From: Marivirga tractuosa DSM 4126
GTDB taxonomy: Bacteria; Bacteroidota; Bacteroidia; Cytophagales; Cyclobacteriaceae
Length of the DNA: 64,000 nt
NCBI RefSeq assembly: GCF_000183425.1
Contig: NC_014759.1
Span: forward strand, 558,001-622,000
Direction of reading: 5' to 3'
Shown: in pieces, positions 1 through 64,000 of the stretch
Position numbering within the stretch: the first letter of the stretch is position 1
Layout: every line of letters starts with the position of its first letter
Position numbers and translations under genes: made by a program
Notes under the pieces: model-generated
The model's database searches: none
What the model was told of the DNA's origin: nothing
The model's input: only the letters and a program-made list of their open reading frames with translations

Positions 1-74
1 TGATCATCTATAATGAGGAAATGATTTATATGTTTCCTACTTTTTTTAGGCCTGTTTATATAGGAGACTATTAG
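1..74 (+). CDS. Possible 3' end of an upstream gene
   Basis: One frame (codons from base 3) is open from the window edge to a TAG at 72-74 and ends in the residues RPVYIGDY. Only 23 residues are visible, so no family can be named, and an open stretch of this length can arise by chance in AT-rich DNA. Confidence 0.22.
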   Translation, partial: IIYNEEMIYMFPTFFRPVYIGDY

Positions 75-214
75 TGAAGGTAGTATTCCAAAACTTGAAA
101 TGAATAGATTAGATATAAGGAACAAGAGAACAATTATAATTAGTGCTGAATATATAGTTATAAGATTTTGAGCAAAAGAAATTGAGTATTATTTAATAAA
201 TTGCGTGAATTAAA

Positions 215-1492
215 ATGAAAGCCAAATTAATGAAGCCAGAAGAAAGAATAAATCTAAAAGACTTTTTTGAAAAATCTTCTATCTCGAAAATAGTTGGTGA
301 ATCCGAATACGGAAATGCTGTATTAACTCATTACTTACATAATAATAAAAATGGAGTTTCAAGTTTTTACAAAAACGATGCAAGAAAATATCTAGAAACA
401 ATATTGCGACACCTTAAACCATCAAATGTGATGGATCCCATAGATTTTAAGGAGATTGAAGATATATTGAATATTGATGATATTGCTCGAATTCCATTTC
501 CAAGTCCTAATAAGCCAAAATTTAAATTTATTGATTTATTTGCTGGAATTGGGGGTTTTAGGATTGCAATGCAAAACTTGGGAGGAAAATGTATATTCAC
601 CAGTGAATGGGATAGTAAAGCAAAAGTAACATATAGGGCTAATTTTGGTGAAGAACCATTTGGAGATATTACTAAGGAAGAAACTAAATCATATATCCCT
701 GATAATTTTGATTTGTTATGCGCAGGATTCCCGTGTCAGGCGTTTTCAATTGCTGGAAGAAGAGGTGGATTTGAAGATACTAGAGGTACTTTATTTTTTG
801 ATGTGGCTGAAATAATAAGAAGGAAAAAGCCAAAAGCTATATTTCTTGAAAACGTTAAAGGATTGAGGGGACATGATAAAGGCAAAACGCTTGCTACTAT
901 ATTAAACGTTTTGAGGAATGAACTTGGGTACTATGTCCCTGAACCAGAAATTATCAATGCAAAGGATTACGGTGTGCCTCAAAAAAGGGAGAGGATTTTT
1001 ATCGTTGGATTTAGGAAAGATTTAAAAATTGAGACTTTCGAGTATCCTGAACCATCGAAATCGCCTGTATCATTCGAAGATGTGAAGGAAGAAGAGCCTG
1101 TATCTGTAAAGTACTATCTTTCAAATACTTATTTAAACACATTGAAAAAACATAAGGCTAGACATTTGGGGAAAGGAAATGGTTTTGGTTATGCCGTGAT
1201 TGCAGATGATGAAATTGCAAATTCCGTTGTTTGTGGCGGTATGGGTAGGGAAAGAAATCTTGTTTTAGATCACAGGATTACAGATTATACCCCTGTAACA
1301 CATATCAAAGGAGAAGTCAATAGAGAAGGTATAAGAAAAATGACACCTAGAGAATGGGCAAGATTACAAGGTTTCCCCGATAATTTTTTAATACCAGTTG
1401 CCGATGCGTCCGCTTATAAACAATTTGGTAATTCAGTTGCCGTTCCTGCAATTCAGGCTACCGCTGAGAAAATCATTGAAATAATTACTTGA
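215..1492 (+). CDS. DNA (cytosine-5) methyltransferase, HpaII type
   Basis: This is a C5-cytosine methyltransferase that protects host DNA as the modification half of a type II restriction system. Conserved motifs are in order: motif I FIDLFAGIGG (about 105-114), motif IV with the catalytic Cys174 in GFPCQAFS, motif VI ENV (212-214), motif VIII QKRERIFIVG (256-265) and motif X GNSVAVP (405-411). The block from motif I to the end, including the target-recognition region, closely resembles M.HpaII as I remember it, which suggests CCGG specificity. A roughly 100-residue N-terminal extension precedes motif I and is longer than in M.HpaII; it may be a DNA-binding or autoregulatory domain. The next gene starts one base after the stop, so the three genes to 3249 form an operon. 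Confidence 0.93.
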   Translation: MKAKLMKPEERINLKDFFEKSSISKIVGESEYGNAVLTHYLHNNKNGVSSFYKNDARKYLETILRHLKPSNVMDPIDFKEIEDILNIDDIARIPFPSPNKPKFKFIDLFAGIGGFRIAMQNLGGKCIFTSEWDSKAKVTYRANFGEEPFGDITKEETKSYIPDNFDLLCAGFPCQAFSIAGRRGGFEDTRGTLFFDVAEIIRRKKPKAIFLENVKGLRGHDKGKTLATILNVLRNELGYYVPEPEIINAKDYGVPQKRERIFIVGFRKDLKIETFEYPEPSKSPVSFEDVKEEEPVSVKYYLSNTYLNTLKKHKARHLGKGNGFGYAVIADDEIANSVVCGGMGRERNLVLDHRITDYTPVTHIKGEVNREGIRKMTPREWARLQGFPDNFLIPVADASAYKQFGNSVAVPAIQATAEKIIEIIT

Positions 1493-1493
1493 G

Positions 1494-2174
1494 ATGTTCT
1501 TTAAAAATATTGCTGACATTCAGCTTAAGAATAATACTATAGTAACTGGGAGAAAATTTGAAAAAACAGCTGGAGATTTTGAGGATGAAATTCGAGATTT
1601 AGATTACAACGGCAACGGCCTTAAAAAAGATAAAGCTGTAGAAAATGCTAACATCCCGAATTTTGCTCAGGTTTTTTACTACAAGATTTATTCAAGATTA
1701 GCAATTCCAACACAGGAGGAATTCTTAAAGACATATTTTGATTCTTTTGTAATGGAAAGGAATAATGGAAATATACTTATAGAGAATAAATGGTATTCTG
1801 AGGAGGGGGTAAAAAGTAGAATGCTGAGAACTTACCCATCATTAATAAGGGATTTTCATTTTTATTTATTAGCTGAAAATTCGGAGAAGTTTGATCAAGT
1901 TAGGTTTTCACTTTTTAGAGATGTTGCTAAAGGGCTTGATTTGGAGGTTAAATATAAGGGGTATTTTTTTTACATTTCCCTATATATAGATACGAAAAGA
2001 AGTAGAGAATTCAAGATAAAGAAAGGTGATAGACATGATTACAGCCAAGTAGTTGAAATAGAAATGCCTGTGAAATTTAGAGAGCTAAGGGAAGTTGGTC
2101 GTTTTTATTTATTAGGAAAAGAGCATGTCAAATTATTAATAGAAAGAATTGATAAGTATGTACAAGGGCAATAA
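1494..2174 (+). CDS. Unrecognised protein inside the HpaII-type R-M operon
   Basis: This 226-residue protein is not recognised. It lies between the methyltransferase (1-bp gap) and the HpaII-like endonuclease (17-bp overlap), so it is almost certainly co-expressed with them. It has no signal peptide or membrane segment. The C-terminal half is rich in alternating charged and aromatic residues (DLEVKYKGYFF at about 155-165, then DTKRSREFKIKKGDRH), a pattern that could suit a beta-rich nucleic-acid-binding domain. No helix-turn-helix of the usual controller (C) protein kind is evident, and it is not Vsr-like. It could be an accessory subunit of the endonuclease or a controller, but the sequence does not decide. 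Confidence 0.8.
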   Translation: MFFKNIADIQLKNNTIVTGRKFEKTAGDFEDEIRDLDYNGNGLKKDKAVENANIPNFAQVFYYKIYSRLAIPTQEEFLKTYFDSFVMERNNGNILIENKWYSEEGVKSRMLRTYPSLIRDFHFYLLAENSEKFDQVRFSLFRDVAKGLDLEVKYKGYFFYISLYIDTKRSREFKIKKGDRHDYSQVVEIEMPVKFRELREVGRFYLLGKEHVKLLIERIDKYVQGQ

Positions 2175-3249
2175 AGGAGAATGGAGTGAGCTTTATGTTT
2201 TTTTTCAATTATTAAGTGAGGGGAAACTATATTCAGCAGATGAAAAATTGGAAAGAAATGGAAATTTTGTAGAAGTACAATCTATTAAGAGAAATGATTT
2301 TGGGAAACCAAAGGACTACAAAATTGAGACTTCAGGAAATGTCAACATTGTAGATTCTGAAACTGGCAACATTTTAAGAGCAATACCACGAGCTGAAATT
2401 GTTGATATAACAAGAAATCTGATACGTGAATTAAAACAAGGAAAAGGGAAAGCATTTGGAGTTTCAAGTAGCTTGGAAGCAAACATAAATAGTTTCATGA
2501 TCGAAAAGGTTAGTGAAAGTTATGGGTTAAAAGGGGATATAAATTTATATATCTATGATCCTGTAAATTCAATATTGACTGATCAAAAATTCAGTATAAA
2601 ATCTTTACTTGGGAGCAATCCTACAGCATTTAATGCAAATCCAACTACTAACATAATTTATGAAATATTAACTAAGGACGGCAAACCTTTAGAAGAGAAT
2701 GAAATTATTGAGATCAATGAAATTGATACTAGACATAAATACATAGATAGAGTTAGATTTATCTTAGATAATTATAGTATTCATTACAGGGATTACCAAG
2801 GTGAAGTATTTAAGTTGAACTTACAATTAATTGATAGTTCGCTACCAGAGATCATTGCAAGTGCAGTGTTAAACAAATATGCTTTTGGGATTACAAAGTT
2901 TAATGAAGTTATAGAAAAACTTAATGATGCAAACCCTTGTAATTACAATCTTAAACACGGGCATTCATTTTACGAGTATAGATTGATCAACTTTATGGTT
3001 GAATCATCTTTGGGAATGACATCAGCAACTGTGTGGTCAGGAGAATATGATGTTATTGGAGGGATTATAATTGTAAAAGGTAATGAGGAGGTGGTTTCTT
3101 ATCATTTAATCGATTTTAATAAATTCAAAAAGTACTTATTGGATAATTGTAGGTTGGATAATCCTTCTGGATCTAAAATGGGATATGGAACAGCATATAT
3201 TGAGGAAGGTAAGTCTTATATAAAATTAAATTTTCAGGTTAAAGTATAA
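2158..3249 (+). CDS. Type II restriction endonuclease, HpaII family
   Basis: The 363-residue product begins MYKGNKGEWSELYVFF, which resembles the start of R.HpaII as I remember it. Together with the linked M.HpaII-like methyltransferase this supports cleavage at CCGG. A longer reading frame begins at a TTG at 2149, but the ATG at 2158 places the KGNKGEWSE motif at the N-terminus as in the family, so it is preferred; it overlaps the upstream gene by 17 bp. The E in GEWSE and the EVQSIKR segment near residue 45 are candidates for metal-binding residues, but I cannot assign the active site with certainty. The region is more AT-rich than the chromosome to the right, in keeping with horizontal transfer. 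Confidence 0.8.
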   Translation: MYKGNKGEWSELYVFFQLLSEGKLYSADEKLERNGNFVEVQSIKRNDFGKPKDYKIETSGNVNIVDSETGNILRAIPRAEIVDITRNLIRELKQGKGKAFGVSSSLEANINSFMIEKVSESYGLKGDINLYIYDPVNSILTDQKFSIKSLLGSNPTAFNANPTTNIIYEILTKDGKPLEENEIIEINEIDTRHKYIDRVRFILDNYSIHYRDYQGEVFKLNLQLIDSSLPEIIASAVLNKYAFGITKFNEVIEKLNDANPCNYNLKHGHSFYEYRLINFMVESSLGMTSATVWSGEYDVIGGIIIVKGNEEVVSYHLIDFNKFKKYLLDNCRLDNPSGSKMGYGTAYIEEGKSYIKLNFQVKV

Positions 3250-3469
3250 TTTACCGTAGTATGTGAATCTTTCTTCGTTCAAAGATTTGATTGGGATTTC
3301 ATTGGCATTAAGCGTATTCTAGAAATGAAGCTGTTCCTTTAACGATTTCCATTAAAAAGGGATCCAACCTTCAACCAAATGCTATTAATTTCATCTACAG
3401 CTTGCTTCGTAGATAACTTGTTAATTAGCAGTTATTTAATTAAATTTATTATTGTAAAATTATATATCT

Positions 3470-3781
3470 ATGAAGGTGAATAAAAATCTTGAAAACGACA
3501 AAATTGATTATAATGTGCATTTTGAGGCGAAAGAAGTAGTTGGGAAAGGAGCATATGAGGTGTTTTATCAAACAAATAAATTTAAATCATTTATCGAAAT
3601 TACTGGACATTTAATTCAATTCCATAGCGGTAAATCTGAAGATTATAAATTTGAGCCAGATGAAATTGAGAAGGAATATGAAAAAGTTTATGATCAAAAC
3701 TGGGAACAGATCGAAGAAGATATATTGAACGGGTTTGCTGAATACGCACTTACCAAGGGGGGTATTGATAGAATTTATTAA
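3470..3781 (+). CDS. Hypothetical acidic protein
   Basis: This 103-residue protein is strongly acidic and has no signal peptide or membrane helix. It is not recognised. It sits alone, 220 bp after the HpaII-like endonuclease, and ends about 190 bp before the convergent nuclease/TIR cassette, with a hairpin near 3951 between them. The 220-bp gap upstream shows no gene; an AT-rich stretch just before the ATG may hold its promoter. Its small size and acidity inside a defence island would suit an antitoxin or a DNA-mimic type protein, but that is speculation. Confidence 0.6.
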   Translation: MKVNKNLENDKIDYNVHFEAKEVVGKGAYEVFYQTNKFKSFIEITGHLIQFHSGKSEDYKFEPDEIEKEYEKVYDQNWEQIEEDILNGFAEYALTKGGIDRIY

Positions 3782-3950
3782 AGAAAACAGTATTATTCAA
3801 CCTTATAGCCTTACTTACTCATGAACCAGGTAATTAAGCGAAAAATCAAGGATGAAATCCATGATTCTTTTGCAGTGACTATCGGCAAAAAATAAGACAA
3901 ATTAATCTTGTGCAATTATCATGGAAAAACCGTGCGGGTTTAGAGAGTGA

Positions 3951-3969
3951 ACTATTTGATTCAAATAGT
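3951..3969. terminator. Hairpin between convergent genes
   Basis: ACTATTTGA and TCAAATAGT form a near-complete palindrome around T3960. It lies between the forward gene ending at 3781 and the reverse TIR gene ending at 3974 and is followed by CTTTTATT, so it may act as a weak terminator. Confidence 0.4.
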
Positions 3970-3973
3970 ACTT

Positions 3974-4456
3974 TTATTCGTCCGATAATAGGCTAATAAT
4001 AGCTATTGCCGCTACACCACCAAGAATCCATCCTAAAGCATTTTCATTATTTTTTCTGTCGTATAAATTATTAGCATTTTTTATTTGATTTCTTACCTTA
4101 TTCAACCCTGATTGTGGGTAATGTCGATTGAAAATTAAAACGTTCGGGTGATTGGATAATTGTTGATTAATTGTAACAGTGTCTTCTACTAACAAAAGAC
4201 TTGGTATTTTCTTTTCAACAGCTAAATTCCACTCACTAAGTACATTCGTGTTTCTATTTCCGTATTCCGTAATTAATCCAATGAATAAAGAAGACTCGTT
4301 GATTTTCTTAAATGCAGATTGACTGACAATATTGCTATAGTCATCAAAGCTTGAGTCGATTTGAAAGTTTTCAGTTCTTAACAAATCAGCAATAAGAGTT
4401 AGGACATACTGCTCAGTGTCCTGCATTGCGTATGATATAAATGCTTTCCTTTTCAT
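3974..4456 (-). CDS. TIR-domain protein with C-terminal membrane helix
   Basis: The N-terminal 125 residues read as a TIR fold: KAFISYA at 4-10 is the usual first strand, a polar helix follows, ESSLFIGLIT (54-63) is a core strand, and Glu75 in LSEWNLAVEKKIP sits where the catalytic glutamate of TIR NADases is found. TIR domains in bacterial immunity cleave NAD+ or make signalling nucleotides from it. After a polar linker, residues 141-157 form a single hydrophobic helix, so the protein is probably tail-anchored. Its ATG overlaps the stop of the nuclease gene by four bases (ATGA), which implies coupled translation. A nuclease plus a TIR effector as separate proteins suggests an abortive-infection defence pair. 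This is inferred from domains and location. Confidence 0.72.
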   Translation of the reverse strand: MKRKAFISYAMQDTEQYVLTLIADLLRTENFQIDSSFDDYSNIVSQSAFKKINESSLFIGLITEYGNRNTNVLSEWNLAVEKKIPSLLLVEDTVTINQQLSNHPNVLIFNRHYPQSGLNKVRNQIKNANNLYDRKNNENALGWILGGVAAIAIISLLSDE

Positions 4457-4974
4457 TGCTTTGCTTTAATTTGAGTCATTTTTGCTTCCATCTCTTTTGT
4501 GTAAACATAGTACTTAGGAAAAAATTGTTGGTGTAAATTACCTACAAAAATAAGCTTATTTATAAAATGATTGCCGTTCCAAACTTCATATTGGTAACCA
4601 TCCCTACAATTGTTTCTTAAATTTTCAAATGTTTGTGTTACTCCAGCCTGAACAGAATTTTTAGCAATTAGAAGATACCCACTTGCATCATATTCCCGAA
4701 TTAATGTAGGTATATTTATCTTATCAAGATTACTCTTATAAAGAGTATCATAAAATTTGCATTGTATAACCCATTTTCTTTCAAATGTTACTATGGAATC
4801 ATCAACTAATGAAGTAACTAAAATGTCTCGCCCACCATCAGGACCTTCGCCCGATGATTCAACTTTTACACTAACAATCTGGTTGTCGTCAAGATTGATA
4901 CATTCTCGAAAATAGGCAGCTGCCAGGTCTTCAAACTCAGCCCAATGATCTATTTCAGAGAAGTCTATTTTCAT
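4453..4974 (-). CDS. Mrr-like PD-(D/E)XK nuclease
   Basis: This 173-residue protein has the layout of a restriction_endonuclease/Mrr catalytic domain: Glu15 in FEDLAAAYF on the first helix, GPDGGRDI with Asp50 in the second strand, and QCK (71-73) as the E/QxK element. The rest, with LLIAKNSVQAGV and a final mixed segment, fits the remainder of the fold. No DNA-recognition, helicase or nucleotide-binding domain is fused to it, unlike most Mrr-type restriction enzymes. It is the first gene of a two-gene operon with the TIR protein (4-bp overlap). A role in cutting invading DNA, or in sensing it and triggering the TIR partner, is inferred. Confidence 0.75.
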   Translation of the reverse strand: MKIDFSEIDHWAEFEDLAAAYFRECINLDDNQIVSVKVESSGEGPDGGRDILVTSLVDDSIVTFERKWVIQCKFYDTLYKSNLDKINIPTLIREYDASGYLLIAKNSVQAGVTQTFENLRNNCRDGYQYEVWNGNHFINKLIFVGNLHQQFFPKYYVYTKEMEAKMTQIKAKQ

Positions 4975-5124
4975 TATTTTATATTTAGCTAACGCTCTTT
5001 CTGATATAAATTATTAACATATTAATGATAGCCAGAAAATACTAAGGCTAGCAAGAACTCTGATTTTCAACACTACAAATTAATGGATTATTTTGGTGAA
5101 CAAAAGCCTTAACCCTGAAATAAG

Positions 5125-5763
5125 TTAACTTCTTTTATCCTGTGAAGAAAATGCAATCAAATTAAACATTTCCCTCATTCTTGACCTCACTCTGTTTCCG
5201 TATAGATTTTCCAATTCATCAGGATTCAGGTTAGTGGTTGCATGAGTTATCATGCCTCTATTGGTGAAAAGGCTATAGCGATTAAGGAGTATTTCAGCTA
5301 TTGTATTGGTTTCATTTCCGAAGTGTTTGATGGTTGATTCTAGGCCGAGGTCATCGAGGCATAGGGTGCGTGGCACCATTTGGACTTGATAGCGTTGGAA
5401 ATGGGCTTTTGAGTATTTGTTAATAATGGAAAAGCCGTGGTCTAGAAATTCGTAAGAAATTTCTCTGGTGGATTTAACTGGATATTTGTGGACTGTGTGG
5501 AGGAAGTGGCGGAATAACATCATTAGGGTTGTTTTGCCACAACCTACAGGACCGGTTAACAAAAGCCCTTTTCTTATGGAAAGTTTGTATTGCTCACAAA
5601 GCTTTTCATCCTCGAAAAAATACGCTAGTATTTTGAAGATAATTTCGTAGTCTGCAGGGTAAACCTTAAAGTGATTTCCGAATTCTGATTGACCTGCCTT
5701 TTGCAAGAAATCAATGCATCTTGCGAATTGGAATTTGTTGCTTGAGTAGTTTTTTGGTTGCAT
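5125..5763 (-). CDS. DnaC/IstB-like AAA+ ATPase (helicase loader type)
   Basis: This is a P-loop ATPase with Walker A GPVGCGKT (71-78) and Walker B LCLDD (134-138), followed by a sensor-like segment ending in TNLNPDEL and an arginine-rich RVRSRMREM that may contain the arginine finger. The 212-residue length and layout match DnaC-type helicase loaders of phages and integrative elements. It follows the replisome-organiser-like gene in the same direction, with a hairpin between them, so the two probably bring host replicative helicase to the element's origin. The N-terminal 60 residues may bind the partner protein. Confidence 0.75.
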   Translation of the reverse strand: MQPKNYSSNKFQFARCIDFLQKAGQSEFGNHFKVYPADYEIIFKILAYFFEDEKLCEQYKLSIRKGLLLTGPVGCGKTTLMMLFRHFLHTVHKYPVKSTREISYEFLDHGFSIINKYSKAHFQRYQVQMVPRTLCLDDLGLESTIKHFGNETNTIAEILLNRYSLFTNRGMITHATTNLNPDELENLYGNRVRSRMREMFNLIAFSSQDKRS

Positions 5764-5790
5764 TTTGTTTGAGATTTTGATTAAACAAGT

Positions 5791-5828
5791 GGAGGTCGGA
5801 GACCTCCAGCGTTGAAGCTTTGGAGGTC
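5791..5828. repeat. GGAGGTC palindrome plus a third copy
   Basis: GGAGGTC at 5791-5797 and GACCTCC at 5801-5807 form a perfect 7-bp stem with a 3-base loop, and another GGAGGTC lies at 5822-5828, overlapping the end of the upstream replication gene. The cluster sits between the two replication genes. It could be a replication-protein binding site or an intercistronic attenuator. Confidence 0.55.
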
Positions 5829-6687
5829 AAAGCGGAATGTCATAGCTTTTATCCTCTTGATTGTGGAGTTTGCCAGCTTCATTTTTTTTATCCTCAATGC
5901 CATTGAATTTTTTAAAATTCAGGAGCCAGTTTCGGACAGCTGCTTTCCAATCTATCATGGGCGATTTTGAGCCTACTTTCCAGCCTTTGGCGGAATAGTA
6001 ATTGAAAAATTTTTCAGCCTCCACGGGAGCGAAGCGAACCGGAATTGAATATTTTTCGGTTTGCTGTTCAAAAAATGCTTTTAGCTCTTTTTTTGATGGT
6101 GGTGTGAAACGTGAACCTTTTGGTGATGCGTTTTTGCCAGTATCCGAGACTGGAGCTGAAGCTCTTGAATTTGTGCTGCTTTTAGTTTTTCCTTTTTTCT
6201 TCTTTTTAAATTTTTCTTTTTCATCATATATATTGTTTTTAATGTTTGTATAGTTTGTATTGTTTAATGAAGGGTGCAGTACTTGCCTACTACTTGGCTC
6301 ACTACTATGCCCACTTTTGCACCTCTTATTTTGGCTAAGTGGTGCAGTACTTGGGTCACTACTTGTCCCGAAATTGCACATGTAAATCAGGCTTCCACGG
6401 ACTGGATTTTTAGAAGGATGGTATTCAATGAAGCCCAATCTTTCTAGGTCTTTCAAACATTTCAAATACGTATGTTTTGAACCTATTTTTGAGACTCTTA
6501 ACATCTGTGCTCTGTTGATTGAAATAGGGTTTTTGAAATGGTTAAGATTCCACATGATGAAAAGCCCAAGGAATAAGCTTACATGCGTTGGATTCAATCC
6601 ATCCTCTTCTTGAATTTTGTCCACGGCCAAGAGGAACTGGTGAATGAAATTCACCGGTTCCTTTGCTGAGTTTTCATGAGTATCCAT
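5827..6687 (-). CDS. Replisome organiser / replication initiator-like protein
   Basis: This 286-residue protein starts with a winged-helix-like domain (about 15-110; ISINRAQMLRVSKIG suggests the recognition helix and KCLKDLERLGFIEYH the wing). A low-complexity linker rich in Lys, Ser and Pro follows (about 115-200). It ends in a short helical domain (about 200-262) with FFNYYSAKGWKVG and WKAAVRNWLLNF, a tail I associate with DnaD/DnaT-like and phage replisome-organiser proteins. With the adjacent DnaC-like ATPase it forms a plausible replication module for the element. Its start overlaps the stop of the HTH gene by one base. A purely transcriptional role cannot be excluded. Confidence 0.65.
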   Translation of the reverse strand: MDTHENSAKEPVNFIHQFLLAVDKIQEEDGLNPTHVSLFLGLFIMWNLNHFKNPISINRAQMLRVSKIGSKHTYLKCLKDLERLGFIEYHPSKNPVRGSLIYMCNFGTSSDPSTAPLSQNKRCKSGHSSEPSSRQVLHPSLNNTNYTNIKNNIYDEKEKFKKKKKGKTKSSTNSRASAPVSDTGKNASPKGSRFTPPSKKELKAFFEQQTEKYSIPVRFAPVEAEKFFNYYSAKGWKVGSKSPMIDWKAAVRNWLLNFKKFNGIEDKKNEAGKLHNQEDKSYDIPL

Positions 6688-6956
6688 CAGCTTATTTTGT
6701 TTTGTTCCAAAATGCTGTGAATGTCCTGAGAATCGTAGTATAAAACCCCGCCCATTTTGGTGAATGGCAAGGTGCCGTTTACTCTGAGGTTTTGCAGTGT
6801 TCCTGGACTAATGCCCAGGAGTTTTCTAACCTCATCTGATTTCAACCATTTTTTGGTTGAAACTCCCTTTTGCTCCGAAAGGAGCTTTCTGAATTCGTCC
6901 ATAAGTTCAAGTTTGAACTCGTGTAAGTCGTCTGTTGTGATTACTTCTGCTGCCAT
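6687..6956 (-). CDS. Helix-turn-helix protein, excisionase (Xis) type
   Basis: This 89-residue protein has a charged N-terminal helix (about 10-32) and a MerR/excisionase-type winged helix (about 38-85). KWLKSDEVRKLLGIS matches the HTH and GTLPFTKMGGVLYYDSQDI the wing typical of HTH_17 proteins of Bacteroidota integrative elements. Such proteins direct excision or control replication genes. It is the first gene of a tight operon with the replication initiator and ATPase, and the perfect hairpin at 7020-7051 lies about 65 bp upstream, a possible operator. Confidence 0.8.
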   Translation of the reverse strand: MAAEVITTDDLHEFKLELMDEFRKLLSEQKGVSTKKWLKSDEVRKLLGISPGTLQNLRVNGTLPFTKMGGVLYYDSQDIHSILEQNKIS

Positions 6957-7019
6957 AAATTTTAGTTGTTTTTGTTGTCAGGACAAAGCTGGGGAAATGA
7001 TGAAAGTGAAAACAGTTGC

Positions 7020-7051
7020 AATGGGGGTTGCAACCCCTTGCAACCCCCATT
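7020..7051. repeat. Perfect 14-bp inverted repeat with TTGCAA motifs
   Basis: The arms at 7020-7033 and 7038-7051 are perfect reverse complements separated by CCCC. Each arm holds GGGGGTTGCAA or its complement, and another TTGCAA sits just before at 7016-7021. The hairpin lies upstream of the xis-rep operon and lacks a convincing U-tract on either strand. It looks more like an operator or replication/recombination site than a terminator. Confidence 0.7.
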
Positions 7052-7198
7052 AATTTTCGTTAAATGAGGTTTTTAGTATGAAAAAAAATCAAAATTGTTT
7101 TAAAGTGAAATTTTAGATTGAGATGAAAAGATTTTAATTAACTATATTTGAGGCAGAAAATAATGAACGAAAAATATTAAAGCGAGAGCTTTAGAAGT

Positions 7199-7310
7199 GT
7201 ACTAGAAAACCGCCAAAATTAAACTAATCACACTACTAAAAGCTGGTCGCCTGCGCAACGCGTAGGCCCGGCATAGTAGTGTGATGGGCACTTGGCGGTG
7301 CCTCTAGTGC
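7199..7310. repeat. 112-nt nested inverted repeat (structured DNA or RNA)
   Basis: Five pairs of arms nest around one axis: 7199-7206 with 7303-7310 (8 bp, one G-U), 7209-7216 with 7292-7299 (8 bp), 7227-7238 with 7274-7285 (12 bp, perfect), 7242-7246 with 7268-7272 (5 bp, one G-U) and 7249-7255 with 7261-7267 (7 bp, one G-U), leaving a CAACG loop. AAAGCG at about 7180 and CGCTTT at 7309-7314 could extend it. The core is GC-rich in an AT-rich setting. It could be an origin, a transfer origin or a structured RNA leader of the small gene at 7359. The 402-bp gap 6957-7358 holds only this, the hairpin at 7020 and the one at 7328. Confidence 0.75.
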
Positions 7311-7327
7311 GCTTTGTCGGTGTCCTG

Positions 7328-7342
7328 CGCTATTTTATAGCG
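7328..7342. repeat. Small hairpin before the 7359 gene
   Basis: CGCTAT (7328-7333) and ATAGCG (7337-7342) form a 6-bp stem with a TTT loop 16 bases before the start codon at 7359. It may be part of the leader structure of that gene. Confidence 0.4.
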
Positions 7343-7358
7343 GGGATGAAAAGAAATT

Positions 7359-7583
7359 ATGAAGGAATCCCCGTTAAATATATTGAACACCCCTTTAGAG
7401 GAACTGCAAATGAGTAGTGAACTCTTAAGGTTTGCAGAAGCTCACAAACTCCATTCACTATCGGACATGATTTCAATAGGCACCAGAAATCTCGAAGGAT
7501 TACCTGGCTTTAATAAGAGACTACTATTTGAATATCTTCAATTACTTGAAAAGCATGGACTGGATGAATTTATGGAAAGTTGA
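7359..7583 (+). CDS. Small RpoA C-terminal-domain-like helix-hairpin-helix protein
   Basis: This 74-residue protein has the rhythm of an RNA polymerase alpha C-terminal domain: LNTPLEELQMSSELLRFA (10-27), then LHSLSDMISI, then NLEGLPGFNKRLLFEYLQLL with the GLPGFNKR turn in place of the usual helix-hairpin-helix. No other domain is present. Alpha-CTDs bind UP elements and activators, so this could be a DNA-binding or polymerase-directed factor of the element. It is transcribed towards the integrase end, opposite to the xis-rep operon, and its leader may include the large dyad at 7199-7310. The function is inferred. Confidence 0.65.
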   Translation: MKESPLNILNTPLEELQMSSELLRFAEAHKLHSLSDMISIGTRNLEGLPGFNKRLLFEYLQLLEKHGLDEFMES

Positions 7584-7599
7584 CAGCCCCATCCTGAAT

Positions 7600-7618
7600 C
7601 CTTCCCCAAAAGGGAAGG
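7600..7618. terminator. Bidirectional terminator-like hairpin
   Basis: CCTTCCC (7600-7606) pairs with GGGAAGG (7612-7618) around a CAAAA loop, followed by ATTTTATAAT. It separates the convergent genes ending at 7583 and 7624. Confidence 0.55.
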
Positions 7619-7623
7619 GAATT

Positions 7624-8832
7624 TTATAATTTAGTTTTATCAACCTCGGCATTACTTATCAAATCACTCATTACGTCTTGGACATGCTCAATAGTGGAAT
7701 GCTCAGCCATGTAGAATTTGTTTTTTAAGCTTGCTTTGGAAATTTGTTTTTGGTTTACAGTTGAGAAATTTTTGGTAATGAAATCTAGTAAATCTTCCGT
7801 TGAGGAGGCATTGATAAGTTTTGATTTCACCAATAATTTCATGGAATAGGCTAGTTGAGCTACTGAAAGTTCACAATGGATTTTATCAGATTTGCTTATT
7901 TGTCGGTCTGCATTATTATCATTGAAATCAAAATGTATTTCTATTTGTTTTTGCTTTGTAAAATATTCAATTTCTTCAGTTATCCATTTTATTAATTGAT
8001 CCTTGATACTTTCTGCTCTAGGGATATATTCAAAATCGGGCTTGACTTGACATTGGTTGAGCAACTTTTTGAAAAGTTGAAGACATCCCAATTGTTTCTG
8101 GATTGTGGGCTTTGTTTGATAATGTGCTGTGATTTTTTTTGCTACATAATTGTAGAAGGGATAGGTATTAAAATTGATATAGATCAATGAAAGTATCAGT
8201 TCCCTTTCCATTTTTATCCCAGAAACCTCAGTATTCAATGTGTTTTTAATCTCCCTTAGATAGGATTTGCAATAAATTAATTCCTTAAATGTTGTGCCTT
8301 TAGGCGCAATTAGAAAATTTTCTAAAGGCATCATTAAAACGGTGATAAACGACTTATCAATATTTTTACTATTGCAAACTTGTTGAAAATCCTGAATTTG
8401 TTGAGATACAAAAGCTTTCGAATTGTAGAAGTAAGCTGATGGAATGATTTCACTCTCAGCAAAATATTTAGAGAAGTGTTTTTCTATAAATGTTAGCAAA
8501 TCCATCAAAGTATTCAATAGCAAAACTTTAAATCGAAGCAATTGATTATCTCTTTCGATTTCATCTAGTTTAGGGATATCCTTGCCCTCAATTTTTTTGG
8601 TAAGATCATTTGATAGGAAAATGAGTTTACTTTGATAAGTCTGTATGATTCTTTCTACTACCTTTTCTTTCAAGTCACTAAAAACTAGTTTCATTAGAGC
8701 TTTTTTAATCCTTTGTTCCTCCTTCGGAATAGCTCTTAATAAATCTGAAATTTCTGTAGTATTAAAATTTAGGTTGTTGTTTTTCAATTTGTTTGAGACA
8801 AAGTCTTCAAACATTTCAAGTTCATATTTCAC
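7624..8832 (-). CDS. RteC-like element protein (tentative)
   Basis: This 402-residue, mostly helical soluble protein carries no catalytic motif I recognise. The C-terminal 90 residues (SVAQLAYSMKLLVKSKLI, then LLDFITKNFSTVN and SLKNKFYMAEHSTIEHVQDVM) follow the pattern of RteC, the protein of CTnDOT-type elements that controls excision genes. The N-terminal 200 residues resemble RteC less clearly, and the protein is longer than classical RteC. It reads from a GTG at 8830-8832; an internal ATG seven codons in is an alternative. Its place beside the integrase supports a role in control of excision. The 220 bp between it and the integrase show no other gene. Confidence 0.55.
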   Translation of the reverse strand: MKYELEMFEDFVSNKLKNNNLNFNTTEISDLLRAIPKEEQRIKKALMKLVFSDLKEKVVERIIQTYQSKLIFLSNDLTKKIEGKDIPKLDEIERDNQLLRFKVLLLNTLMDLLTFIEKHFSKYFAESEIIPSAYFYNSKAFVSQQIQDFQQVCNSKNIDKSFITVLMMPLENFLIAPKGTTFKELIYCKSYLREIKNTLNTEVSGIKMERELILSLIYINFNTYPFYNYVAKKITAHYQTKPTIQKQLGCLQLFKKLLNQCQVKPDFEYIPRAESIKDQLIKWITEEIEYFTKQKQIEIHFDFNDNNADRQISKSDKIHCELSVAQLAYSMKLLVKSKLINASSTEDLLDFITKNFSTVNQKQISKASLKNKFYMAEHSTIEHVQDVMSDLISNAEVDKTKL

Positions 8833-9046
8833 TTTAAGCCTAAGGTTTCAGTTTTTAAATTTAAAAAAGCACTCTAATTACTGGGGAGTATTGGTTCAAT
8901 TTGGCTAAAATATTTTTTGTTTTTAATTGATTTAAAATGGTACTATTTCAACGCAATATTATACAAATGATTATAATTGACAATAAATTAATGTAACTAT
9001 TTAGCTGTATGCACATGCAATATATATTATAGGTTCAATGTGAAGA

Positions 9047-9068
9047 AAAGGCAGATTAGTCTGCCTTT
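9047..9068 (-). terminator. Integrase terminator
   Basis: AAAGGCAGA (9047-9055) and TCTGCCTTT (9060-9068) form a perfect 9-bp stem with a TTAG loop; on the minus strand it runs into TTTTCTTC. The integrase stop codon (9056-9058) lies in the loop. Confidence 0.7.
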
Positions 9069-10309
9069 CTCATCTGTTCTGAGCTTGAAAGCTTTTCCTT
9101 GAGTGCTGCCATGTCAGTACCGATTTTATTCTCTACTACCTTGGCATAGATTTGAGTGGTTGATAATTTGGTATGACCTAACATTTTGCTAACTGTTTCC
9201 ATTGGGACACCATTAGTTAAAGTAACTGTAGTAGCGAATGTATGCCTTGCAATGTGAAATGTTAGCTGCTTTTTGATTCCGCAAAGGTCTGCTATTTCCT
9301 TTAAATAGGCGTTTGTTTTTTGGTTGGAAACCACTGGTAATAATTGGTTTTCTTTAGCCTTGGGATGATCTTCGTATTTTTCGATCAATTCAAGTGCTTT
9401 TGGTAACAAAGGGACTGAAAAGGGGGTGGAGGTTTTCTGACGTTTATATTGGATCCATTTTTCGCCATTAATTCCAATTACAATATGATCTTTGCTTAAA
9501 TTGAATAGGTCAATATAAGAAAGCCCTGTATAGCAGCTGAAAATAAATATATCCCTGATTTGTTCTAGTCTGGCAATGTCTAATTCCTTTACCTCAATTG
9601 CTGACAGTTCTTCTACTGTTAGATAAGTTCTAGTAGATTTTTCATAAGAGATATGATACTTCTTAAAAGGGGTATCGGTTATCCAGTCCATTTTGTAAGC
9701 ATAATTCAACACTTTTCTAAACCGGCACATGTGTTTCATTATCCCATTATGACCTATTGGTTTTTGATGGTCTTTTGGTTTCCATGCTCTCAAAAACGCT
9801 TCGAAATCAAGTAGAAACTTATAATCTACTTTTTCAATGGCTATATCTGAAAGGTTCTTTTTTGTACTTAAGAACCTTTCAAAGTAGCGCTCAGTCACTT
9901 TATAGTGCTGTAAGGTTCCTGTTGAGAAATTATGGATGTTTTGATCATAGTGATACTTTGAGGCTGACAGAAGTGTAATTTGCTGTTCTTCCTCGAGGTT
10001 GAATAGTTTGTTTCGGATAATTTCTGCTGAGATCAATTCTTCATCAAGGATTAAATCTTCAAAGATCTTATGAACCTTATTTAATAATTGATCAAGAAAA
10101 CGGTTGAGTTGCTTTACATCTTGTGCTGTTCCGTTTAATCTCTGCCTTTTTGAATTCCATTTTTTGAATTCTACTTTCTTACTCAGGGAGGATTCTACTT
10201 TTGAATTTCCTGTAGAAATTCTTAAATACAAAGGAGCTAAGCCGTTTTTGATTCGGTGTTTCTTTACGTAAAGTAAAGTGGTTAATGAATAGTTTTTTGA
10301 ATTGCTCAT
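9056..10309 (-). CDS. Tyrosine recombinase / integrase, IntDOT-like
   Basis: This 417-residue site-specific recombinase has an N-terminal arm-binding region (1-110), a SAM-like core-binding domain (about 115-215) and a catalytic domain (about 228-400). The box II residues are present: HIAR with His352 and Arg355, His379 in LGHTKLS, and the nucleophile Tyr388. The first catalytic arginine is replaced by Ser264 in CYTGLSYID, as is known for IntDOT of the Bacteroides element CTnDOT. The gene points away from the adjacent tRNA-Arg, and the 240 bp between them hold inverted and direct repeats that may be arm-type or regulatory sites. It most likely integrates and excises the element at the tRNA 3' end. 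Confidence 0.93.
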   Translation of the reverse strand: MSNSKNYSLTTLLYVKKHRIKNGLAPLYLRISTGNSKVESSLSKKVEFKKWNSKRQRLNGTAQDVKQLNRFLDQLLNKVHKIFEDLILDEELISAEIIRNKLFNLEEEQQITLLSASKYHYDQNIHNFSTGTLQHYKVTERYFERFLSTKKNLSDIAIEKVDYKFLLDFEAFLRAWKPKDHQKPIGHNGIMKHMCRFRKVLNYAYKMDWITDTPFKKYHISYEKSTRTYLTVEELSAIEVKELDIARLEQIRDIFIFSCYTGLSYIDLFNLSKDHIVIGINGEKWIQYKRQKTSTPFSVPLLPKALELIEKYEDHPKAKENQLLPVVSNQKTNAYLKEIADLCGIKKQLTFHIARHTFATTVTLTNGVPMETVSKMLGHTKLSTTQIYAKVVENKIGTDMAALKEKLSSSEQMRKAD

Positions 10310-10377
10310 GATTGAAACTGTTTAGATTAACTATACAGCATGAGCAGAAATATGACACAACAGACAACAATGCAAAT

Positions 10378-10397
10378 CTGGTAATTATGGTTACCAG
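10378..10397. promoter_or_regulatory. Dyad upstream of the integrase
   Basis: CTGGTAA (10378-10384) and TTACCAG (10391-10397) are perfect inverted repeats with a 6-bp spacer, about 70 bp upstream of the integrase start. It may be an operator or a recombination-protein site. Confidence 0.5.
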
Positions 10398-10402
10398 AAT
10401 TA

Positions 10403-10446
10403 GTGTCCAAAAATATACATTTTCAAAATGGACACCAAATGGACAC
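10403..10446. repeat. Three TGGACAC repeats beside the integrase
   Basis: TGGACAC occurs as direct copies at 10429-10435 and 10440-10446, spaced 11 bp (about one helical turn), and as an inverted copy at 10403-10409. Their place between the integrase gene and the tRNA attachment site suits arm-type binding sites for the integrase or an excisionase. Confidence 0.6.
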
Positions 10447-10491
10447 TTTTTAATTGTATTAGTTTGATATCCTTTGAATAAAGGAACATAA

Positions 10492-10525
10492 AAAAAGCCT
10501 TAAACAGTTAAATTTAAGGCTTTTT
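10492..10525 (-). terminator. tRNA-Arg terminator
   Basis: AAAAAGCCTTAAA (10492-10504) and TTTAAGGCTTTTT (10513-10525) form a perfect 13-bp stem-loop, 23 bases past the 3' end of the tRNA on its own strand. If the element is inserted at the tRNA end, this terminator is carried by the element. Confidence 0.75.
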
Positions 10526-10547
10526 GAAGCTAATTAAATTAGCTAAG

Positions 10548-10621
10548 TGATCCGTTCAGGATTCGAACCTGAGACCTACTGCTTAGAAGGCAGTTGCTCT
10601 ATCCAGCTGAGCTAACGGACC
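10548..10621 (-). tRNA. tRNA-Arg (anticodon TCT)
   Basis: The minus strand folds as a complete cloverleaf: acceptor GGTCCGT with ACGGATC and discriminator A, U8 and A9, D stem GCTC/GAGC, anticodon stem ACTGC/GCAGT with loop CTTCTAA giving anticodon TCT, and T arm CAGGTTCGAATCCTG. The 3' CCA is not encoded. It reads arginine AGA codons. Its 3' end faces the integrase and is the likely attachment site. Confidence 0.95.
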
Positions 10622-10627
10622 TAGACA

Positions 10628-10714
10628 ACCCTTTTATTTGCAGGTTAGGGATAACAACCTGAGGCCTTCCCCACTTTGAAAGTCGGAATGCTCAATCAAC
10701 TTGAGCGAAAGGAC
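10628..10714 (-). pseudogene. Decayed tRNA-like sequence upstream of tRNA-Arg
   Basis: On the minus strand the sequence starts AGTCCTTTCGCTCAAG and keeps an intact D stem (GCTC/GAGC). The anticodon region is centred on CTTTCAAAG with a mismatched stem and no properly placed anticodon. The CAGGTT/AACCTG arm has a 9-base loop instead of the 7-base T loop, and only CCTTT/AAAGG of the acceptor can pair. It is 6 bp upstream of the real tRNA and in the same direction. It looks like a tRNA gene losing function; a tRNA-like leader element is the alternative. Confidence 0.5.
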
Positions 10715-10867
10715 TAAATCTATATCAAAGTTGGGAAAATTAACCGCTTTTCCCTTAAGCGAGTGCAAAGAAAAGCAATTCTATTTTTTTATACAAAGCT
10801 TTTCCTATGAATTATTTTAAAAATATTCCAATATATTGTTTAAGTACTGATAATGAATAAGTTCTAT

Positions 10868-12193
10868 TCACCCGTCAGTTCCCTTACTATTCATGCTCCT
10901 CACCGCTCTTTCTATTCCTGCTGGAGTTAATGGAAACATAGGTATTAGTTGCTTTATAAGCTGAATGGTATAAGTATGCGGCCAATATTTGATAGGTTCT
11001 GGATTTAACCAAACGCATTTCTTGAATTTCTGTGGGATGGCTTTCAAGCTTTCTATACTTAATGAATTGATTTCATAAGGGGCCATGGCGGCATCACCCA
11101 TTATAAAGACTCGATAATCTTTGTTGTGACTTAATAGCTTTTCAATAGAAATGGGTTTCGTTCTTCTTTCATCAGTATAAACCCTATCGTAAATAGTATT
11201 GTGGAAATAATACACTTCCAAGTCGTGGGCGAAGCGCGTTCGCATTTTCCTGAAAAGGTTTTGTACTGAGCGTACATAAGGTGCCATTGAATAACCACCA
11301 TTATCAATCAAAACTATGATTTTCAATTCCTCATTTTTTTCGCTCGACATTTCCGGAATAAACAATCCACCACGCTTTAAACCTGATTTAATGGTTTGAG
11401 GAACATCTAATTTTTCGGTGGCGCTTTCCTCTATAACACCTTTAATGGAAGCTAAAGCCGCATCAATATTATTATCGTTTAAAGTGGAGTCTCGATCAAT
11501 TGGGAAATAATTTTTATCGCCCATTACTTTCTGGGCCATCTTCCCTCCTCCTTGACCGCCAACACGAATACCATTTTTAGCAGCTCCTCCATGTCCATAA
11601 GGAGAAATTCCACCGGTTCCAATCCAGTGACTACCGCCACCATGTCGAGTTTTTTGCTGTTCACGAACCTTTTCCATACGCTCCAGCAATTCTTCCAATG
11701 ACAATTCAGAATAATCAGCCATTTTATCCAGTTTTCGTTCTGCAATCTCATCATCCTCATTAATTGGGTCAGTATCTTGCTGATCTGGATTATCCTTATC
11801 CCATATTTCTTTACCGGAAACCACTTCTTTTATATCATAACTAGTCAAGTGGACTTCATCCAGAAAAGTATTGACCAATTCCTCATCCGTAATATCTCGA
11901 TCTGCTTCTTCCACATAATCGGTTTTCCATTTTTGAAAGGTTTCAGATCGCTTTATGGCATCTTCTAGGGTTTGGCCTGGCTTGATAGGTATATGTAGAA
12001 AATAAGCATAATAAGCTTTTGTGAAAGGCCCCATATCCTCAGAATCCTTCACAATAATACCTTTTAAAACATTGTAAATATCTCCTAAGGTTTTCACCAG
12101 CCCTTTTTGCATAGCTTTTCTGAGTAAAAGCAAAGTGCGGACATCGGCTTTTAAGCCATGTGATCGGAAGTGTTCTGGTAATGTGCTGAGCAT
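10868..12193 (-). CDS. VWA-domain protein, CoxE/ViaA-like partner of MoxR
   Basis: This 441-residue cytoplasmic protein has an alpha-helical N-terminal half, a Gly-rich stretch (185-220, HGGGSHWIGTGG) and a C-terminal von Willebrand A domain (about 290-425). The metal-site motif is atypical: residues 297-302 read DNGGYS where DxSxS is usual, so metal binding may be weak or lost. It follows the MoxR ATPase gene by 6 bp in the same direction. MoxR/VWA pairs act as chaperones that insert cofactors or remodel complexes; the target here is not visible in the window. Confidence 0.8.
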   Translation of the reverse strand: MLSTLPEHFRSHGLKADVRTLLLLRKAMQKGLVKTLGDIYNVLKGIIVKDSEDMGPFTKAYYAYFLHIPIKPGQTLEDAIKRSETFQKWKTDYVEEADRDITDEELVNTFLDEVHLTSYDIKEVVSGKEIWDKDNPDQQDTDPINEDDEIAERKLDKMADYSELSLEELLERMEKVREQQKTRHGGGSHWIGTGGISPYGHGGAAKNGIRVGGQGGGKMAQKVMGDKNYFPIDRDSTLNDNNIDAALASIKGVIEESATEKLDVPQTIKSGLKRGGLFIPEMSSEKNEELKIIVLIDNGGYSMAPYVRSVQNLFRKMRTRFAHDLEVYYFHNTIYDRVYTDERRTKPISIEKLLSHNKDYRVFIMGDAAMAPYEINSLSIESLKAIPQKFKKCVWLNPEPIKYWPHTYTIQLIKQLIPMFPLTPAGIERAVRSMNSKGTDG

Positions 12194-12199
12194 AGTAAA

Positions 12200-13105
12200 T
12201 CAATTCAAATTAGCACCAAAGCTTTCATCTGCACCAATCATTCTGCTGACTCTTTCCATATCAGCTTGAGTTTTGATTAAAGCACCTATTCCTTCCAAAC
12301 CAGCAATTTTCTTTACAGCTTCATTTGGTGCAATTTCACTCATATATTTAAGCCAATTCAGGATTTCCCGAGTTGTTGGTGCTCTTTCCAAACCTAATCT
12401 TCTCAAATGATAAAATACATCTAAAGCCACCCTTACAACTTTCTCGTCCATTTTAGGATGGTGTTTACTAATGATATTATTCATCGTATCCTGATCAGGA
12501 AAGTCGATATAGTGATAAATACATCTGCCTTTAAAAGCGGTTGGCAATTCCTGCTCACGATTAGACGTGATCACGATAGCGGGCATATCTTCTTCTGAAA
12601 CTTCAATTACCTCTCCAGATTCAGGCATAATGAACTTTCTATGACTTAAGGCATACAATAAATCATTTGGGAATTCTCTTGGTGCTTTATCAATTTCGTC
12701 AATCAATAAAACCGAATTAGGTTTGCTGTAAGCCACTGCAGCTGGCCCTTTCACCACATAATCATTTAATGATTCTGGATTTCTATCACCTGTGGTTAAT
12801 TTGCTATCTAAACCTTTTTCTTCTCTTTGAGCATTCAAGATTTCAATTTGAGAGTCACGCAAATATTTAACATGATCAAAGCGAGCCACAAATTGCTCCA
12901 CATTACTTTTTGAACCAACAGGATAGACTTCTAAATCTAATCCTCTATCTTTTGCATAGTGAATGGGTAATTCTGTTTTACCTGTTCCTGGTTCGCCTTC
13001 AATAAGAAGCGGCATTCCTAAAGTTCTTGCCATGTGAAAAGCTTGCGCCAATGCTGGGTCGCATAAATATTTTTCGGATCCTGTCCAATGAGATGTTTCT
13101 GCCAT
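12200..13105 (-). CDS. MoxR-type AAA+ ATPase
   Basis: This 301-residue AAA+ protein shows Walker A GEPGTGKT (37-44), Walker B LLIDEID (133-139), sensor 1 ITSNREQELP and a lid domain with APTTREILNWL. Length and motifs match MoxR ATPases, which assemble as hexamers and remodel partner complexes. It is the first gene of a two-gene operon with the VWA protein. The family name is firm and the substrate unknown. Confidence 0.88.
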   Translation of the reverse strand: MAETSHWTGSEKYLCDPALAQAFHMARTLGMPLLIEGEPGTGKTELPIHYAKDRGLDLEVYPVGSKSNVEQFVARFDHVKYLRDSQIEILNAQREEKGLDSKLTTGDRNPESLNDYVVKGPAAVAYSKPNSVLLIDEIDKAPREFPNDLLYALSHRKFIMPESGEVIEVSEEDMPAIVITSNREQELPTAFKGRCIYHYIDFPDQDTMNNIISKHHPKMDEKVVRVALDVFYHLRRLGLERAPTTREILNWLKYMSEIAPNEAVKKIAGLEGIGALIKTQADMERVSRMIGADESFGANLN

Positions 13106-13226
13106 AATGTTTAAAACTGACTGAAGTGATTATAGTTCCAAAATGAATCGGCAAAATTGAAATTAAATGTTTGGACTTGCAAGTTTGCAGGTGTTGAGGT
13201 GTTGAGGTTTTTATGTGTTTAGGTGG

Positions 13227-14354
13227 CTATTTTTTCAGACCGATTCTTATGAAGCCCAGTTCATCTTCCATGTTTAAATGAAAATGGACTTTGCTATCCT
13301 TTACAAACAAAGGTTCGGCATAATTATCGAATGTCATGATTTCCTTTTCACCGATTAGATCGAGCTCTTGATCATAAACCATCATAGAGACCTCCCAAGT
13401 TGGCTCATCACTACCTTCAGCATATTTTGCTTGATTGGAAAAACGATAAAATTTATTCTTCTTTTCATCAAATAAAAATCGAGTAAAGGATACCTCTTCA
13501 TTCATGTCAAATACCGTTTGAACCACTTCCTCCCGCGATTCAGACCTTTTTTTGTAAATCTTCTCCTTTCCTTCTGGAATTAATCTATGTTCGAATGATT
13601 TATGCGTTAGTTGATCTGATTTGTAAATATATGTACCATTAAAATGGTTATTTGAAATCAGCATGCTATCCCCCAGAAAATCAATGAAAATTTTTGGGTT
13701 CACACTAGTCAAATAAGTTTCATTTCTATGCAACACAATTTTGTAGTTTTCCAGCCTTTGAAATTTAGGCAATGGAATACTTTTCTTTTTTTGTTCCTCT
13801 ATATCCAAAATAAACATCATGGCTTTATATTGATCAAAACCAAAATGTATACCGGCAAGTGCTGTACCTTCATCATTTACATTTACCAGTTCAAAGCTTT
13901 CCAATTCTTGTAAACCATTCTTTATCCATTCTTCTTCAAAAACTACTTTTTTGAATAAATTCCCTTGCACATCATGAATTTTAAATGAGGAATTATCTTC
14001 AAAACCAAATCGATTATTTGGTAAAGATTTGGTTGAAAACAAATAATCCGATTGCAATCCTTTTGGTCCGTCCTTCTCAAAATAGATTTTGTCCTTTAGC
14101 CTATACTTTTCAATATCAATAACTTCTAAAGCATAATTATTTCTGTCCCAATTATAGAATTTGGTTTTATCAGTTGATACAGCAGAATTATTGGTATAGG
14201 CTCCTGCCATCAAAATTTCCTTCCCCGGGTCAACTTGAACCGTATCAATTTCTAATTCAAAGTCATAATAAGCTGATTTGCTTTCTTTGCTTTCTGACGA
14301 TTCGCAAGACCAAAACACCATGCTGGAAATCAGTAACATCAATAGATTCTTCAT
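13227..14354 (-). CDS. DUF4221-type lipoprotein
   Basis: A lipoprotein signal peptide (MKNLLMLLISSMVFWSC, lipobox Cys17) precedes a roughly 355-residue beta-rich domain with repeated segments of the form DxxGN or DxEEQKKKS, suggesting a propeller-like fold. It resembles the DUF4221 lipoproteins common in Cytophagales; the function of that family is not known to me. It is a single gene between the MoxR operon and the histidine kinase. About 120 bp upstream of moxR show no other gene. Confidence 0.65.
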   Translation of the reverse strand: MKNLLMLLISSMVFWSCESSESKESKSAYYDFELEIDTVQVDPGKEILMAGAYTNNSAVSTDKTKFYNWDRNNYALEVIDIEKYRLKDKIYFEKDGPKGLQSDYLFSTKSLPNNRFGFEDNSSFKIHDVQGNLFKKVVFEEEWIKNGLQELESFELVNVNDEGTALAGIHFGFDQYKAMMFILDIEEQKKKSIPLPKFQRLENYKIVLHRNETYLTSVNPKIFIDFLGDSMLISNNHFNGTYIYKSDQLTHKSFEHRLIPEGKEKIYKKRSESREEVVQTVFDMNEEVSFTRFLFDEKKNKFYRFSNQAKYAEGSDEPTWEVSMMVYDQELDLIGEKEIMTFDNYAEPLFVKDSKVHFHLNMEDELGFIRIGLKK

Positions 14355-14453
14355 TGGAATAGATTTAATTTGATCCTTAACGGCTGAAAGAAATGAAAAT
14401 TTGATTTTAATTGCTGAATATATTAATAAAAGGCCATCATTAAAGCTTGAACT

Positions 14454-16169
14454 CTAATTTTTCATATTAGGCAATATAAAACTAACAGTAGTTCCTTCCT
14501 TCGGTTTGGATTCAATTTGAACTTCTCCTTTTAACTTGCTTACAGTTTCTTTTACAATGTAAAGCCCCAGACCTGAACCAGCATTGTCATCCGTTGCTCT
14601 ATAAAACATCTGAAACACTTTGCTAATATGCTCTTCTCCTATTCCTCGACCATTGTCCTTGATATTAATTATAGCCTGTTCCTTTTTAGTAGAGATATCA
14701 ATATCAATTTTAGGTGATTTTCCATTTCGGTAGCGAATAGAGTTTGAGATTACATTATTCATAATCACTTTTAATCTCCATGGGTCAGAGTAAAAAGGAT
14801 GCTTCAAATCAATATTTAAGCTTTTTTCTACGCCATCATTGGTATTCGAATATTTCAACTGTTCAAACGATTCATTTATTATTTTCTCAAAATCTATAGG
14901 CTCCTTTCGAACCTCTAAACGGGCATTTCTAGATTGATCTAATATTTCAGTAATGAAGGTGTCTTGCAGTTTAGCACTTTGCTCAATTTTGTTTAAATAG
15001 GTAGCTTTTAATTCAGAATCAGCATCAGATTTTGCAAGATTTAACAATCCTAGCATACTGGCAATTGGAGCTCTTAAGTCGTGTGACACCCTGTAGACAA
15101 AATTATCTAATTCAGCATTAATTTTCCTTAACTCTAAATTGGAAGATTTCAATTCTTCTTCCGCCTTCTTTCGTGTAGCATTTTCTTTTTCAAGCTCTTT
15201 CGTTCTTTTTTGTACTATTTCCTCCAGGTTTGTATTTAGACTCTTCAACTCATCTTGCGCTTCAGTCCTTTCTCTTTGCGTTGCGGATAAAATGATGGTG
15301 GAAACGCTGATTACCCCTAAAAAAGTCTGTAAAATCAACATGGCATTATTGGAAGTTTCCATCACAAAAGGACCAATATCCTGGGTGGTCATATAAACAG
15401 AAATCAATCCAATAATGATTGTTCCTGTCATAGCAACAGCTAAATGAAATCGAAAGGCTAACCATAGCAACATCGGCAAGACTAAAAATGGGATTGACTG
15501 CTGTACGGGATATCTTAGGCTTTCTTGATTGAGAAGGATAAATACAATCAGGATAGCAATACTAAAAAATATCACTTCCATTAAATGCCCTTTCTTAAAG
15601 TTTTTGGTAATAGGCTCTTTAAAGGATAAAATAAACGGAGTAAAAAGAAGAATTCCTACTAAGTTTCCCACCCACCAGGTAACAAAGCGAGTCAAAAATT
15701 CATCTGTGGATACCAATTCCTGGTAATAAAGTGCTCCCGTTCCAATGATGGCACTGACTAAGGCAATAATAAACCCTATTCCTAAAAATCTAAAAACATG
15801 AATAGACTTATTGAAAAGCTGATCTCTATGAATCCATTTCTCAATCAAAAAATTCCCTAAGAGTGCCTCCAAAGTATGTCCAGCTGCAATAACAGAAGAT
15901 AGTAAGATCACTGAATCAGAGGATAAGTCACCAGTATTCCAATAGGCCAAAATATTAGCTAAAAGTGCTCCTATGGTGATGCCTGGCCAAGCTTTTCGCC
16001 CCAGTAAAATTAGAAAAGCCAATGCTAAACCTGATGGAGGCCATGTAGGTAAAATGTAGATATCCTCAAACACTAGAAAGTAGCCTAAACGGGCAAAAAA
16101 GAAATAGCCTAAGGCTACGAATAGTATTATTAAATCTTGTTTATATTTAACTATAGCTTTTAGCTCCAT
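14454..16169 (-). CDS. MASE1 sensor histidine kinase
   Basis: This 571-residue kinase has a MASE1 membrane domain of about eight helices (10-300, including LPTWPPSGLALAFL), a coiled coil (about 305-355), a HisKA domain with the phospho-acceptor in VYRVSHDLRAPI, and an HATPase domain with N box NNVISNSIRY and G boxes DNGRGIG and GSGLGLYIV. No response regulator is adjacent, so it is an orphan kinase; its stimulus is unknown. The start is placed at the ATG at 16169, one codon after a GTG. Confidence 0.9.
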   Translation of the reverse strand: MELKAIVKYKQDLIILFVALGYFFFARLGYFLVFEDIYILPTWPPSGLALAFLILLGRKAWPGITIGALLANILAYWNTGDLSSDSVILLSSVIAAGHTLEALLGNFLIEKWIHRDQLFNKSIHVFRFLGIGFIIALVSAIIGTGALYYQELVSTDEFLTRFVTWWVGNLVGILLFTPFILSFKEPITKNFKKGHLMEVIFFSIAILIVFILLNQESLRYPVQQSIPFLVLPMLLWLAFRFHLAVAMTGTIIIGLISVYMTTQDIGPFVMETSNNAMLILQTFLGVISVSTIILSATQRERTEAQDELKSLNTNLEEIVQKRTKELEKENATRKKAEEELKSSNLELRKINAELDNFVYRVSHDLRAPIASMLGLLNLAKSDADSELKATYLNKIEQSAKLQDTFITEILDQSRNARLEVRKEPIDFEKIINESFEQLKYSNTNDGVEKSLNIDLKHPFYSDPWRLKVIMNNVISNSIRYRNGKSPKIDIDISTKKEQAIINIKDNGRGIGEEHISKVFQMFYRATDDNAGSGLGLYIVKETVSKLKGEVQIESKPKEGTTVSFILPNMKN

Positions 16170-16256
16170 CACTTAAGTCGCTTATTATTAGTTAAATATG
16201 ATACTTTTTTCTGAATTTATTTCTATGAAACATGATTTTTTGTCGATTAAAAACAT

Positions 16257-16297
16257 AAAAAAGGCGATATAAGTGTGATTGCTAAACATATACCGCC
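16257..16297 (-). terminator. Terminator of the blaI-blaR1-like operon
   Basis: GGCGATATA (16263-16271) pairs with TATACCGCC (16289-16297) with one wobble, and on the minus strand the stem is followed by six U residues (16257-16262). It lies just after the stop at 16319. Confidence 0.65.
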
Positions 16298-16318
16298 ATT
16301 AAATGAAAATAAATAATA

Positions 16319-18280
16319 TTACTTTGCGGCCTTTATGGCATCAGACAATTCTTGAGCTATTTGTCTTATTCCTTCTTCAGAATTCAAATAGGTTACAGAT
16401 TCTGGATTAGAGATATAGCCCATATTAAACAATATGGCAGGACATTTTGAATTCTTAAGGACATAAAAACCATTATTATAACCTAATTTGAACTTTCTGT
16501 TAATTTCATAAAATTCATTAGATAATAAATCAGCAAAATATTGAGATGCATTGGCATTTTCGTTTTGGTCATTGTAAATAGCCACCATTATATCTTTATT
16601 TTCATCTTCATGAGATTCTATGTGCAGAGAAATAAACAAATCCGCAGTTTCTGTTTTTTTCACCCTATCTTTTAATGTAATAAAATCATCTTTATTTCTA
16701 GTTAATATAATTTCTATCTGATTTGAATTTTTGAAGTATTCGGCTACTTGATTGGCCACATTTAAAGCGATTTCATTTTCTGACAGTCCGGACGATTTAA
16801 TACCTGGATCTTTTCCACCATGTCCAGGATCAATAACTACCTGAAGTTTTCCAGTGGGCTTTCCTAATTTTATATTATCCATTTTATCAATTGTAGTATT
16901 CCTTTTAAAATCAAAGTCATTAATAAAATTGACAGGATTCAAAAATCCATTAGTAGGTTCTTTAACTTCATAATGGAGGTGAGGGCCAGTAGATTTGCCA
17001 GTGGTTCCAGCATTTCCAATGATGTCTCCTCTTTTGACTTTATCACCAGATTTCACTTTAATATCAGACAAATGAGCATAAACTGTTTCATAAATACCAT
17101 TATGGCTAATTCTAATCAATTTACCCCAAGAATTGGCATGAATCGAACCTGCCTCTGTAATGATTCCATCAGCAGTGGCTAACACAGGATTTCCTTGATA
17201 AGTCTTTAAATCTATTCCCTCATGTATACTTTCTACTTTTAAAATGGGATGCATTCGTTTACCAAAGCTTGCAGTAAGCTTTACCCCTTCTGTATCCTTA
17301 AGTGGAAAAATAGATGGTGTATAATTATCAGATGGCATTTTCACATAGTCAAAAACATCTGATATATCGTTTTTTAAAGGCGGAATGAATTCACTACGAT
17401 CTTTGGAGGCAAAAGAAAATGTAACTAGAGCAAATACGGGCAATATCATAAGATAGTACCAAGTCGATAGTTTTGGGTTTTTGTTGATCATTTTAATTCT
17501 TGTTTTTATGGTGTTCAATTTGAAATAATTAGCTGAAGCGATTGCCTTTTGGGTTTTGATTTGTTGAAAAAGTATTTCTTGATATCCAATAGGATTTTTC
17601 TTTAAGGCTATAACCTCTGCATCAGCCTGAAATTCATGGATTTCTATTAATCTGTTCCTGAATAAATAGAGCAATGGATTGAACCAGAATATGGACAGTA
17701 TAATTTCCATCAACACCCTATCAACAGAATGCTTCTTCCTTAAGTGTACCAATTCATGTTCTAAGACTGTGTCAAATGAAGGTTCACTCAAAAGATCATT
17801 AGGAACAAATACTGCATTGAAATAGCTGAAAGGACTTTCAAATTCACCACAATAAATCCTATAGCCGTTTTCTATAATCTCTTCTGATTGCTTTTTTAAT
17901 CTAATGATTTGAAAATGGCTATAAATCAATTTGATTAAAAATAGAATACTGATCAATGAAATTCCCAAAACAATCACTTCTATTGTAAAATCTGATCGAT
18001 TTGATCTTTCTACCGGTATTAATTCAATGTTCGTCTTTGAATATTCAGTTATATCCCCTAATTCATACCAAATAGGCGTATCAGTTCCCACTAATTCGTC
18101 ACTAGGTTGGAAGTCGGGAAGCGTTACAAAAGGAATTGTAAAACTAAATATTAACGCTACGATTATATAAAACCTATTAATCGTATGTCTTCCGCTTTTA
18201 TGAAATACCAAGTTGTATATCAAGTATAAAATTGCCTGAATACCAACTACCTTAAGAAAATATATCAATAGAGCATTCAT
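16319..18280 (-). CDS. BlaR1-like M56 sensor fused to M23 and amidase-like domains
   Basis: This 653-residue protein starts with a BlaR1/MecR1 metalloprotease module: helices at about 5-25, 36-55, 98-120 and 277-293, with zinc motif HELVH (175-179). The C-terminal part outside the membrane holds an M23 (LytM) domain (about 330-450) with an intact site: His353 and Asp357 in HEGID, His403, and HLH (434-436). Then comes an amidase_3 domain (479-650) with His487, Glu501 and His553 as zinc ligands. Asn619 in ILFNMGYISN replaces the catalytic Glu of the usual VEtGFxSN motif, so the amidase may only bind peptidoglycan. Classical BlaR1 has a penicillin-binding domain here. It likely senses cell-wall state and cleaves the BlaI-type repressor, with which it overlaps by 4 bp. 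Confidence 0.85.
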   Translation of the reverse strand: MNALLIYFLKVVGIQAILYLIYNLVFHKSGRHTINRFYIIVALIFSFTIPFVTLPDFQPSDELVGTDTPIWYELGDITEYSKTNIELIPVERSNRSDFTIEVIVLGISLISILFLIKLIYSHFQIIRLKKQSEEIIENGYRIYCGEFESPFSYFNAVFVPNDLLSEPSFDTVLEHELVHLRKKHSVDRVLMEIILSIFWFNPLLYLFRNRLIEIHEFQADAEVIALKKNPIGYQEILFQQIKTQKAIASANYFKLNTIKTRIKMINKNPKLSTWYYLMILPVFALVTFSFASKDRSEFIPPLKNDISDVFDYVKMPSDNYTPSIFPLKDTEGVKLTASFGKRMHPILKVESIHEGIDLKTYQGNPVLATADGIITEAGSIHANSWGKLIRISHNGIYETVYAHLSDIKVKSGDKVKRGDIIGNAGTTGKSTGPHLHYEVKEPTNGFLNPVNFINDFDFKRNTTIDKMDNIKLGKPTGKLQVVIDPGHGGKDPGIKSSGLSENEIALNVANQVAEYFKNSNQIEIILTRNKDDFITLKDRVKKTETADLFISLHIESHEDENKDIMVAIYNDQNENANASQYFADLLSNEFYEINRKFKLGYNNGFYVLKNSKCPAILFNMGYISNPESVTYLNSEEGIRQIAQELSDAIKAAK

Positions 18281-18651
18281 TTGCCTTTCTTTTTAATTTC
18301 GTCATCAATCATTTTTCTAATTTCCTTTAATTCATCAACTGATAATTCTTTTCTGGAAGTAAAAAAGGAAGCAAACTGTTGGTATGAGTTATTGAAAAAA
18401 TTACTGACCAATCCCTTTATGGATTGATTAGAATAATCTTCTTTGCTAATAAGCGGATAATAATGTTTGGCTTTTCCATGCAAATCAAATCCAATAATCC
18501 CTTTTCTCACCAAAACATTCACTACAGTACTGATGGTAGTGTATGCTGGCTTGGGTTCATCATATTCATCTACTATATCTTTTAGATAGGCTTTTTCAAG
18601 CTTCCATAGATGTCTCATGAGCTGCTCTTCTGCTTTGGTTAATTCTTTCAT
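18277..18651 (-). CDS. BlaI/MecI-family repressor
   Basis: This 124-residue winged-helix protein has the family pattern: LTKAEEQLMRHLWKLEKAYLKDI at the start (shown here only as the region 4-26), YTTISTVVNVLVRKG as the recognition helix (about 37-51), a wing with KHYYPLISKEDY and a C-terminal dimerisation region. Its ATGA stop overlaps the start of the BlaR1-like sensor, the standard arrangement. Two TTACTA-N6-TAGTAA dyads 10 to 70 bp upstream of the start codon are likely its own operators. Release from DNA after cleavage by the sensor is the known mode of action. Confidence 0.92.
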   Translation of the reverse strand: MKELTKAEEQLMRHLWKLEKAYLKDIVDEYDEPKPAYTTISTVVNVLVRKGIIGFDLHGKAKHYYPLISKEDYSNQSIKGLVSNFFNNSYQQFASFFTSRKELSVDELKEIRKMIDDEIKKKGK

Positions 18652-18661
18652 GTCACAATTA

Positions 18662-18721
18662 TATTACTATTAAGGTAGTAATACAACTATTTATTAAATT
18701 ACTTTACTATTTATATAGTAA
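18662..18721. promoter_or_regulatory. Paired BlaI-type operators
   Basis: TATTACTA (18662-18669) with TAGTAATA (18676-18683) and TTACTA (18704-18709) with TAGTAA (18716-18721) are perfect dyads with the same 6-bp spacer, centred 40 bp apart (about four helical turns). BlaI/MecI repressors bind such TACTA/TAGTA palindromes. The rest of the 312-bp gap 18652-18963 shows no gene; the promoters of blaI and of the AGCS gene must lie in it. Confidence 0.75.
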
Positions 18722-18963
18722 TAAACCAGTTCTACGGTGACATAACACTCAAAAATAGGTTGATAGGGATCCAAAATCGTCCGTAACACTGTTTGTTAAG
18801 AGGTTGGTAAGCCAAAAAATTATCCCTAGTTTTGAACAATTTTGTTGTAAAGCAGTTGCTTTTGTAACTATTTACCTATCAAATCGCTATTTAAGACTTA
18901 ATTAAGTTCTTAACTACGTACAACAAGTTTAAAATCAGTTTTTAATTAACTTTCAAGTTATCT

Positions 18964-21099
18964 ATGAACAAAATTTTAAGATTAGTACTCATTCCATTTT
19001 TTTTACCAGCATTACTTCAATCAAATTTACAAGCCAATTCTTCACCCACTAATGATTCTCTACAAGTAGAAGTAGAAGTCATTAACCCTTCTTCTACAAT
19101 CAATAATGGAGAAATCAGGTTGAAGGTGACTGGTGGAAAAGAACCCTATCAATATAAATGGTCAAATCAAAATACGGCTTTAACAGCTTCTAAAGCATCC
19201 GGTCTGATCGAAGGAAAGGAATACACGGTAAGAATTTCTGATGCAAATAATCAAGTCCTAGATAAAAAAATTACTATTGAAGCAGAATCTATCACTGAAA
19301 ATTTTAATGCGGTTTTTGATCCCGTGGTTGAAGTCATGGGAAATGTCCTGTTTTGGGATCCATTTGCTGCTATTGGATTGTATGATCCAGTAGTGATGAC
19401 GGACCAGGAAATGATTAGAACTCCAGATTGGAATGCAAGAACGGATAAAATTTTCATCTTGAAAGAAAAACTTGTAGCCGATGGTGAGCAAGTAAAAGAA
19501 GGAGATCCACTTGCTATTGTTTCAATAGATAAGCAAGATGCTGACACTGTGAAAGCTACAGCAAATGGAGAAATCAACTTTAATGTAGAAGAAGGTGCCG
19601 TAATTTTTAGCCCTGACAATACAAAAGATTTAATCGAACAAGGAGCTCAATATTTCGCAAGCATCAAATTTGATGAGGAACAACCATTGCTTTACGCAAA
19701 CGGAGATATTAGGAAAAATAGCATTCCTTTCATTGTAGTTTGGTTGATTGCAGGTGCTGCTTTCTTTACTGTCAGAATGGGCTTCATTAATGTCAGAGGG
19801 TTTAAACATTCCATTGATCTGGCTAGAGGAAAACACAGTGATCCAAATGCTCCTGGTAAAGTAACCCACTTTCAAGCTTTAGCAACAGCAGTTTCAGCCA
19901 CTGTAGGATTAGGAAATATAGCAGGTGTGGCTGTGGCAGTGTCCATTGGTGGTGCTGGTGCTACTTTCTGGATGATATTGGCAGGTCTATTGGGTATGTC
20001 CTCGAAATTTGTCGAATGTACACTAGGTGTAAAATACAGAGAGATAAAAGCCGATGGGAAAATATTTGGTGGCCCAATGAATTATTTGCGATACGGACTT
20101 GAAAAGCGAAATATCAAAGGGGTCGGAAAAGTGTTGGCAGGAATATTTGCTGTACTTTGCATAGGAGCATCTTTTGGAGCTGGAAACATGTTCCAATCCA
20201 ATCAATCATTCCAAATTATGGCGTCTCAGTTTACCGTCTTAGAAGGTTGGGGCTTTTGGTTCGGAATTGGATTAGCTGTTTTAGTTGGTATCGTCATTAT
20301 CGGTGGTATCGAAAGTATTGCCAAAGTAACAGAGAAAGTAGTTCCAATTATGGCCATTGTTTATGTAGTGGCCGCCTTAGTTATAATTGGAATTAATTAT
20401 GAAAATATAGGTCCTGCATTTTCTGCAATTTATAATGGTGCATTAAACTCAAGTGCTCTTAAAGGTGGATTTTTGGGAGTATTAATCATCGGATTCCAAA
20501 GAGCCGCCTTTTCAAATGAAGCGGGAGTAGGTTCTGCTGCGATTGCCCATAGTGCCACTAAAACCCATAACGCGCCTTCAGAAGGATTTGTCGGCTTAAT
20601 GGAGCCATTTATTGATACAGTGGTTGTTTGTACCTTGACGGCATTAGTTTTGATCTTTACAGGAATGCACGAAGTACCAGATGTAACCGGTGTGAAATTA
20701 ACGGCTCAGGCCTTCGGTTCTGTGATCGGTTGGTTCCCTTATGTATTGGCTATTGCCGTATTCCTTTTTGCTTTTTCTACTATGATCTCTTGGTCATATT
20801 ATGGAATGAGGGGTTGGACTTATCTTTTCGGAAAAACAAACAAATCAGAATTAGCTTATAAAATTACTTTCTTGGTATTTGTTGTGGTGGGTGCATCGGT
20901 GAGTTTAGGTGCTGTTCTCAGCTTTTCCGATATGATGATATTGGCTATGTCGGTCCCGAATATGATTGGACTTTACATAATGTCAGGTGAGGTAAGAAAA
21001 GATTTGGCCCATTACTTTGAGAAAATGAAAGCAGGTAAACTTGGGCAACCTGATGATGATTTAAAAGCAGATGTATCTGCCATAAAAGGTGACGACTGA
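18964..21099 (+). CDS. AGCS Na+/amino-acid symporter with SprB and lipoyl-like domains
   Basis: The C-terminal 440 residues (about 252-690) form an AGCS-family sodium:alanine symporter with the signature VSATVGLGNIAGVAVA, FSNEAGVGSAAIAH and many membrane helices. Family members are usually about 450-490 residues; this is 711. The extra N-terminus has a signal peptide (1-24), a SprB-type repeat (about 40-105: NNGEIRLKVTGGKEPYQYKW) and a biotin/lipoyl-like barrel (about 155-235: VADGEQVKEGDPLAIVS). No biotinylation MKM motif is present in the barrel; the Lys190 of IDKQDAD takes that place. The N-terminus should face the periplasm. It probably takes up alanine or glycine; its stop abuts the stop of the convergent LytTR gene. 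Confidence 0.88.
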   Translation: MNKILRLVLIPFFLPALLQSNLQANSSPTNDSLQVEVEVINPSSTINNGEIRLKVTGGKEPYQYKWSNQNTALTASKASGLIEGKEYTVRISDANNQVLDKKITIEAESITENFNAVFDPVVEVMGNVLFWDPFAAIGLYDPVVMTDQEMIRTPDWNARTDKIFILKEKLVADGEQVKEGDPLAIVSIDKQDADTVKATANGEINFNVEEGAVIFSPDNTKDLIEQGAQYFASIKFDEEQPLLYANGDIRKNSIPFIVVWLIAGAAFFTVRMGFINVRGFKHSIDLARGKHSDPNAPGKVTHFQALATAVSATVGLGNIAGVAVAVSIGGAGATFWMILAGLLGMSSKFVECTLGVKYREIKADGKIFGGPMNYLRYGLEKRNIKGVGKVLAGIFAVLCIGASFGAGNMFQSNQSFQIMASQFTVLEGWGFWFGIGLAVLVGIVIIGGIESIAKVTEKVVPIMAIVYVVAALVIIGINYENIGPAFSAIYNGALNSSALKGGFLGVLIIGFQRAAFSNEAGVGSAAIAHSATKTHNAPSEGFVGLMEPFIDTVVVCTLTALVLIFTGMHEVPDVTGVKLTAQAFGSVIGWFPYVLAIAVFLFAFSTMISWSYYGMRGWTYLFGKTNKSELAYKITFLVFVVVGASVSLGAVLSFSDMMILAMSVPNMIGLYIMSGEVRKDLAHYFEKMKAGKLGQPDDDLKADVSAIKGDD

Positions 21100-21813
21100 T
21101 TATCTAATTATTCTATTCAAGACCTCATGCTTATTTTGTCTTGAAATGGGCAACTGTTTGGATTTCACATTCAGACAGTTGCCTTCAATTGATTCCACTT
21201 TACTAATATTGACAATGTAGCTTTTGTGTGATCTTATAAAATGATTTGGAGGCAATTTTTCTTCCATACTTTTCATCGTCATTAATGAGATGATTTTCTG
21301 AGAATCAGTATGAATAATGACGTAATTCTCCATTGCTTCAACATAGCATAGTTCATTGATCACCACTTTTTCCAGTCTCTGCTCTGATTTCACAAAAAAG
21401 TAATCTAACTCCCTATCTTGTACAGTTTCCTGATTGCTTGAATTCTCCAAAACAAATCGATCTTTAGCTTTATTGACTGCTTTTAAAAAGCGATCGAAAG
21501 GATAAGGCTTTACCAGGTAATCAATCACATCTAGTTCGTAACCCTGTAAGGCATAATTAGGATATGCTGTGGTAAAAATCACCATTGGAGGTTTAGAGAG
21601 TGATTTTAAAAATTCAATTCCTGTAATTTTTGGCATTTGTATATCTAGAAATATCAAATCGATTAATTGTTCGGATAGTATTTTATTCGCTTCTAACGCA
21701 TTTTCACAATAGGCAACCAAATCCAAAAACTCAATCTCAGCAACGTAAGACTTTAAGCCTTCTGCTGCCAGATGTTCATCTTCCACAATTAAAACTTTCA
21801 AGTTCTTACGCAT
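21100..21813 (-). CDS. LytTR response regulator
   Basis: This 237-residue regulator has a receiver domain (5-120) with acidic residues VEDEH, phospho-acceptor Asp in LIFLDIQMP and the Lys in LVKPYPF, then a LytTR DNA-binding domain (about 138-235: YVEAMENYVIIHT, FIRSHKSYIVN). It pairs with the LytS-type kinase upstream, whose gene it overlaps by 8 bp. The system's targets are not shown by the sequence. Confidence 0.93.
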   Translation of the reverse strand: MRKNLKVLIVEDEHLAAEGLKSYVAEIEFLDLVAYCENALEANKILSEQLIDLIFLDIQMPKITGIEFLKSLSKPPMVIFTTAYPNYALQGYELDVIDYLVKPYPFDRFLKAVNKAKDRFVLENSSNQETVQDRELDYFFVKSEQRLEKVVINELCYVEAMENYVIIHTDSQKIISLMTMKSMEEKLPPNHFIRSHKSYIVNISKVESIEGNCLNVKSKQLPISRQNKHEVLNRIIR

Positions 21814-22837
21814 AGTCAGATAATTCTAATTCAAGATTTACGATAAATAATTCATCTGTTCTACTGATCTCTAATTGGTGTTTGTCTGGGAAAAGCAGTG
21901 CCAATCTTCTTCTCACGTTGGCAAGACCAATTCCTCCCTCCTTTCGTGGTGCTGATTGCTGATCAAAAGTATTCGAGAATTCTACTTTTAGTTTATTTTT
22001 ATCTTTGGCCATATTAATTCTAACTTGATTGGGCTGATCCGTATTGGAAGAAAGGTGTTTGAAACAGTTTTCTAAAAATGGAATCATCAATAATGGAGGC
22101 AAAGAAAAATCATGCAGCGCTCCCTGTTTTTCAAAATCAACTTCCACTCGATGTGCTCTTCTTAGTTTTTCTAATTCAATATAGTTCTCTAAATATTTGA
22201 TTTCTTCTTCTATAGTAATTTTATCACTACTGAAATCGTACAACTGAGACCTTAACAAATCTGATAATTTAATTAGCATATCAGCCGCTTTATCAGGATT
22301 CATTTTGATTAAAACATATACGCTATTGATGGTGTTAAACAAAAAATGAGGATTTACTTGGGCTTTTAAATAGCTAAGCTCTGACAATAGACTCTCCTGT
22401 TTTCGTTCCTTCTCAAACTTTTGCTGACGGGATTTGTCTATCATAGATTTGACCCCAATCAGAACGCCTCCCATAAAGAGATTAGAAATCAAAAACACAG
22501 AGAATATGGTAAGAAACTCTTTTCCGAAATAGAGCGGCATTTGATCCCCTAAAATCAAATAGATTACTCCATACATCACCAACGAAAGAAAAACTGCAAG
22601 AACGACATAGCCGAGGAAAAACAACCACGGCTTGCCTTTTTTAAAACTGAAAGCTGTCAATACATATTGCGATATGTAATACATCAGCGCATGCGAAAAA
22701 ACATAGACTGAAGTGACTAATAGTAAATCAAGTTTATTTTCATAAAAACGGTTGTAGCCAGCCGCTGCTATGATTAAGTAAAGTAGCCATCCAATTAGAT
22801 GATGAATTTTGTACTGAGTCAATCTTTTTAAAATCAT
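21806..22837 (-). CDS. LytS-type sensor histidine kinase (His_kinase family)
   Basis: This 343-residue kinase has four membrane helices (about 15-135), a short coiled coil, then the His_kinase domain with phospho-acceptor in LKAQVNPHFLFNTINSV and an HATPase domain with PFLENCFKH and GGIGLANVRRRL. It lacks a large sensing domain, so it probably senses through its membrane part. It is co-transcribed with the LytTR regulator. Confidence 0.93.
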   Translation of the reverse strand: MILKRLTQYKIHHLIGWLLYLIIAAAGYNRFYENKLDLLLVTSVYVFSHALMYYISQYVLTAFSFKKGKPWLFFLGYVVLAVFLSLVMYGVIYLILGDQMPLYFGKEFLTIFSVFLISNLFMGGVLIGVKSMIDKSRQQKFEKERKQESLLSELSYLKAQVNPHFLFNTINSVYVLIKMNPDKAADMLIKLSDLLRSQLYDFSSDKITIEEEIKYLENYIELEKLRRAHRVEVDFEKQGALHDFSLPPLLMIPFLENCFKHLSSNTDQPNQVRINMAKDKNKLKVEFSNTFDQQSAPRKEGGIGLANVRRRLALLFPDKHQLEISRTDELFIVNLELELSDYA

Positions 22838-23049
22838 TCCCTAAAGATATTAAAGAAGATGCTATTCACAACTTGGCTTGACGAATTGCTTGTATCAATT
22901 GACGAATGGTATTTTAGAGGAATATTACATAAAGCTTCTAGCGTTTTGTGTAGGAATGCAGTTGGTCAATATAATCAAGCCAATGGTCAATCAAATTTAA
23001 TTAACTCAAAATTCAGTGCTTGATTTGAGCAAACAAAAACTAAAAAGTC

Positions 23050-23931
23050 ATGAAAAATTTATTCTTAAAATTATCAGCAGCACTATTGAGCATTGCTCTT
23101 ATAATGATGGCTGCGAAAGCAAAATCCGAAAATATACTCAGCACCACCATTGTTGGAAAAGGACAGCCCATGATTCTTATACATGGTATGTCATGTTCAG
23201 CTGATGTTTGGAATGAAGTAACCGAGCACTACAAAAATGATTACGAAATTCACCTGGTTACTTTAAAAGGATTTGGAAATAAGGAAAGCGTAGAAAGTGA
23301 GCATTTCTTAAAAGAAGTAAGAGATGAGTTGATTGACTATGTAAAAACCAATCAATTAAAGAATACAATATTAATGGGACATAGCATGGGTGGGTTTTTA
23401 TCACTTTGGGCAGCTTCAGAAGAACCTAATCTTTTTGCCAAGATCATTTCAGTTGATGGAATTCCCTACTTCCCTGCTATTCAAATGCCAGGGCTCACGC
23501 CTGAAAGAGCACAAAACATGGCTCAACAGATGCAAGCAAATATGAAAAATGTGAGTGAAGATGCTTTTGCGCAACAGCAGAAGATGATTATCGCTGGAAT
23601 GATTGCAACTCCAGACAAAAGAGAACAAGTGGTTGAAATGGGGATTAATAGCAATAGAACTGTTACTACTCAAGCTTATGGAGAAATGTACACCACCGAT
23701 ATTCGTTCGGAAATGAGTAAAGTAAAAACACCTGTTCTAGTATTGGGCGCATGGGCTGCTTATGAACAGTATGGAAGTACAAAACAAGCTGTTGAAAGTA
23801 ATTATGAAGCGCAGTGTAAGGACATCGAGAATGTAAAAGTAGCGGTAGCGGATGAAGCTTACCACTTTATTTTCTACGATGAGCCTAAATGGTTTTTTAA
23901 TCAGGTGGACAGTTTTTTAGCTTCAAAATAA
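23050..23931 (+). CDS. Exported alpha/beta hydrolase
   Basis: A signal peptide (1-27) is followed by an alpha/beta-hydrolase domain with the oxyanion segment HGMSCSADVW, nucleophile elbow GHSMGG (about 119-124) and a C-terminal His in EAYHFIFYDEP. The substrate is unknown; a small ester or amide is likely. It is a single gene with its own terminator at 23941-23970. The 212 bp upstream separates it from the divergent LytS kinase and shows no other gene. Confidence 0.85.
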   Translation: MKNLFLKLSAALLSIALIMMAAKAKSENILSTTIVGKGQPMILIHGMSCSADVWNEVTEHYKNDYEIHLVTLKGFGNKESVESEHFLKEVRDELIDYVKTNQLKNTILMGHSMGGFLSLWAASEEPNLFAKIISVDGIPYFPAIQMPGLTPERAQNMAQQMQANMKNVSEDAFAQQQKMIIAGMIATPDKREQVVEMGINSNRTVTTQAYGEMYTTDIRSEMSKVKTPVLVLGAWAAYEQYGSTKQAVESNYEAQCKDIENVKVAVADEAYHFIFYDEPKWFFNQVDSFLASK

Positions 23932-23940
23932 TTGAAATCT

Positions 23941-23970
23941 AGAGTGTGATATCGAATCACACTCTCTTCT
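23941..23970 (+). terminator. Terminator of the alpha/beta hydrolase gene
   Basis: AGAGTGTGAT (23941-23950) and ATCACACTCT (23956-23965) form a perfect 10-bp stem with a 5-base loop followed by TCTTCTT. Confidence 0.75.
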
Positions 23971-23994
23971 TATTCACCAAAAAATATTAAAATC

Positions 23995-24081
23995 ATGATG
24001 ATCATGTCCGTATTATTAAGTGTGGCAATTACATTCTACATCCTCATAGTAACAGGAAAAATCAAAAGAATAGAAAAGTGA
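23995..24081 (+). CDS. Possible 28-residue single-helix membrane protein
   Basis: A short frame from ATG at 23995 to TGA at 24079-24081 encodes MMIMSVLLSVAITFYILI then VTGKIKRIEK: one hydrophobic helix with a positively charged C-terminal tail, as in known bacterial small membrane proteins. It starts 25 bp after a terminator hairpin and ends 10 bp before the convergent gene. No ribosome-binding site is evident, which is normal for this phylum. It may also be chance. Confidence 0.35.
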   Translation: MMIMSVLLSVAITFYILIVTGKIKRIEK

Positions 24082-24090
24082 AAAAGCCTC

Positions 24091-24510
24091 CTACGATCTT
24101 TTTCTAATTGGCTCTAAAATAATCCTAAGCAGTAGCACTGCAATCAGAATCGTTACTAAGGCTAAGGATTTCTCAAATATTGATGCCGCCAATATATTTC
24201 CTAGCGTATTTAGCAGAAACATGAAAAAGAATAAGCTCAAGCCTATTCTTGATATGATTAACCATATTTTAGACTTAGCCCTATTTCTTAATAAAATCAA
24301 TGAAAAACAGAAGCTTGAAGCCAGGATTGAAACCATCTCCAATTTTATAAATTCATCTGAACTTTTAATTTCCCCACCCCAAGTATATTTCATAAAAAAA
24401 TCGATCTCAAAAAGAGTGAGGGATACAATCAAGATGTGAAACGCAATTAAAAAGCCAATCAATAACTGACTAACTGTTAAGGCCTTTTGAAAAGTAATAA
24501 TTTGTGACAT
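24091..24510 (-). CDS. Four-helix membrane protein, unknown
   Basis: This 139-residue protein has four hydrophobic stretches (about 14-34, 58-75, 84-102, 114-131) and a basic C-terminus (EPIRKRS). No family is recognised. It follows the amidohydrolase gene by 18 bp in the same direction, so both are probably co-transcribed. Confidence 0.65.
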   Translation of the reverse strand: MSQIITFQKALTVSQLLIGFLIAFHILIVSLTLFEIDFFMKYTWGGEIKSSDEFIKLEMVSILASSFCFSLILLRNRAKSKIWLIISRIGLSLFFFMFLLNTLGNILAASIFEKSLALVTILIAVLLLRIILEPIRKRS

Positions 24511-24528
24511 GGCAGTTCTTCCAAAGAT

Positions 24529-25959
24529 TTATTTCAATAGTAAAAATTCAATATAACGGAAGGCTGATGCTAAAAGATTTGATCTTTCTGCTGCTTTCAC
24601 CTCAAATGTATTGAGGGTAGCTCGATTGATCATTCTACCCCCAGAAAAGACAATCTGAGGTTGTTCTAGAGTTGCTAAATTATCAAGAGGATTATCATCG
24701 ACAAGTAACAAATTTGCCACTTTACCCCTTTCAATGGTACCAAAGTCATTTAAGAATTCATGTGTTTTCGATGGATTTATGGTAGCTGTTTTTAAAACTT
24801 GATAATTGCTTAGTCCAGCTTTCTTGTAAAATGCCAGTTCCTGATGAATGGATTTTCCTGGAATGGTCACCCCTATTCCAGCATCAGTACCGCAAACTAT
24901 GTTTACACCAGCTTCGTGCAATTTTTTAATAGCCAATAAATGAAATTCATGTTGATTTTTAATACTGCTTTCAATCGTACTGTCATTTCTTTTTGCACTA
25001 TTCCATCGACTAAATTGTGCTTCACTATCCACCATCCTTATTAATGGATTCATATAATTCAAATCCGATGAATGTAGGATAGAATCATTGATAATCATTT
25101 TATAAATATTGTGATAGACAGTAAGTGTGGGACAAAAGGAAGTTCCTTCAGCTTTTGAGAAATCTATCACTACTTCTTCTAATTTCGCTGAATCCAATTT
25201 GTATTCTAATGGTTGCTGTACTATATCTTCTGCATGCTCAATAGTTTTAATCTGCGAATTAAAATGATAATCATAAGCAACTTTATTACTCGGATGCGCT
25301 GCAATATCCAATCTGCTCAACTTAGCTTGATCTATAACCACGTCAAAATACTCCTGAGGTAATCCATAATAGGTTTTGATGAAATCATAGCCTTTTTCCT
25401 TCGTATCGATAACCACCTCTTTAGCTTCCTCTTCGCTGAAAATTTGCAAATTATCATCCCCCATGAATTCTGAACCCGTCAACTTGGGACCACTAGTAAA
25501 AAAATTAGGACTTAAAATCTCTCCAGATTCAATCAGTTCCTTCATTCTTAAATGCATGGGTTGCCCCCATAGGTTTCGTACTGTGGTGACTCCATTGGCC
25601 AAATACAAACCTAATTCATATTCATCCCAAACATGCACATGCATATCGATCAAGCCAGGCATCAAGTATTGATCTTTACCATCAATGATGGTGTGTTGCT
25701 CTACGCTAATATCACTTGAAATTTCAGTTATCACTCCATCTTCGATTAGCACCATTTTATCAACTAAAATAGTGTCGGAGGACATGGGCACAATATTTAC
25801 ATTTTTTATCAGATAAGAATTTCTTTCCCCTTCAGGATGGTTTGTAATTTTAAGATAACGGGTGTTTCGGTTATCCAATATGAATACAGTCAAAATGAAA
25901 ATTACGATAACTGTAATAAGTACTATAATAGCTTTAGCCGCTATTTTTAAGAGTTTCAT
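24529..25959 (-). CDS. Membrane-anchored amidohydrolase
   Basis: This 476-residue metal-dependent hydrolase has one N-terminal helix (about 7-28) that anchors it with the catalytic domain outside the cytoplasm. The amidohydrolase motifs are GLIDMHVH (first two metal His), AHPSNK, a His in IEHAEDI and the metal Asp in GTDAGIG. The small N-terminal beta domain (LIKNVNIVPM, IDGKDQYLMPG) is also typical. It groups with imidazolonepropionase/prolidase-like amidohydrolases; the substrate is unknown, perhaps a cyclic amide or peptide. Confidence 0.85.
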   Translation of the reverse strand: MKLLKIAAKAIIVLITVIVIFILTVFILDNRNTRYLKITNHPEGERNSYLIKNVNIVPMSSDTILVDKMVLIEDGVITEISSDISVEQHTIIDGKDQYLMPGLIDMHVHVWDEYELGLYLANGVTTVRNLWGQPMHLRMKELIESGEILSPNFFTSGPKLTGSEFMGDDNLQIFSEEEAKEVVIDTKEKGYDFIKTYYGLPQEYFDVVIDQAKLSRLDIAAHPSNKVAYDYHFNSQIKTIEHAEDIVQQPLEYKLDSAKLEEVVIDFSKAEGTSFCPTLTVYHNIYKMIINDSILHSSDLNYMNPLIRMVDSEAQFSRWNSAKRNDSTIESSIKNQHEFHLLAIKKLHEAGVNIVCGTDAGIGVTIPGKSIHQELAFYKKAGLSNYQVLKTATINPSKTHEFLNDFGTIERGKVANLLLVDDNPLDNLATLEQPQIVFSGGRMINRATLNTFEVKAAERSNLLASAFRYIEFLLLK

Positions 25960-26093
25960 TTCTTTAAAAAGTAAAGTCTACTAGAGTTAATACACCAGTA
26001 AATATAGCAGTTTCGGAATAATTTCACTAGAAATCTAAGTGATGTTATTCCATCTTGACCAATTCACTTTATTTAAGCAGAATTTAAATTGTA

Positions 26094-27536
26094 TCACTTT
26101 TTAAATGATACTTCCCTCCCTTTCCAAAATTCATCTTCATCCTGATTAGGCTTACGTACAAATTCATGCTGCCACACTCCCTCTAGATTGTCATTGGAAT
26201 CTATTCTTAAACGAAAATCGGCAAACATGGGCGTCACGGCTATTAGGTGGAGGGAATCCTTTGTACTTGATTTTACAACAACCGGATAGGTTTCTCTTTT
26301 ACGACTTCTTGTAAACTCAATTTCTCCTTCAAACATACCATTTCTAGTGCTTTTTAATGTGAGTTCGGCTTTTTTTCTTTTATCATACAAAGAAGTGACT
26401 ATACCTGTCCATACTCCAGTCAAATACTCACTGTTTGAATTAAGACCTGCTTTTGCGCTTTTGGCATCCAGAAAAATTTGGGCGATGGCGTGTGCTTCTG
26501 CGTCATTAAAGAATACATGTTCACCTGTATTACTCATATAAGCCAATACTATCTCCTCTTCTGGCAAAAGAAGCCAATGCGTTCTGGCGGTGGGCATGCT
26601 TCCATTATGATACCAGACTTCAGTATCAATTTTGCTTGAACTTAGCTCCCAGCCCAATCCATAATAGGTCAACGCTCCATTTTTAAGATGCAATGATTGG
26701 GTCAATGTATCTACTGTTGATTTTTTGAGAAAATCGAAATTGATAAACTGAAGCCCAATTCTGACCAAATCTTCCGCAGTTGACAAATAACCGCCACCAG
26801 CATACATGAATGACCTATTTTCAAAAGGTGCCAATTCTCGGCTTTTTCTTCCTTTAATATAAAATTTACTGATGTCCTCAGAATCATGATTAGGAGAATC
26901 AAATGAAGTATTGTCAGCTCCAAGCTGATTCCAACTGTTATTCATTATTTTTTCAAAAGAAACACCAGCAGCTTTCTCCATTATAGCGCTCAAGAGTACC
27001 CAGCCATAGCTTGAATAGCCATATTCAGTAGCTGGCTCAAAATCCAGTGGATCATCTCGAAAAATGGTTATCGCATCTTGAACTGTTTTGTAGTTTTCAG
27101 TTCTGAACTTAGGATCTGCTTCATTATAATGTCGGATTCCTGAAATGGATCCGGCTAATTGCCGTACTGTAATTTGCTTTGCGGGAGCAGGATAATCAGG
27201 AAAGAAATCCTCAACAGTATTGTCTAAACTTATCAGATTCTCTTCCAGCATCTTTCCTAGGGCTATGGAGGTCAATGGTTTTGCAAGACTAGCCGTTCTA
27301 AACTGAGTTTGGCTCGTAACTGGAACAGCATTTTCCAGATCAGCATAGCCCATTTCTTCATTCCAAATCATTTCACCATCAATCATTACGGCTACTTGCA
27401 GCCCAGGAATCTTAGTTTGCTTTTGATGTTCCTGAATGAGGAATCTCGCTTTGGCAATTGCTTGTTCATATTCTTGTGCTACCAAAGAATAGCTCAATAA
27501 GAAATATGAAATTAATACTGTGATTCTTCTGACCAT
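26094..27536 (-). CDS. Class-C beta-lactamase-family serine hydrolase
   Basis: A signal peptide (about 1-20) is followed by a penicillin-binding-protein-like domain with SLAKPLTS carrying the SxxK nucleophile, YSS in place of the common YxN, and WYHNGSMPTA as the KTG-equivalent HxG motif. A beta-rich C-terminal domain (about 370-480) follows. Such proteins are esterases, D-amino-acid peptidases or wall-modifying enzymes rather than true beta-lactamases. The ATG at 27536 is chosen over a GTG one codon earlier; it overlaps the stop of the preceding gene by one base. It is the last gene of a four-gene operon. Confidence 0.85.
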   Translation of the reverse strand: MVRRITVLISYFLLSYSLVAQEYEQAIAKARFLIQEHQKQTKIPGLQVAVMIDGEMIWNEEMGYADLENAVPVTSQTQFRTASLAKPLTSIALGKMLEENLISLDNTVEDFFPDYPAPAKQITVRQLAGSISGIRHYNEADPKFRTENYKTVQDAITIFRDDPLDFEPATEYGYSSYGWVLLSAIMEKAAGVSFEKIMNNSWNQLGADNTSFDSPNHDSEDISKFYIKGRKSRELAPFENRSFMYAGGGYLSTAEDLVRIGLQFINFDFLKKSTVDTLTQSLHLKNGALTYYGLGWELSSSKIDTEVWYHNGSMPTARTHWLLLPEEEIVLAYMSNTGEHVFFNDAEAHAIAQIFLDAKSAKAGLNSNSEYLTGVWTGIVTSLYDKRKKAELTLKSTRNGMFEGEIEFTRSRKRETYPVVVKSSTKDSLHLIAVTPMFADFRLRIDSNDNLEGVWQHEFVRKPNQDEDEFWKGREVSFKK

Positions 27537-28702
27537 CACTTCGAAACAGATTTATTCTTAATAATGAATTCTTCTCCGTTTCCTTTTAACACTTTTAAGC
27601 TATCAGTACTTATTAGTTCACCAACATGCTTTAGATAGTCACAGTAATTATCAAATAATTCTCTTGGTGTTTTGCCATTTACTGAAGTTAATGTGTCCCC
27701 CAAAACAAAAGGTAAATCTTCAGTAGTTCTATCAACCACCCATTGATTATCATTCAAAACACCTGGAATGAATGGAGCATTAGGATCAATACTGACAGTC
27801 TTTCTTTCAATCAACTGAATTATATTCTTATCATAATTAATAATTACCTCAAAGTGCTTCAAAAACTCATTGCCCAAGAGCGCTTTTCCGTTTGCGGAGA
27901 AATTAACAGGAATACTAGTCTGAAATCCATCAATTTCAACTTCCAACTGTTTTTCAATAAGTGTATCCGCTTTGGCTCCGTAAATTCCAGTAGTTGATCT
28001 GTCGAAAAATAGCTTATCACTTCCTTCAAATTCTTTGGCTAAGGCAATGGGTAATACTAAACCACCATTATAGCCTACATCAAATAGGATATTCTGCGCT
28101 TCCTTTCCACCTATTTTCATACTAATCAATGGCGTTCCAGAAAGCAATGGGTTATCAAATTCAATATTGTAAGCTGATTCTTTAACTTCAAAGGGTTGAT
28201 CTGAAAAATAGATCATCTGATGTTCGTAATCAATTTTCCAGTGGGCTAGCTTCATAATATTAGCTCCAATGATGCCATGCTGCGCTATGCAAGGACTAGC
28301 AGACTGCTCATCATACTCAACTTTTCCAGCTCCGACATTATAAAAAGCCGTTTCTCCAAAAACTAAGGAGTCTATTCTAGTGACCTCAATTTTTCTAGTT
28401 ACTCCAGCTGCGGTAGAATTGGATTTGGTAGTGATGGTTTTCAAGCTGAGCGACTCTGCCAATCCTTTTTCAATTTTGCTATTGAAAGCGCCCGTATCAA
28501 AAATAAATTCTCGCTCGGTGCTATCATCATTTACTTTTGCTTTTACCACAATCAAATCCTTTCTCATTTCAAAAGGGATGGCTTGTACAAACTGCTGACG
28601 CTTTAATTCTCCGCCACTCAATAGCTGTACATTTTTCAAATAACTACAGCTTGTCAACGTACTGGAAAGGATGATGAATACTACGTAAAAAATATTTTTC
28701 AT
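27536..28702 (-). CDS. Retropepsin-like aspartyl protease lipoprotein with PDZ domain
   Basis: A lipoprotein signal (lipobox Cys at about 19, LTSCSYLK) precedes two aspartyl-protease repeats: FDTGAFNS (about 69-76) has the active DTG, while the second copy, LFDVGYNGG, has DVG. A PDZ-like segment (about 310-385: DLPFVLGDTLTSVNGKTP) ends the protein. Similar clan AA proteases occur widely in Bacteroidota. The gene overlaps the upstream membrane-protein gene by 4 bp and the downstream serine hydrolase by 1 bp, so it is within an operon. Confidence 0.8.
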   Translation of the reverse strand: MKNIFYVVFIILSSTLTSCSYLKNVQLLSGGELKRQQFVQAIPFEMRKDLIVVKAKVNDDSTEREFIFDTGAFNSKIEKGLAESLSLKTITTKSNSTAAGVTRKIEVTRIDSLVFGETAFYNVGAGKVEYDEQSASPCIAQHGIIGANIMKLAHWKIDYEHQMIYFSDQPFEVKESAYNIEFDNPLLSGTPLISMKIGGKEAQNILFDVGYNGGLVLPIALAKEFEGSDKLFFDRSTTGIYGAKADTLIEKQLEVEIDGFQTSIPVNFSANGKALLGNEFLKHFEVIINYDKNIIQLIERKTVSIDPNAPFIPGVLNDNQWVVDRTTEDLPFVLGDTLTSVNGKTPRELFDNYCDYLKHVGELISTDSLKVLKGNGEEFIIKNKSVSK

Positions 28703-29370
28703 TTTGTGTTAAATTTTAATTCTGTTTTGTTGGTCCAGTATATTATAAATGGGATTCCGATTAGTGAAGGTAATGCAAAAGCTATAAATGGATTCATGAA
28801 TTCAAATCGCGTTACCATAGTGGAGAAAAAGGCGGTGAAGGTTGCTATGTAGCCTCCCATCATATTTCCTAAATGATAAGTGTACCAATGATAGGCTTTT
28901 TCAGGTTTGGAAATAAATGGTTTCATATTGATGTAACTGAGGTACATTCCCCCTATACCAAAACCTGCAGAAAGCAATACGCCAGGCACATTTACATCTG
29001 GTGTAACCGCATAATAAACGGCCATGCAAACAAATGAAAAGTTGGCTATGAAATTTATTGATCCTGCCAACCAATCAAACCATCTGGCTTCCTGCCCTTT
29101 GTGAAGCTTCTTCAATTTTAATATGCGAACTCCAGCAAAAACACTGTAGTAGCTGATGAAAGCGATTAAAAATAAGAACTTATTGAATTTATAAGAAGCT
29201 ATTGTGATTCCAGTGATAAAGACCACTAACATTGCCACTGAGTATATTTTCCCAGCTTTTTGATGCGTTCCCTTCCCTTTGGTGGAACTTATGGCCACTG
29301 CGCCACTCAATAAAGCAATTGCCCCTGCGCAAATATGCACGAATAATATATTTTGAACTATGTAATTCAT
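28699..29370 (-). CDS. Multi-helix membrane protein, DUF2306-like
   Basis: This 223-residue protein has about seven hydrophobic helices and begins with a His-containing helix (FVHICAGAIALLSGAVAI), with KGKGTHQKAGKIY in the first loop and AYHWYTYHLGNMMGGYIA later. Conserved His residues in helices suggest metal or haem contact. It resembles DUF2306-type membrane proteins, whose function is unknown to me. It starts 4 bp after the outer-membrane barrel gene and overlaps the protease gene by ATGA. Confidence 0.65.
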   Translation of the reverse strand: MNYIVQNILFVHICAGAIALLSGAVAISSTKGKGTHQKAGKIYSVAMLVVFITGITIASYKFNKFLFLIAFISYYSVFAGVRILKLKKLHKGQEARWFDWLAGSINFIANFSFVCMAVYYAVTPDVNVPGVLLSAGFGIGGMYLSYINMKPFISKPEKAYHWYTYHLGNMMGGYIATFTAFFSTMVTRFEFMNPFIAFALPSLIGIPFIIYWTNKTELKFNTK

Positions 29371-29374
29371 ATGA

Positions 29375-30637
29375 TTAACGAGTATTTATGATTCTATTCG
29401 GATAAATAACCAATTGAATGATATTGAATTCAAATTGATCGACTCTTGATATTTCTCCAGTAGGATTTTTGACTTTTTGTAGAGGATAATATCGAAGGTT
29501 TGTGCGTAAGACCCAGGTCTCCAATGGAGATGGAACTATGTCCCAGCCGAAAATTATCCCTGGCGAAATCATTTTTGTTCTGGCTACTTCACTTGTCATC
29601 ACATCATCTTCAAATTCAGCCGCACCCCATCTTTCATAGCTAATACTTGGTCCAATGAAAGGGACAAATCCATTATAATCCCAGAAGAATTTTAACGCTT
29701 CTAATGCCACAGATCGTCTTCGAATTACGTGCTCTAGACCGTAGCTATTTGAATTTGAGCTGTAATCTCTATAGCTAAAACCAATATGAAGCCCCGCATC
29801 ATGAAATAAGTAGCCTAGCCCAAAATCCCAATTAAACTCGCCTTTATGCCGTGGTAAAGACTGCTGCTCACCTTGAGAGAATTGTGGGGCTTGCAAGAAA
29901 TATGCTGCACTCGGTGCGAGACCAACAGAAAAGCTATTTAATTTCCCTTTCCTTCTCAATTCGTCTTCCTTCTTCTTGGTAGATCCATTTTTATAGCCTT
30001 TCTCTTCCTTTAGTGTGGTATCGAAAAACTTTACAATCCCAATTGAAAAGTAATTTTGTGGTAAATGAAATATTTCTCTTTGATTTCGGCTCGTATAGAA
30101 CTCTTTTTTGTTCGTGGGTACCCACATAAGTTCCGCATTGAGTTGCCACCCCTTATAAGCATAGGAAACGCCTGCTAAAGGCGATGCAGTGAAAAATAAA
30201 TCATCTCTGCTCCCCAATTCTTCATGATCCAACTTGAAAACCATCTGGTTAAATGAAACACCAGCATAAGGTCTCAATTTACCAAATTCCATTCTCCATG
30301 GATAGTACCGAGCACTTAAATCTGCTCCTGGTTTAAAAAGGTACTCGGTTTCTTCTGCCACTTTTTTATCCCCCAAATGACCAAGAGGAAGGTTTACATT
30401 GAAATCCCATTTTCCCCAGAAATGCAAGCCTCCTATATTAAACCTAGGAGAAATAAGCGTTGGAAATTTATTGCTCAAACCGTCTGATACAAATTGACCT
30501 TGTGCTGGTACTATCTGTGTATTAAATCCGACATAGGTCTGGGCAAATCTATGCTTGCTTTTTTCCTCCATGTACACTTGTGCATGGAGTAATTCAGTAG
30601 TGAATAAAATAGTAAATGCTAATAGAACCTGCTTCAT
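29375..30637 (-). CDS. Outer-membrane beta-barrel protein, unknown
   Basis: A signal peptide (1-19, cut after LLHA) is followed by about 400 residues of alternating polar and aromatic strands (for example FAQTYVGFNTQIV, YFSIGIVKFFD, FEFNIIQLVIYP). It ends in a strand without a C-terminal Phe. A charged loop (KKKEDELRRKGK) sits in the middle. This is consistent with a beta-barrel of the outer membrane. It is the first gene of the four-gene operon and lies 117 bp downstream of a LytTR regulator gene that may control it. Confidence 0.65.
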   Translation of the reverse strand: MKQVLLAFTILFTTELLHAQVYMEEKSKHRFAQTYVGFNTQIVPAQGQFVSDGLSNKFPTLISPRFNIGGLHFWGKWDFNVNLPLGHLGDKKVAEETEYLFKPGADLSARYYPWRMEFGKLRPYAGVSFNQMVFKLDHEELGSRDDLFFTASPLAGVSYAYKGWQLNAELMWVPTNKKEFYTSRNQREIFHLPQNYFSIGIVKFFDTTLKEEKGYKNGSTKKKEDELRRKGKLNSFSVGLAPSAAYFLQAPQFSQGEQQSLPRHKGEFNWDFGLGYLFHDAGLHIGFSYRDYSSNSNSYGLEHVIRRRSVALEALKFFWDYNGFVPFIGPSISYERWGAAEFEDDVMTSEVARTKMISPGIIFGWDIVPSPLETWVLRTNLRYYPLQKVKNPTGEISRVDQFEFNIIQLVIYPNRIINTR

Positions 30638-30753
30638 TTTTGACTTTTGTGTTTATGAATGATGAAGCAAATATGAATGGTCAAATCAGCATTTGAGCAG
30701 TCTTCAGTACTGTTTGGTATTAATGGGAACGATTAGGTATAAAAGGGATGCAC

Positions 30754-31605
30754 CTATATATGACGATTGATTTTTTCCTTCAATTCAGAAGATTTTGATC
30801 TTGCTACAGGTATGGGATTATTGCTATATCTTAGTATAACTTCAAAGTTTCTAGCGTTACCCTGGACTTTCTGCACCTGAAGGAGATTAATAAGAAAACT
30901 TTTGTGACAATGAAAAAAGGTGTCATTCGGAAGTTGATCTGCTAAGTTCTTTAATCTATTGCGAATGAGCTCTTTCTTGATTTCCTTAGCTTCATTCAAA
31001 TAAAATAATTCCAGGTAATTACCATCTGACTGCGCCCAAAGGATTTCGTTAGTTTTTAACTGCAAAACAAGTTGGCCATTTTCTGCAGTAACGGAATGAA
31101 TAACATCCAAATCTCCATTTTCTGCTTTTACTTTTTGATTCAACTTTTCAGCTTCCTTCAACTGTTTCCTTTGGTAATTGTATTGTTCAAATAATACCAT
31201 AAAAAGAATAGGGAAAGCACTAAATAAAAGTGTTTTGACGAAAACCGTTCTAAATAGCTCCCAGGGACTATGCTCTGTAACATTGATACTGAAAAAGATA
31301 AAGAAGATAGTTAATACGATAAAAACCAGCACCGTAAAGATCAAAAGGATCTCTTTGCCCAAAGTCCAACTATCTTCATCCATCCATTGAGGTGCAATAA
31401 ATTTCAATAGCTTGACTGTAAACCAAACCAATATTGAAGCAATCAAGCCAAAGCCTAATGCAAAAGCTACAACATAATTGAGCGGTAGACTATTAAATCC
31501 CAGCGGTCTAAAAAGCAAAATCAAAAGGAAAGTGAAAATACCAGGAATAAGAATACTTCCCGAATTGAAAATAAAAGGATGCGGTTTTTTAAAGATTGAA
31601 AGCAT
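30754..31605 (-). CDS. Membrane-bound LytTR transcription regulator
   Basis: This 283-residue protein has four membrane helices (about 15-145) joined by a short coiled coil to a LytTR DNA-binding domain (about 175-280: NEILWAQSDGNYLEL, FHCHKSFLINL). It has no receiver or kinase domain, so it probably responds directly through the membrane. Its position suggests it regulates the downstream envelope operon. The 117-bp gap between them may hold its binding site, which I could not pin down. Confidence 0.85.
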   Translation of the reverse strand: MLSIFKKPHPFIFNSGSILIPGIFTFLLILLFRPLGFNSLPLNYVVAFALGFGLIASILVWFTVKLLKFIAPQWMDEDSWTLGKEILLIFTVLVFIVLTIFFIFFSINVTEHSPWELFRTVFVKTLLFSAFPILFMVLFEQYNYQRKQLKEAEKLNQKVKAENGDLDVIHSVTAENGQLVLQLKTNEILWAQSDGNYLELFYLNEAKEIKKELIRNRLKNLADQLPNDTFFHCHKSFLINLLQVQKVQGNARNFEVILRYSNNPIPVARSKSSELKEKINRHI

Positions 31606-31709
31606 AAGGCAAAATTAACATTTGCTTACAAAATGCTTTCAAAAAGATAATATTCTTGAAGATTTATTTATTCCAAAATCTCGAATTAGAAGGAATATCA
31701 GATTTTACC

Positions 31710-31717
31710 TACATTTG
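31710..31717 (+). promoter_or_regulatory. TAnnTTTG promoter box of the DUF1643 gene
   Basis: TACATTTG fits the Bacteroidota -7 consensus and lies 27 bp before the ATG at 31745. It argues against a longer frame starting with TTG at 31622, which would place the start upstream of the promoter. Confidence 0.5.
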
Positions 31718-31744
31718 TTTCTAAGCAATTACTTATATTTCACT

Positions 31745-32281
31745 ATGGATTGGATTTACGAGACTGATAAAACTGGTGAGTACCGCTATTCTTTAGGTAA
31801 AAAAGGAAAAAAGACCTTGATATGTATTGGCGTAAATCCAAGTCAGGCCAAACCTGAACAATATGATGGAACAGTATCTTCAGTGGAAAGAATAGCAAGT
31901 CACAATCAATTTGATAGTTGGATTATGCTGAATATCTATCCTCAAAGAAGTGCGGATCCAAAACTGCTTCATTACAAAATTGAAAAGAAATACCATGAAG
32001 AGAATTTGGAGGTAATTGAGTCTTTTCTTGAGGAGGACGAAGTAGTTATATGGGCTGCTTGGGGAAATCTGATTGACACAAGACCATTTTTAAAGCACTG
32101 TTTATCAGATATTTTTAACATGAGCCAATTTTATGAATGTCAATGGCTATCTGCTGGTAAACCATTGAAAGCAGGACACCCAAGGCATCCTTTGTATCTA
32201 AAAAAGACTACCATCTTATCCGAATTCGATATGGAGCACTATATGGAAACGGTCATTCAACCTGAGGATGATATATCTTAG
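31745..32281 (+). CDS. DUF1643 family protein
   Basis: This 178-residue protein begins YRYSLGKKGKKTLICIGVNPS and carries a conserved NxYPQRS and a WAAWGNLID segment, the pattern of DUF1643. The family's biochemical role is not established; members often neighbour mobile or nucleotide-related genes. The ATG is supported by a promoter box just upstream and by the usual family length of about 160-180 residues. Its last 29 bp overlap the convergent penicillin-acylase gene. Confidence 0.85.
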   Translation: MDWIYETDKTGEYRYSLGKKGKKTLICIGVNPSQAKPEQYDGTVSSVERIASHNQFDSWIMLNIYPQRSADPKLLHYKIEKKYHEENLEVIESFLEEDEVVIWAAWGNLIDTRPFLKHCLSDIFNMSQFYECQWLSAGKPLKAGHPRHPLYLKKTTILSEFDMEHYMETVIQPEDDIS

Positions 32282-34280
32282 CCGCATTTTTATAAATTTC
32301 CTCTTTATCTAAAGTCATAGGCTTTAGTTCCTTATTGACAAACATTTCCATTTGATCCGTATAATGAGGACTTTCAGCTTTTGAGGAAGCCCCGTAAGGC
32401 ATAATAGATTCCAATTTTGGCAAACCTTCCCCAAATCGAGCCAGTAAAATATACGATTCTCCTACATAAGTCTTTTCCTTCAAGCCCCCTGCCAATTTCT
32501 GAGTGTACATTGGGGCAATTACATCTGGCAGTCCATCGATAGCCATTTCTTTCTCCCCTCGCTTATGTACCTGTAACTTACTGAGCGGTACTACAATTGT
32601 CCCAAATTCGTCTATCAGTTGAGCTTGGGATCTTTTAACAATTTCGATTGCTGTAGTCCTATCAATTTCTTTTCCTTCGGCATTACTAATCAGCACTTTC
32701 ATCAATCCTGCTCCAACACTTTCCTTCTCTGCTTTTCTGTCCCAGTTCTGAAGGATTTCTAGGAACTTCTGAATTTCAGGATAATCCTTAGGGTTTAACT
32801 CGAAAATAATATTCACATCCTCCCTGAATTGAAATTGATCAGGATATTGAATATCGAATTTTAGCCTTTTAAAATCTTCATAACTTAATTTCTCTTCTTT
32901 GCTCATGAGGTTTTGAAATCGAATGCTTCTATTGTTATCCGTTAGAGAAAAGCCCATTTCAGCAGGAAAATCCAAAGAATCAAGATTTTCAGCATGATCT
33001 GTAGCATTAAAAGGGCTATTATTCATATTAAATAAGTAGCCTGCTTTTGGATCTGTATATTGAGGTAATTCTTCAAAAGAATGATACTTGCTCCAAAGGG
33101 TAGCGGAGGTATCACCTTGTAAAACCTTTCTCCAGTTATATGCTGGGTTCCGTACGGGTAATTTAGCATTGCTTACATAGAAAATATGATGGTATTTGTC
33201 TGCATATACTATATTAAAATCAGGCAAATAGAGTTGAGAAACTACGCTTTTAAATTCCTCAAGATCTTTCGTTTTTGTCATTTCATACCATTGCTGGATT
33301 GCTTTCAAATCCTGATTTGCTGCAAAAGTTAAAGCAAAAAAACCATGATCATTTTTTAAGGTCGGACCATAAACACTTTGATAATAGGTTTTTGACAAAG
33401 GAATCGGAATTCCTAAAATCTTAACTTTTAGTTTAGCTTTTCGCTTTTCAAGAGCTAAGATTTCTCCATCGAAATAGTAATGCTCCTTTTTATCAGGATG
33501 CATTCGTAATTGATAAATATCCATTTTATCTGGGTGATTGACTGTATGCGCCCATCCTAAATTTTCATTTACTCCATGAAATATTGTTGGGCTAGCTGGG
33601 AATAAAGAACCCAACATATTCCAGCCTTCTTCACTAGTCAAATGAACCTCATACCAGCTGGCTGGACCCTCGAAAGGTTGATGAGAATTTACGGCCAAAA
33701 AACTTTCTCCAGTGGTTGTTTTAGACTTGCTAATGGCAATTCCATTTGAGCCTATTCCTTTATATGGATTATTGAACTGTTTATCCGCAACAATATCGCC
33801 TACAATTTTATCTGCACCACTCATGGCAGAAAGCGAAAGGACAAAAGCAGTCAACATATCATCATCTGTAACTGGAAATAGTTTTCTATGCACTACTTCT
33901 TGCTTATGATGAAGTGCATAAGAATTAATTCCCTGTACATATCCATCCAAAAGCGCCAGAAACTCAAGGGATAGTTGATGCTTCTTTTCACGCACTAAGT
34001 CGGGAGCACCGATAAATTGAGTAAAGAAATCTATTCCTGCTCCATCTTTTCCGAATTGCCTTCCAGCCATAAGTTTCCCAGCTATCAATGTGGATTGAAT
34101 GGTTTTAAAATCGTCTTCAGCATGCGCCCAAGCTAATCCATAAGCTACTTCTGCATCTTTCTCTGCGTAAATATGTGCAACTCCCCATCGATCACGAACT
34201 ATATCAATATTTTCTGGTGAGATTTGAGAATAAAGTGTGACGGCATTGAAAATAAAGAAAAATAGAAGGACGTTTTTCAT
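32253..34280 (-). CDS. Penicillin acylase-family Ntn-hydrolase
   Basis: This 675-residue exported precursor has a signal peptide (1-19), an alpha-chain, and a beta-chain that would begin at Ser178 in GIGSNGIAIS, the self-cleaved N-terminal nucleophile. AVNSHQPFEGPASWYEVHL and the later NHP and NNS segments fit the oxyanion and substrate-binding parts. Related enzymes remove acyl chains from penicillins or N-acyl-homoserine lactones, so an acylase for acyl-amino compounds in the periplasm is likely. It stands alone, with a 29-bp tail overlap with the DUF1643 gene. Confidence 0.9.
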   Translation of the reverse strand: MKNVLLFFFIFNAVTLYSQISPENIDIVRDRWGVAHIYAEKDAEVAYGLAWAHAEDDFKTIQSTLIAGKLMAGRQFGKDGAGIDFFTQFIGAPDLVREKKHQLSLEFLALLDGYVQGINSYALHHKQEVVHRKLFPVTDDDMLTAFVLSLSAMSGADKIVGDIVADKQFNNPYKGIGSNGIAISKSKTTTGESFLAVNSHQPFEGPASWYEVHLTSEEGWNMLGSLFPASPTIFHGVNENLGWAHTVNHPDKMDIYQLRMHPDKKEHYYFDGEILALEKRKAKLKVKILGIPIPLSKTYYQSVYGPTLKNDHGFFALTFAANQDLKAIQQWYEMTKTKDLEEFKSVVSQLYLPDFNIVYADKYHHIFYVSNAKLPVRNPAYNWRKVLQGDTSATLWSKYHSFEELPQYTDPKAGYLFNMNNSPFNATDHAENLDSLDFPAEMGFSLTDNNRSIRFQNLMSKEEKLSYEDFKRLKFDIQYPDQFQFREDVNIIFELNPKDYPEIQKFLEILQNWDRKAEKESVGAGLMKVLISNAEGKEIDRTTAIEIVKRSQAQLIDEFGTIVVPLSKLQVHKRGEKEMAIDGLPDVIAPMYTQKLAGGLKEKTYVGESYILLARFGEGLPKLESIMPYGASSKAESPHYTDQMEMFVNKELKPMTLDKEEIYKNAAKIYHPQVE

Positions 34281-34400
34281 GCGATGAATAGATATACTAG
34301 AGGTTAAAACAATAAAATTATTAAGGAAAATTTAATCTGAGCATAAATTGCTATATTATTGCATTCATTATATCACTTTTTCCTTGAATTTGTTTAGAAC

Positions 34401-35273
34401 ATGATTAAATATAATCCAAAAAACTGGTTCGGCCTTATTTTTCATTCCTATAGCCGACAGGTCGTCAGAACCCTATTTCCATTTTTAACAATAATGGCAA
34501 TATATACTGCTGCTGTTACTTTTTTAATTGAAGATTATTTTGAGTTAGAATTTAACAGCACTACGGTTGTTCATTCACTTTTAGGGATTGTATTGGGTTT
34601 ATTTTTGGTTTTTAGAGTAAATTCTGCTTACGACAGATGGTATGAAGGCCGAAAATTATGGGGTTTGTTGCTGAACAACTCAAGGAATTTAGCCTCAAAG
34701 TTAAATGCCATGCTTTCTTTAGAAAATAAAGAAGACAGAAGTTTTTTCGAGGAAATGATCCCAGCATTTGCTTTTGCCTTGAAAGACCACTTAAGGAAAG
34801 GTGCGAAAATCAAACATTTAAAAATTAAAGATAAATCAATCGTAAAATATCTTGAGAATAAAGAGCACATACCAAATGCTATAACAGGCTTGATTTATAA
34901 AAGACTAAATCAACTTTTGAAAGATGGGAATTTAACACCTAATCAATTTCTGGTCCTCGATAAAGAAATGAAAGAATTTTCTGACATTTTAGGTGGTTGC
35001 GAAAGAATTAAAAATACACCTATTCCCTATTCTTACAGTATGTTTATCAAAAAATTCGTGTTCACCTATACTATTACACTCCCTTTAGCTTTCATTACTG
35101 AGTTTCATTATATCACAATTCCTATCGTCATATTTATATTCTTTATTTTAGTCAGCGTGGAATTGATAGCTGAAGAAATAGAAGAACCTTTTGGAGGAGA
35201 TGTGAATGATTTACCGACTCAAGAGTTATCCGAGAAAATTGAAAAAAACGTTAAGGAATTATTCAATTCATAA
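34401..35273 (+). CDS. Bestrophin-like (RFP-TM/UPF0187) channel
   Basis: This 290-residue membrane protein shows the bestrophin pattern: SYSRQVVRTLFPFL, helix 2 with VHSLLGIVLGLFLVFRVNSAYDRW (region 54-78), a long charged cytoplasmic part, and a C-terminal region with PYSYSMFIKKFVF and EPFGGDVNDLPT. Bacterial bestrophins form pentameric ion channels. It stands alone, divergent from the acylase gene, with an AATTTG-containing box about 30 bp upstream. Confidence 0.9.
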   Translation: MIKYNPKNWFGLIFHSYSRQVVRTLFPFLTIMAIYTAAVTFLIEDYFELEFNSTTVVHSLLGIVLGLFLVFRVNSAYDRWYEGRKLWGLLLNNSRNLASKLNAMLSLENKEDRSFFEEMIPAFAFALKDHLRKGAKIKHLKIKDKSIVKYLENKEHIPNAITGLIYKRLNQLLKDGNLTPNQFLVLDKEMKEFSDILGGCERIKNTPIPYSYSMFIKKFVFTYTITLPLAFITEFHYITIPIVIFIFFILVSVELIAEEIEEPFGGDVNDLPTQELSEKIEKNVKELFNS

Positions 35274-35324
35274 GAGCTATTATCAAATTTCTTTGAATCC
35301 CTAAGCATTCTAAATTTGTTATAC

Positions 35325-35332
35325 TAAGTTTG
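35325..35332 (+). promoter_or_regulatory. TAnnTTTG promoter box of the M23 gene
   Basis: TAAGTTTG lies 30 bp before the ATG at 35363, supporting that ATG over an in-frame TTG at 35330 that overlaps the box. Confidence 0.5.
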
Positions 35333-35362
35333 CAATTTGCTATAATTAATCAAAGCTTGAAT

Positions 35363-36022
35363 ATGCAAATAGACCAGAAAAATATATTTCCTATCATGGG
35401 AGAATGGCTTAATCAAGAAAACAGTATACAACTAGATTTCTCTAATCAAAATGCTGATTTATTAAAGCTTGATCTACAATCGACCCCGATTTTCAATGAT
35501 TACGTATTTGGTTTTTTGCAGAAAAAAAACAAAAAATTTGGTCATGGTGGCTATTTGGAAAACCGTATGATCTATCAAAGAAGTACCCATTTTCAACAGG
35601 GGGAATCACGCTGCATGCATCTTGGTGTTGATGTTTGGTGTGAAGCTTTGCATTCGCTCTATGCTCCGCTAGATTCAAAAGTCCACAGCTTTGCCGATAA
35701 TAATAATTTTGGAGATTACGGCCCCACTATTATACTTCAACATGAACTAGAAGGGGAAGAATTTTATACGCTTTATGGCCATTTAAGCCTCGTAAGTTTA
35801 AAAAACATAGCCATCGGGGATTTCATCCAGAAAGGTAAGGAATTCAGTGAATTAGGTCCATTTCCTGAGAACGGAGACTGGCCGCCTCATTTACATTTTC
35901 AATTGATTTCGGATATGAAGAATTTGAAAGGTGATTTCCCTGGAGTTTGTGCTCCTTCGGAATTAGAGACTTTTAAGCAGCTATGCCCTGATCCTAATAA
36001 TTTCTTGCTATCAGATTCTTAG
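35363..36022 (+). CDS. M23-family peptidase, cytoplasmic-looking
   Basis: This 219-residue protein has an M23 (LytM) domain (about 80-205) with HLGVDVW (metal His and Asp), YGHLS and PPHLHFQL (HxH). All zinc and catalytic positions are present. Unlike most murein peptidases it has no signal peptide or membrane anchor from the chosen start, so it may be cytoplasmic or secreted by another route. Similar stand-alone proteins sit in Bacteroidota genomes. It is convergent with the oxidoreductase gene, sharing the terminator at 36035-36061. Confidence 0.8.
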   Translation: MQIDQKNIFPIMGEWLNQENSIQLDFSNQNADLLKLDLQSTPIFNDYVFGFLQKKNKKFGHGGYLENRMIYQRSTHFQQGESRCMHLGVDVWCEALHSLYAPLDSKVHSFADNNNFGDYGPTIILQHELEGEEFYTLYGHLSLVSLKNIAIGDFIQKGKEFSELGPFPENGDWPPHLHFQLISDMKNLKGDFPGVCAPSELETFKQLCPDPNNFLLSDS

Positions 36023-36034
36023 AAAATGAGCTAA

Positions 36035-36061
36035 AAATTCCCGCTCAGCAAGCGGGAATTT
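36035..36061. terminator. Bidirectional terminator
   Basis: AAATTCCCGCT (36035-36045) and AGCGGGAATTT (36051-36061) form a perfect 11-bp stem with a 5-base loop, flanked by A and T runs, between convergent genes. Confidence 0.85.
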
Positions 36062-36064
36062 ACA

Positions 36065-37066
36065 CTACTTCATATTCAGTACGACTTTTCCCTTAGCATG
36101 TCCCTTCTGTACATATTCTAAAGCACTTACAGCTTCAGAAAAAGGGAATTCTTTATCGACCACTGCTGCAATATTCTTATTTTCAATAAGGTCTTTAATG
36201 TCATTGAGCTGAGATCCATCCGCGTGCATCATTACGAACTTATAGAGTGCATTTTTTTCCTTAGCCAACTGATCTATTTTAAAGCGCTTAAGCTTTAGTA
36301 AGAACCTAATCAATCCGTTTAAACCTAATTCTTTAGCCGTTTCATTATCCGGATCTCCGGCTATACTAATTACTTTGCCGCCCTTTTTCAGAATCTTAAA
36401 TGCGTCCTTTGTATAATCGCCTCCAAGGGTATCATAAACGACATCTACATCTTCAATGATGTTAAGATAATCCTCTTTTTTGTAATCAATGACTTGATCC
36501 GCACCAAGGTCTTTGACCCAATCCACATTTTTTGTGCTGGTAGTGGTGTAAACATAAGCACCTTGTGCTTTAGCATATTGAATGGCGAAACTTCCTACTC
36601 CACCAGAACCCGCATGAATTAATACTTTATCTCCTGACTTAAGATCGGATTTTTGAAATACTTGCACTGTTGTCAAGCCCACTAGCGGAATACTAGCAGC
36701 TTCCACAAAAGTCATTGCAGCAGGTTTCTGACAAACGGCTTTCTGGTCTACCGCTATCATTTCCGCAAAAGTCCCAGGCGAATCTGTAGGAACTCTTGCA
36801 AAAACCTCATCTCCGAGATTGAAATCGTTTACCTTCTCCCCTTTATCTACCACTTTGCCGGCAACGTCAAAACCAATTGGAGCTGGAAAAGACAACGACC
36901 TGATATTTTTCATGGCTCCTTCAATGATTTTATAATCTATAGGATTGATACTTGCAGCATATACCTCTATTAAAACCTGATTATCGCCTACTTTCGGATT
37001 TTCTATTTCCTTTATATCTACGTTTTTAGCTATTTCACCATAGCCAGTAATTTTTAATGCCTTCAT
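36065..37066 (-). CDS. NADP-dependent quinone oxidoreductase (MDR family)
   Basis: This 333-residue medium-chain dehydrogenase/reductase has a GroES-like domain (25-120: VYAASINPIDYKI, GFDVAGKVV) and a Rossmann fold with VLIHAGSGGVGSFAIQYAKAQGAYV (region 146-170) for NADPH. Structural and catalytic zinc cysteines are absent, so it belongs to the zinc-free quinone or enoyl reductase branch. Likely role is reduction of quinones or reactive enones. The 274-bp stretch on its 5' side shows no gene or clear element. Confidence 0.88.
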   Translation of the reverse strand: MKALKITGYGEIAKNVDIKEIENPKVGDNQVLIEVYAASINPIDYKIIEGAMKNIRSLSFPAPIGFDVAGKVVDKGEKVNDFNLGDEVFARVPTDSPGTFAEMIAVDQKAVCQKPAAMTFVEAASIPLVGLTTVQVFQKSDLKSGDKVLIHAGSGGVGSFAIQYAKAQGAYVYTTTSTKNVDWVKDLGADQVIDYKKEDYLNIIEDVDVVYDTLGGDYTKDAFKILKKGGKVISIAGDPDNETAKELGLNGLIRFLLKLKRFKIDQLAKEKNALYKFVMMHADGSQLNDIKDLIENKNIAAVVDKEFPFSEAVSALEYVQKGHAKGKVVLNMK

Positions 37067-37340
37067 TTAAATTCGCTTTTTTCTATTCAACTAGGCATCG
37101 CTAACGGAGAGGAGTAAAAAAGTTGGTGGAAATACAGTGAATTAAGTCTATTTTCTCAAAATGTGGATTGACCTTCTCGTTAAAATATTCAATTTATTTC
37201 GGATATATAAAATTCAAAAGATAATTTTCTTTTGGTTTATGTAGCTTCAAAACTACAACAATTCATAAAATAATATCCTGAATCTGATGAAATCACTGTA
37301 AAAAGTTCTTGGTGATATTCTATGGATTTAGAATTGTTAT

Positions 37341-37928
37341 CTATCTCTTCCGCTTTCCTAAAATGAAGTACAGATTTAATCCGATTGATAGAATTGCTAT
37401 AAAAACCAAGACCACAATAAATGAATTTTGTTTTTTAGATACAGATTCTATTGGGGAATCAATTGTATCTAGCTTAGTATTATTTTGCGTGGAAATCTGA
37501 CTGAGTTCCTCTAATTCTTGCCACTTATGAAATGAAGAGGCCGCTTTCACACTACATCCATCAATAAATAGTATGTTTTTACTAGATACAAATTCACCAA
37601 AGATGATATACTCTTTATCCAGTTCAAATGTATAAGGACAAGCACTTGATACAATTACTGATATTCTATTCCCTATTGCCTCATCAGGAACATTTTTATA
37701 GTTAGATTTTATTTCAAGTGTAACAAAATTATCTCCAAAATTATAGGTAGGGTAAAAATGATTATCATTTTCAATCCAGAGAACTTTTGCTGAAAACACC
37801 TGATCACTTTGACTAAAATGTTCTTCCAATTCAGGAATGAAACATACACATGAATGAGCACAATTGAATGACAACATTGTAATTACCATAGCAATTGGAA
37901 TGATTCCTGCCTTTAAGACCTTCCTCAT
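37341..37928 (-). CDS. TIMP-like exported protein with C-terminal membrane helix
   Basis: This 195-residue protein has a signal peptide (about 1-25) ending before SCVCF, a CxC pair at the new N-terminus that is the hallmark of the TIMP/netrin-like fold. Following segments SDQVFSAKVLWIE and VSSACPYTFELDKEYIIFG also match the bacterial TIMP-like pattern. A further Cys in IDGCSV may form a disulfide. Residues about 170-190 form a membrane helix ending in GKRKR. In animals TIMPs inhibit metalloproteases; what bacterial members do is unknown. ATG at 37928 is preferred over TTG three codons earlier. Confidence 0.7.
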   Translation of the reverse strand: MRKVLKAGIIPIAMVITMLSFNCAHSCVCFIPELEEHFSQSDQVFSAKVLWIENDNHFYPTYNFGDNFVTLEIKSNYKNVPDEAIGNRISVIVSSACPYTFELDKEYIIFGEFVSSKNILFIDGCSVKAASSFHKWQELEELSQISTQNNTKLDTIDSPIESVSKKQNSFIVVLVFIAILSIGLNLYFILGKRKR

Positions 37929-37940
37929 GATAGTCAAGAA

Positions 37941-39335
37941 TTATTTCACTTCTTCCAATATCCAGCTACTCATCAATTCCAAAGCTTGAGGTGCAATAGT
38001 TTGTTGAATTTGAGCATATTCACTTGGAGCCCCAGTTTCGGCTTCTTGAAACAGATGGTTTAATCCTTCTAACTCTTTGACAGTATACTGTGTATTTCCA
38101 CCTTTTTTTAAGGCGGTCTCAATCGCGTGTAAATTCACTTCAGCAGGAACTTGTAAATCTTTTTCTCCAATTATCGCCAATACTGGACAATCCACTTTTT
38201 CTAAAGCTTCTGCAGGATCATATTTTAAGAAATACATCATCCAAGGGCTTGTCAATTGACCCAAAACCTGATCCACAAAGACTTGTTCCTTCAGTCCATT
38301 TGCTGTTGCTAACTCAGGACTTTTAGCAACTGATGCTTCCAGATATTCTTTAAGCTCGGCTCTGACTTTTTCTTGACTGACACTATTGACCACTATATCA
38401 TAAGCACCCTGATTGAATGCTCTTGCTGTTTTAAGTTCTTCCTCTTTCATTCCAGATGCTCTGCCAATCAATTCACTTTGTCTTAAAAGCAATTCATCTC
38501 CTCTAATTCCAGTCCCTGCCATCAAAACAATGAATTCCACATCCTTTGACTCTGCTGCCAACATTGGCGCAATAATTCCGCCCTCGCTATGACCAATTAA
38601 TCCAATGCTTCCAATTTCCTTTTGGGTTTTTAAATAGTCAACTGCCGCAGCCACATCAGTTTTAAAATCTGCAGAAGTAGCGGTATTAAAATTTCCCTCT
38701 GATTCGGCTGTGCCTCTATCATCAAATCGTAATACAGCTATTCCTTGCCTGGTCAAATGATCAGACAAAACCAAAAAGGGCTTATGTCCTAACAATGCTT
38801 CGTCTCTATCTTGTGGACCACTTCCGCTAATTAAAACAACTGCAGGAAAATTGCTTCCTTCAGAAGGCATCGTTAATGTTCCAGCTAGCTTAATTCCAGC
38901 AGTCTTATTTTCAAAGAATATATCTGTACTTAGGTAAGGAAAAGGTTCTATTGGATCCTGAGGCTTCTTTTTATTAGACTTCTTCACTTCATTTTGGCTG
39001 AGTACCAAGGGAATTTCAGCTCCTCCTTGTTTAAAAACTCCCGTAATTTCACCATCTGAATTAAGGGTTCCTTCATATTGAATTGGGGGCATATTCATTC
39101 CCAAAATCAATTGATCATCTTCAAAAGAAACTTCTTGAACAGCCAAGCCGAAAGCTCCTTGGTCAGGACTGTCCATAGTGGCAACTAAGGAATCCTCTTG
39201 TTGGGAAATATTGAAGACAATAGTGAGTTCCATACCTTGCACCTTAAGTAATCCTTGCCATTTTCCTTCGATATTCTGTGCAAAAAGACTGAAACTAAAT
39301 AAGAATAGAATTACTGTGGTAGCTAGTTTTTTCAT
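37941..39335 (-). CDS. Exported alpha/beta hydrolase (serine aminopeptidase-like)
   Basis: This 464-residue protein has a signal peptide (1-19), a small beta-rich domain (about 20-115: IEGKWQGLLKVQGMELTIVF region) and an alpha/beta-hydrolase domain with SGSGPQDRDE (oxyanion), RFDDRGTAES, nucleophile elbow GHSEGG, Asp in IGEKDLQVP and His in GLNHLFQ. Such fused proteins are common in Bacteroidota as secreted esterases or peptidases. It ends 12 bp before the TIMP-like gene, so they may share a transcript. Confidence 0.85.
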   Translation of the reverse strand: MKKLATTVILFLFSFSLFAQNIEGKWQGLLKVQGMELTIVFNISQQEDSLVATMDSPDQGAFGLAVQEVSFEDDQLILGMNMPPIQYEGTLNSDGEITGVFKQGGAEIPLVLSQNEVKKSNKKKPQDPIEPFPYLSTDIFFENKTAGIKLAGTLTMPSEGSNFPAVVLISGSGPQDRDEALLGHKPFLVLSDHLTRQGIAVLRFDDRGTAESEGNFNTATSADFKTDVAAAVDYLKTQKEIGSIGLIGHSEGGIIAPMLAAESKDVEFIVLMAGTGIRGDELLLRQSELIGRASGMKEEELKTARAFNQGAYDIVVNSVSQEKVRAELKEYLEASVAKSPELATANGLKEQVFVDQVLGQLTSPWMMYFLKYDPAEALEKVDCPVLAIIGEKDLQVPAEVNLHAIETALKKGGNTQYTVKELEGLNHLFQEAETGAPSEYAQIQQTIAPQALELMSSWILEEVK

Positions 39336-39482
39336 GATTTCATCGTTTTTATAACAATATAAAAAACAAAAATAGAAATCAGTTACAGATCGTGCATCTT
39401 TATAGAGCAGTAAGACCTAAACTACTATAACTTCCACCTAGAATCATCAATATTCTTGGATATATCTTTTTAAAGATATTCC

Positions 39483-39502
39483 GTTAGCTTGAGGAAGCTA
39501 GC
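39483..39502. terminator. Hairpin after the nucleoside transporter gene
   Basis: GTTAGCTT (39483-39490) and AAGCTAGC (39495-39502) form an 8-bp stem with a GAGG loop, 11 bp past the stop at 39514. It has no clear U-tract, so terminator function is uncertain. Confidence 0.35.
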
Positions 39503-39513
39503 AATTACGTTAA

Positions 39514-40798
39514 TTACTCTACTAGTGCTCCAGCAATTGTTGCCGTCATCATACAAGCCAAAGTAGCTGCCAAAAGTGCTCGCATTCCTAATTTGGAAAG
39601 GTTTCCTTGTTGGTTGGGTGCCATGCCTCCAATTCCACCAACTTGTATGGCAATAGAACTAAAATTAGAAAATCCGCAAAGAGCGTAAGTGGCTATGATA
39701 ATCGATTTTTCACTTAAAATACCCGCAGTCTTCATTTCTGACAATCCTAAATATGCCACAAATTCATTAATAGCTGTTTTTTGCCCAAGTAAACTACCCA
39801 CTGCTAAAGTATCATTCCATTCGACTCCCATGGCAAATGCAAAGAGTCTGAATGCTTGGCCCAAAATATATTCCAAACTAAAACTATCAAATGTTCCATT
39901 AGTAGAACTTGCCACAAAAGCATTCAAACCAGTCCATTCGCCAATTAAATTACCAAGAAAGTAATTTATCGCTGCTATCACTGCAATAAAGGCTAATAGC
40001 ATCCCACCAATATTTAAAGCTAACTTTAAACCCTCTGCAGCACCATTAGAAAGAGCATCTATCAAATTGACACCTAATTTATCTTGGCTTACGTGTAAAG
40101 TATCGTCAATTGCATCAGGGTTTGTTTCAGGAATTAATATTTTTGAAATAACAATAGCTGCTGGAGCATTCATTATGGAGGCACTTAGCAAGTAGGAAGC
40201 AAAACGTGCTTTTTCAACGGGATCATCTCCACCTAAAAAGGCAACATAACCTGCCAAAACTCCTCCTGCTATGGTAGCCATTCCACCTGTCATCAAACAC
40301 ATTAGCTCGGAGCGTGTCATATTCGGAACAAAAGGGCGAACAAGCAAAGGTGCTTCGGTTTGCCCTAGAAAAATATTGCCGGCTGCAGATAAACTTTCCG
40401 CTCCCGATAAACGCATCGTTCTGGACATCACCCATGCAATTCCATAAACTAGCTTTTGCAAAACTCCTAAATAATATAAATGCAGTTACCGTGGAAAAGA
40501 ATATAACTGTAGGGAGTACCTGAAAGGCGAAAATAAAGCCGTAAGAATCTCCAGCTAAATCTCCAAAAAGAAAACGAGCACCATCACCGGAAAAACTTAA
40601 AAACACCACAAAAGCCTCTGACACTTTCTTGAACATCAATTCTACAAATTCCACTTGTGTAATTAGAAGTCCAAAAATGATTTGTAGAAGTAATCCTGTA
40701 CCGACCAAACGCCAGTCAATTTTCTTTTTATTTACTGAAAATAGCCAGGCAAAACCAACTAAAACTACTAATCCAATAAGGCCTCTAAGATAATCCAT
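39514..40798 (-). pseudogene. Frameshifted nucleoside transporter, NupC/CNT family
   Basis: The N-terminal third (from ATG at 40796-40798, MDYLRGLIGLVVLVGFAW) and the C-terminal two thirds (MSRTMRLSGAESLSAAGN, GQTEAPLL, FSNFSSIAIQVGGIGGMAP) are in different frames. Both halves match concentrative nucleoside transporters, which move nucleosides with Na+ or H+. The break lies near 40468-40479, in an AT-rich stretch of the helix after LPTVIFFSTVTAFIL. The total of 1285 bp is one base over a multiple of three; restoring two bases gives a 428-residue protein of normal length. It is either a recent pseudogene or an assembly error. Confidence 0.85.
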
Positions 40799-41100
40799 AG
40801 AATGTTTTAAGTAAAGCCTGATAGGCTTTTGCACATGATAATTGTATTAATTAACTGATAATCAGCATAAAACAACTATATGCAGCATGTTAAATATTTA
40901 AATCGACATTAAGCAGCGACAAAATTAAAGGAATGTATCTAATTAAAAAATCTATGGACATATTCAATTGACCTATTATGTAATATCTATTTTTTAAGTA
41001 GTTGTTACCATAAAATGCTTAAAACAAGAAACATAATAAATACAGGCCGTTTTGATTTTATCTAGTAGAGCCCATTCATTAAAAATAATTGAAAAATAGT

Positions 41101-41108
41101 TAGCTTTG
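41101..41108 (+). promoter_or_regulatory. TAnnTTTG box at the rsmE start
   Basis: TAGCTTTG lies only 3 bp before the ATG at 41112. If it is the promoter, transcription would begin at or next to the start codon, giving a leaderless message. The 277-bp gap upstream shows nothing else. Confidence 0.35.
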
Positions 41109-41111
41109 TGC

Positions 41112-41807
41112 ATGCAACTATTTTATCAAAATCTTCTCCCAGAAATCAACTATTTAGACCAAGATGAGTCGAAGCATTGTATAAAAGTATTGCGGAAACA
41201 GCAGGGTGATGAACTCGATATTATTGATGGAAAGGGCACTTTCTATAAAGCTAAAATCACAGATGCAAGCGCAAAAAAATGCAGATTTGAAATTATATCG
41301 ACCACCCAAGAAAGGAAAGTAGCTTTCCACCGCCATTTAGCCATTGCTCCCACTAAAAATATGGATAAAATGGAGTGGTTGGTAGAAAAGGCAACTGAAA
41401 TGGGGATAGATGAAATAAGCTTTTTTCAGAGTTTCCATTCAGAAAGAAAAGTCATTAAAATCGAACGCTTAGAGAAGAAAGCCATTAGCGCTATGAAACA
41501 ATCCTTGAAGGCCAAAAAACCGTTGCTAAATGAAATAATACCATATAAGCAATTTTTGAAAGAAACTGATGTTAGCAATAAGTTAATTGCTTATGTTGAT
41601 TTCAAAAATAAGATACACATGAAAAATGAGTTAAGCCATCAACAAGACACCTTAGTTTTAATTGGTCCAGAAGGAGATTTCACACCTGAAGAAGTTAGTC
41701 TTGCAATAGAAAATAGATATAAGAAAGTAAGCCTTGGAAACAGTAGATTAAGAACTGAAACAGCAGCATTAGCTGCAGTGCATTTGATGAATTTAGCGAT
41801 GGAATAA
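41112..41807 (+). CDS. rsmE: 16S rRNA m3U1498 methyltransferase RsmE
   Basis: This 231-residue SPOUT methyltransferase has an N-terminal PUA-like domain (1-70: KHCIKVLRKQQGDELDIID) and a knotted C-terminal domain with LIGPEGDFTPEE and LGNSRLRTETAALAAVHL, which bind S-adenosylmethionine. It methylates U1498 in the decoding region of 16S rRNA. The ATG at 41112 is preferred to a TTG two codons earlier. The stop is 6 bp from that of the convergent histidine kinase. Confidence 0.95.
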   Translation: MQLFYQNLLPEINYLDQDESKHCIKVLRKQQGDELDIIDGKGTFYKAKITDASAKKCRFEIISTTQERKVAFHRHLAIAPTKNMDKMEWLVEKATEMGIDEISFFQSFHSERKVIKIERLEKKAISAMKQSLKAKKPLLNEIIPYKQFLKETDVSNKLIAYVDFKNKIHMKNELSHQQDTLVLIGPEGDFTPEEVSLAIENRYKKVSLGNSRLRTETAALAAVHLMNLAME

Positions 41808-41812
41808 ATGTG

Positions 41813-43105
41813 TTACTTCAAAATAGGAAAACTTAACTCAATTTTTGTACCCTCTCCTTCTTTTGAGTACAGATCAAATTCCCCCTTTAATTTGACCAGC
41901 ATATTTTTTACTATATAAAGTCCTAAACCTGAGCCTTCTTTGCTCTGTGCTCCTCTGTAAAACATATCGAATACCTTTTCTTGTTGATCCTCAGGAATTC
42001 CAATGCCGTTATCTTCGATAGAAATTTTGAATTCCTTTTTACTTTTTTCAGCCCTAATATCTACTTTGCAATCCCCCTTTCCAGGATCAGAGTACTTGAT
42101 GGAATTGGAAATCAAATTATTCAATATCACTTCCAATCTAGCTTTATCAGAAAATAGTGGCGCATCAAAATTAATATCTTTATTGAACTCAATTTTCTCC
42201 ATCCCTTCTATATAATTATTGTTCTCAATTATTTCATCCAGCATTTTGTCGAGGTCAATTGCTTCTGTTTGTATTTCTGTTCTTGTGTTCCGTGAAATCT
42301 CAATAACTTCTTTAATAAAATTTGTCAAGCGTTCAATTCTATTCTCAATCCTGACAAAGTAATCTATCACATTATCGTCCTTCACCTCATATTTTGCTAT
42401 ATTGATAAGTCCTAGAATAGAAGATAAAGGTGCTTTTAAATCATGAGAGGCACTATAAACAAAATGATCCAATTCATCATTTGCCAATTCCAACTCCTTA
42501 TTTTTTTGTTCTAGTTCCTTCAATGTTTCCAAGCGAACCTGATCAATTTGCTTATTAATAACATCAATATTATACATAGAAAAAACCACGACAAATAGAG
42601 AAATGAACATATTAACATAGAAAGAAGTGCTTTCGGATTTACCTTCGGTCAGATTGATTTCTCCAAAAGGCTGATATTCGGTGATCTCTAATATGAATAA
42701 TAAAATCAGTACATAAACAACAGAATAATACTTATATCTTCTTTCTTCATTACTAAATACTAAAAAAATGATGGCTAATATTGGAAAAAAGATAAGGTAG
42801 ACTCCTATTGATTTTGGAATGATTGCTCCATAGACAAAAATGTAACCTGTGCCTAGAACTATAAAAATAAACTTTGCGATTACATGATTCCGATTCTCAT
42901 TCACTAGGAAAGTAGCAATTGCTATACCCACAATCACCAAATCAAATCCAACTGCAACATAATTTATATTGAGTAAATCATTAATTACTTGAATTAATGA
43001 TGCAATAACCGCTATAATTGAAAACTGTGATAAAAGTATATTGGGTTTTTGTTCTAAACTCTTCTCTAACTTTGACCACTTATTAAGATTAAAAAATCTG
43101 AACAC
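41813..43105 (-). CDS. Sensor histidine kinase
   Basis: This 430-residue kinase has six membrane helices (about 22-180), a coiled coil, a HisKA domain with VYSASHDLKAPLSS and an HATPase domain with NNLISNSIKY, DNGIGIPE and GSGLGLYIV. The kinase core closely parallels that of the MASE1 kinase at 14454, suggesting the same subfamily with different sensors. No response regulator is adjacent. It starts at a GTG (43103-43105); no ATG lies near. Confidence 0.9.
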   Translation of the reverse strand: MFRFFNLNKWSKLEKSLEQKPNILLSQFSIIAVIASLIQVINDLLNINYVAVGFDLVIVGIAIATFLVNENRNHVIAKFIFIVLGTGYIFVYGAIIPKSIGVYLIFFPILAIIFLVFSNEERRYKYYSVVYVLILLFILEITEYQPFGEINLTEGKSESTSFYVNMFISLFVVVFSMYNIDVINKQIDQVRLETLKELEQKNKELELANDELDHFVYSASHDLKAPLSSILGLINIAKYEVKDDNVIDYFVRIENRIERLTNFIKEVIEISRNTRTEIQTEAIDLDKMLDEIIENNNYIEGMEKIEFNKDINFDAPLFSDKARLEVILNNLISNSIKYSDPGKGDCKVDIRAEKSKKEFKISIEDNGIGIPEDQQEKVFDMFYRGAQSKEGSGLGLYIVKNMLVKLKGEFDLYSKEGEGTKIELSFPILK

Positions 43106-43286
43106 TGAATTTGATTTTGAGTTCTAATTTATTAAAATATAAAATTTATATTGAAGTTTATCAATAAACCCGACAATTGAGCTATATTATTCGAAAAAAC
43201 TTATCCACATACCAGTCAAATAAAATAATTTCATATTCTCATTGTCATAAAATAGCTTTACAACTTCTTAAAATAAAAAATTACAT

Positions 43287-45740
43287 ATGAAACAACTACT
43301 ATTCACTATTACACTAAGTTTTTTCTTGATCCAAGCTGATGCTACCGCACAACTGTTTGGGAAAAAGAAAGACAAGGAAGATAAAAGCAAAACAGAAAAA
43401 CCATCATCAGAGCTGAAAAATTATGACAAGATTATTAAGGGTGATGTAAAATCTGATGAAGGCTTATTTACCACCCATGAATTAGATGGAAAACTTTATT
43501 ATGAAATTCCATTTGATAAACTAGAAAAAGATATGCTCTTGGTGACCCGTATAGTAAAATTACCGGATAATTTTGGTGGTGGATATATCAATGCGGGGTC
43601 AAAAATGAATGAGCAAGTGGTTCGTTGGTATAAAAGAGACCAAAACATTGACTTAAAAGTAATTAGCTTTCAAAATGTTAGTGACGAAGAATCTCCTATT
43701 TATAAATCTGTAGAAGCCAATAACTTCTTCCCAATTCTTTACAGCAGTAAAATTGAAGCAATTAATCCAGATTCCACAGCATATTTAGTTGATGTAAGCA
43801 GTCTTTTCACTGATGAGGTAAGTGCAATTAATGCTATGTCAGACCGATTAAGAAAAGCTTATAAAGTGAAGCGATTAGATAAAAGCAGATCATATATTGC
43901 ATCAGCGAAATCATTTCCTGAAAATATTGAAGTGCAGCATTTAATGACTTACGATGCAGGAGATCCTCCAAGTAGAGACCAAGCTGGGACTATCAGCATG
44001 TTATTGAATCAATCCATGATTCTTTTACCAGATGAAAAAATGCAACCTAGGCTGGCAGATGAAAGAGTTGGATGGTTCACCATTCAAAAATATGATTACA
44101 ACTCAGATAAATTGAAATCTGATGATTATGAACTGATTAGAAGATGGAGATTGGTACCGAAAGACATAGAAGCATATAAAAGAGGCGAGCTGGTTGAGCC
44201 TGTCAAACCAATTGTTTATTATTTGGATCCAGCAACACCTGAAAAATGGAGGCCTTATTTTATTCAGGGAATAGAAGACTGGAATGCAGCTTTTGAAGAA
44301 GCAGGGTTCAAAAATGCTATAATTGCAAAGGAAGCACCTACTAAAGAAGAGGATCCTGATTTTAGCCCCGAAGATATTCGCTATTCAGTGGTGAGATATG
44401 TCGCAACTACTACCAGAAATGCAGTAGGGCCATCTGTTTCTGATCCCCGAACAGGAGAAATTATCGAAAGTGACATTATATGGTATCATAATCACTTAAG
44501 GTCATACAGAAACCGATATATGATCGAAGCCGGTGCTCAAAAGGAATCTGCCAGAACCCTTGAAACCCCTGAGGCAGAAATTGGTGAAATGATGCGCATG
44601 GTAATAGCACATGAAGTGGGGCATGCTTTGGGATTACCTCATAATATGAAAGCTAGTTCTGCCTACCCTACTGATTCCTTAAGGTCAGCTTCGTTTACGC
44701 AAGAATATGGCCTCACTCCTTCTATTATGGATTATGCAAGGGTCAATTATGTAGCTCAGCCAGAAGATGAAGGGGTTCGCTACATTAGAATGATGGGACC
44801 TTATGATAAGTATGCTATCAATTGGGGGTATAGATTTATTCCTGATGCCAATAGCAAAGAAGAAGAAAAGCCAATCTTAGATGATTGGATATTGGAAAAA
44901 GCAGGAAATCCATGGTATGAATTCGGAAGCGGATATGGAGCTGCAGATCCAAGAGCAAACAGAGAAAGTTTGGGAGATGACCATGTGAAATCTAGTGAAT
45001 ATGGCTTGGCAAATTTAAAAAAGGTGGTGCCAAATTTAGTAGAATGGACTGCAGAAGAAGGTCAAGGCTATAGCGAATTGGCAGAAGTTTACAGGGAATT
45101 AGGCTATATGTGGAGTGGATATATTAGACACGTAACTGCAAATGTTGGTGGTATTTACGAAACTCTTAAAACATCTAACCAAGAAGGAGTTGTATATGAA
45201 CATGTTCCAGCTTCAATTCAACGCAAGGCTGTAGCTTTCCTTAATGATCATGCCTTCACAAATCATGATTGGTTACTCAATAAAGAAATTATTCAAAGAA
45301 TAGAAGATGATGGAGCAATTGATAGAGTGAAATCATTGCAAGTAAGAGCTTTAAGTAGCTTACTGGATGAAGATAGACTGTTAAGAATGGTGGAAAATGA
45401 AAGTTTAAACGGTAATGATGCCTATTCACCATTAGAAATGCTGGAAGATGTTCGAACGGGGATTTTCTCCGAGTTATATCGAGGTCAAGCAGTGGATGCC
45501 TACAGACGAAATCTACAAAGAACTTATATAGAATTGGCTTCCAATACGATTGCAGAATTAGAGGCAGAAGAAAATAGAAATGGTGATGTGATTATATCAG
45601 ATATAATTCCACTGATGCGTGCTGAACTAGAGCAGTTAAAATCAGATATTAGTAGCAGAAAATACAGAACTTCTGATAAAATGAGCAGAATTCATTGGAA
45701 TGACTTATTGGCTAGAATCAATAAAAGTTTTGCTCAATAA
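43287..45740 (+). CDS. Zinc-dependent metalloprotease (DUF5117/DUF4953 type)
   Basis: A signal peptide (1-21) is followed by a basic linker (FGKKKDKEDKSK), a DUF5118-like segment (about 40-90), a beta-rich DUF5117-like domain (about 90-280) and a metzincin-like catalytic domain with HExxHxxGxxH at 442-452 (HEVGHALGLPH). SIMDYARVNY further on is a likely Met-turn. Large proteins with this layout are common secreted or envelope proteases of Bacteroidota. It stands alone with a strong terminator. Confidence 0.88.
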   Translation: MKQLLFTITLSFFLIQADATAQLFGKKKDKEDKSKTEKPSSELKNYDKIIKGDVKSDEGLFTTHELDGKLYYEIPFDKLEKDMLLVTRIVKLPDNFGGGYINAGSKMNEQVVRWYKRDQNIDLKVISFQNVSDEESPIYKSVEANNFFPILYSSKIEAINPDSTAYLVDVSSLFTDEVSAINAMSDRLRKAYKVKRLDKSRSYIASAKSFPENIEVQHLMTYDAGDPPSRDQAGTISMLLNQSMILLPDEKMQPRLADERVGWFTIQKYDYNSDKLKSDDYELIRRWRLVPKDIEAYKRGELVEPVKPIVYYLDPATPEKWRPYFIQGIEDWNAAFEEAGFKNAIIAKEAPTKEEDPDFSPEDIRYSVVRYVATTTRNAVGPSVSDPRTGEIIESDIIWYHNHLRSYRNRYMIEAGAQKESARTLETPEAEIGEMMRMVIAHEVGHALGLPHNMKASSAYPTDSLRSASFTQEYGLTPSIMDYARVNYVAQPEDEGVRYIRMMGPYDKYAINWGYRFIPDANSKEEEKPILDDWILEKAGNPWYEFGSGYGAADPRANRESLGDDHVKSSEYGLANLKKVVPNLVEWTAEEGQGYSELAEVYRELGYMWSGYIRHVTANVGGIYETLKTSNQEGVVYEHVPASIQRKAVAFLNDHAFTNHDWLLNKEIIQRIEDDGAIDRVKSLQVRALSSLLDEDRLLRMVENESLNGNDAYSPLEMLEDVRTGIFSELYRGQAVDAYRRNLQRTYIELASNTIAELEAEENRNGDVIISDIIPLMRAELEQLKSDISSRKYRTSDKMSRIHWNDLLARINKSFAQ

Positions 45741-45754
45741 AATTTAGAATAAAT

Positions 45755-45787
45755 AGCTTTTCCGAAGTTCTAAACTTTGGAAAAGCT
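45755..45787 (+). terminator. Terminator of the metalloprotease gene
   Basis: AGCTTTTCCGAAGTT (45755-45769) pairs with AACTTTGGAAAAGCT (45773-45787) through 15 bp with one wobble and a 3-base loop. Confidence 0.7.
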
Positions 45788-45847
45788 TATTTCCATTCCC
45801 TTTCAAGCCAGGCAAATTTTCCTTTAATTTGCATCAAAATTTACAAA

Positions 45848-46480
45848 ATGGCATTAAAAACATTCGTTAAGATATCTGAAGTTAATAATTTGAGTGATGC
45901 ACGCTATTGTGCGGGTATGACCGTAAACCTGATGGGTTTTGATTTGTATAAAGATAATCCTGCATACGTTAGCCCTGAAAATTTCATGGAGCTTACGGGT
46001 TGGTTGTCAGGAGTGGATTTCGTAGGCGAATACGGCAATGCTTCCGAAGATGCCATCAAAGCATCCATCAAAGATTATGAAATTCACTACCTACAAACCG
46101 ATAATCCAGCCATTATCCCTCTTTTCCCAGAATTCAAAAGAATATTAAGATTTGACATGGATAAAGTGTCTAATGCAGAGGAAGTAAAAAGCATTATGCA
46201 TAAAGCCGCAGATGATGTCCAGTTTTTCCTATTTGAATCCGGAAACGGTAATCATTATAAAGAAAATGTAGTCAATCAAGTATTAGATTTAGCAAAAGAC
46301 TACCCTGTTGTCTTAGGCTTTAATATTGACGACAAAAATGTAATGGAATTAGTTGAAAAGACTTCTATAAAAGGTATTTCACTCAAAGGTGGAGAAGAGA
46401 TTCGACCAGGTTATAAAGATTTTGATGAGCTGGCTGATATTTTGGAGACCTTGGAGATTGATGATACAGTAGAAGGCTGA
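45848..46480 (+). CDS. TrpF-like barrel protein lacking catalytic residues
   Basis: This 210-residue protein has the pattern of phosphoribosylanthranilate isomerase: KISEVNNLSDARYCAGM (8-24) matches the first strand and helix, and GISLKGGEEIRPGYKDF (177-193) the phosphate-binding GvExxPGxKD motif. The general-base Cys of KICG is Ser10 and the general-acid Asp position appears as Glu130 in LFES. No other trp gene is near. It may be a divergent isomerase or a non-catalytic relative; I would not call it trpF. Confidence 0.7.
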   Translation: MALKTFVKISEVNNLSDARYCAGMTVNLMGFDLYKDNPAYVSPENFMELTGWLSGVDFVGEYGNASEDAIKASIKDYEIHYLQTDNPAIIPLFPEFKRILRFDMDKVSNAEEVKSIMHKAADDVQFFLFESGNGNHYKENVVNQVLDLAKDYPVVLGFNIDDKNVMELVEKTSIKGISLKGGEEIRPGYKDFDELADILETLEIDDTVEG

Positions 46481-46587
46481 TTGAAGCTTGGTAGAAAGCT
46501 CACACGCTGAAAAGCATGCGCCAACGTGAGCTCGATTGGATTAGCACAGAACGGAACTCTATTGGATAGTTGATATTTACAAAATAA

Positions 46588-47046
46588 TCACCGCTTCAAC
46601 TTCTCATCCAAAGTCTCAACTAACTGCTTTAAAGTATCTCTGAAATGAATTATTTCGGTTTCAGAGGTGGTCTGATCCTGAAAAGAGCCAATGATCTTTT
46701 CAGGAATCTTAACTGCTTTTTCCTTTAGCTTCTCTCCTTCTGCTGTTAAGGATACTTGAACTGTACGTTCATCTTCTCTCGAACGTTCTCTTTTTAATAG
46801 CCCTTTGTTTTCTAGTCTTTTCAGCAATGGGGTTACAGTATTAGTTTCTAATAAGAGGCGTTCGCTTATTTTATTAACCGTTTGGGCATTATGCTGCCAC
46901 AACACCAATAAGACTAAGTATTGAGGGTAAGTAATATCCAACTCCTTTAAAAATGGAGTATATAATTTAGTCGTAAGCCTTGAAGCAGCATAAAGTGGAA
47001 AACAGATTTGATTTTCCAGATATAAAGATGCGAAATGATCATCCAT
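46588..47046 (-). CDS. OhrR-like MarR-family regulator
   Basis: This 152-residue winged-helix protein begins LENQICFPLYAASRL, placing a Cys at residue 15 like the peroxide-sensing Cys of OhrR, followed by TYPQYLVLLVLW and the recognition region TVTPLLKRLENKGLLKRERS. OhrR represses organic-peroxide defence genes until the Cys is oxidised. The start at ATG 47046 is preferred over a much longer frame that would run into the glutathione peroxidase gene; it lies 1 bp after that gene's stop. It therefore probably regulates its own operon. Confidence 0.88.
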   Translation of the reverse strand: MDDHFASLYLENQICFPLYAASRLTTKLYTPFLKELDITYPQYLVLLVLWQHNAQTVNKISERLLLETNTVTPLLKRLENKGLLKRERSREDERTVQVSLTAEGEKLKEKAVKIPEKIIGSFQDQTTSETEIIHFRDTLKQLVETLDEKLKR

Positions 47047-47047
47047 A

Positions 47048-47524
47048 TTATAGCAAATTTTTAATGGTCTCTTCCATTTCTTCAGGTTTGGTTTTAGGCG
47101 AAAATCGCTTGACCGGATTAGCCTCCTTATCAATAACGAATTTAGTAAAATTCCATTTAACACGACTGCCCAAAATCCCTCCTTTTAGTTTAGACTTCAA
47201 GTATTTGAAGATGGGATGCGCATTCTTTCCATTCACCTCAACTTTTTCAAACATCGGAAAACTTACTCCATAATTGACTTGACAAAACTCTTGAATTTCT
47301 TCGGAGTTGCCTTTTTCCTGATTAGCAAATTGATTACAGGGAAATCCCAGAATAACCAGCCCATCATCCTTGTATTTTTTATAGAGCTTCTCTAAGCCTT
47401 CATATTGAGGCGTAAGTCCACACTTACTAGCCGTATTGACTACCACCACCGTTTTATTCTCAAATATTTTCATGGAGATCTTCTCTCCTGTCAATAAATT
47501 AGCATCAAAATCGTAAAAACTCAT
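47048..47524 (-). CDS. Glutathione peroxidase family peroxidase
   Basis: This 158-residue thioredoxin-fold peroxidase has the peroxidatic Cys in [17 protein letters not shown] with the likely resolving Cys, and [10 protein letters not shown] with the catalytic Trp and Asn. Cys rather than selenocysteine and the second Cys suggest that thioredoxin is the reductant. It reduces hydroperoxides. It lies between doxX and the OhrR-like regulator in an operon. Confidence 0.93.
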
Positions 47525-47528
47525 ATTT

Positions 47529-47951
47529 CTATTTTTTAATAACTGTTTTCAAATATTTCCATCCAGCAGTTGACCATAAAGCCCATAAAACCAAAACCGG
47601 TTGAAAAAACAATCTGATCAATCGTTTTTGATCGGTATCTAAACCAAAGGCATCAATGCCATTGGTGTATTGCGAAATATTACCAGGGAAAATAAGGATG
47701 TAGAAAATCGCTAATGCTATCCCTACTTTAGCCTTATGCTTAGCCAAAAAGATCATTAACAGCCCTAACGTAATCTCTACTATACCTGAAGAAAGTACAA
47801 CAAAATCCATAAAACCGGGATCTGTTGGCAACCATCTGGGAACCTGAGCTAAAAATTCTTCTCTTTGAAAAGTTAAATGACCTATACCTGCCAAAGTCAT
47901 AATGGCTCCTAAAAGAACTCTAAAAATCGTTTGAACTAGATTTGTTTTCAT
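47529..47951 (-). CDS. DoxX-family membrane protein
   Basis: This 140-residue protein has four membrane helices with the DoxX-like start [33 protein letters not shown] and a C-terminal helix with [12 protein letters not shown]. DoxX proteins are linked to redox stress and thiosulfate metabolism. It is the first gene of the doxX-peroxidase-ohrR operon, 4 bp before the peroxidase. The 276 bp upstream shows no other gene. Confidence 0.85.
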
Positions 47952-48227
47952 AATATAATTATTAATCGTTAACGTTTATATCGTGTGCGATACAAAGTAA
48001 AGCAAGTTTATTGATTTAACAAAATCTCTGTTCTATAAGCTTTAAAAAGGGTTGAACTGGCAAGCAGAATTTTCAAATAATAGAAAGAAAATATAAACTA
48101 GTTTTAGGAGGATCCATTAAGAACAATCAGCACGTGTCTTGCTCCGTAGCGCACGCTAGAGGGTAGAAACGATGACTAGCGAAAGTTTAAATAATTTTTT
48201 TGTACCTTCAATAAAGATGTAATTCGT

Positions 48228-48683
48228 GTGAAGTATTTCCTAATTCTCATATTATCGATCACTCCATTGCAACTGTTCTCGCAGGATGATCCCAGCGCTC
48301 AGAATGAATCGGAACTCAAAAAAAATTCAATCCATGCTTCAATTGGGACAGTCATCCTTTATTCTACTATCAATTGTTACTATGATCGAGTGATTTTTGA
48401 AATGGGCAGAAATAAAAAAACCTTAGGACTCCTCAGATTAGGATATGGGTGGTTTGGCGGAATAGAAAATGATGGTCAGCAATATATGTTGCAATCCGGT
48501 ATACAGCGAGAATATTTTGAAGGATTACTAGGATTTTCTATTCGACCTCAAGATGGAGACGAAGCCTTAAAACCCGCTATTTCAGTTGGGTTTAGGTGGC
48601 AAAAACCTAACAAGAGTTTCTTATTTAGAACTGGAATAGCCTACCCTGAATCTTTATATTTAGGTGTAGGGTTTGCTTTCTAA
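48228..48683 (+). CDS. Small exported barrel-like protein, unknown
   Basis: A GTG-initiated frame encodes a signal peptide (1-18, ends LQLFSQ) and 130 residues with alternating aromatic strands (GLLRLGYGWFGGI, LLGFSIRP, YLGVGFAF) ending in Phe, as in outer-membrane barrels. No family is recognised. A TTTTTTTGTACCTTCA stretch about 25 bp upstream may be its promoter. The 256 bp downstream to the amylase gene shows nothing clear. Confidence 0.55.
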   Translation: MKYFLILILSITPLQLFSQDDPSAQNESELKKNSIHASIGTVILYSTINCYYDRVIFEMGRNKKTLGLLRLGYGWFGGIENDGQQYMLQSGIQREYFEGLLGFSIRPQDGDEALKPAISVGFRWQKPNKSFLFRTGIAYPESLYLGVGFAF

Positions 48684-48939
48684 GCAAAATGAAATACATT
48701 ATTATAACCCAAGCCTACTTGTAATATCTACTTATTAAATATTCTTTGCCCTCTTCTATAATCATTAACAAAATTATACTATTCCGTTATTCTCACTGTG
48801 CAACTATAGTCTACACATAACTAAAATTATATTTTTTCGCAATCGAAACCGCAATCGTTTTCGGAATTATGATCTGCTAAATTCTTTTTTTAAAGATATA
48901 TATTACTGTAATTAGGCTTTCAACCAAATATTATACTTT

Positions 48940-50343
48940 ATGAAACGATTAATTGCACAAATTTTTTTTCCTTTATTGCTGATAGCAATAATTGTATCTT
49001 GCTCAGAAGATACAAAGCTGGAAGAACAGCGAAAACACTCTAACAAAAAAGCAACTGATCCATTTGAAACTACTCAATCAAATGATGATCTTGCACAGCG
49101 AAATCCTGGGCCAGGTGGCGGAATTATCATGCAGGCATTCTATTGGGACGTTCCTGCTGGTGGTACTTGGTATCAAACCATTGAAAGTAAAATCCCTGAT
49201 TGGGACGCAGCCGGTGTCAGTGCTATTTGGCTACCACCAGTTTCCAAGGCTATGAATGGAGGTTTTTCTATGGGATATGACCCTTATGATTACTTTGATT
49301 TTGGTGATTACAATCAACAAGGTTCTATTGAAACGCGTTTTGGATCACGCTCTGAATTAGAAAGTCTAATTAACACTGCTCACCAATATGATATTGACGT
49401 TTATGCTGACATTGTATTAAACCACAATAGTGGTGGTGATTCAGAAGCCAATCCTTACACTGGAACTAACACCTATACTGACTTTAACCCTGCATCCGGT
49501 AAATTTTATAGATCAGCCAGTGATTTTCACCCTAATGCCGTTGTAGGAAGTGATGAAGGAGTTTTCGGTGGTTTTCCTGATTTAAGTCATTCCGTTACTT
49601 ATGTTCAAGATTGGCTTTGGAACCGAAGCGATGGCGTAGGTAAATATTATAGAGATGAATTAGGATTCGATGGCTGGAGATTCGACTATGTGAAAGGTTT
49701 TGGTGGCTGGGTTGTTCGAGAATGGATGAATAATGTAGGAGGATTTGCTGTAGGTGAATATTGGGATGGAAATGCTCAATTACTACAGGATTGGGTAAAC
49801 AGCACTAATAGAACAGCTTCCGCTTTCGACTTCGCCTGTTATTACCGAATGGATGAAGCTTTTGATAGTAACGATTTAACAAAACTACAAGGTGATATGC
49901 TTTGGAAAAGAGATGCCGCAAAAGCTGTCACTTTTGTAACGAATCATGATACTGATGAAATCTGGGACAAAATGCATGCCTATGCTTATATCTTCACCCA
50001 TGAAGGCTATCCTACCCTATTCTATCAAGATTACGAAGAATGGTTAGACCAAGACAAGCTGGATAATCTTATGTGGATTCATAGAAATTTAGCAACAGGC
50101 GGTACGGATATTTTGTATGCTGACAATGACGAATATGTGGCAAGAAGAAATGGAAACCCAGGAATTGTAGTTTACCTGAACAGTTCAAATCAATGGTTAG
50201 AGAGATGGGTACCTACAAACTGGGGCAATTCAGTCATCAAAGATTACACAGGAAATTCAAATTGGGAACCAACAACTCAAAATGACCAGTGGGTAAAAAT
50301 ACAATGCCCTCCTAATAGCTACACTGTTTGGTCGTTAAAATAA
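48940..50343 (+). CDS. GH13 alpha-amylase lipoprotein
   Basis: A lipoprotein signal (lipobox Cys21, IIVSCSED) is followed by a GH13 catalytic barrel with DIVLNH (region I), the nucleophile Asp249 in GWRFDYVKG, acid/base Glu273 in VGEYWD and Asp337 in FVTNHD. A small C-terminal beta domain ends the protein. It cleaves alpha-1,4-glucan outside the cell or in the periplasm. No susCD-type transport genes are adjacent, so it is not part of a visible starch locus. Confidence 0.93.
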   Translation: MKRLIAQIFFPLLLIAIIVSCSEDTKLEEQRKHSNKKATDPFETTQSNDDLAQRNPGPGGGIIMQAFYWDVPAGGTWYQTIESKIPDWDAAGVSAIWLPPVSKAMNGGFSMGYDPYDYFDFGDYNQQGSIETRFGSRSELESLINTAHQYDIDVYADIVLNHNSGGDSEANPYTGTNTYTDFNPASGKFYRSASDFHPNAVVGSDEGVFGGFPDLSHSVTYVQDWLWNRSDGVGKYYRDELGFDGWRFDYVKGFGGWVVREWMNNVGGFAVGEYWDGNAQLLQDWVNSTNRTASAFDFACYYRMDEAFDSNDLTKLQGDMLWKRDAAKAVTFVTNHDTDEIWDKMHAYAYIFTHEGYPTLFYQDYEEWLDQDKLDNLMWIHRNLATGGTDILYADNDEYVARRNGNPGIVVYLNSSNQWLERWVPTNWGNSVIKDYTGNSNWEPTTQNDQWVKIQCPPNSYTVWSLK

Positions 50344-50363
50344 GTTTTATTTTTAGTCGTCTA

Positions 50364-50398
50364 AAAAGTCACCTTCTTTAAAAGTTGGTGGCTTTTTT
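50364..50398 (+). terminator. Terminator of the amylase gene
   Basis: AAAAGTCACC pairs with GGTGGCTTTTTT (one wobble) and ends in a run of six T. Confidence 0.7.
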
Positions 50399-50482
50399 AT
50401 TTCCTGCTTGTCCCGTCCTGAGATAGTCTTTTACAAAAACTAACTTTAGAGAAAATAAACTATAGCTTAACTACTATTTTTG

Positions 50483-50490
50483 TACTTTTG
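50483..50490 (+). promoter_or_regulatory. TAnnTTTG promoter box of the receiver gene
   Basis: TACTTTTG lies 37 bp before the ATG at 50528. Confidence 0.45.
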
Positions 50491-50527
50491 AAAAGCATGA
50501 AATCGCTTCAAGACTAAAAACTAAAAT

Positions 50528-50890
50528 ATGACTAAGGTAAAATATTTAATAATCGATGATGATATTATATTCAGTAAGTGGCTAAAAGCTAGTATTGAAG
50601 ACCAATATCCTAATTTTGATCATATTAGTTCTCGCAACAATACGCTTGGGGGTTTGCTTGATATCCATAGAAATCAACCAGATTTAGTCTTTCTTGATCA
50701 ATATATAGATGGTTTAAGTGGTTTTGATGTATTGGACTTAATGAAACATGAACCTAAAATAATCATGATCTCATCGGAAAGTATTGATCAAAAGCAATTA
50801 GAAAACTATCCAAATGTTATCGGTTTTATAGACAAACCCATAGACTTGGATAAGCTGAAAGCTTTATTGCAAAACAATGGTCTTATCTAA
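50528..50890 (+). CDS. Single-domain response regulator (CheY-like)
   Basis: This 120-residue protein is only a receiver domain: acidic pair in IIDDDIIF, phospho-acceptor Asp in LVFLDQYIDG, Ser in MISSES and Lys in FIDKPIDL. It has no output domain, so it works by protein contact or as a phosphorelay step, perhaps for one of the orphan histidine kinases in this window. It is convergent with the oxidoreductase gene. Confidence 0.9.
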   Translation: MTKVKYLIIDDDIIFSKWLKASIEDQYPNFDHISSRNNTLGGLLDIHRNQPDLVFLDQYIDGLSGFDVLDLMKHEPKIIMISSESIDQKQLENYPNVIGFIDKPIDLDKLKALLQNNGLI

Positions 50891-50897
50891 TAAGCTA

Positions 50898-51920
50898 TTA
50901 ACCTAAGGTCAGCACTACTTTTCCAACGGTTTTTCCAGATTGAAAAAGTCTCAATGCTTCATGCATATCGTCAAATTTAAATCGATGTCCGATATACGGT
51001 GAAGCCATATTGAATTCCTCTAATTCTTTTAATATTTGCTGCATTAATTCCTTTCGATCGTAAAGCCATATTAAATTGAATCCTAAAATTCCCTTATTGG
51101 TTTCAATCATTTTTTGTGGATCAATTTTAGGCCTAGTTAAGTAAAGCCAAGCAAGACGAGGCCAGTTTGGTGAATTTTTAGTATCTCCATAACGAGCAGA
51201 ACCATAGTTTATGACACGACCTTGCGGTGCCAGCATATTATAACCAATTGTAAATATCTTCCCTCCTATGCATTCCATAATAAGATTTAAATCCCTTCCT
51301 TCTAGGGCTTGTTTCAAATCCTTTTTGAAATGCTTTGAACGCACTATATACTTTTGATACCCTTCTGCTTTAAGTAAATCAATTTTTGCGGCTGACCCTA
51401 TGGTTCCAATAGTAAATGCTCCTGCTTTTTGAGCCATTCGGTTGGCTAAAAGACCTACACCGCCCGCTGCAGAATGAATTAAAACAGCATCTCCTTTTTG
51501 AAGATTTCCCAAATGAAAAAGTCCGTAATATGCAGTTAGTGCCTGCACTAAAAATGACGCTCCTTCTTCGAAGGTCCACGACTGAGGAATTTTACTAACA
51601 TAAGCTGTATCAATATTGATTTGAGAAGTGTAAGCACCAAATCTCGTTACTCCCATCACACGATCACCAATTTCAAAATCGTTAACATCTTGACCTATGG
51701 AAACGATTTCACCAGAATATTCAAGTCCCGGGATAAAACTTCCTTCTGGAGTGGCGCTATACAAACCCAGAATGGCGAAAACATCTGCAAAATTTAACCC
51801 AACAGCTTTCACCTTAACCTGAACTTCATTTGCCTTTGGGTCTGGCAATTCTTCTTCTACTAGTTTCAAGCGACTTATTGATCCTGCTTTGTGAGTTCTG
51901 TAAGACTTTCTTATGGGCAT
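50898..51920 (-). CDS. Zinc-free quinone oxidoreductase-like protein (VAT1-like)
   Basis: This 340-residue MDR protein has a GroES-like domain (25-125: AVGLNFADVFAILGLY, PGLEYSGEI) and a Rossmann domain with VLIHSAAGGVGLLANRMAQKAG (region 146-167). The AxGLNFADV start and the absence of zinc Cys residues fit the VAT-1/synaptic vesicle-like quinone oxidoreductase branch. The role is likely NADPH-dependent reduction of an unknown carbonyl or quinone. Confidence 0.85.
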   Translation of the reverse strand: MPIRKSYRTHKAGSISRLKLVEEELPDPKANEVQVKVKAVGLNFADVFAILGLYSATPEGSFIPGLEYSGEIVSIGQDVNDFEIGDRVMGVTRFGAYTSQINIDTAYVSKIPQSWTFEEGASFLVQALTAYYGLFHLGNLQKGDAVLIHSAAGGVGLLANRMAQKAGAFTIGTIGSAAKIDLLKAEGYQKYIVRSKHFKKDLKQALEGRDLNLIMECIGGKIFTIGYNMLAPQGRVINYGSARYGDTKNSPNWPRLAWLYLTRPKIDPQKMIETNKGILGFNLIWLYDRKELMQQILKELEEFNMASPYIGHRFKFDDMHEALRLFQSGKTVGKVVLTLG

Positions 51921-51989
51921 TTACCAAAATTTACGGATAACAAATTAATAGACAGCAAAGAAGCAAATAATGGAATCTAAAAAAAAATT

Positions 51990-52664
51990 CTATTCGAAGG
52001 TTCTCATCATTCTAACAGTCTTGCCAAATTCTATCTCTTGAAGACCAAGACATTCTGTATCTCGACAAAATTCAATCTGAGAAGAAATTCTATAAATCAG
52101 GCCTACATTAGCGGCATATACTTCTATCCTTTGATCATAATTAGCAATTGAATCCTGATTATCCTCCTGAATGATTTGAACAGTGTTTTCAAAAGTCGAA
52201 TCCGCCAGATCATAAGATTGAAAGGCTTGCTTGATTGTGAAAATATCCTCTTCTAATGCTGCTGGTATTCCATTCCAATTTTCACCCTCTGATATTGGAA
52301 AGCTTATTTTCACTTCCTCTGAATTACCTATTTTCACTTGAGCCAATTGAGAAGTACGGGTTTTGACAATGGTAGACGCAATCCTCTTCTCGCCATTCTG
52401 ATCAATTCGATAACGATAACCTTCTAATTTAGTACCTCCATTTATGGGAATTGAATCAGTCCATTCATCTTGAAGAAAATAGCGACTAGTATCAATAGTA
52501 CCGTCATTATTATAGTTGATTTCTTCAACTGCATACCTGTCAATATTTTCAAAATCAAGTGGAAAAAATTGTAGCCCCAAAATCTCTTCATTTGGAGCTA
52601 CAGTTGAGTTTTCACAGGCCGTAAAGCCTATAATGAGACTAAATAGAATTAGATAATGCCTCAT
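51990..52664 (-). CDS. Lipoprotein, unknown
   Basis: A short lipoprotein signal (lipobox Cys17, GFTACENS) precedes a 205-residue beta-rich domain of repeated strand pairs (YRIDQNGEKRIAS, IYRISSQIEFCRD). No family is recognised. It begins 26 bp before the end of mnmA in another frame, so it is likely co-transcribed with mnmA; two Cys near the C-terminus (CRDTEC) could form a disulfide. Confidence 0.7.
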   Translation of the reverse strand: MRHYLILFSLIIGFTACENSTVAPNEEILGLQFFPLDFENIDRYAVEEINYNNDGTIDTSRYFLQDEWTDSIPINGGTKLEGYRYRIDQNGEKRIASTIVKTRTSQLAQVKIGNSEEVKISFPISEGENWNGIPAALEEDIFTIKQAFQSYDLADSTFENTVQIIQEDNQDSIANYDQRIEVYAANVGLIYRISSQIEFCRDTECLGLQEIEFGKTVRMMRTFE

Positions 52665-53775
52665 TTTTTAATTTTTGTTGATTAAAGGATGAATGTATCC
52701 AGCCACCGCCTATAACATCATCACCTTCATAAAAAACAGCGGCTTGCCCTGGAGCAATTGCCGGAACACCATTTCCAAAAAATACTTTCATGGTATCTCC
52801 TACTTGCTCGATTACAGCTGGAGCGCCATCATCATTATATCGGACTTTGGTTACGGTATCTAATCGGTCTTCTAAAGACGTATATTTACTCATCACCAAA
52901 TTTTTGACGTACATTCCATCTCTAGATAATTCATCGAAAGTGCCTAAAACCACTCTGTTTTTATCTTTCTGAATTTCAGTTACATAAACTGGATATCCGA
53001 GTGCAATTCCTAAGCCTTTTCTTTGCCCTACAGTGTAGAATGGATATCCTTCGTGAGTCCCAACAACAGTACCATCTTCTAATACAAATTCACCGCCTTT
53101 AACCTCTTCTTCTAATCCTTCCACTCTTCTCTTTAAAAATCCTCTGTAGTCGTTATCCGGCACAAAACAGATTTCATAAGATTCTGATTTATTAACCAAT
53201 TCATAGAATCCTTTATCTTCCGCCATTTTGCGAATTTCGGGTTTAGTTAAATCACCAAGTGGTAAAATGGTTCGGCTTAAGCTTTCCTGAGAAACACCCC
53301 AAAGCGCATAGGATTGATCTTTATTTAAGTCTTTACCTCTGGAAATGATATATCGTCCGTTTTCTTCACGCACTTTTGCATAATGACCAGTTGCTATGTA
53401 ATCGCACCCCAGCTTATCTGCCCTACGCAATAATGAATCCCATTTAATGTGCGTATTGCATAAAACACATGGATTTGGTGTTCTTCCTGCCAAATATTCA
53501 TCCGTAAAATGATCGATTACATAATCGCCAAATTCTTCCCGGATATCCAAAATGTAATGAGGAAAACCCAAATTTACTGCTAAGTTTCGGGCATCGTTAA
53601 TGGAATCAAGGCTACAACAGCCTGTTTCCTTTTTGGAACTACCTGATGAGGCATAATCCCAGGTTTTCATAGTCATACCAATGACTTCATAACCTTGTTC
53701 ATGTAACAGAACGGCTGCCAATGAGCTGTCAATTCCACCGCTCATGGCTACTAATACTCTTCCTTTTTTGCTCAT
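52639..53775 (-). CDS. mnmA: tRNA 2-thiouridylase MnmA
   Basis: This 378-residue ATP pyrophosphatase has the PP-loop SGGIDSS (12-18), the catalytic Cys pair in NPCVLC and SYEICF, and the C-terminal beta domain ending in GEG-like EGDDVIGGGWI. It thiolates U34 of tRNAs for Lys, Glu and Gln. Length and motifs are normal. It is followed in a 26-bp overlap by a lipoprotein gene. Confidence 0.96.
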   Translation of the reverse strand: MSKKGRVLVAMSGGIDSSLAAVLLHEQGYEVIGMTMKTWDYASSGSSKKETGCCSLDSINDARNLAVNLGFPHYILDIREEFGDYVIDHFTDEYLAGRTPNPCVLCNTHIKWDSLLRRADKLGCDYIATGHYAKVREENGRYIISRGKDLNKDQSYALWGVSQESLSRTILPLGDLTKPEIRKMAEDKGFYELVNKSESYEICFVPDNDYRGFLKRRVEGLEEEVKGGEFVLEDGTVVGTHEGYPFYTVGQRKGLGIALGYPVYVTEIQKDKNRVVLGTFDELSRDGMYVKNLVMSKYTSLEDRLDTVTKVRYNDDGAPAVIEQVGDTMKVFFGNGVPAIAPGQAAVFYEGDDVIGGGWIHSSFNQQKLKNEALSNSI

Positions 53776-53976
53776 AATTCACGTTTTCACAGGATTCACA
53801 GTCCTGCTTTGGTGACACATTTATTTCTTTTTTGCCAACAATTTTTGCTGGTATAAAGTGCAAAGTTAATGAGAAAATAAATAAATCGTTAAATGATTAA
53901 GATTTATCGATGAAAATAAAACCAAAGTGATGATTTACACCGTTTATGTAGGTACATTTAAAATATAATTATTTAC

Positions 53977-54561
53977 ATGACACTACGTTCCACAGCATTA
54001 GCTCCATTATTTAACAAAAAAGATATTTTTGGTAGACAAATAAACCTAGAGGACTATAAAGATAAGAAATTATTAATCGGGTTTTTCAGACATGCAGGAT
54101 GTCCATTTTGTAATTTACGAGTACACGCCCTAACCAAAGTTCATGAAAAATTGAAAGCTAAAGGGCTTGAAATGATTTTCTTTTTTGAATCTAAAGAAAG
54201 TGTTCTATTAAGAAGCTCATTTCACCAGGAAGTTTCTCCTATTCCTTTAATATCTGATCCGGAGAAAGAGATTTATGCAAAATATGGATTGGAAGAATCA
54301 AAATCTATTTCTACAAAAAGCCATATCACAAGTTTTATACAAACCGCAATTAAAGCAAAGTTGAAAGGTGTTCCAATGAATATGCCAGAGGAGCAAGAAT
54401 CACTTAATACGATTCCTGCTGAGTTTTTGGTTGATAAAGGTTTAAAGCTGAGAAAATTACACTATTCCAAAAGCTTAACTGACCGTCTAGATATCGATTT
54501 AATTGAAAAATTTGCTGACGATAGTAGTATTTTTGATAATCACGATAAGGAAGCAGCTTAG
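53977..54561 (+). CDS. Peroxiredoxin-like (AhpC/TSA) protein
   Basis: This 194-residue thioredoxin-fold protein has a CxxC-like CPFC (42-45, in RHAGCPFCNLRV), FFESKESVL and IPLISDPEKEIYAKYGL, matching the AhpC/TSA redoxin branch sometimes called peroxiredoxin-like family protein. It probably reduces peroxides or disulfides. It stands alone; the 210 bp downstream shows no gene. Confidence 0.82.
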   Translation: MTLRSTALAPLFNKKDIFGRQINLEDYKDKKLLIGFFRHAGCPFCNLRVHALTKVHEKLKAKGLEMIFFFESKESVLLRSSFHQEVSPIPLISDPEKEIYAKYGLEESKSISTKSHITSFIQTAIKAKLKGVPMNMPEEQESLNTIPAEFLVDKGLKLRKLHYSKSLTDRLDIDLIEKFADDSSIFDNHDKEAA

Positions 54562-54775
54562 TATCCGGCTTCTATCCGTGTATAAATCGATTTTCAAGAT
54601 ATTTTGCTTTAGACTCATTGACGAGGATATGATGGTTCCACTTGTTGATTCGTTTTTCCGAAGACAAGATGAAACCGTCATGCTTTAAATAACACAGTAG
54701 CAGATTAGAAAGACCACCTGTGACCTTAATAATTATTCATTCCCAATATTTTCCTTAACTTTTGGCAAAAAACGA

Positions 54776-55987
54776 ATGCTAAAGAAATTAAGGCAATTGG
54801 GACCTGGAATGATTGTGGCTGCAGCTTTCATAGGTCCAGGAACAGTTACTACTGCAAGTATGGCAGGCGCAGGTTACGGATACACCCTGCTATGGGCTAT
54901 GCTGTTTTCAATTCTTGCTACGATTATTTTACAAGAAATGACGGCTCGTCTTGGCACACAAGCTAAAATGGGATTGGGTCAAGCTATTCGTTATAAATCA
55001 ACCAACAAATTTTTAAAATATTTAAGCTTTGGCTTAGTTATAAGTGCCATTGTGATTGGGAATGCCGCATACGAATCAGGAAATTTGGCTGGAGCCGTAA
55101 TGGGTTTTGAGGATTTCCCTCCAATTTTCGGAATCAATTCTCTACTTTTATTAATAGGGATTACGGCTTTTATTCTTCTCTTTCTAGGAAAGTATAAATA
55201 TATAGAACGCTTTTTGATACTATTGGTAAGTATAATGGGTGTAGTTTTCATTCTCGCAGCAGTGCTTCTACATCCTTCAATAATTGAAATCTTAAAAGGA
55301 CTTTTCATCCCTGTTATACCCGAAAAAGCTGGATTAATGGTGATGGGATTAATCGGTACTACGGTAGTTCCTTATAATTTATTTCTTCATGCATCAGCAA
55401 CTAAAACCAAATGGAAAAATGGAGATTCATTAAATCTATCCAGACTAGATACTATTCTATCGGTTAGTTTAGGTGGATTGATTACAATGGCAATCATGAT
55501 TACTTCAGCCGTTGCTTTTCAAGACAGTCCTCAAGAAATTGATGGAATTGAAGCTCTTGGAGAACAATTGAAGCCAATTTTAGGTGATTGGTCTACTTAC
55601 TTCATTGCATTTGGATTCTTAGCAGCTGGATTTTCTTCTAGCATTACTGCTCCATTGGCTGCAGCTTTCGCAACATCGGAAATTTTAGATTGGAAAGATG
55701 GCTTAAGCAATAAGAAATTTAAAATGGTTTGGGCATTTGTTTTGTTAACGGGGATTATTATCGCTTCATTGGGAATAAGACCTACTTCCTTAATTCTTTT
55801 TGCTCAAGTGGCTAATGGTTTACTGCTACCTATTTTAGCGATCTATTTGATATGGATTGTTAATGACAAAGCATTAATGGGAAAACATGTTAATACAAAA
55901 CTCATTAATGTAATAGGCGTTGTTGTGATTGTGGTCACTTTCTTATTAGGTTTAAAGAGTATAATTTCAGCATTCGAAATCATTTAA
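54776..55987 (+). CDS. Nramp-like transporter of the oxoprolinase operon (YcsG type)
   Basis: This 403-residue protein has about eleven membrane helices and the Nramp fold signature GTTVVPYNLFLHAS (194-207). The metal-binding residues of true Nramp proteins are missing: the helix-1 DPGN is GPGT (20-23) and the helix-6 Met of MPHN is replaced in VVPYN. It lies 8 bp before pxpA. A similar gene, ycsG, accompanies these genes in Bacillus subtilis. It is therefore more likely to import 5-oxoproline or a related compound than manganese or iron. That substrate is inferred from context. Confidence 0.85.
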   Translation: MLKKLRQLGPGMIVAAAFIGPGTVTTASMAGAGYGYTLLWAMLFSILATIILQEMTARLGTQAKMGLGQAIRYKSTNKFLKYLSFGLVISAIVIGNAAYESGNLAGAVMGFEDFPPIFGINSLLLLIGITAFILLFLGKYKYIERFLILLVSIMGVVFILAAVLLHPSIIEILKGLFIPVIPEKAGLMVMGLIGTTVVPYNLFLHASATKTKWKNGDSLNLSRLDTILSVSLGGLITMAIMITSAVAFQDSPQEIDGIEALGEQLKPILGDWSTYFIAFGFLAAGFSSSITAPLAAAFATSEILDWKDGLSNKKFKMVWAFVLLTGIIIASLGIRPTSLILFAQVANGLLLPILAIYLIWIVNDKALMGKHVNTKLINVIGVVVIVVTFLLGLKSIISAFEII

Positions 55988-55995
55988 TCTAAACG

Positions 55996-56751
55996 ATGGA
56001 TTCAATAGACATTAATTGCGATTTAGGGGAAAGTTTTGGTCAATTTATAATGGGAAATGACGATTCGGTTTTTCCTTATATAAGCTCCTGTAATATAGCC
56101 TGCGGTTTTCATGGTGGTGATCCTTTGCATATGGAAAATACTATTAAAAAAGCGCTTAATCATGATGTTCAAATTGGAGCTCATCCCTCCTATCCTGATT
56201 TAGCTGGCTTTGGTAGGAGAAAAATCATCTTATCGACTGATGAACTCAAAGCAGCAGTTAAATATCAAATTGCAGCTTTGCAGGGAATGGTTAAAAGTCT
56301 AGGCGGAGAATTAAAGTATGTAAAAGCACATGGTGCTTTATATAATACCATTGCCCATGATATGACTGAGGCCGAAGTATTTTTAACTGCAGTTAATGAA
56401 ATAAACCCCAACCTAGCCATAATGGGATTGGCTGGAAGTCCCTTTGAAGAATTCACACGAAAATTTGGTTTTAATTTTATAAAAGAAGGGTTTTTAGATC
56501 GAAAATACCAAGATGATGGTAGTTTAATGCCCAGAAAGGAAGAAGGTGCAGTTTTGCAATCAGTGCAGGAAAGCTTAAATCAGTTTAAAATGATTTCTGA
56601 AAATGAAAAAGTTGGAACAGCCAGTGGAAAGTTAATACCTATGAAAGTTGATAGCTTATGTATTCATGGGGATAATCCCCTTGCCGAGGAAATCTTAAGA
56701 AAAATTAAGCATTCAAATGATTTTATCAATGTTAAATCTTTTCAACTATGA
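55996..56751 (+). CDS. pxpA: 5-oxoprolinase subunit A (PxpA, LamB/YcsF family)
   Basis: This 251-residue protein begins IDINCDLGESFG and has CNIACGFHGGDP, GAHPSYPDLAGFGRR and KAHGALYN, the metal-binding signature of the LamB/YcsF family. With PxpB and PxpC it uses ATP to open 5-oxoproline to glutamate, clearing a damage product of glutamine and glutamate. The next gene overlaps by ATGA. Confidence 0.96.
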   Translation: MDSIDINCDLGESFGQFIMGNDDSVFPYISSCNIACGFHGGDPLHMENTIKKALNHDVQIGAHPSYPDLAGFGRRKIILSTDELKAAVKYQIAALQGMVKSLGGELKYVKAHGALYNTIAHDMTEAEVFLTAVNEINPNLAIMGLAGSPFEEFTRKFGFNFIKEGFLDRKYQDDGSLMPRKEEGAVLQSVQESLNQFKMISENEKVGTASGKLIPMKVDSLCIHGDNPLAEEILRKIKHSNDFINVKSFQL

Positions 56752-57422
56752 TGGATATTCGACCTTATGGTGATTCTGCTTTGCTTATTAATTTTGAGCA
56801 AAAAATAGATCATGATATTCATGAATTAGTAAAGGCATACTTTAATTCAATTGCTGAAATTGACGGAGTAATTTATCAAATCCCTGCATATTGCTCCATT
56901 ACTGTAGTGTTTGATAAAAAAAATATTGAATACTACAATTTGAAATCAAAGATTGAAAATACCACAATTCAGTCTGGAACTATTGAACAAAATATTGCAC
57001 CAATTGAAATTCCTGTTTGCTATGAGTCAGAATTTGCACCAGATTTAGAGTCTCTTGCCAAGGATATTGATTTAAGTCCTGATCAAATTATTTCACTTCA
57101 CACATCAACAACTTACGATGTATTTATGATGGGCTTTCTTCCAGGATTTCCATATTTAGGTCAACTTCCAGCGCAATTAGAATGTAAAAGAAAAGCTGTT
57201 CCAAGAAAGCTGGTTTCAGCTGGAAGTGTGGGCATAGCAGGTAAACAAACTGGGATTTATCCCTTAGATGCTCCAGGAGGATGGCAATTAATTGGCCAAA
57301 CTCCACTTAAAATCTTTGATGCACTTGCAGAAGAAAGCTTCCTAATGAAAATGGGGGACAAAGTGAAGTTTAAATCAATAAGTGCCGAAACCTTTAACAA
57401 AATACAGAAAGATGGCAAATGA
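56748..57422 (+). CDS. pxpB: 5-oxoprolinase subunit B (PxpB/KipI)
   Basis: This 224-residue protein has the KipI pattern: IRPYGDSALLINF at the start, FMMGFLPGFPYLGQLP (about 126-141) and GSVGIAGKQTGIYPLDAPGGW (region 161-181). It forms the carboxylase-like core with PxpC. It overlaps pxpA by 4 bp and pxpC by 11 bp, so the three are translationally coupled. KipI of Bacillus was once called a kinase inhibitor, but the oxoprolinase role is now established for the set. Confidence 0.95.
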   Translation: MMDIRPYGDSALLINFEQKIDHDIHELVKAYFNSIAEIDGVIYQIPAYCSITVVFDKKNIEYYNLKSKIENTTIQSGTIEQNIAPIEIPVCYESEFAPDLESLAKDIDLSPDQIISLHTSTTYDVFMMGFLPGFPYLGQLPAQLECKRKAVPRKLVSAGSVGIAGKQTGIYPLDAPGGWQLIGQTPLKIFDALAEESFLMKMGDKVKFKSISAETFNKIQKDGK

Positions 57423-58287
57423 ATTGATTTTAACGTTTCTTAAAGCAGGGCTGCATACGACCCTACAAGATGAAGGAAGAGTGGGCTCCCAAAACTTAGG
57501 CGTTCCTGTTGGGGGTGCGCTGGACAGCACTTCGGCTAAAATGGCAAATCATTTAGTGGGGAATAAGGGAAACACACCGCTATTAGAAATCACCATGACT
57601 GGCCCTGAGATTTTGTTTGATTCTGATGCATTAATTGCCCTTACTGGTGCCCCATTCGAGCTGTATTGTGATGAAAAGGTAATTGAAAACAATACTCCCA
57701 TTTATATCAAAGGTGGTTCAGTCATTAAGTTTGGGAAAATAAAATCTGGATGTCGAGCTTATTTAGCAGTAGCAGGAAACTGGAAAGCAACAAAATGGCA
57801 AGGGAGTGTCAGTCCCATATTGCAACTAAATGAAGCAACCCCAGATAGCTTAATAAAAAAAGGTTCTAAAATACAAATTGAATCTTCATTATTAAACAAA
57901 ACAGGAAGTTGGGATAAAAATAGACATACACCCATCATTGCACATAGAGTAAGATTAAGAGTTAAACCAGGACCAGAGTTTGAGAGTATTTCTAGAACTG
58001 CAATAGCCAAGTTTTTTGGGCAAGGCCATAAAATTTCTCAAGATGCCAACAGAATGGGCTACAGATTAACTACAGAATTAATATCAGAGGAGGAAAGAGA
58101 AGAAATGATATCTTCGGGTATTGTCCCAGGAACTATCCAAATTACGGGAAGTGGTCAACCTATTATTCTTTTGAATGATGCCCAAACTACGGGAGGATAC
58201 CCAAGAATTGCTAATATTCTATCTGAAGATATGGATCAGTTAGCTCAGCTTAAGCCTGGAGATGAGATTTGGTTTAGCATTGAATAG
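57412..58287 (+). CDS. pxpC: 5-oxoprolinase subunit C (PxpC/KipA)
   Basis: This 291-residue protein has the KipA features LHTTLQDEGRVGSQNLGVPVGG (region 13-34), ITMTGPEILFD and a C-terminal GIVPGTIQITGSGQPIIL and TTGGYPRIA. The ATG at 57412 is chosen; a GTG ten codons earlier would extend the overlap with pxpB. It completes the 5-oxoprolinase and is the last gene of the operon. Confidence 0.95.
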   Translation: MANELILTFLKAGLHTTLQDEGRVGSQNLGVPVGGALDSTSAKMANHLVGNKGNTPLLEITMTGPEILFDSDALIALTGAPFELYCDEKVIENNTPIYIKGGSVIKFGKIKSGCRAYLAVAGNWKATKWQGSVSPILQLNEATPDSLIKKGSKIQIESSLLNKTGSWDKNRHTPIIAHRVRLRVKPGPEFESISRTAIAKFFGQGHKISQDANRMGYRLTTELISEEEREEMISSGIVPGTIQITGSGQPIILLNDAQTTGGYPRIANILSEDMDQLAQLKPGDEIWFSIE

Positions 58288-58351
58288 CCCCACAATTAAG
58301 CTCAGGAATGAATTAATTCCCTTCATCTCCTTAGAAATTTTGAACAAGAAA

Positions 58352-58379
58352 AAACCGCTTTAAAAGAATAAAGCGGTTT
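58352..58379. terminator. Bidirectional terminator after pxpC
   Basis: AAACCGCTTTA (58352-58362) and TAAAGCGGTTT (58369-58379) form a perfect 11-bp stem with a 6-base loop between convergent genes. Confidence 0.85.
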
Positions 58380-58406
58380 GATTAATCAAGTTTATAAAAA
58401 GCTCAA

Positions 58407-58886
58407 TCAAGCACCAGTATCAGCTGGAGCAATTCTTTCCGTAATTTCCTGATATTTAGCTTTCATATCCGGATCTACTGAAAGTGTAGATTTAATTAAT
58501 TTATATTTCTGAGCTCCTAACAATGCTTTTACAGTAGTGTTTAACACTTCCTTCATTGCATCTGTTTTTTCATTCTTTTCTTTGATTATAAGAGCCATAA
58601 ATTCTACTTCAAAATCATTAGCACCTAATGCTCTTAATTTCGCTTCATCATCTCCAGCACTTTTCAATTCACTATATCTATTAGTGTCAAAACCTTCTTG
58701 CGCTTCAATTATTGCTTGGATAGCTGGGCTTACCTCAGCTTTCATTTGCTCAATAACCTGCATAATTAATGCAAAGTTGTACAGATCCTTATCTGTAACT
58801 TCTGAATCTTGCGCCATTACAGCAGTAGAATTTAATAATACTATCGCTGCCAATGCCAACATTCCTTGTCTCACTATTCTTTTCAT
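58407..58886 (-). CDS. Exported helical protein, DUF4168-like
   Basis: A signal peptide (1-25, ends VMAQ) precedes about 134 helical residues with VTDKDLYNFALIMQVIEQM and a second helix pair (YKLIKSTLSVDPDMKAKYQEI). This layout resembles DUF4168-type exported proteins of Bacteroidota and cyanobacteria. The role is unknown. It is a single gene. Confidence 0.6.
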   Translation of the reverse strand: MKRIVRQGMLALAAIVLLNSTAVMAQDSEVTDKDLYNFALIMQVIEQMKAEVSPAIQAIIEAQEGFDTNRYSELKSAGDDEAKLRALGANDFEVEFMALIIKEKNEKTDAMKEVLNTTVKALLGAQKYKLIKSTLSVDPDMKAKYQEITERIAPADTGA

Positions 58887-59002
58887 AATTGTTTTGATAT
58901 TTGATTATTTGAATTGATTACCTATTTTTAAAACCCGAATTAAAGCTTTTTGTTGTCATAAGGCAAATTTTTTCCTTATTTTATGACATAAAAGTAAGAA
59001 AT

Positions 59003-59356
59003 ATGAGAAAAGTAGTCTATTATTTAAGCACTTGTGATACCTGTAAAAAAATTATGGCACAATTAGAGTTAGACGATTTTGATAAAATCGACATTAAAAA
59101 CAACCCACTTACTGAGCCTCAATTACTTGAGTTATATGTTATTACTGAATCTTACGAAGAATTATTTAATAAAAGAGCTATCAAGTTCCGACAAAGAGGA
59201 CTAAATAAGAAGGAACTAAGTGAAAACGATTATAAAAAACTACTTCTGGAAGAATATACTTTTTTGAAAAGACCAGTATTCTTAATTAATGGTGATCTTT
59301 ACGTAGGGAATGCTAAAAAGAATGTCGAACAGCTAAAAGAAAGGATTGGTAAATAG
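59003..59356 (+). CDS. ArsC-family protein (arsenate reductase-like / Spx-like)
   Basis: This 117-residue protein has CDTCKK (10-15) near the N-terminus, and FLKRPVFLINGDLYVGN with the conserved Arg-Pro of ArsC/Spx/YffB proteins. No other arsenic genes are near, so a general thiol role or an Spx-like regulatory role is as likely as arsenate reduction. It is convergent with the LpoB-like gene. Confidence 0.88.
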   Translation: MRKVVYYLSTCDTCKKIMAQLELDDFDKIDIKNNPLTEPQLLELYVITESYEELFNKRAIKFRQRGLNKKELSENDYKKLLLEEYTFLKRPVFLINGDLYVGNAKKNVEQLKERIGK

Positions 59357-59362
59357 TATTTT

Positions 59363-59851
59363 TCAATCCTTAAGATATTTTTTAACAATTGTTTTATCTT
59401 CCCACAAGACATTTTTCTGGATATCGATCAGCTCAGCAACTATGATATAATCAATGTAATTATCATTTTCTGTTACAAATTCCTCTGCAGTGATTTTACC
59501 TCTCAACAAAAATTCAGGCATTTTCTCCGAACGGTTTTCTATTAATTCAACTGATGAGGCTGATTTAGCATATTGTTTAAAATACTTTTCTAGTTGTTCT
59601 CCCCCATTTCTAAAGTTGCCATCAAATTCCAAAATCTCTATTCTAGGCTTCAAGTCATTTTTAGCCTGATATTCTTTAAGCCAAGAGGAAGTAGTAAAAC
59701 TATTAAACAACTCATTTGTAGCAATTTCAGCATCTGTGGTATTCCATCTTCCACTTAAATCGATGTCTTGTTGAGTATCTGTTTTCAAAACTTTCTGAGT
59801 GCTACATGAAATCATTAAAAAGCTAATCAGAAGGAGAAATATATTTTTCAT
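59363..59851 (-). CDS. LpoB-like penicillin-binding-protein activator lipoprotein
   Basis: A lipoprotein signal (lipobox Cys16, LMISCSTQ) is followed by DLSGRWNTTDAEIATNELF and RIEILEFDGNFRNGGEQLEKYF, the pattern of LpoB-like proteins, which are outer-membrane lipoproteins that switch on peptidoglycan synthases. It follows the TonB receptor gene by 6 bp in the same direction, so they may be co-transcribed. Confidence 0.78.
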   Translation of the reverse strand: MKNIFLLLISFLMISCSTQKVLKTDTQQDIDLSGRWNTTDAEIATNELFNSFTTSSWLKEYQAKNDLKPRIEILEFDGNFRNGGEQLEKYFKQYAKSASSVELIENRSEKMPEFLLRGKITAEEFVTENDNYIDYIIVAELIDIQKNVLWEDKTIVKKYLKD

Positions 59852-59857
59852 TATTTT

Positions 59858-62209
59858 CTAAAATTTAACGATTCCTTTAAGGTTCAAAAACCTTGCCGAC
59901 AAAGAGTTAGGTACTGCAAAAGTCTGTGCATTTACATCTTCAATCCACGAATAAGAGATAGTATTTGTGACACCCAACACATTTAATACATCTAAACCAA
60001 TCCAAAAAGAATCAATATACTCAAGATTTTGGATTTTATCACCCATAAATTGCTTAGAAAATCCAACATCCATTCTTCTATACCATTCTCCTGTGAAAAT
60101 ATTTCGACTTTCTAAACTGTTGGGTGGTCCAAACGGAAGCCCTGAACCTATTTGTAGCTTCAAATTTACTTTCAAACTGGGATCATTAATAAAGTTGTCT
60201 TGAAAGAAGATGGATCCTGTAACCATTTGATCGGTTGGTCGCCTTATGTAACCTCTGTTGTCTTCCTGCACATCCTCACGAGTAGAGAGCAGTCCCAAAC
60301 TAAACCAAGACTCCATGTCTGGAATAAATTCTCCACTGAAGCGGAAATCAGCTCCATAAGCATAGCCATCTGCTGACAGTTCAGGGCGATAACGTATTCT
60401 AATATTATCCACATCAAAAGGAATGATGTTATATAAATGCTTATAATATAGTGATGAATTCAGCTGAAAAGGCCGTTCCCATAGTTCAACGTTTTTAGAA
60501 TATGTTGCTACAAAATGTAAGGCTGATTGAGCCCTAACATCAGGCGTTATATTCCCCGAAAAGTCACGTAATTCTCTGTAAAAAGGAAACTGTCTGTAGA
60601 TCCCGGTTGAAAAATTGAATTGCCCGCTTTTGTCGGAATGTAACTTTACTTGATACTGAACACGTGGACTCAACAACCATTCCTCCGTATTAGAACCGTA
60701 ATTAAACCTTAAACCAGAATTTAAAGAATGCCGATTATTAATTTGCCATTCATGCTGAACATAAACATTTGCAAAAGTGGCTTCTAAATTATTGTCTTGG
60801 TTTATAACTCTATTCACCTGGGCAAAATCAGCAGAATCTCTAAATTCATACTCATCTAAATAATCATTAACAAATTGCTTTTTATACTCTAGGCCAAAAG
60901 CCAAAAGTTGATCATTTCTAATCTGCCAATCATTACGAATAATAGCTTGGGCAACCTGAGCATACAGGAAATTACGGGCATAATTGTAATTAGCTCCTAT
61001 CCCTTGTAGACTGATGCATTGATCAAATGTATCAGAAGAAAGATCTCTGTCCACATCACATAATCTATAAAATCCTTCAGTATTTATATATTCATATTCG
61101 GAGGTAGAAAAAGCAGATAAAATAACTGACGTTCTAAAATTATCAGTAAACAAATGTCTTAACCTAGCACCACCTTGGAAACTTCTGTAGCTTAAAGATT
61201 CAGCTCCTTCATATACAACAAAAAATCTTAACTTCTCCTGAAAAGAACCAAAGTCTGTTTCTCTAGAAGCAGGCTCTACGCGATAATCATTTTGAGCAAA
61301 AACAGCTAATAAATCTAGGGTAGTTTTATCAGAAAATCGATAATTGTAAAATGCTTGAAAATCAAGAAACCTTGGTAAGTACTCGCCCGATGTTTCGAAA
61401 GTATTAAATAAATATTTAGCATTTTTATACCTTAACCCAAGTAATAAATTATCTTTTTCATTGAATTGAGCAGACAAATAACCAGAGGCTCCTAAAAGCC
61501 CAACATTTACATTCCCTTCAGTTTCCTCAGTTTTTTTATAGTCAATCAGCAAGTTACTGGACAATTTATCACCATATTTTGCTTCCCAACCACCCGCAGA
61601 AAATTCTATATTACCTACCAAGTCTGGATTGATAAAACTTAAGCCTTCCTGCTGCCCGGCTCGCACCAAAAATGGCCGGTAAATTTCCATACCATTGACA
61701 TATACCAAATTCTCATCAAAATTTCCTCCCCTCACAGCATAGGAACTACTGAGCTCATTATTAGAGACAACCCCTGGAAGTGTAGTAAGCAGCTGGTTAA
61801 ATTCATTAAAAGGGGTAGCCGTTTCATTTACTGAGAGCGGCTCAATTTTTTGAAGCCCGTTTTTTGGTAAATAGTCGGTTTGCCCACTTACATCAACTTG
61901 TTGCAATAGTAGATTATCAACCTGTAGTTGAATCACGGTGTAATCATTAGATTCAATACTAACAACTTGATTAATAAAACTAACGTGAGATATTCTTACT
62001 TTATATTCTGATTGTTGAGGAACTTGAAAATCGAAAAAGCCCAAACTATCTGTTTGGGCGCTGATTTCTGTATCAATCAATTGTATACTTGCAGAGGCAA
62101 TCCCTTCACTATTTCTGACATCAACCACCTTGCCTTTTAAGTTTTGGCTTTGACCTAAAGTGTAAAGAGGGATAATAAATACTAAAATGGCAATTAGAAT
62201 TTGACGCAT
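59858..62209 (-). CDS. TonB-dependent receptor with CarboxypepD_reg domain
   Basis: This 783-residue outer-membrane receptor has a signal peptide (1-19), a carboxypeptidase-regulatory-like beta domain (about 20-105: LKGKVVDVRNSEGIASASIQLID), a plug domain (about 115-225: FNQLLTTLPGVVSNNELSSSYAVRGG) and a 22-stranded type barrel ending LNLKGIVKF. No SusD-type partner follows. The substrate is not evident. The ATG at 62209 is preferred over a TTG that overlaps rpe. Confidence 0.9.
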   Translation of the reverse strand: MRQILIAILVFIIPLYTLGQSQNLKGKVVDVRNSEGIASASIQLIDTEISAQTDSLGFFDFQVPQQSEYKVRISHVSFINQVVSIESNDYTVIQLQVDNLLLQQVDVSGQTDYLPKNGLQKIEPLSVNETATPFNEFNQLLTTLPGVVSNNELSSSYAVRGGNFDENLVYVNGMEIYRPFLVRAGQQEGLSFINPDLVGNIEFSAGGWEAKYGDKLSSNLLIDYKKTEETEGNVNVGLLGASGYLSAQFNEKDNLLLGLRYKNAKYLFNTFETSGEYLPRFLDFQAFYNYRFSDKTTLDLLAVFAQNDYRVEPASRETDFGSFQEKLRFFVVYEGAESLSYRSFQGGARLRHLFTDNFRTSVILSAFSTSEYEYINTEGFYRLCDVDRDLSSDTFDQCISLQGIGANYNYARNFLYAQVAQAIIRNDWQIRNDQLLAFGLEYKKQFVNDYLDEYEFRDSADFAQVNRVINQDNNLEATFANVYVQHEWQINNRHSLNSGLRFNYGSNTEEWLLSPRVQYQVKLHSDKSGQFNFSTGIYRQFPFYRELRDFSGNITPDVRAQSALHFVATYSKNVELWERPFQLNSSLYYKHLYNIIPFDVDNIRIRYRPELSADGYAYGADFRFSGEFIPDMESWFSLGLLSTREDVQEDNRGYIRRPTDQMVTGSIFFQDNFINDPSLKVNLKLQIGSGLPFGPPNSLESRNIFTGEWYRRMDVGFSKQFMGDKIQNLEYIDSFWIGLDVLNVLGVTNTISYSWIEDVNAQTFAVPNSLSARFLNLKGIVKF

Positions 62210-62226
62210 GTACTGCAGGCTATTTA

Positions 62227-62883
62227 TCAATAAGAAACGTCTTTTAGTTCCTGTATCGTATGAATAGGGTTCTCAGATTTGAAAACAAAATTTCCAGCGA
62301 CCAATACATCGGCTCCCGCTTCCAACAATTTAGGAGCATTATCAATATTAACACCCCCATCAATTTCAATTAAAGTCGAGGCATTTTGATCTGCTATCAA
62401 TTCCTTAAGTTGTCGCACTTTGGCGTAGGTTTGTTCAATAAATTTTTGTCCACCAAAGCCAGGGTTTACAGACATCATGCAGACTAAATCGGTATTCTGG
62501 ATGACGTTTTCTAATAATGACACATTTGTATGTGGATTTATAGCTACTCCGGCTCTCAAGCCTAAATCTCGTATAGCTTGCAAAGTTCTATGCAAGTGCG
62601 GACTTGCCTCATAATGCACTGAAATAGTGGCTGCTCCAGCATCATGGAATGCCTGAATATAATTTTCAGGTTTTTCAATCATCAAATGGACATCCAACGG
62701 CTTTTTGGCATGTTTATAAATTGCTTCACAAACGGGCAATCCAAATGAGATATTAGGAACGAATATACCATCCATGATGTCTACATGGATATAATCTGCT
62801 TGGCTTTCATTCAACATTTCCACATCTCTTTGCAAATTGGCAAAGTCTGCGGCTAAAACGGAAGGGGCTATTAAGTGACTCAT
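62227..62883 (-). CDS. rpe: Ribulose-phosphate 3-epimerase
   Basis: This 218-residue barrel enzyme has the family motifs HVDIMDGIFVPNISFG, DVHLMIEKPENYI, MSVNPGFGGQKFI and EIDGGVN, with metal-binding His and Asp residues in place. It interconverts ribulose 5-phosphate and xylulose 5-phosphate in the pentose phosphate pathway. It precedes the receptor gene by 17 bp. Confidence 0.97.
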   Translation of the reverse strand: MSHLIAPSVLAADFANLQRDVEMLNESQADYIHVDIMDGIFVPNISFGLPVCEAIYKHAKKPLDVHLMIEKPENYIQAFHDAGAATISVHYEASPHLHRTLQAIRDLGLRAGVAINPHTNVSLLENVIQNTDLVCMMSVNPGFGGQKFIEQTYAKVRQLKELIADQNASTLIEIDGGVNIDNAPKLLEAGADVLVAGNFVFKSENPIHTIQELKDVSY

Positions 62884-62918
62884 TCGGCAAAGATATAAAA
62901 TTTGGCATTACTGACCAC

Positions 62919-63830
62919 TTAAGCGGTTAAAAATGCAGCTCCAAAAACTCCGGCACTATCTCCAAGCTTTGGTTTAACTATTGGTGTTTTCATATCAGGA
63001 TTAAAAGTAAATTGTTTTACCGACTCTACTCCTTCATCATATAAATGAGGAATATTTCCAACACCACCTCCTATTATTATCACATCAGGGTCAAGAACAT
63101 TTACTATTACGGATAAGCCTTTACCAAAATAATGAATTAATCGGTCATAAGTTTTTTGGGCAAAATCATCAACGTTTTTATCTGCTATAATGTCTTTTAG
63201 TTTTTTATCCTCACCGGAAATTCTTTTATAATACCGTTCTAAAGCTTTTCCGGCTAGAATGGTTTCTACACAACCACGTTTTCCGCAATAGCAATCTTCT
63301 CCATCTTCATCCAAGAAAATATGGCCCCACTCCCCTGCAATTCCATGTTTACCATTCCAAACTTTCCCATTAATGACCAGTCCACCACCAACACCTGAAC
63401 CCATAATGACTCCGAAAACTACTTCTGCTTTAGGGAATTGTTCTTTAACTACTCCCATTTGTGTTTCAGCCACTGCAAAACAATTCGCATCATTTGCCAT
63501 GAAAACAGGAATATTCAATAGTTTCTTGAGGTCTTGATGTAGCGGTTTATGATTCAAATTAGTTGAATTACTATTTTTTAGCAATCCGCTTTCTGGATCG
63601 GTCGAACCAGGAGTACCAATCCCGATTGATTTTGGCTGAAAACCTATTTCTTCAGCCATTTGGCTCACCAATAATTTAATTCGCTGAGTTATGTGCTCAT
63701 ATCCTTGATCAGCCTCAGTATCAATTCTTTTTCTTAATAGAACTTCAGGATTTTCTTTTGATTTTAAGATTACCCCTTCAATTTTGGTACCGCCCAAATC
63801 AATACCCCATAATGCATTTTGATTTTCCAT
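62919..63830 (-). CDS. ROK-family sugar kinase
   Basis: This 303-residue protein has the ATP-binding DLGGTKIEG (11-19), GTPG and GSGVGGG segments, and the ROK zinc motif CYCGKRGCVE (about 186-195), preceded by GEWGHIF with the zinc His. It phosphorylates a hexose, most likely glucose or an N-acetyl-hexosamine. It is 35 bp upstream of rpe in the same direction, so co-expression with rpe is probable. Confidence 0.92.
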   Translation of the reverse strand: MENQNALWGIDLGGTKIEGVILKSKENPEVLLRKRIDTEADQGYEHITQRIKLLVSQMAEEIGFQPKSIGIGTPGSTDPESGLLKNSNSTNLNHKPLHQDLKKLLNIPVFMANDANCFAVAETQMGVVKEQFPKAEVVFGVIMGSGVGGGLVINGKVWNGKHGIAGEWGHIFLDEDGEDCYCGKRGCVETILAGKALERYYKRISGEDKKLKDIIADKNVDDFAQKTYDRLIHYFGKGLSVIVNVLDPDVIIIGGGVGNIPHLYDEGVESVKQFTFNPDMKTPIVKPKLGDSAGVFGAAFLTA

Positions 63831-63921
63831 CTTTAAAGAATTTTAAACAAATCTAATATGATAGTATCATCTGACTATTTGAAATGAAAGTAACTTTTAA
63901 TTGAAAAATTTACAATCTGCT

Positions 63922-64000
63922 TTAACCAAAAGGAACTGGCTTGATCTTAATTCCCAATTCTTGTTGGATTTTTTTAATTTGAGTCACTTCATTTTTAGTA
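63922..64000 (-). CDS. 3' end of a gene running off the right edge
   Basis: The minus strand encodes VTQIKKIQQELGIKIKPVPFG then a TAA at 63922-63924, with the frame open to the window edge. The charged helical tail reads as a real protein end. The family cannot be told from 25 residues. Confidence 0.6.
   Translation of the reverse strand, partial: TKNEVTQIKKIQQELGIKIKPVPFG

Follow-up and report, generated by a model that had tools for sequence, protein, structure and literature searches.

What two small overlapping genes, one for a bare nuclease and one for a TIR protein, do together in an integrative element of Marivirga tractuosa DSM 4126 is the question raised by this locus. The pair is read here as a small mobile two-gene cassette of bacteria, mostly Bacteroidota, in which a DNA-cutting enzyme is joined to a TIR protein, probably anchored in the membrane, and which most likely acts against viruses. 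Both genes lie on the minus strand of the window, the 64,000-nucleotide stretch of DNA under analysis. The first, at 4453..4974, encodes an Mrr-type PD-(D/E)XK nuclease of 173 aa, recognized by Pfam Mrr_cat, its active-site residues, its AlphaFold2 model, and its fold. The second, at 3974..4456, encodes a TIR-fold protein of 160 aa with a C-terminal hydrophobic helix, recognized by Pfam TIR_2, AlphaFold2, and Glu75. The nuclease stop and the TIR start overlap in an ATGA at 4453..4456 (minus strand), and the first-pass annotation had drawn both reading frames and their overlap correctly. The whole cassette comprises 333 residues in about 1 kb. A promoter and terminator scan of positions 3700-5300 gave sites no commoner than in shuffled sequence.

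The nuclease passes the Pfam Mrr_cat (PF04471) cut-off, with E 9.4e-5 and 22.9 bits against a cut-off of 21. Its active site is formed by Glu15 (codon 4930-4932), Asp50 (codon 4825-4827), and Gln71-Cys72-Lys73 (4756-4764), all on the minus strand and all conserved; the Glu15/Asp50/Gln71/Lys73 quartet is complete in 37 of 39 nucleases, with Gln at position 15 in L022 and L041. The AlphaFold2 model has a pLDDT of 89.6 and a pTM of 0.83, and the folds nearest to it are AF1548, AspBHI, and MspJI, while Can2 and Cap4 show related nuclease folds. Family profile, E/D/Q-x-K site, and fold place the protein among Mrr-type PD-(D/E)XK nucleases, in keeping with its earlier description as a stand-alone Mrr-like nuclease with Glu15, Asp50, and a QCK at 71-73. 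Type IV Mrr enzymes join an N-terminal winged helix (Mrr_N) to Mrr_cat. The 173-aa protein gives only Mrr_cat and Mrr_cat_2 in Pfam (E up to 0.1), with no Mrr_N winged helix, and assignment to the type IV enzymes was rejected for this reason. A search of PDB sequences with the nuclease profile returned zero matches up to E 0.1. The nuclease alignment drew on 41 of the 120 matches listed (the best 120 of 178), with rows from loci added later, and the protein search used a length window outside which nuclease-TIR gene fusions fall.

The partner belongs with TIR domains by sequence. TIR_2 is matched by all 29 members of the alignment used (window included; E up to 0.1), at best with 3.5e-8, and the window protein taken alone falls below the Pfam cut-off (E 1.3e-4, 22.8 bits versus 28). 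This alignment took in 28 of 32 TIR matches, with rows from loci added later. Glu75 (codon 4232-4234, minus strand), in the place of the helix-C catalytic glutamate, is kept in 38 of 39 TIR proteins, the sole exception being an Asp in L022. The AlphaFold2 model (pLDDT 88.3, pTM 0.86) lies slightly nearer to nucleotide N-glycosidases. The earlier call of a TIR protein with putative catalytic Glu75 thus stands as regards profile and residue, while the predicted structure leans a little away from it. L022 is also the only pair of the 39 in which both active sites are altered, with nuclease Glu15 replaced by Gln and TIR Glu75 by Asp.

Four residues upstream of this glutamate, the family departs from a common pattern. 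Most bacterial NADase TIRs need the glutamate of their WxxxE motif, according to the available text of PMC11374754. The same text adds from cited work that conservation of the Trp is strong among cADPR producers and weaker among TIRs that are noncatalytic or make other products. Across the 39 TIR proteins this position is Arg in 28, Asn in 4, Lys in 3, Trp in 1, and another residue in 3, so that the Trp of cADPR makers is absent from 38. The only PDB sequence match of the TIR protein, a TPR protein with an apparent N-terminal TIR domain, carries a Trp at the WxxxE place. SpbK, an active NADase, has a Tyr four residues before its Glu192 in the part of PMC12847820 that was available. Judged from these residues, the missing Trp makes cADPR signalling by this TIR family unlikely, yet the activity of SpbK with a Tyr means that the family may hydrolyse NAD+.

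The TIR protein ends in a helix of residues 138-157 (3986..4045, minus strand) that carries a conserved W-x-x-G-G and is a probable tail anchor by AlphaFold2 and conservation. W143 is kept in 37 of 39 proteins, G146 in 38, and G147 in 37. The best 19-residue mean hydropathy of the tail reaches 2.15 for the window protein, and 30 of 39 proteins have at least 1.6, the value taken as hydrophobic enough for a membrane helix. The prediction and the hydropathy both favour the C-terminal membrane helix that had been proposed. The tail is weaker in L005, L007, L008, L010-L012, L038, and L042, and L040 lacks it altogether. Conservation of the two glycines within a membrane helix suggests helix packing, and tails of low hydrophobicity that retain the Trp and the glycines may instead form a protein-binding helix.

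A nuclease-profile scan of one genome per species, 84,980 species in all, yielded 68 loci, and IMG/VR yielded 1 more. Of these, 42 form the close set (L002-L042 and L070), their best segments being 36-89% identical; set aside were the fragment L043 and the distant loci L044-L069 (22-34%), which mostly encode larger proteins. A TIR-family gene directly follows the nuclease in 39 of the 42 close loci, namely 38 with the full junction and L023, whose TIR gene is cut by the end of the stretch examined. The contigs of L033 and L035 stop 76 and 70 bases past the nuclease, and L032 has a divergent partner that is TIR-like by reading and has no Pfam match. The adjacency across genomes on which the proposed pairing depended therefore holds. 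Among the 38 junctions, the 4-base overlap of the window recurs in 21, a 1-base overlap is found in 5, a spacing of 0-9 bases in 9, and a spacing of 40-319 bases in 3 (L008, L010, and L011, from Aureispira), where the TIR profile match runs across one TAA. Three pairs of loci are near-identical (L028/L029, L030/L031, and L039/L070). When the 405 ORFs around the 38 loci were grouped into families, the TIR family occurred at 38 loci, the nuclease family at 37, and the next family at 4; automatic selection among overlapping ORFs probably lost the nuclease of L041 from this tally. None of the next ORFs shown for the 26 distant Mrr loci (L044-L069) starts like a TIR protein, and at several of these loci no next ORF was found.

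The divergence of the two genes also runs in parallel. Over 36 pairs (the window plus 35 loci, with a single member of each near-identical pair retained), the nuclease and TIR distance matrices correlate with r = 0.60 and a Spearman coefficient of 0.35, against 0.22 for the best of 2000 permutations, a correlation that includes shared species history. The nearest neighbour is identical for nuclease and TIR protein in 17 of these 36 pairs. In the 39 genomes behind L002-L043, a TIR-family match is present in 38 and exactly one in 37; the genome without any is that of the fragment L043. Compared with L002, the sole relative used, dN/dS (NG86) is about 0.07 for the nuclease and about 0.10 for the TIR protein. 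Together with retention of the partner in the close relatives, these values argue that the pairing is more than chance.

Genome labels place the cassette mainly in Bacteroidota and also in Pyrinomonadaceae, Ignavibacteria, Dojkabacteria, and Woesearchaeota. The last of these labels belongs to the MAG of L018, whose sequences are close to those of the Flavobacteriaceae locus L021, and its cassette may have come by transfer or through faulty binning. Across 395 evenly sampled genomes of the phylum, with up to nine candidates scored per genome, strong matches to both profiles occurred only in the window's own genome; weak matches were given by 4 other genomes for the nuclease profile (31-53 bits) and 6 others for the TIR profile (27-33 bits). 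Other TIR-profile matches in this sample were ORFs of 156-830 aa, and the two loci read, L091 and L092, carry other TIR proteins. L039, in a Flavobacterium MAG, and L070, an IMG/VR viral contig, hold the same cassette with an apparent terminase small-subunit gene nearby, so carriage by a prophage is likely there. A collection of phage records contained no TIR relatives. Viral contigs gave one nuclease locus and none for the TIR query, a scan that is insensitive, as L070 does encode a TIR protein. A plasmid search with the nuclease gave one distant match, at 26.5% identity.

In the window the cassette sits in an integrative element of 23,638 bp. Its right attachment repeat, 52 bp at 10512..10563, has an exact copy at G000:C2:544926-544977, and the two bound the element. 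A tRNA search placed the integration target, tRNA-Arg (tct), at 10547..10621 (minus strand), and the element's own tyrosine recombinase (integrase) lies at 9056..10309 (minus strand). The cassette is accompanied by a restriction-modification operon on the plus strand, with a C5-cytosine methyltransferase at 215..1492 (Pfam) and an HpaII-like restriction endonuclease at 2149..3249 (Pfam RE_HpaII, E 1e-125). The direct repeats, tRNA, integrase, and endonuclease confirm the mobile setting and the restriction operon described from the first reading. Between the methyltransferase and the endonuclease, 1494-2174 (plus strand) encodes a 226-aa protein that matches no Pfam, NCBIfam, or PADLOC model up to E 0.1. 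The cargo further includes a split TmtA (Tiamat)-like gene, a PDC-S42 match, and an AlbA_2 protein. The TmtA gene looks split, as two overlapping ORFs, L113:10232-11458 and 11380-12792 (G000:C2:550232-552792, minus strand), match positions 4-421 and 448-595 of one model.

Defence genes surround the relatives as well. At 17 loci, 117 neighbour proteins matched 221 PADLOC families (E up to 1e-10), while the 106 proteins in 17 control stretches from the same contigs matched 9. These tallies count families rather than proteins, so one protein may match many, and ORFs above about 900 aa or below 100 aa were dropped; L009, L013, and L015 have a common neighbourhood within the tally, and an 18th control was dropped along with L029, a near-identical test locus. 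Among the 25 families shown are Gabija, pAgo, cyclase, 2TM effector, and type I specificity.

A variant from Candidatus Dojkabacteria bears on the direction of signalling. At L086:1904-6142, a protein of 1412 aa combines a TIR domain, complete with W-GG segment, and a STAND NTPase, whereas the window pair has no STAND NTPase of the kind found in TIR-NLR and Avs proteins. A second STAND fusion lies on another contig (P0153/P0154), and P0154 is 73% identical to the first over the TIR part. At the L086 contig edge, some 40 open codons resembling the nuclease C-terminus follow an in-frame stop and run into the ATGA where the TIR gene starts; the contig ends of L086 and L035 do not overlap each other, which leaves an adjacency of the two tentative. 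A STAND module on the TIR side beside a nuclease-like stretch suggests that input enters at the TIR protein and that the nuclease is the output.

What is found here is two conserved genes inherited together, active sites that are retained, TIR proteins that mostly end in a hydrophobic tail, and defence-rich settings. The cassette is quite probably an anti-phage system. How it would work is a more tentative matter: activation of the nuclease, as effector, by the TIR protein without a diffusible messenger is the reading preferred here, with a confidence that stays a little short of even. Its W-x-x-G-G tail would hold the TIR protein at the inner membrane, where the protein would assemble upon a membrane disturbance caused by infection or in the presence of a phage part. 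The assembled TIR layer would touch and activate the small Mrr nuclease, which would then cut DNA and halt phage growth, probably at a cost to the cell. The TIR active site would probably be used, though not for a cADPR-type messenger; more likely, it would hydrolyse NAD+ or another nucleotide in place or bind a nucleotide as a switch. A more specific version is rather doubtful, namely a minimal 333-residue membrane switch in which a tail-anchored TIR protein with no cADPR-type site directly gates a free Mrr nuclease and serves as a scaffold or switch or as a non-NAD+ enzyme; it would be the first binary TIR-DNase system as far as searches show.

The first-pass annotation had suggested the opposite order, in which the Mrr protein would recognize and cut foreign or modified DNA and, once engaged, activate the TIR protein, which would drain NAD+ as a suicidal second stage. 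This order is unlikely: the nuclease is a catalytic domain only, with no recognition domain found, most members have a basic or polar rather than an aromatic residue at TIR position 71, and the sensor-type STAND fusion hints at a trigger entering on the TIR side. A relay as in Thoeris, in which the nuclease would be activated by a small messenger that the TIR protein makes from NAD+, would fit a two-gene system of TIR and effector, and the related folds Can2 and Cap4 respond to cyclic nucleotides, in line with their PDB titles. This relay is nonetheless improbable and was rejected as the main model, because the Trp linked to cADPR production is missing and the nuclease has no ligand-binding domain; no CARF, SAVED, SLOG, or Macro domain was found on it, and its fold nearly fills its 173 aa. 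Nor did any of the 29 TIR members match ThsB_TIR (E up to 0.1).

Equally improbable is that the TIR protein is no NADase but an N-glycosidase for nucleotides within the broader TIR-DrHyd class, which would destroy nucleotides, perhaps modified ones, at the membrane, with modified DNA being cut by the MspJI-like nuclease; the predicted structure is compatible with TIR domains and N-glycosidases alike. It is just as hard to see the cassette as a mobile unit with a house-keeping, regulatory, or addiction role, placed in defence islands merely through its mobility. Several copies do adjoin apparently ordinary chromosomal genes (for example L004 and L016, by reading), but the neighbourhoods are much richer in PADLOC matches than the controls, the pair is patchy (1 of 395 sampled phylum genomes), and both Mrr and TIR are recurrent defence effectors in the available text of PMC9122126 and PMC10586767.

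Several known systems share parts with the cassette. Like Thoeris (ThsB TIR and ThsA), it has two genes, a small TIR protein, and an effector partner. Thoeris effectors are of the SIR2-SLOG or TM-Macro type, whereas that of the cassette is a nuclease, and the cassette TIR differs from ThsB in its hydrophobic tail, its lack of the WxxxE Trp, and its lack of a ThsB_TIR match. No ThsA-type partner (SIR2-SLOG or TM-Macro) appeared in a Pfam scan of 8 other window ORFs of the element (E up to 0.1) and 10 ORFs from its remainder (E up to 0.001), a scan that took in all but a few small ORFs. Short-pAgo proteins such as PADLOC's Aga_REase-TIR-PNTD1-PNTD2, where Aga presumably stands for Argonaute-associated, likewise unite an REase and a TIR domain in one system, and 7 of 41 nuclease relatives match this model weakly (best E 3e-4). 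The cassette, in contrast, consists of two free proteins without an Argonaute or APAZ domain, and no pAgo or APAZ of the SPARTA or short-pAgo kind was found in the pair or the scanned element ORFs. Mrr and TIR are also fused to APAZ beside short pAgos in the available text of PMC10474274, as the PADLOC model name indicates too. Avs, Lamassu, and CBASS proteins have built-in catalytic domains like the bare cassette nuclease, which is free-standing where those of Avs4, Lamassu (LmuA), and Cap4 lie within larger proteins. MspJI and AspBHI carry an N-terminal part before the catalytic domain that the cassette nuclease lacks.

The list of TIR systems drawn up at first was too short: the accessible part of PMC9122126 adds TIR-NLR and a system of TIR and transmembrane proteins, and PADLOC contributes the REase-TIR model above. 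The P2-like phage AC1 system in that source also links a TIR protein to the membrane, but it comprises three genes with separate transmembrane proteins, and the same text mentions no nuclease. SpbK is, like the TIR protein in the proposed mechanism, a TIR defence protein activated by assembly, but its own N-terminal domain binds the phage portal, and the available part of PMC12847820 mentions no nuclease partner. An exact match to a PADLOC-DB 2023 system was discarded, as scans of both families gave partial or weak matches only. To PDC-M58A, a model of the PADLOC candidate PDC-M58, the window nuclease aligns over positions 34-73 of 154 only (E 8e-5), and 41 of 41 relatives match it (E up to 0.1). 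No description of a nuclease-TIR cassette was found in searches of open-licence PMC papers, the only literature covered, nor in the available text of PMC9122126, PMC7159879, PMC10474274, PMC12847820, PMC9503650, PMC11374754, PMC9519451, PMC12259885, PMC3710099, and PMC10586767. The suspicion of an undescribed type is thereby strengthened. In the portions available, PMC9122126 and PMC10586767 present Mrr and TIR as common, mutually replaceable effector modules; the modules are known, and the two-gene cassette is apparently undescribed as a system.

The cassette would add a system missed by the 2023 PADLOC models. Bacterial TIRs are mostly viewed as NADases or messenger makers. Here a tailed TIR protein is paired with a bare DNase, neither has lost its active site, and the messenger-type Trp is replaced; the pair offers a small, directly testable case of how TIR assembly can control a second enzyme, and its size of about 1 kb makes cloning easy. 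A Saprospiraceae MAG (G416; L087, L088, and L089) holds five TIR-family genes. These include two nuclease-TIR cassettes that share a contig, a form of three genes in which another TIR-like protein lies upstream, and an orphan TIR gene (L088) that has no nuclease in the 6 kb read.
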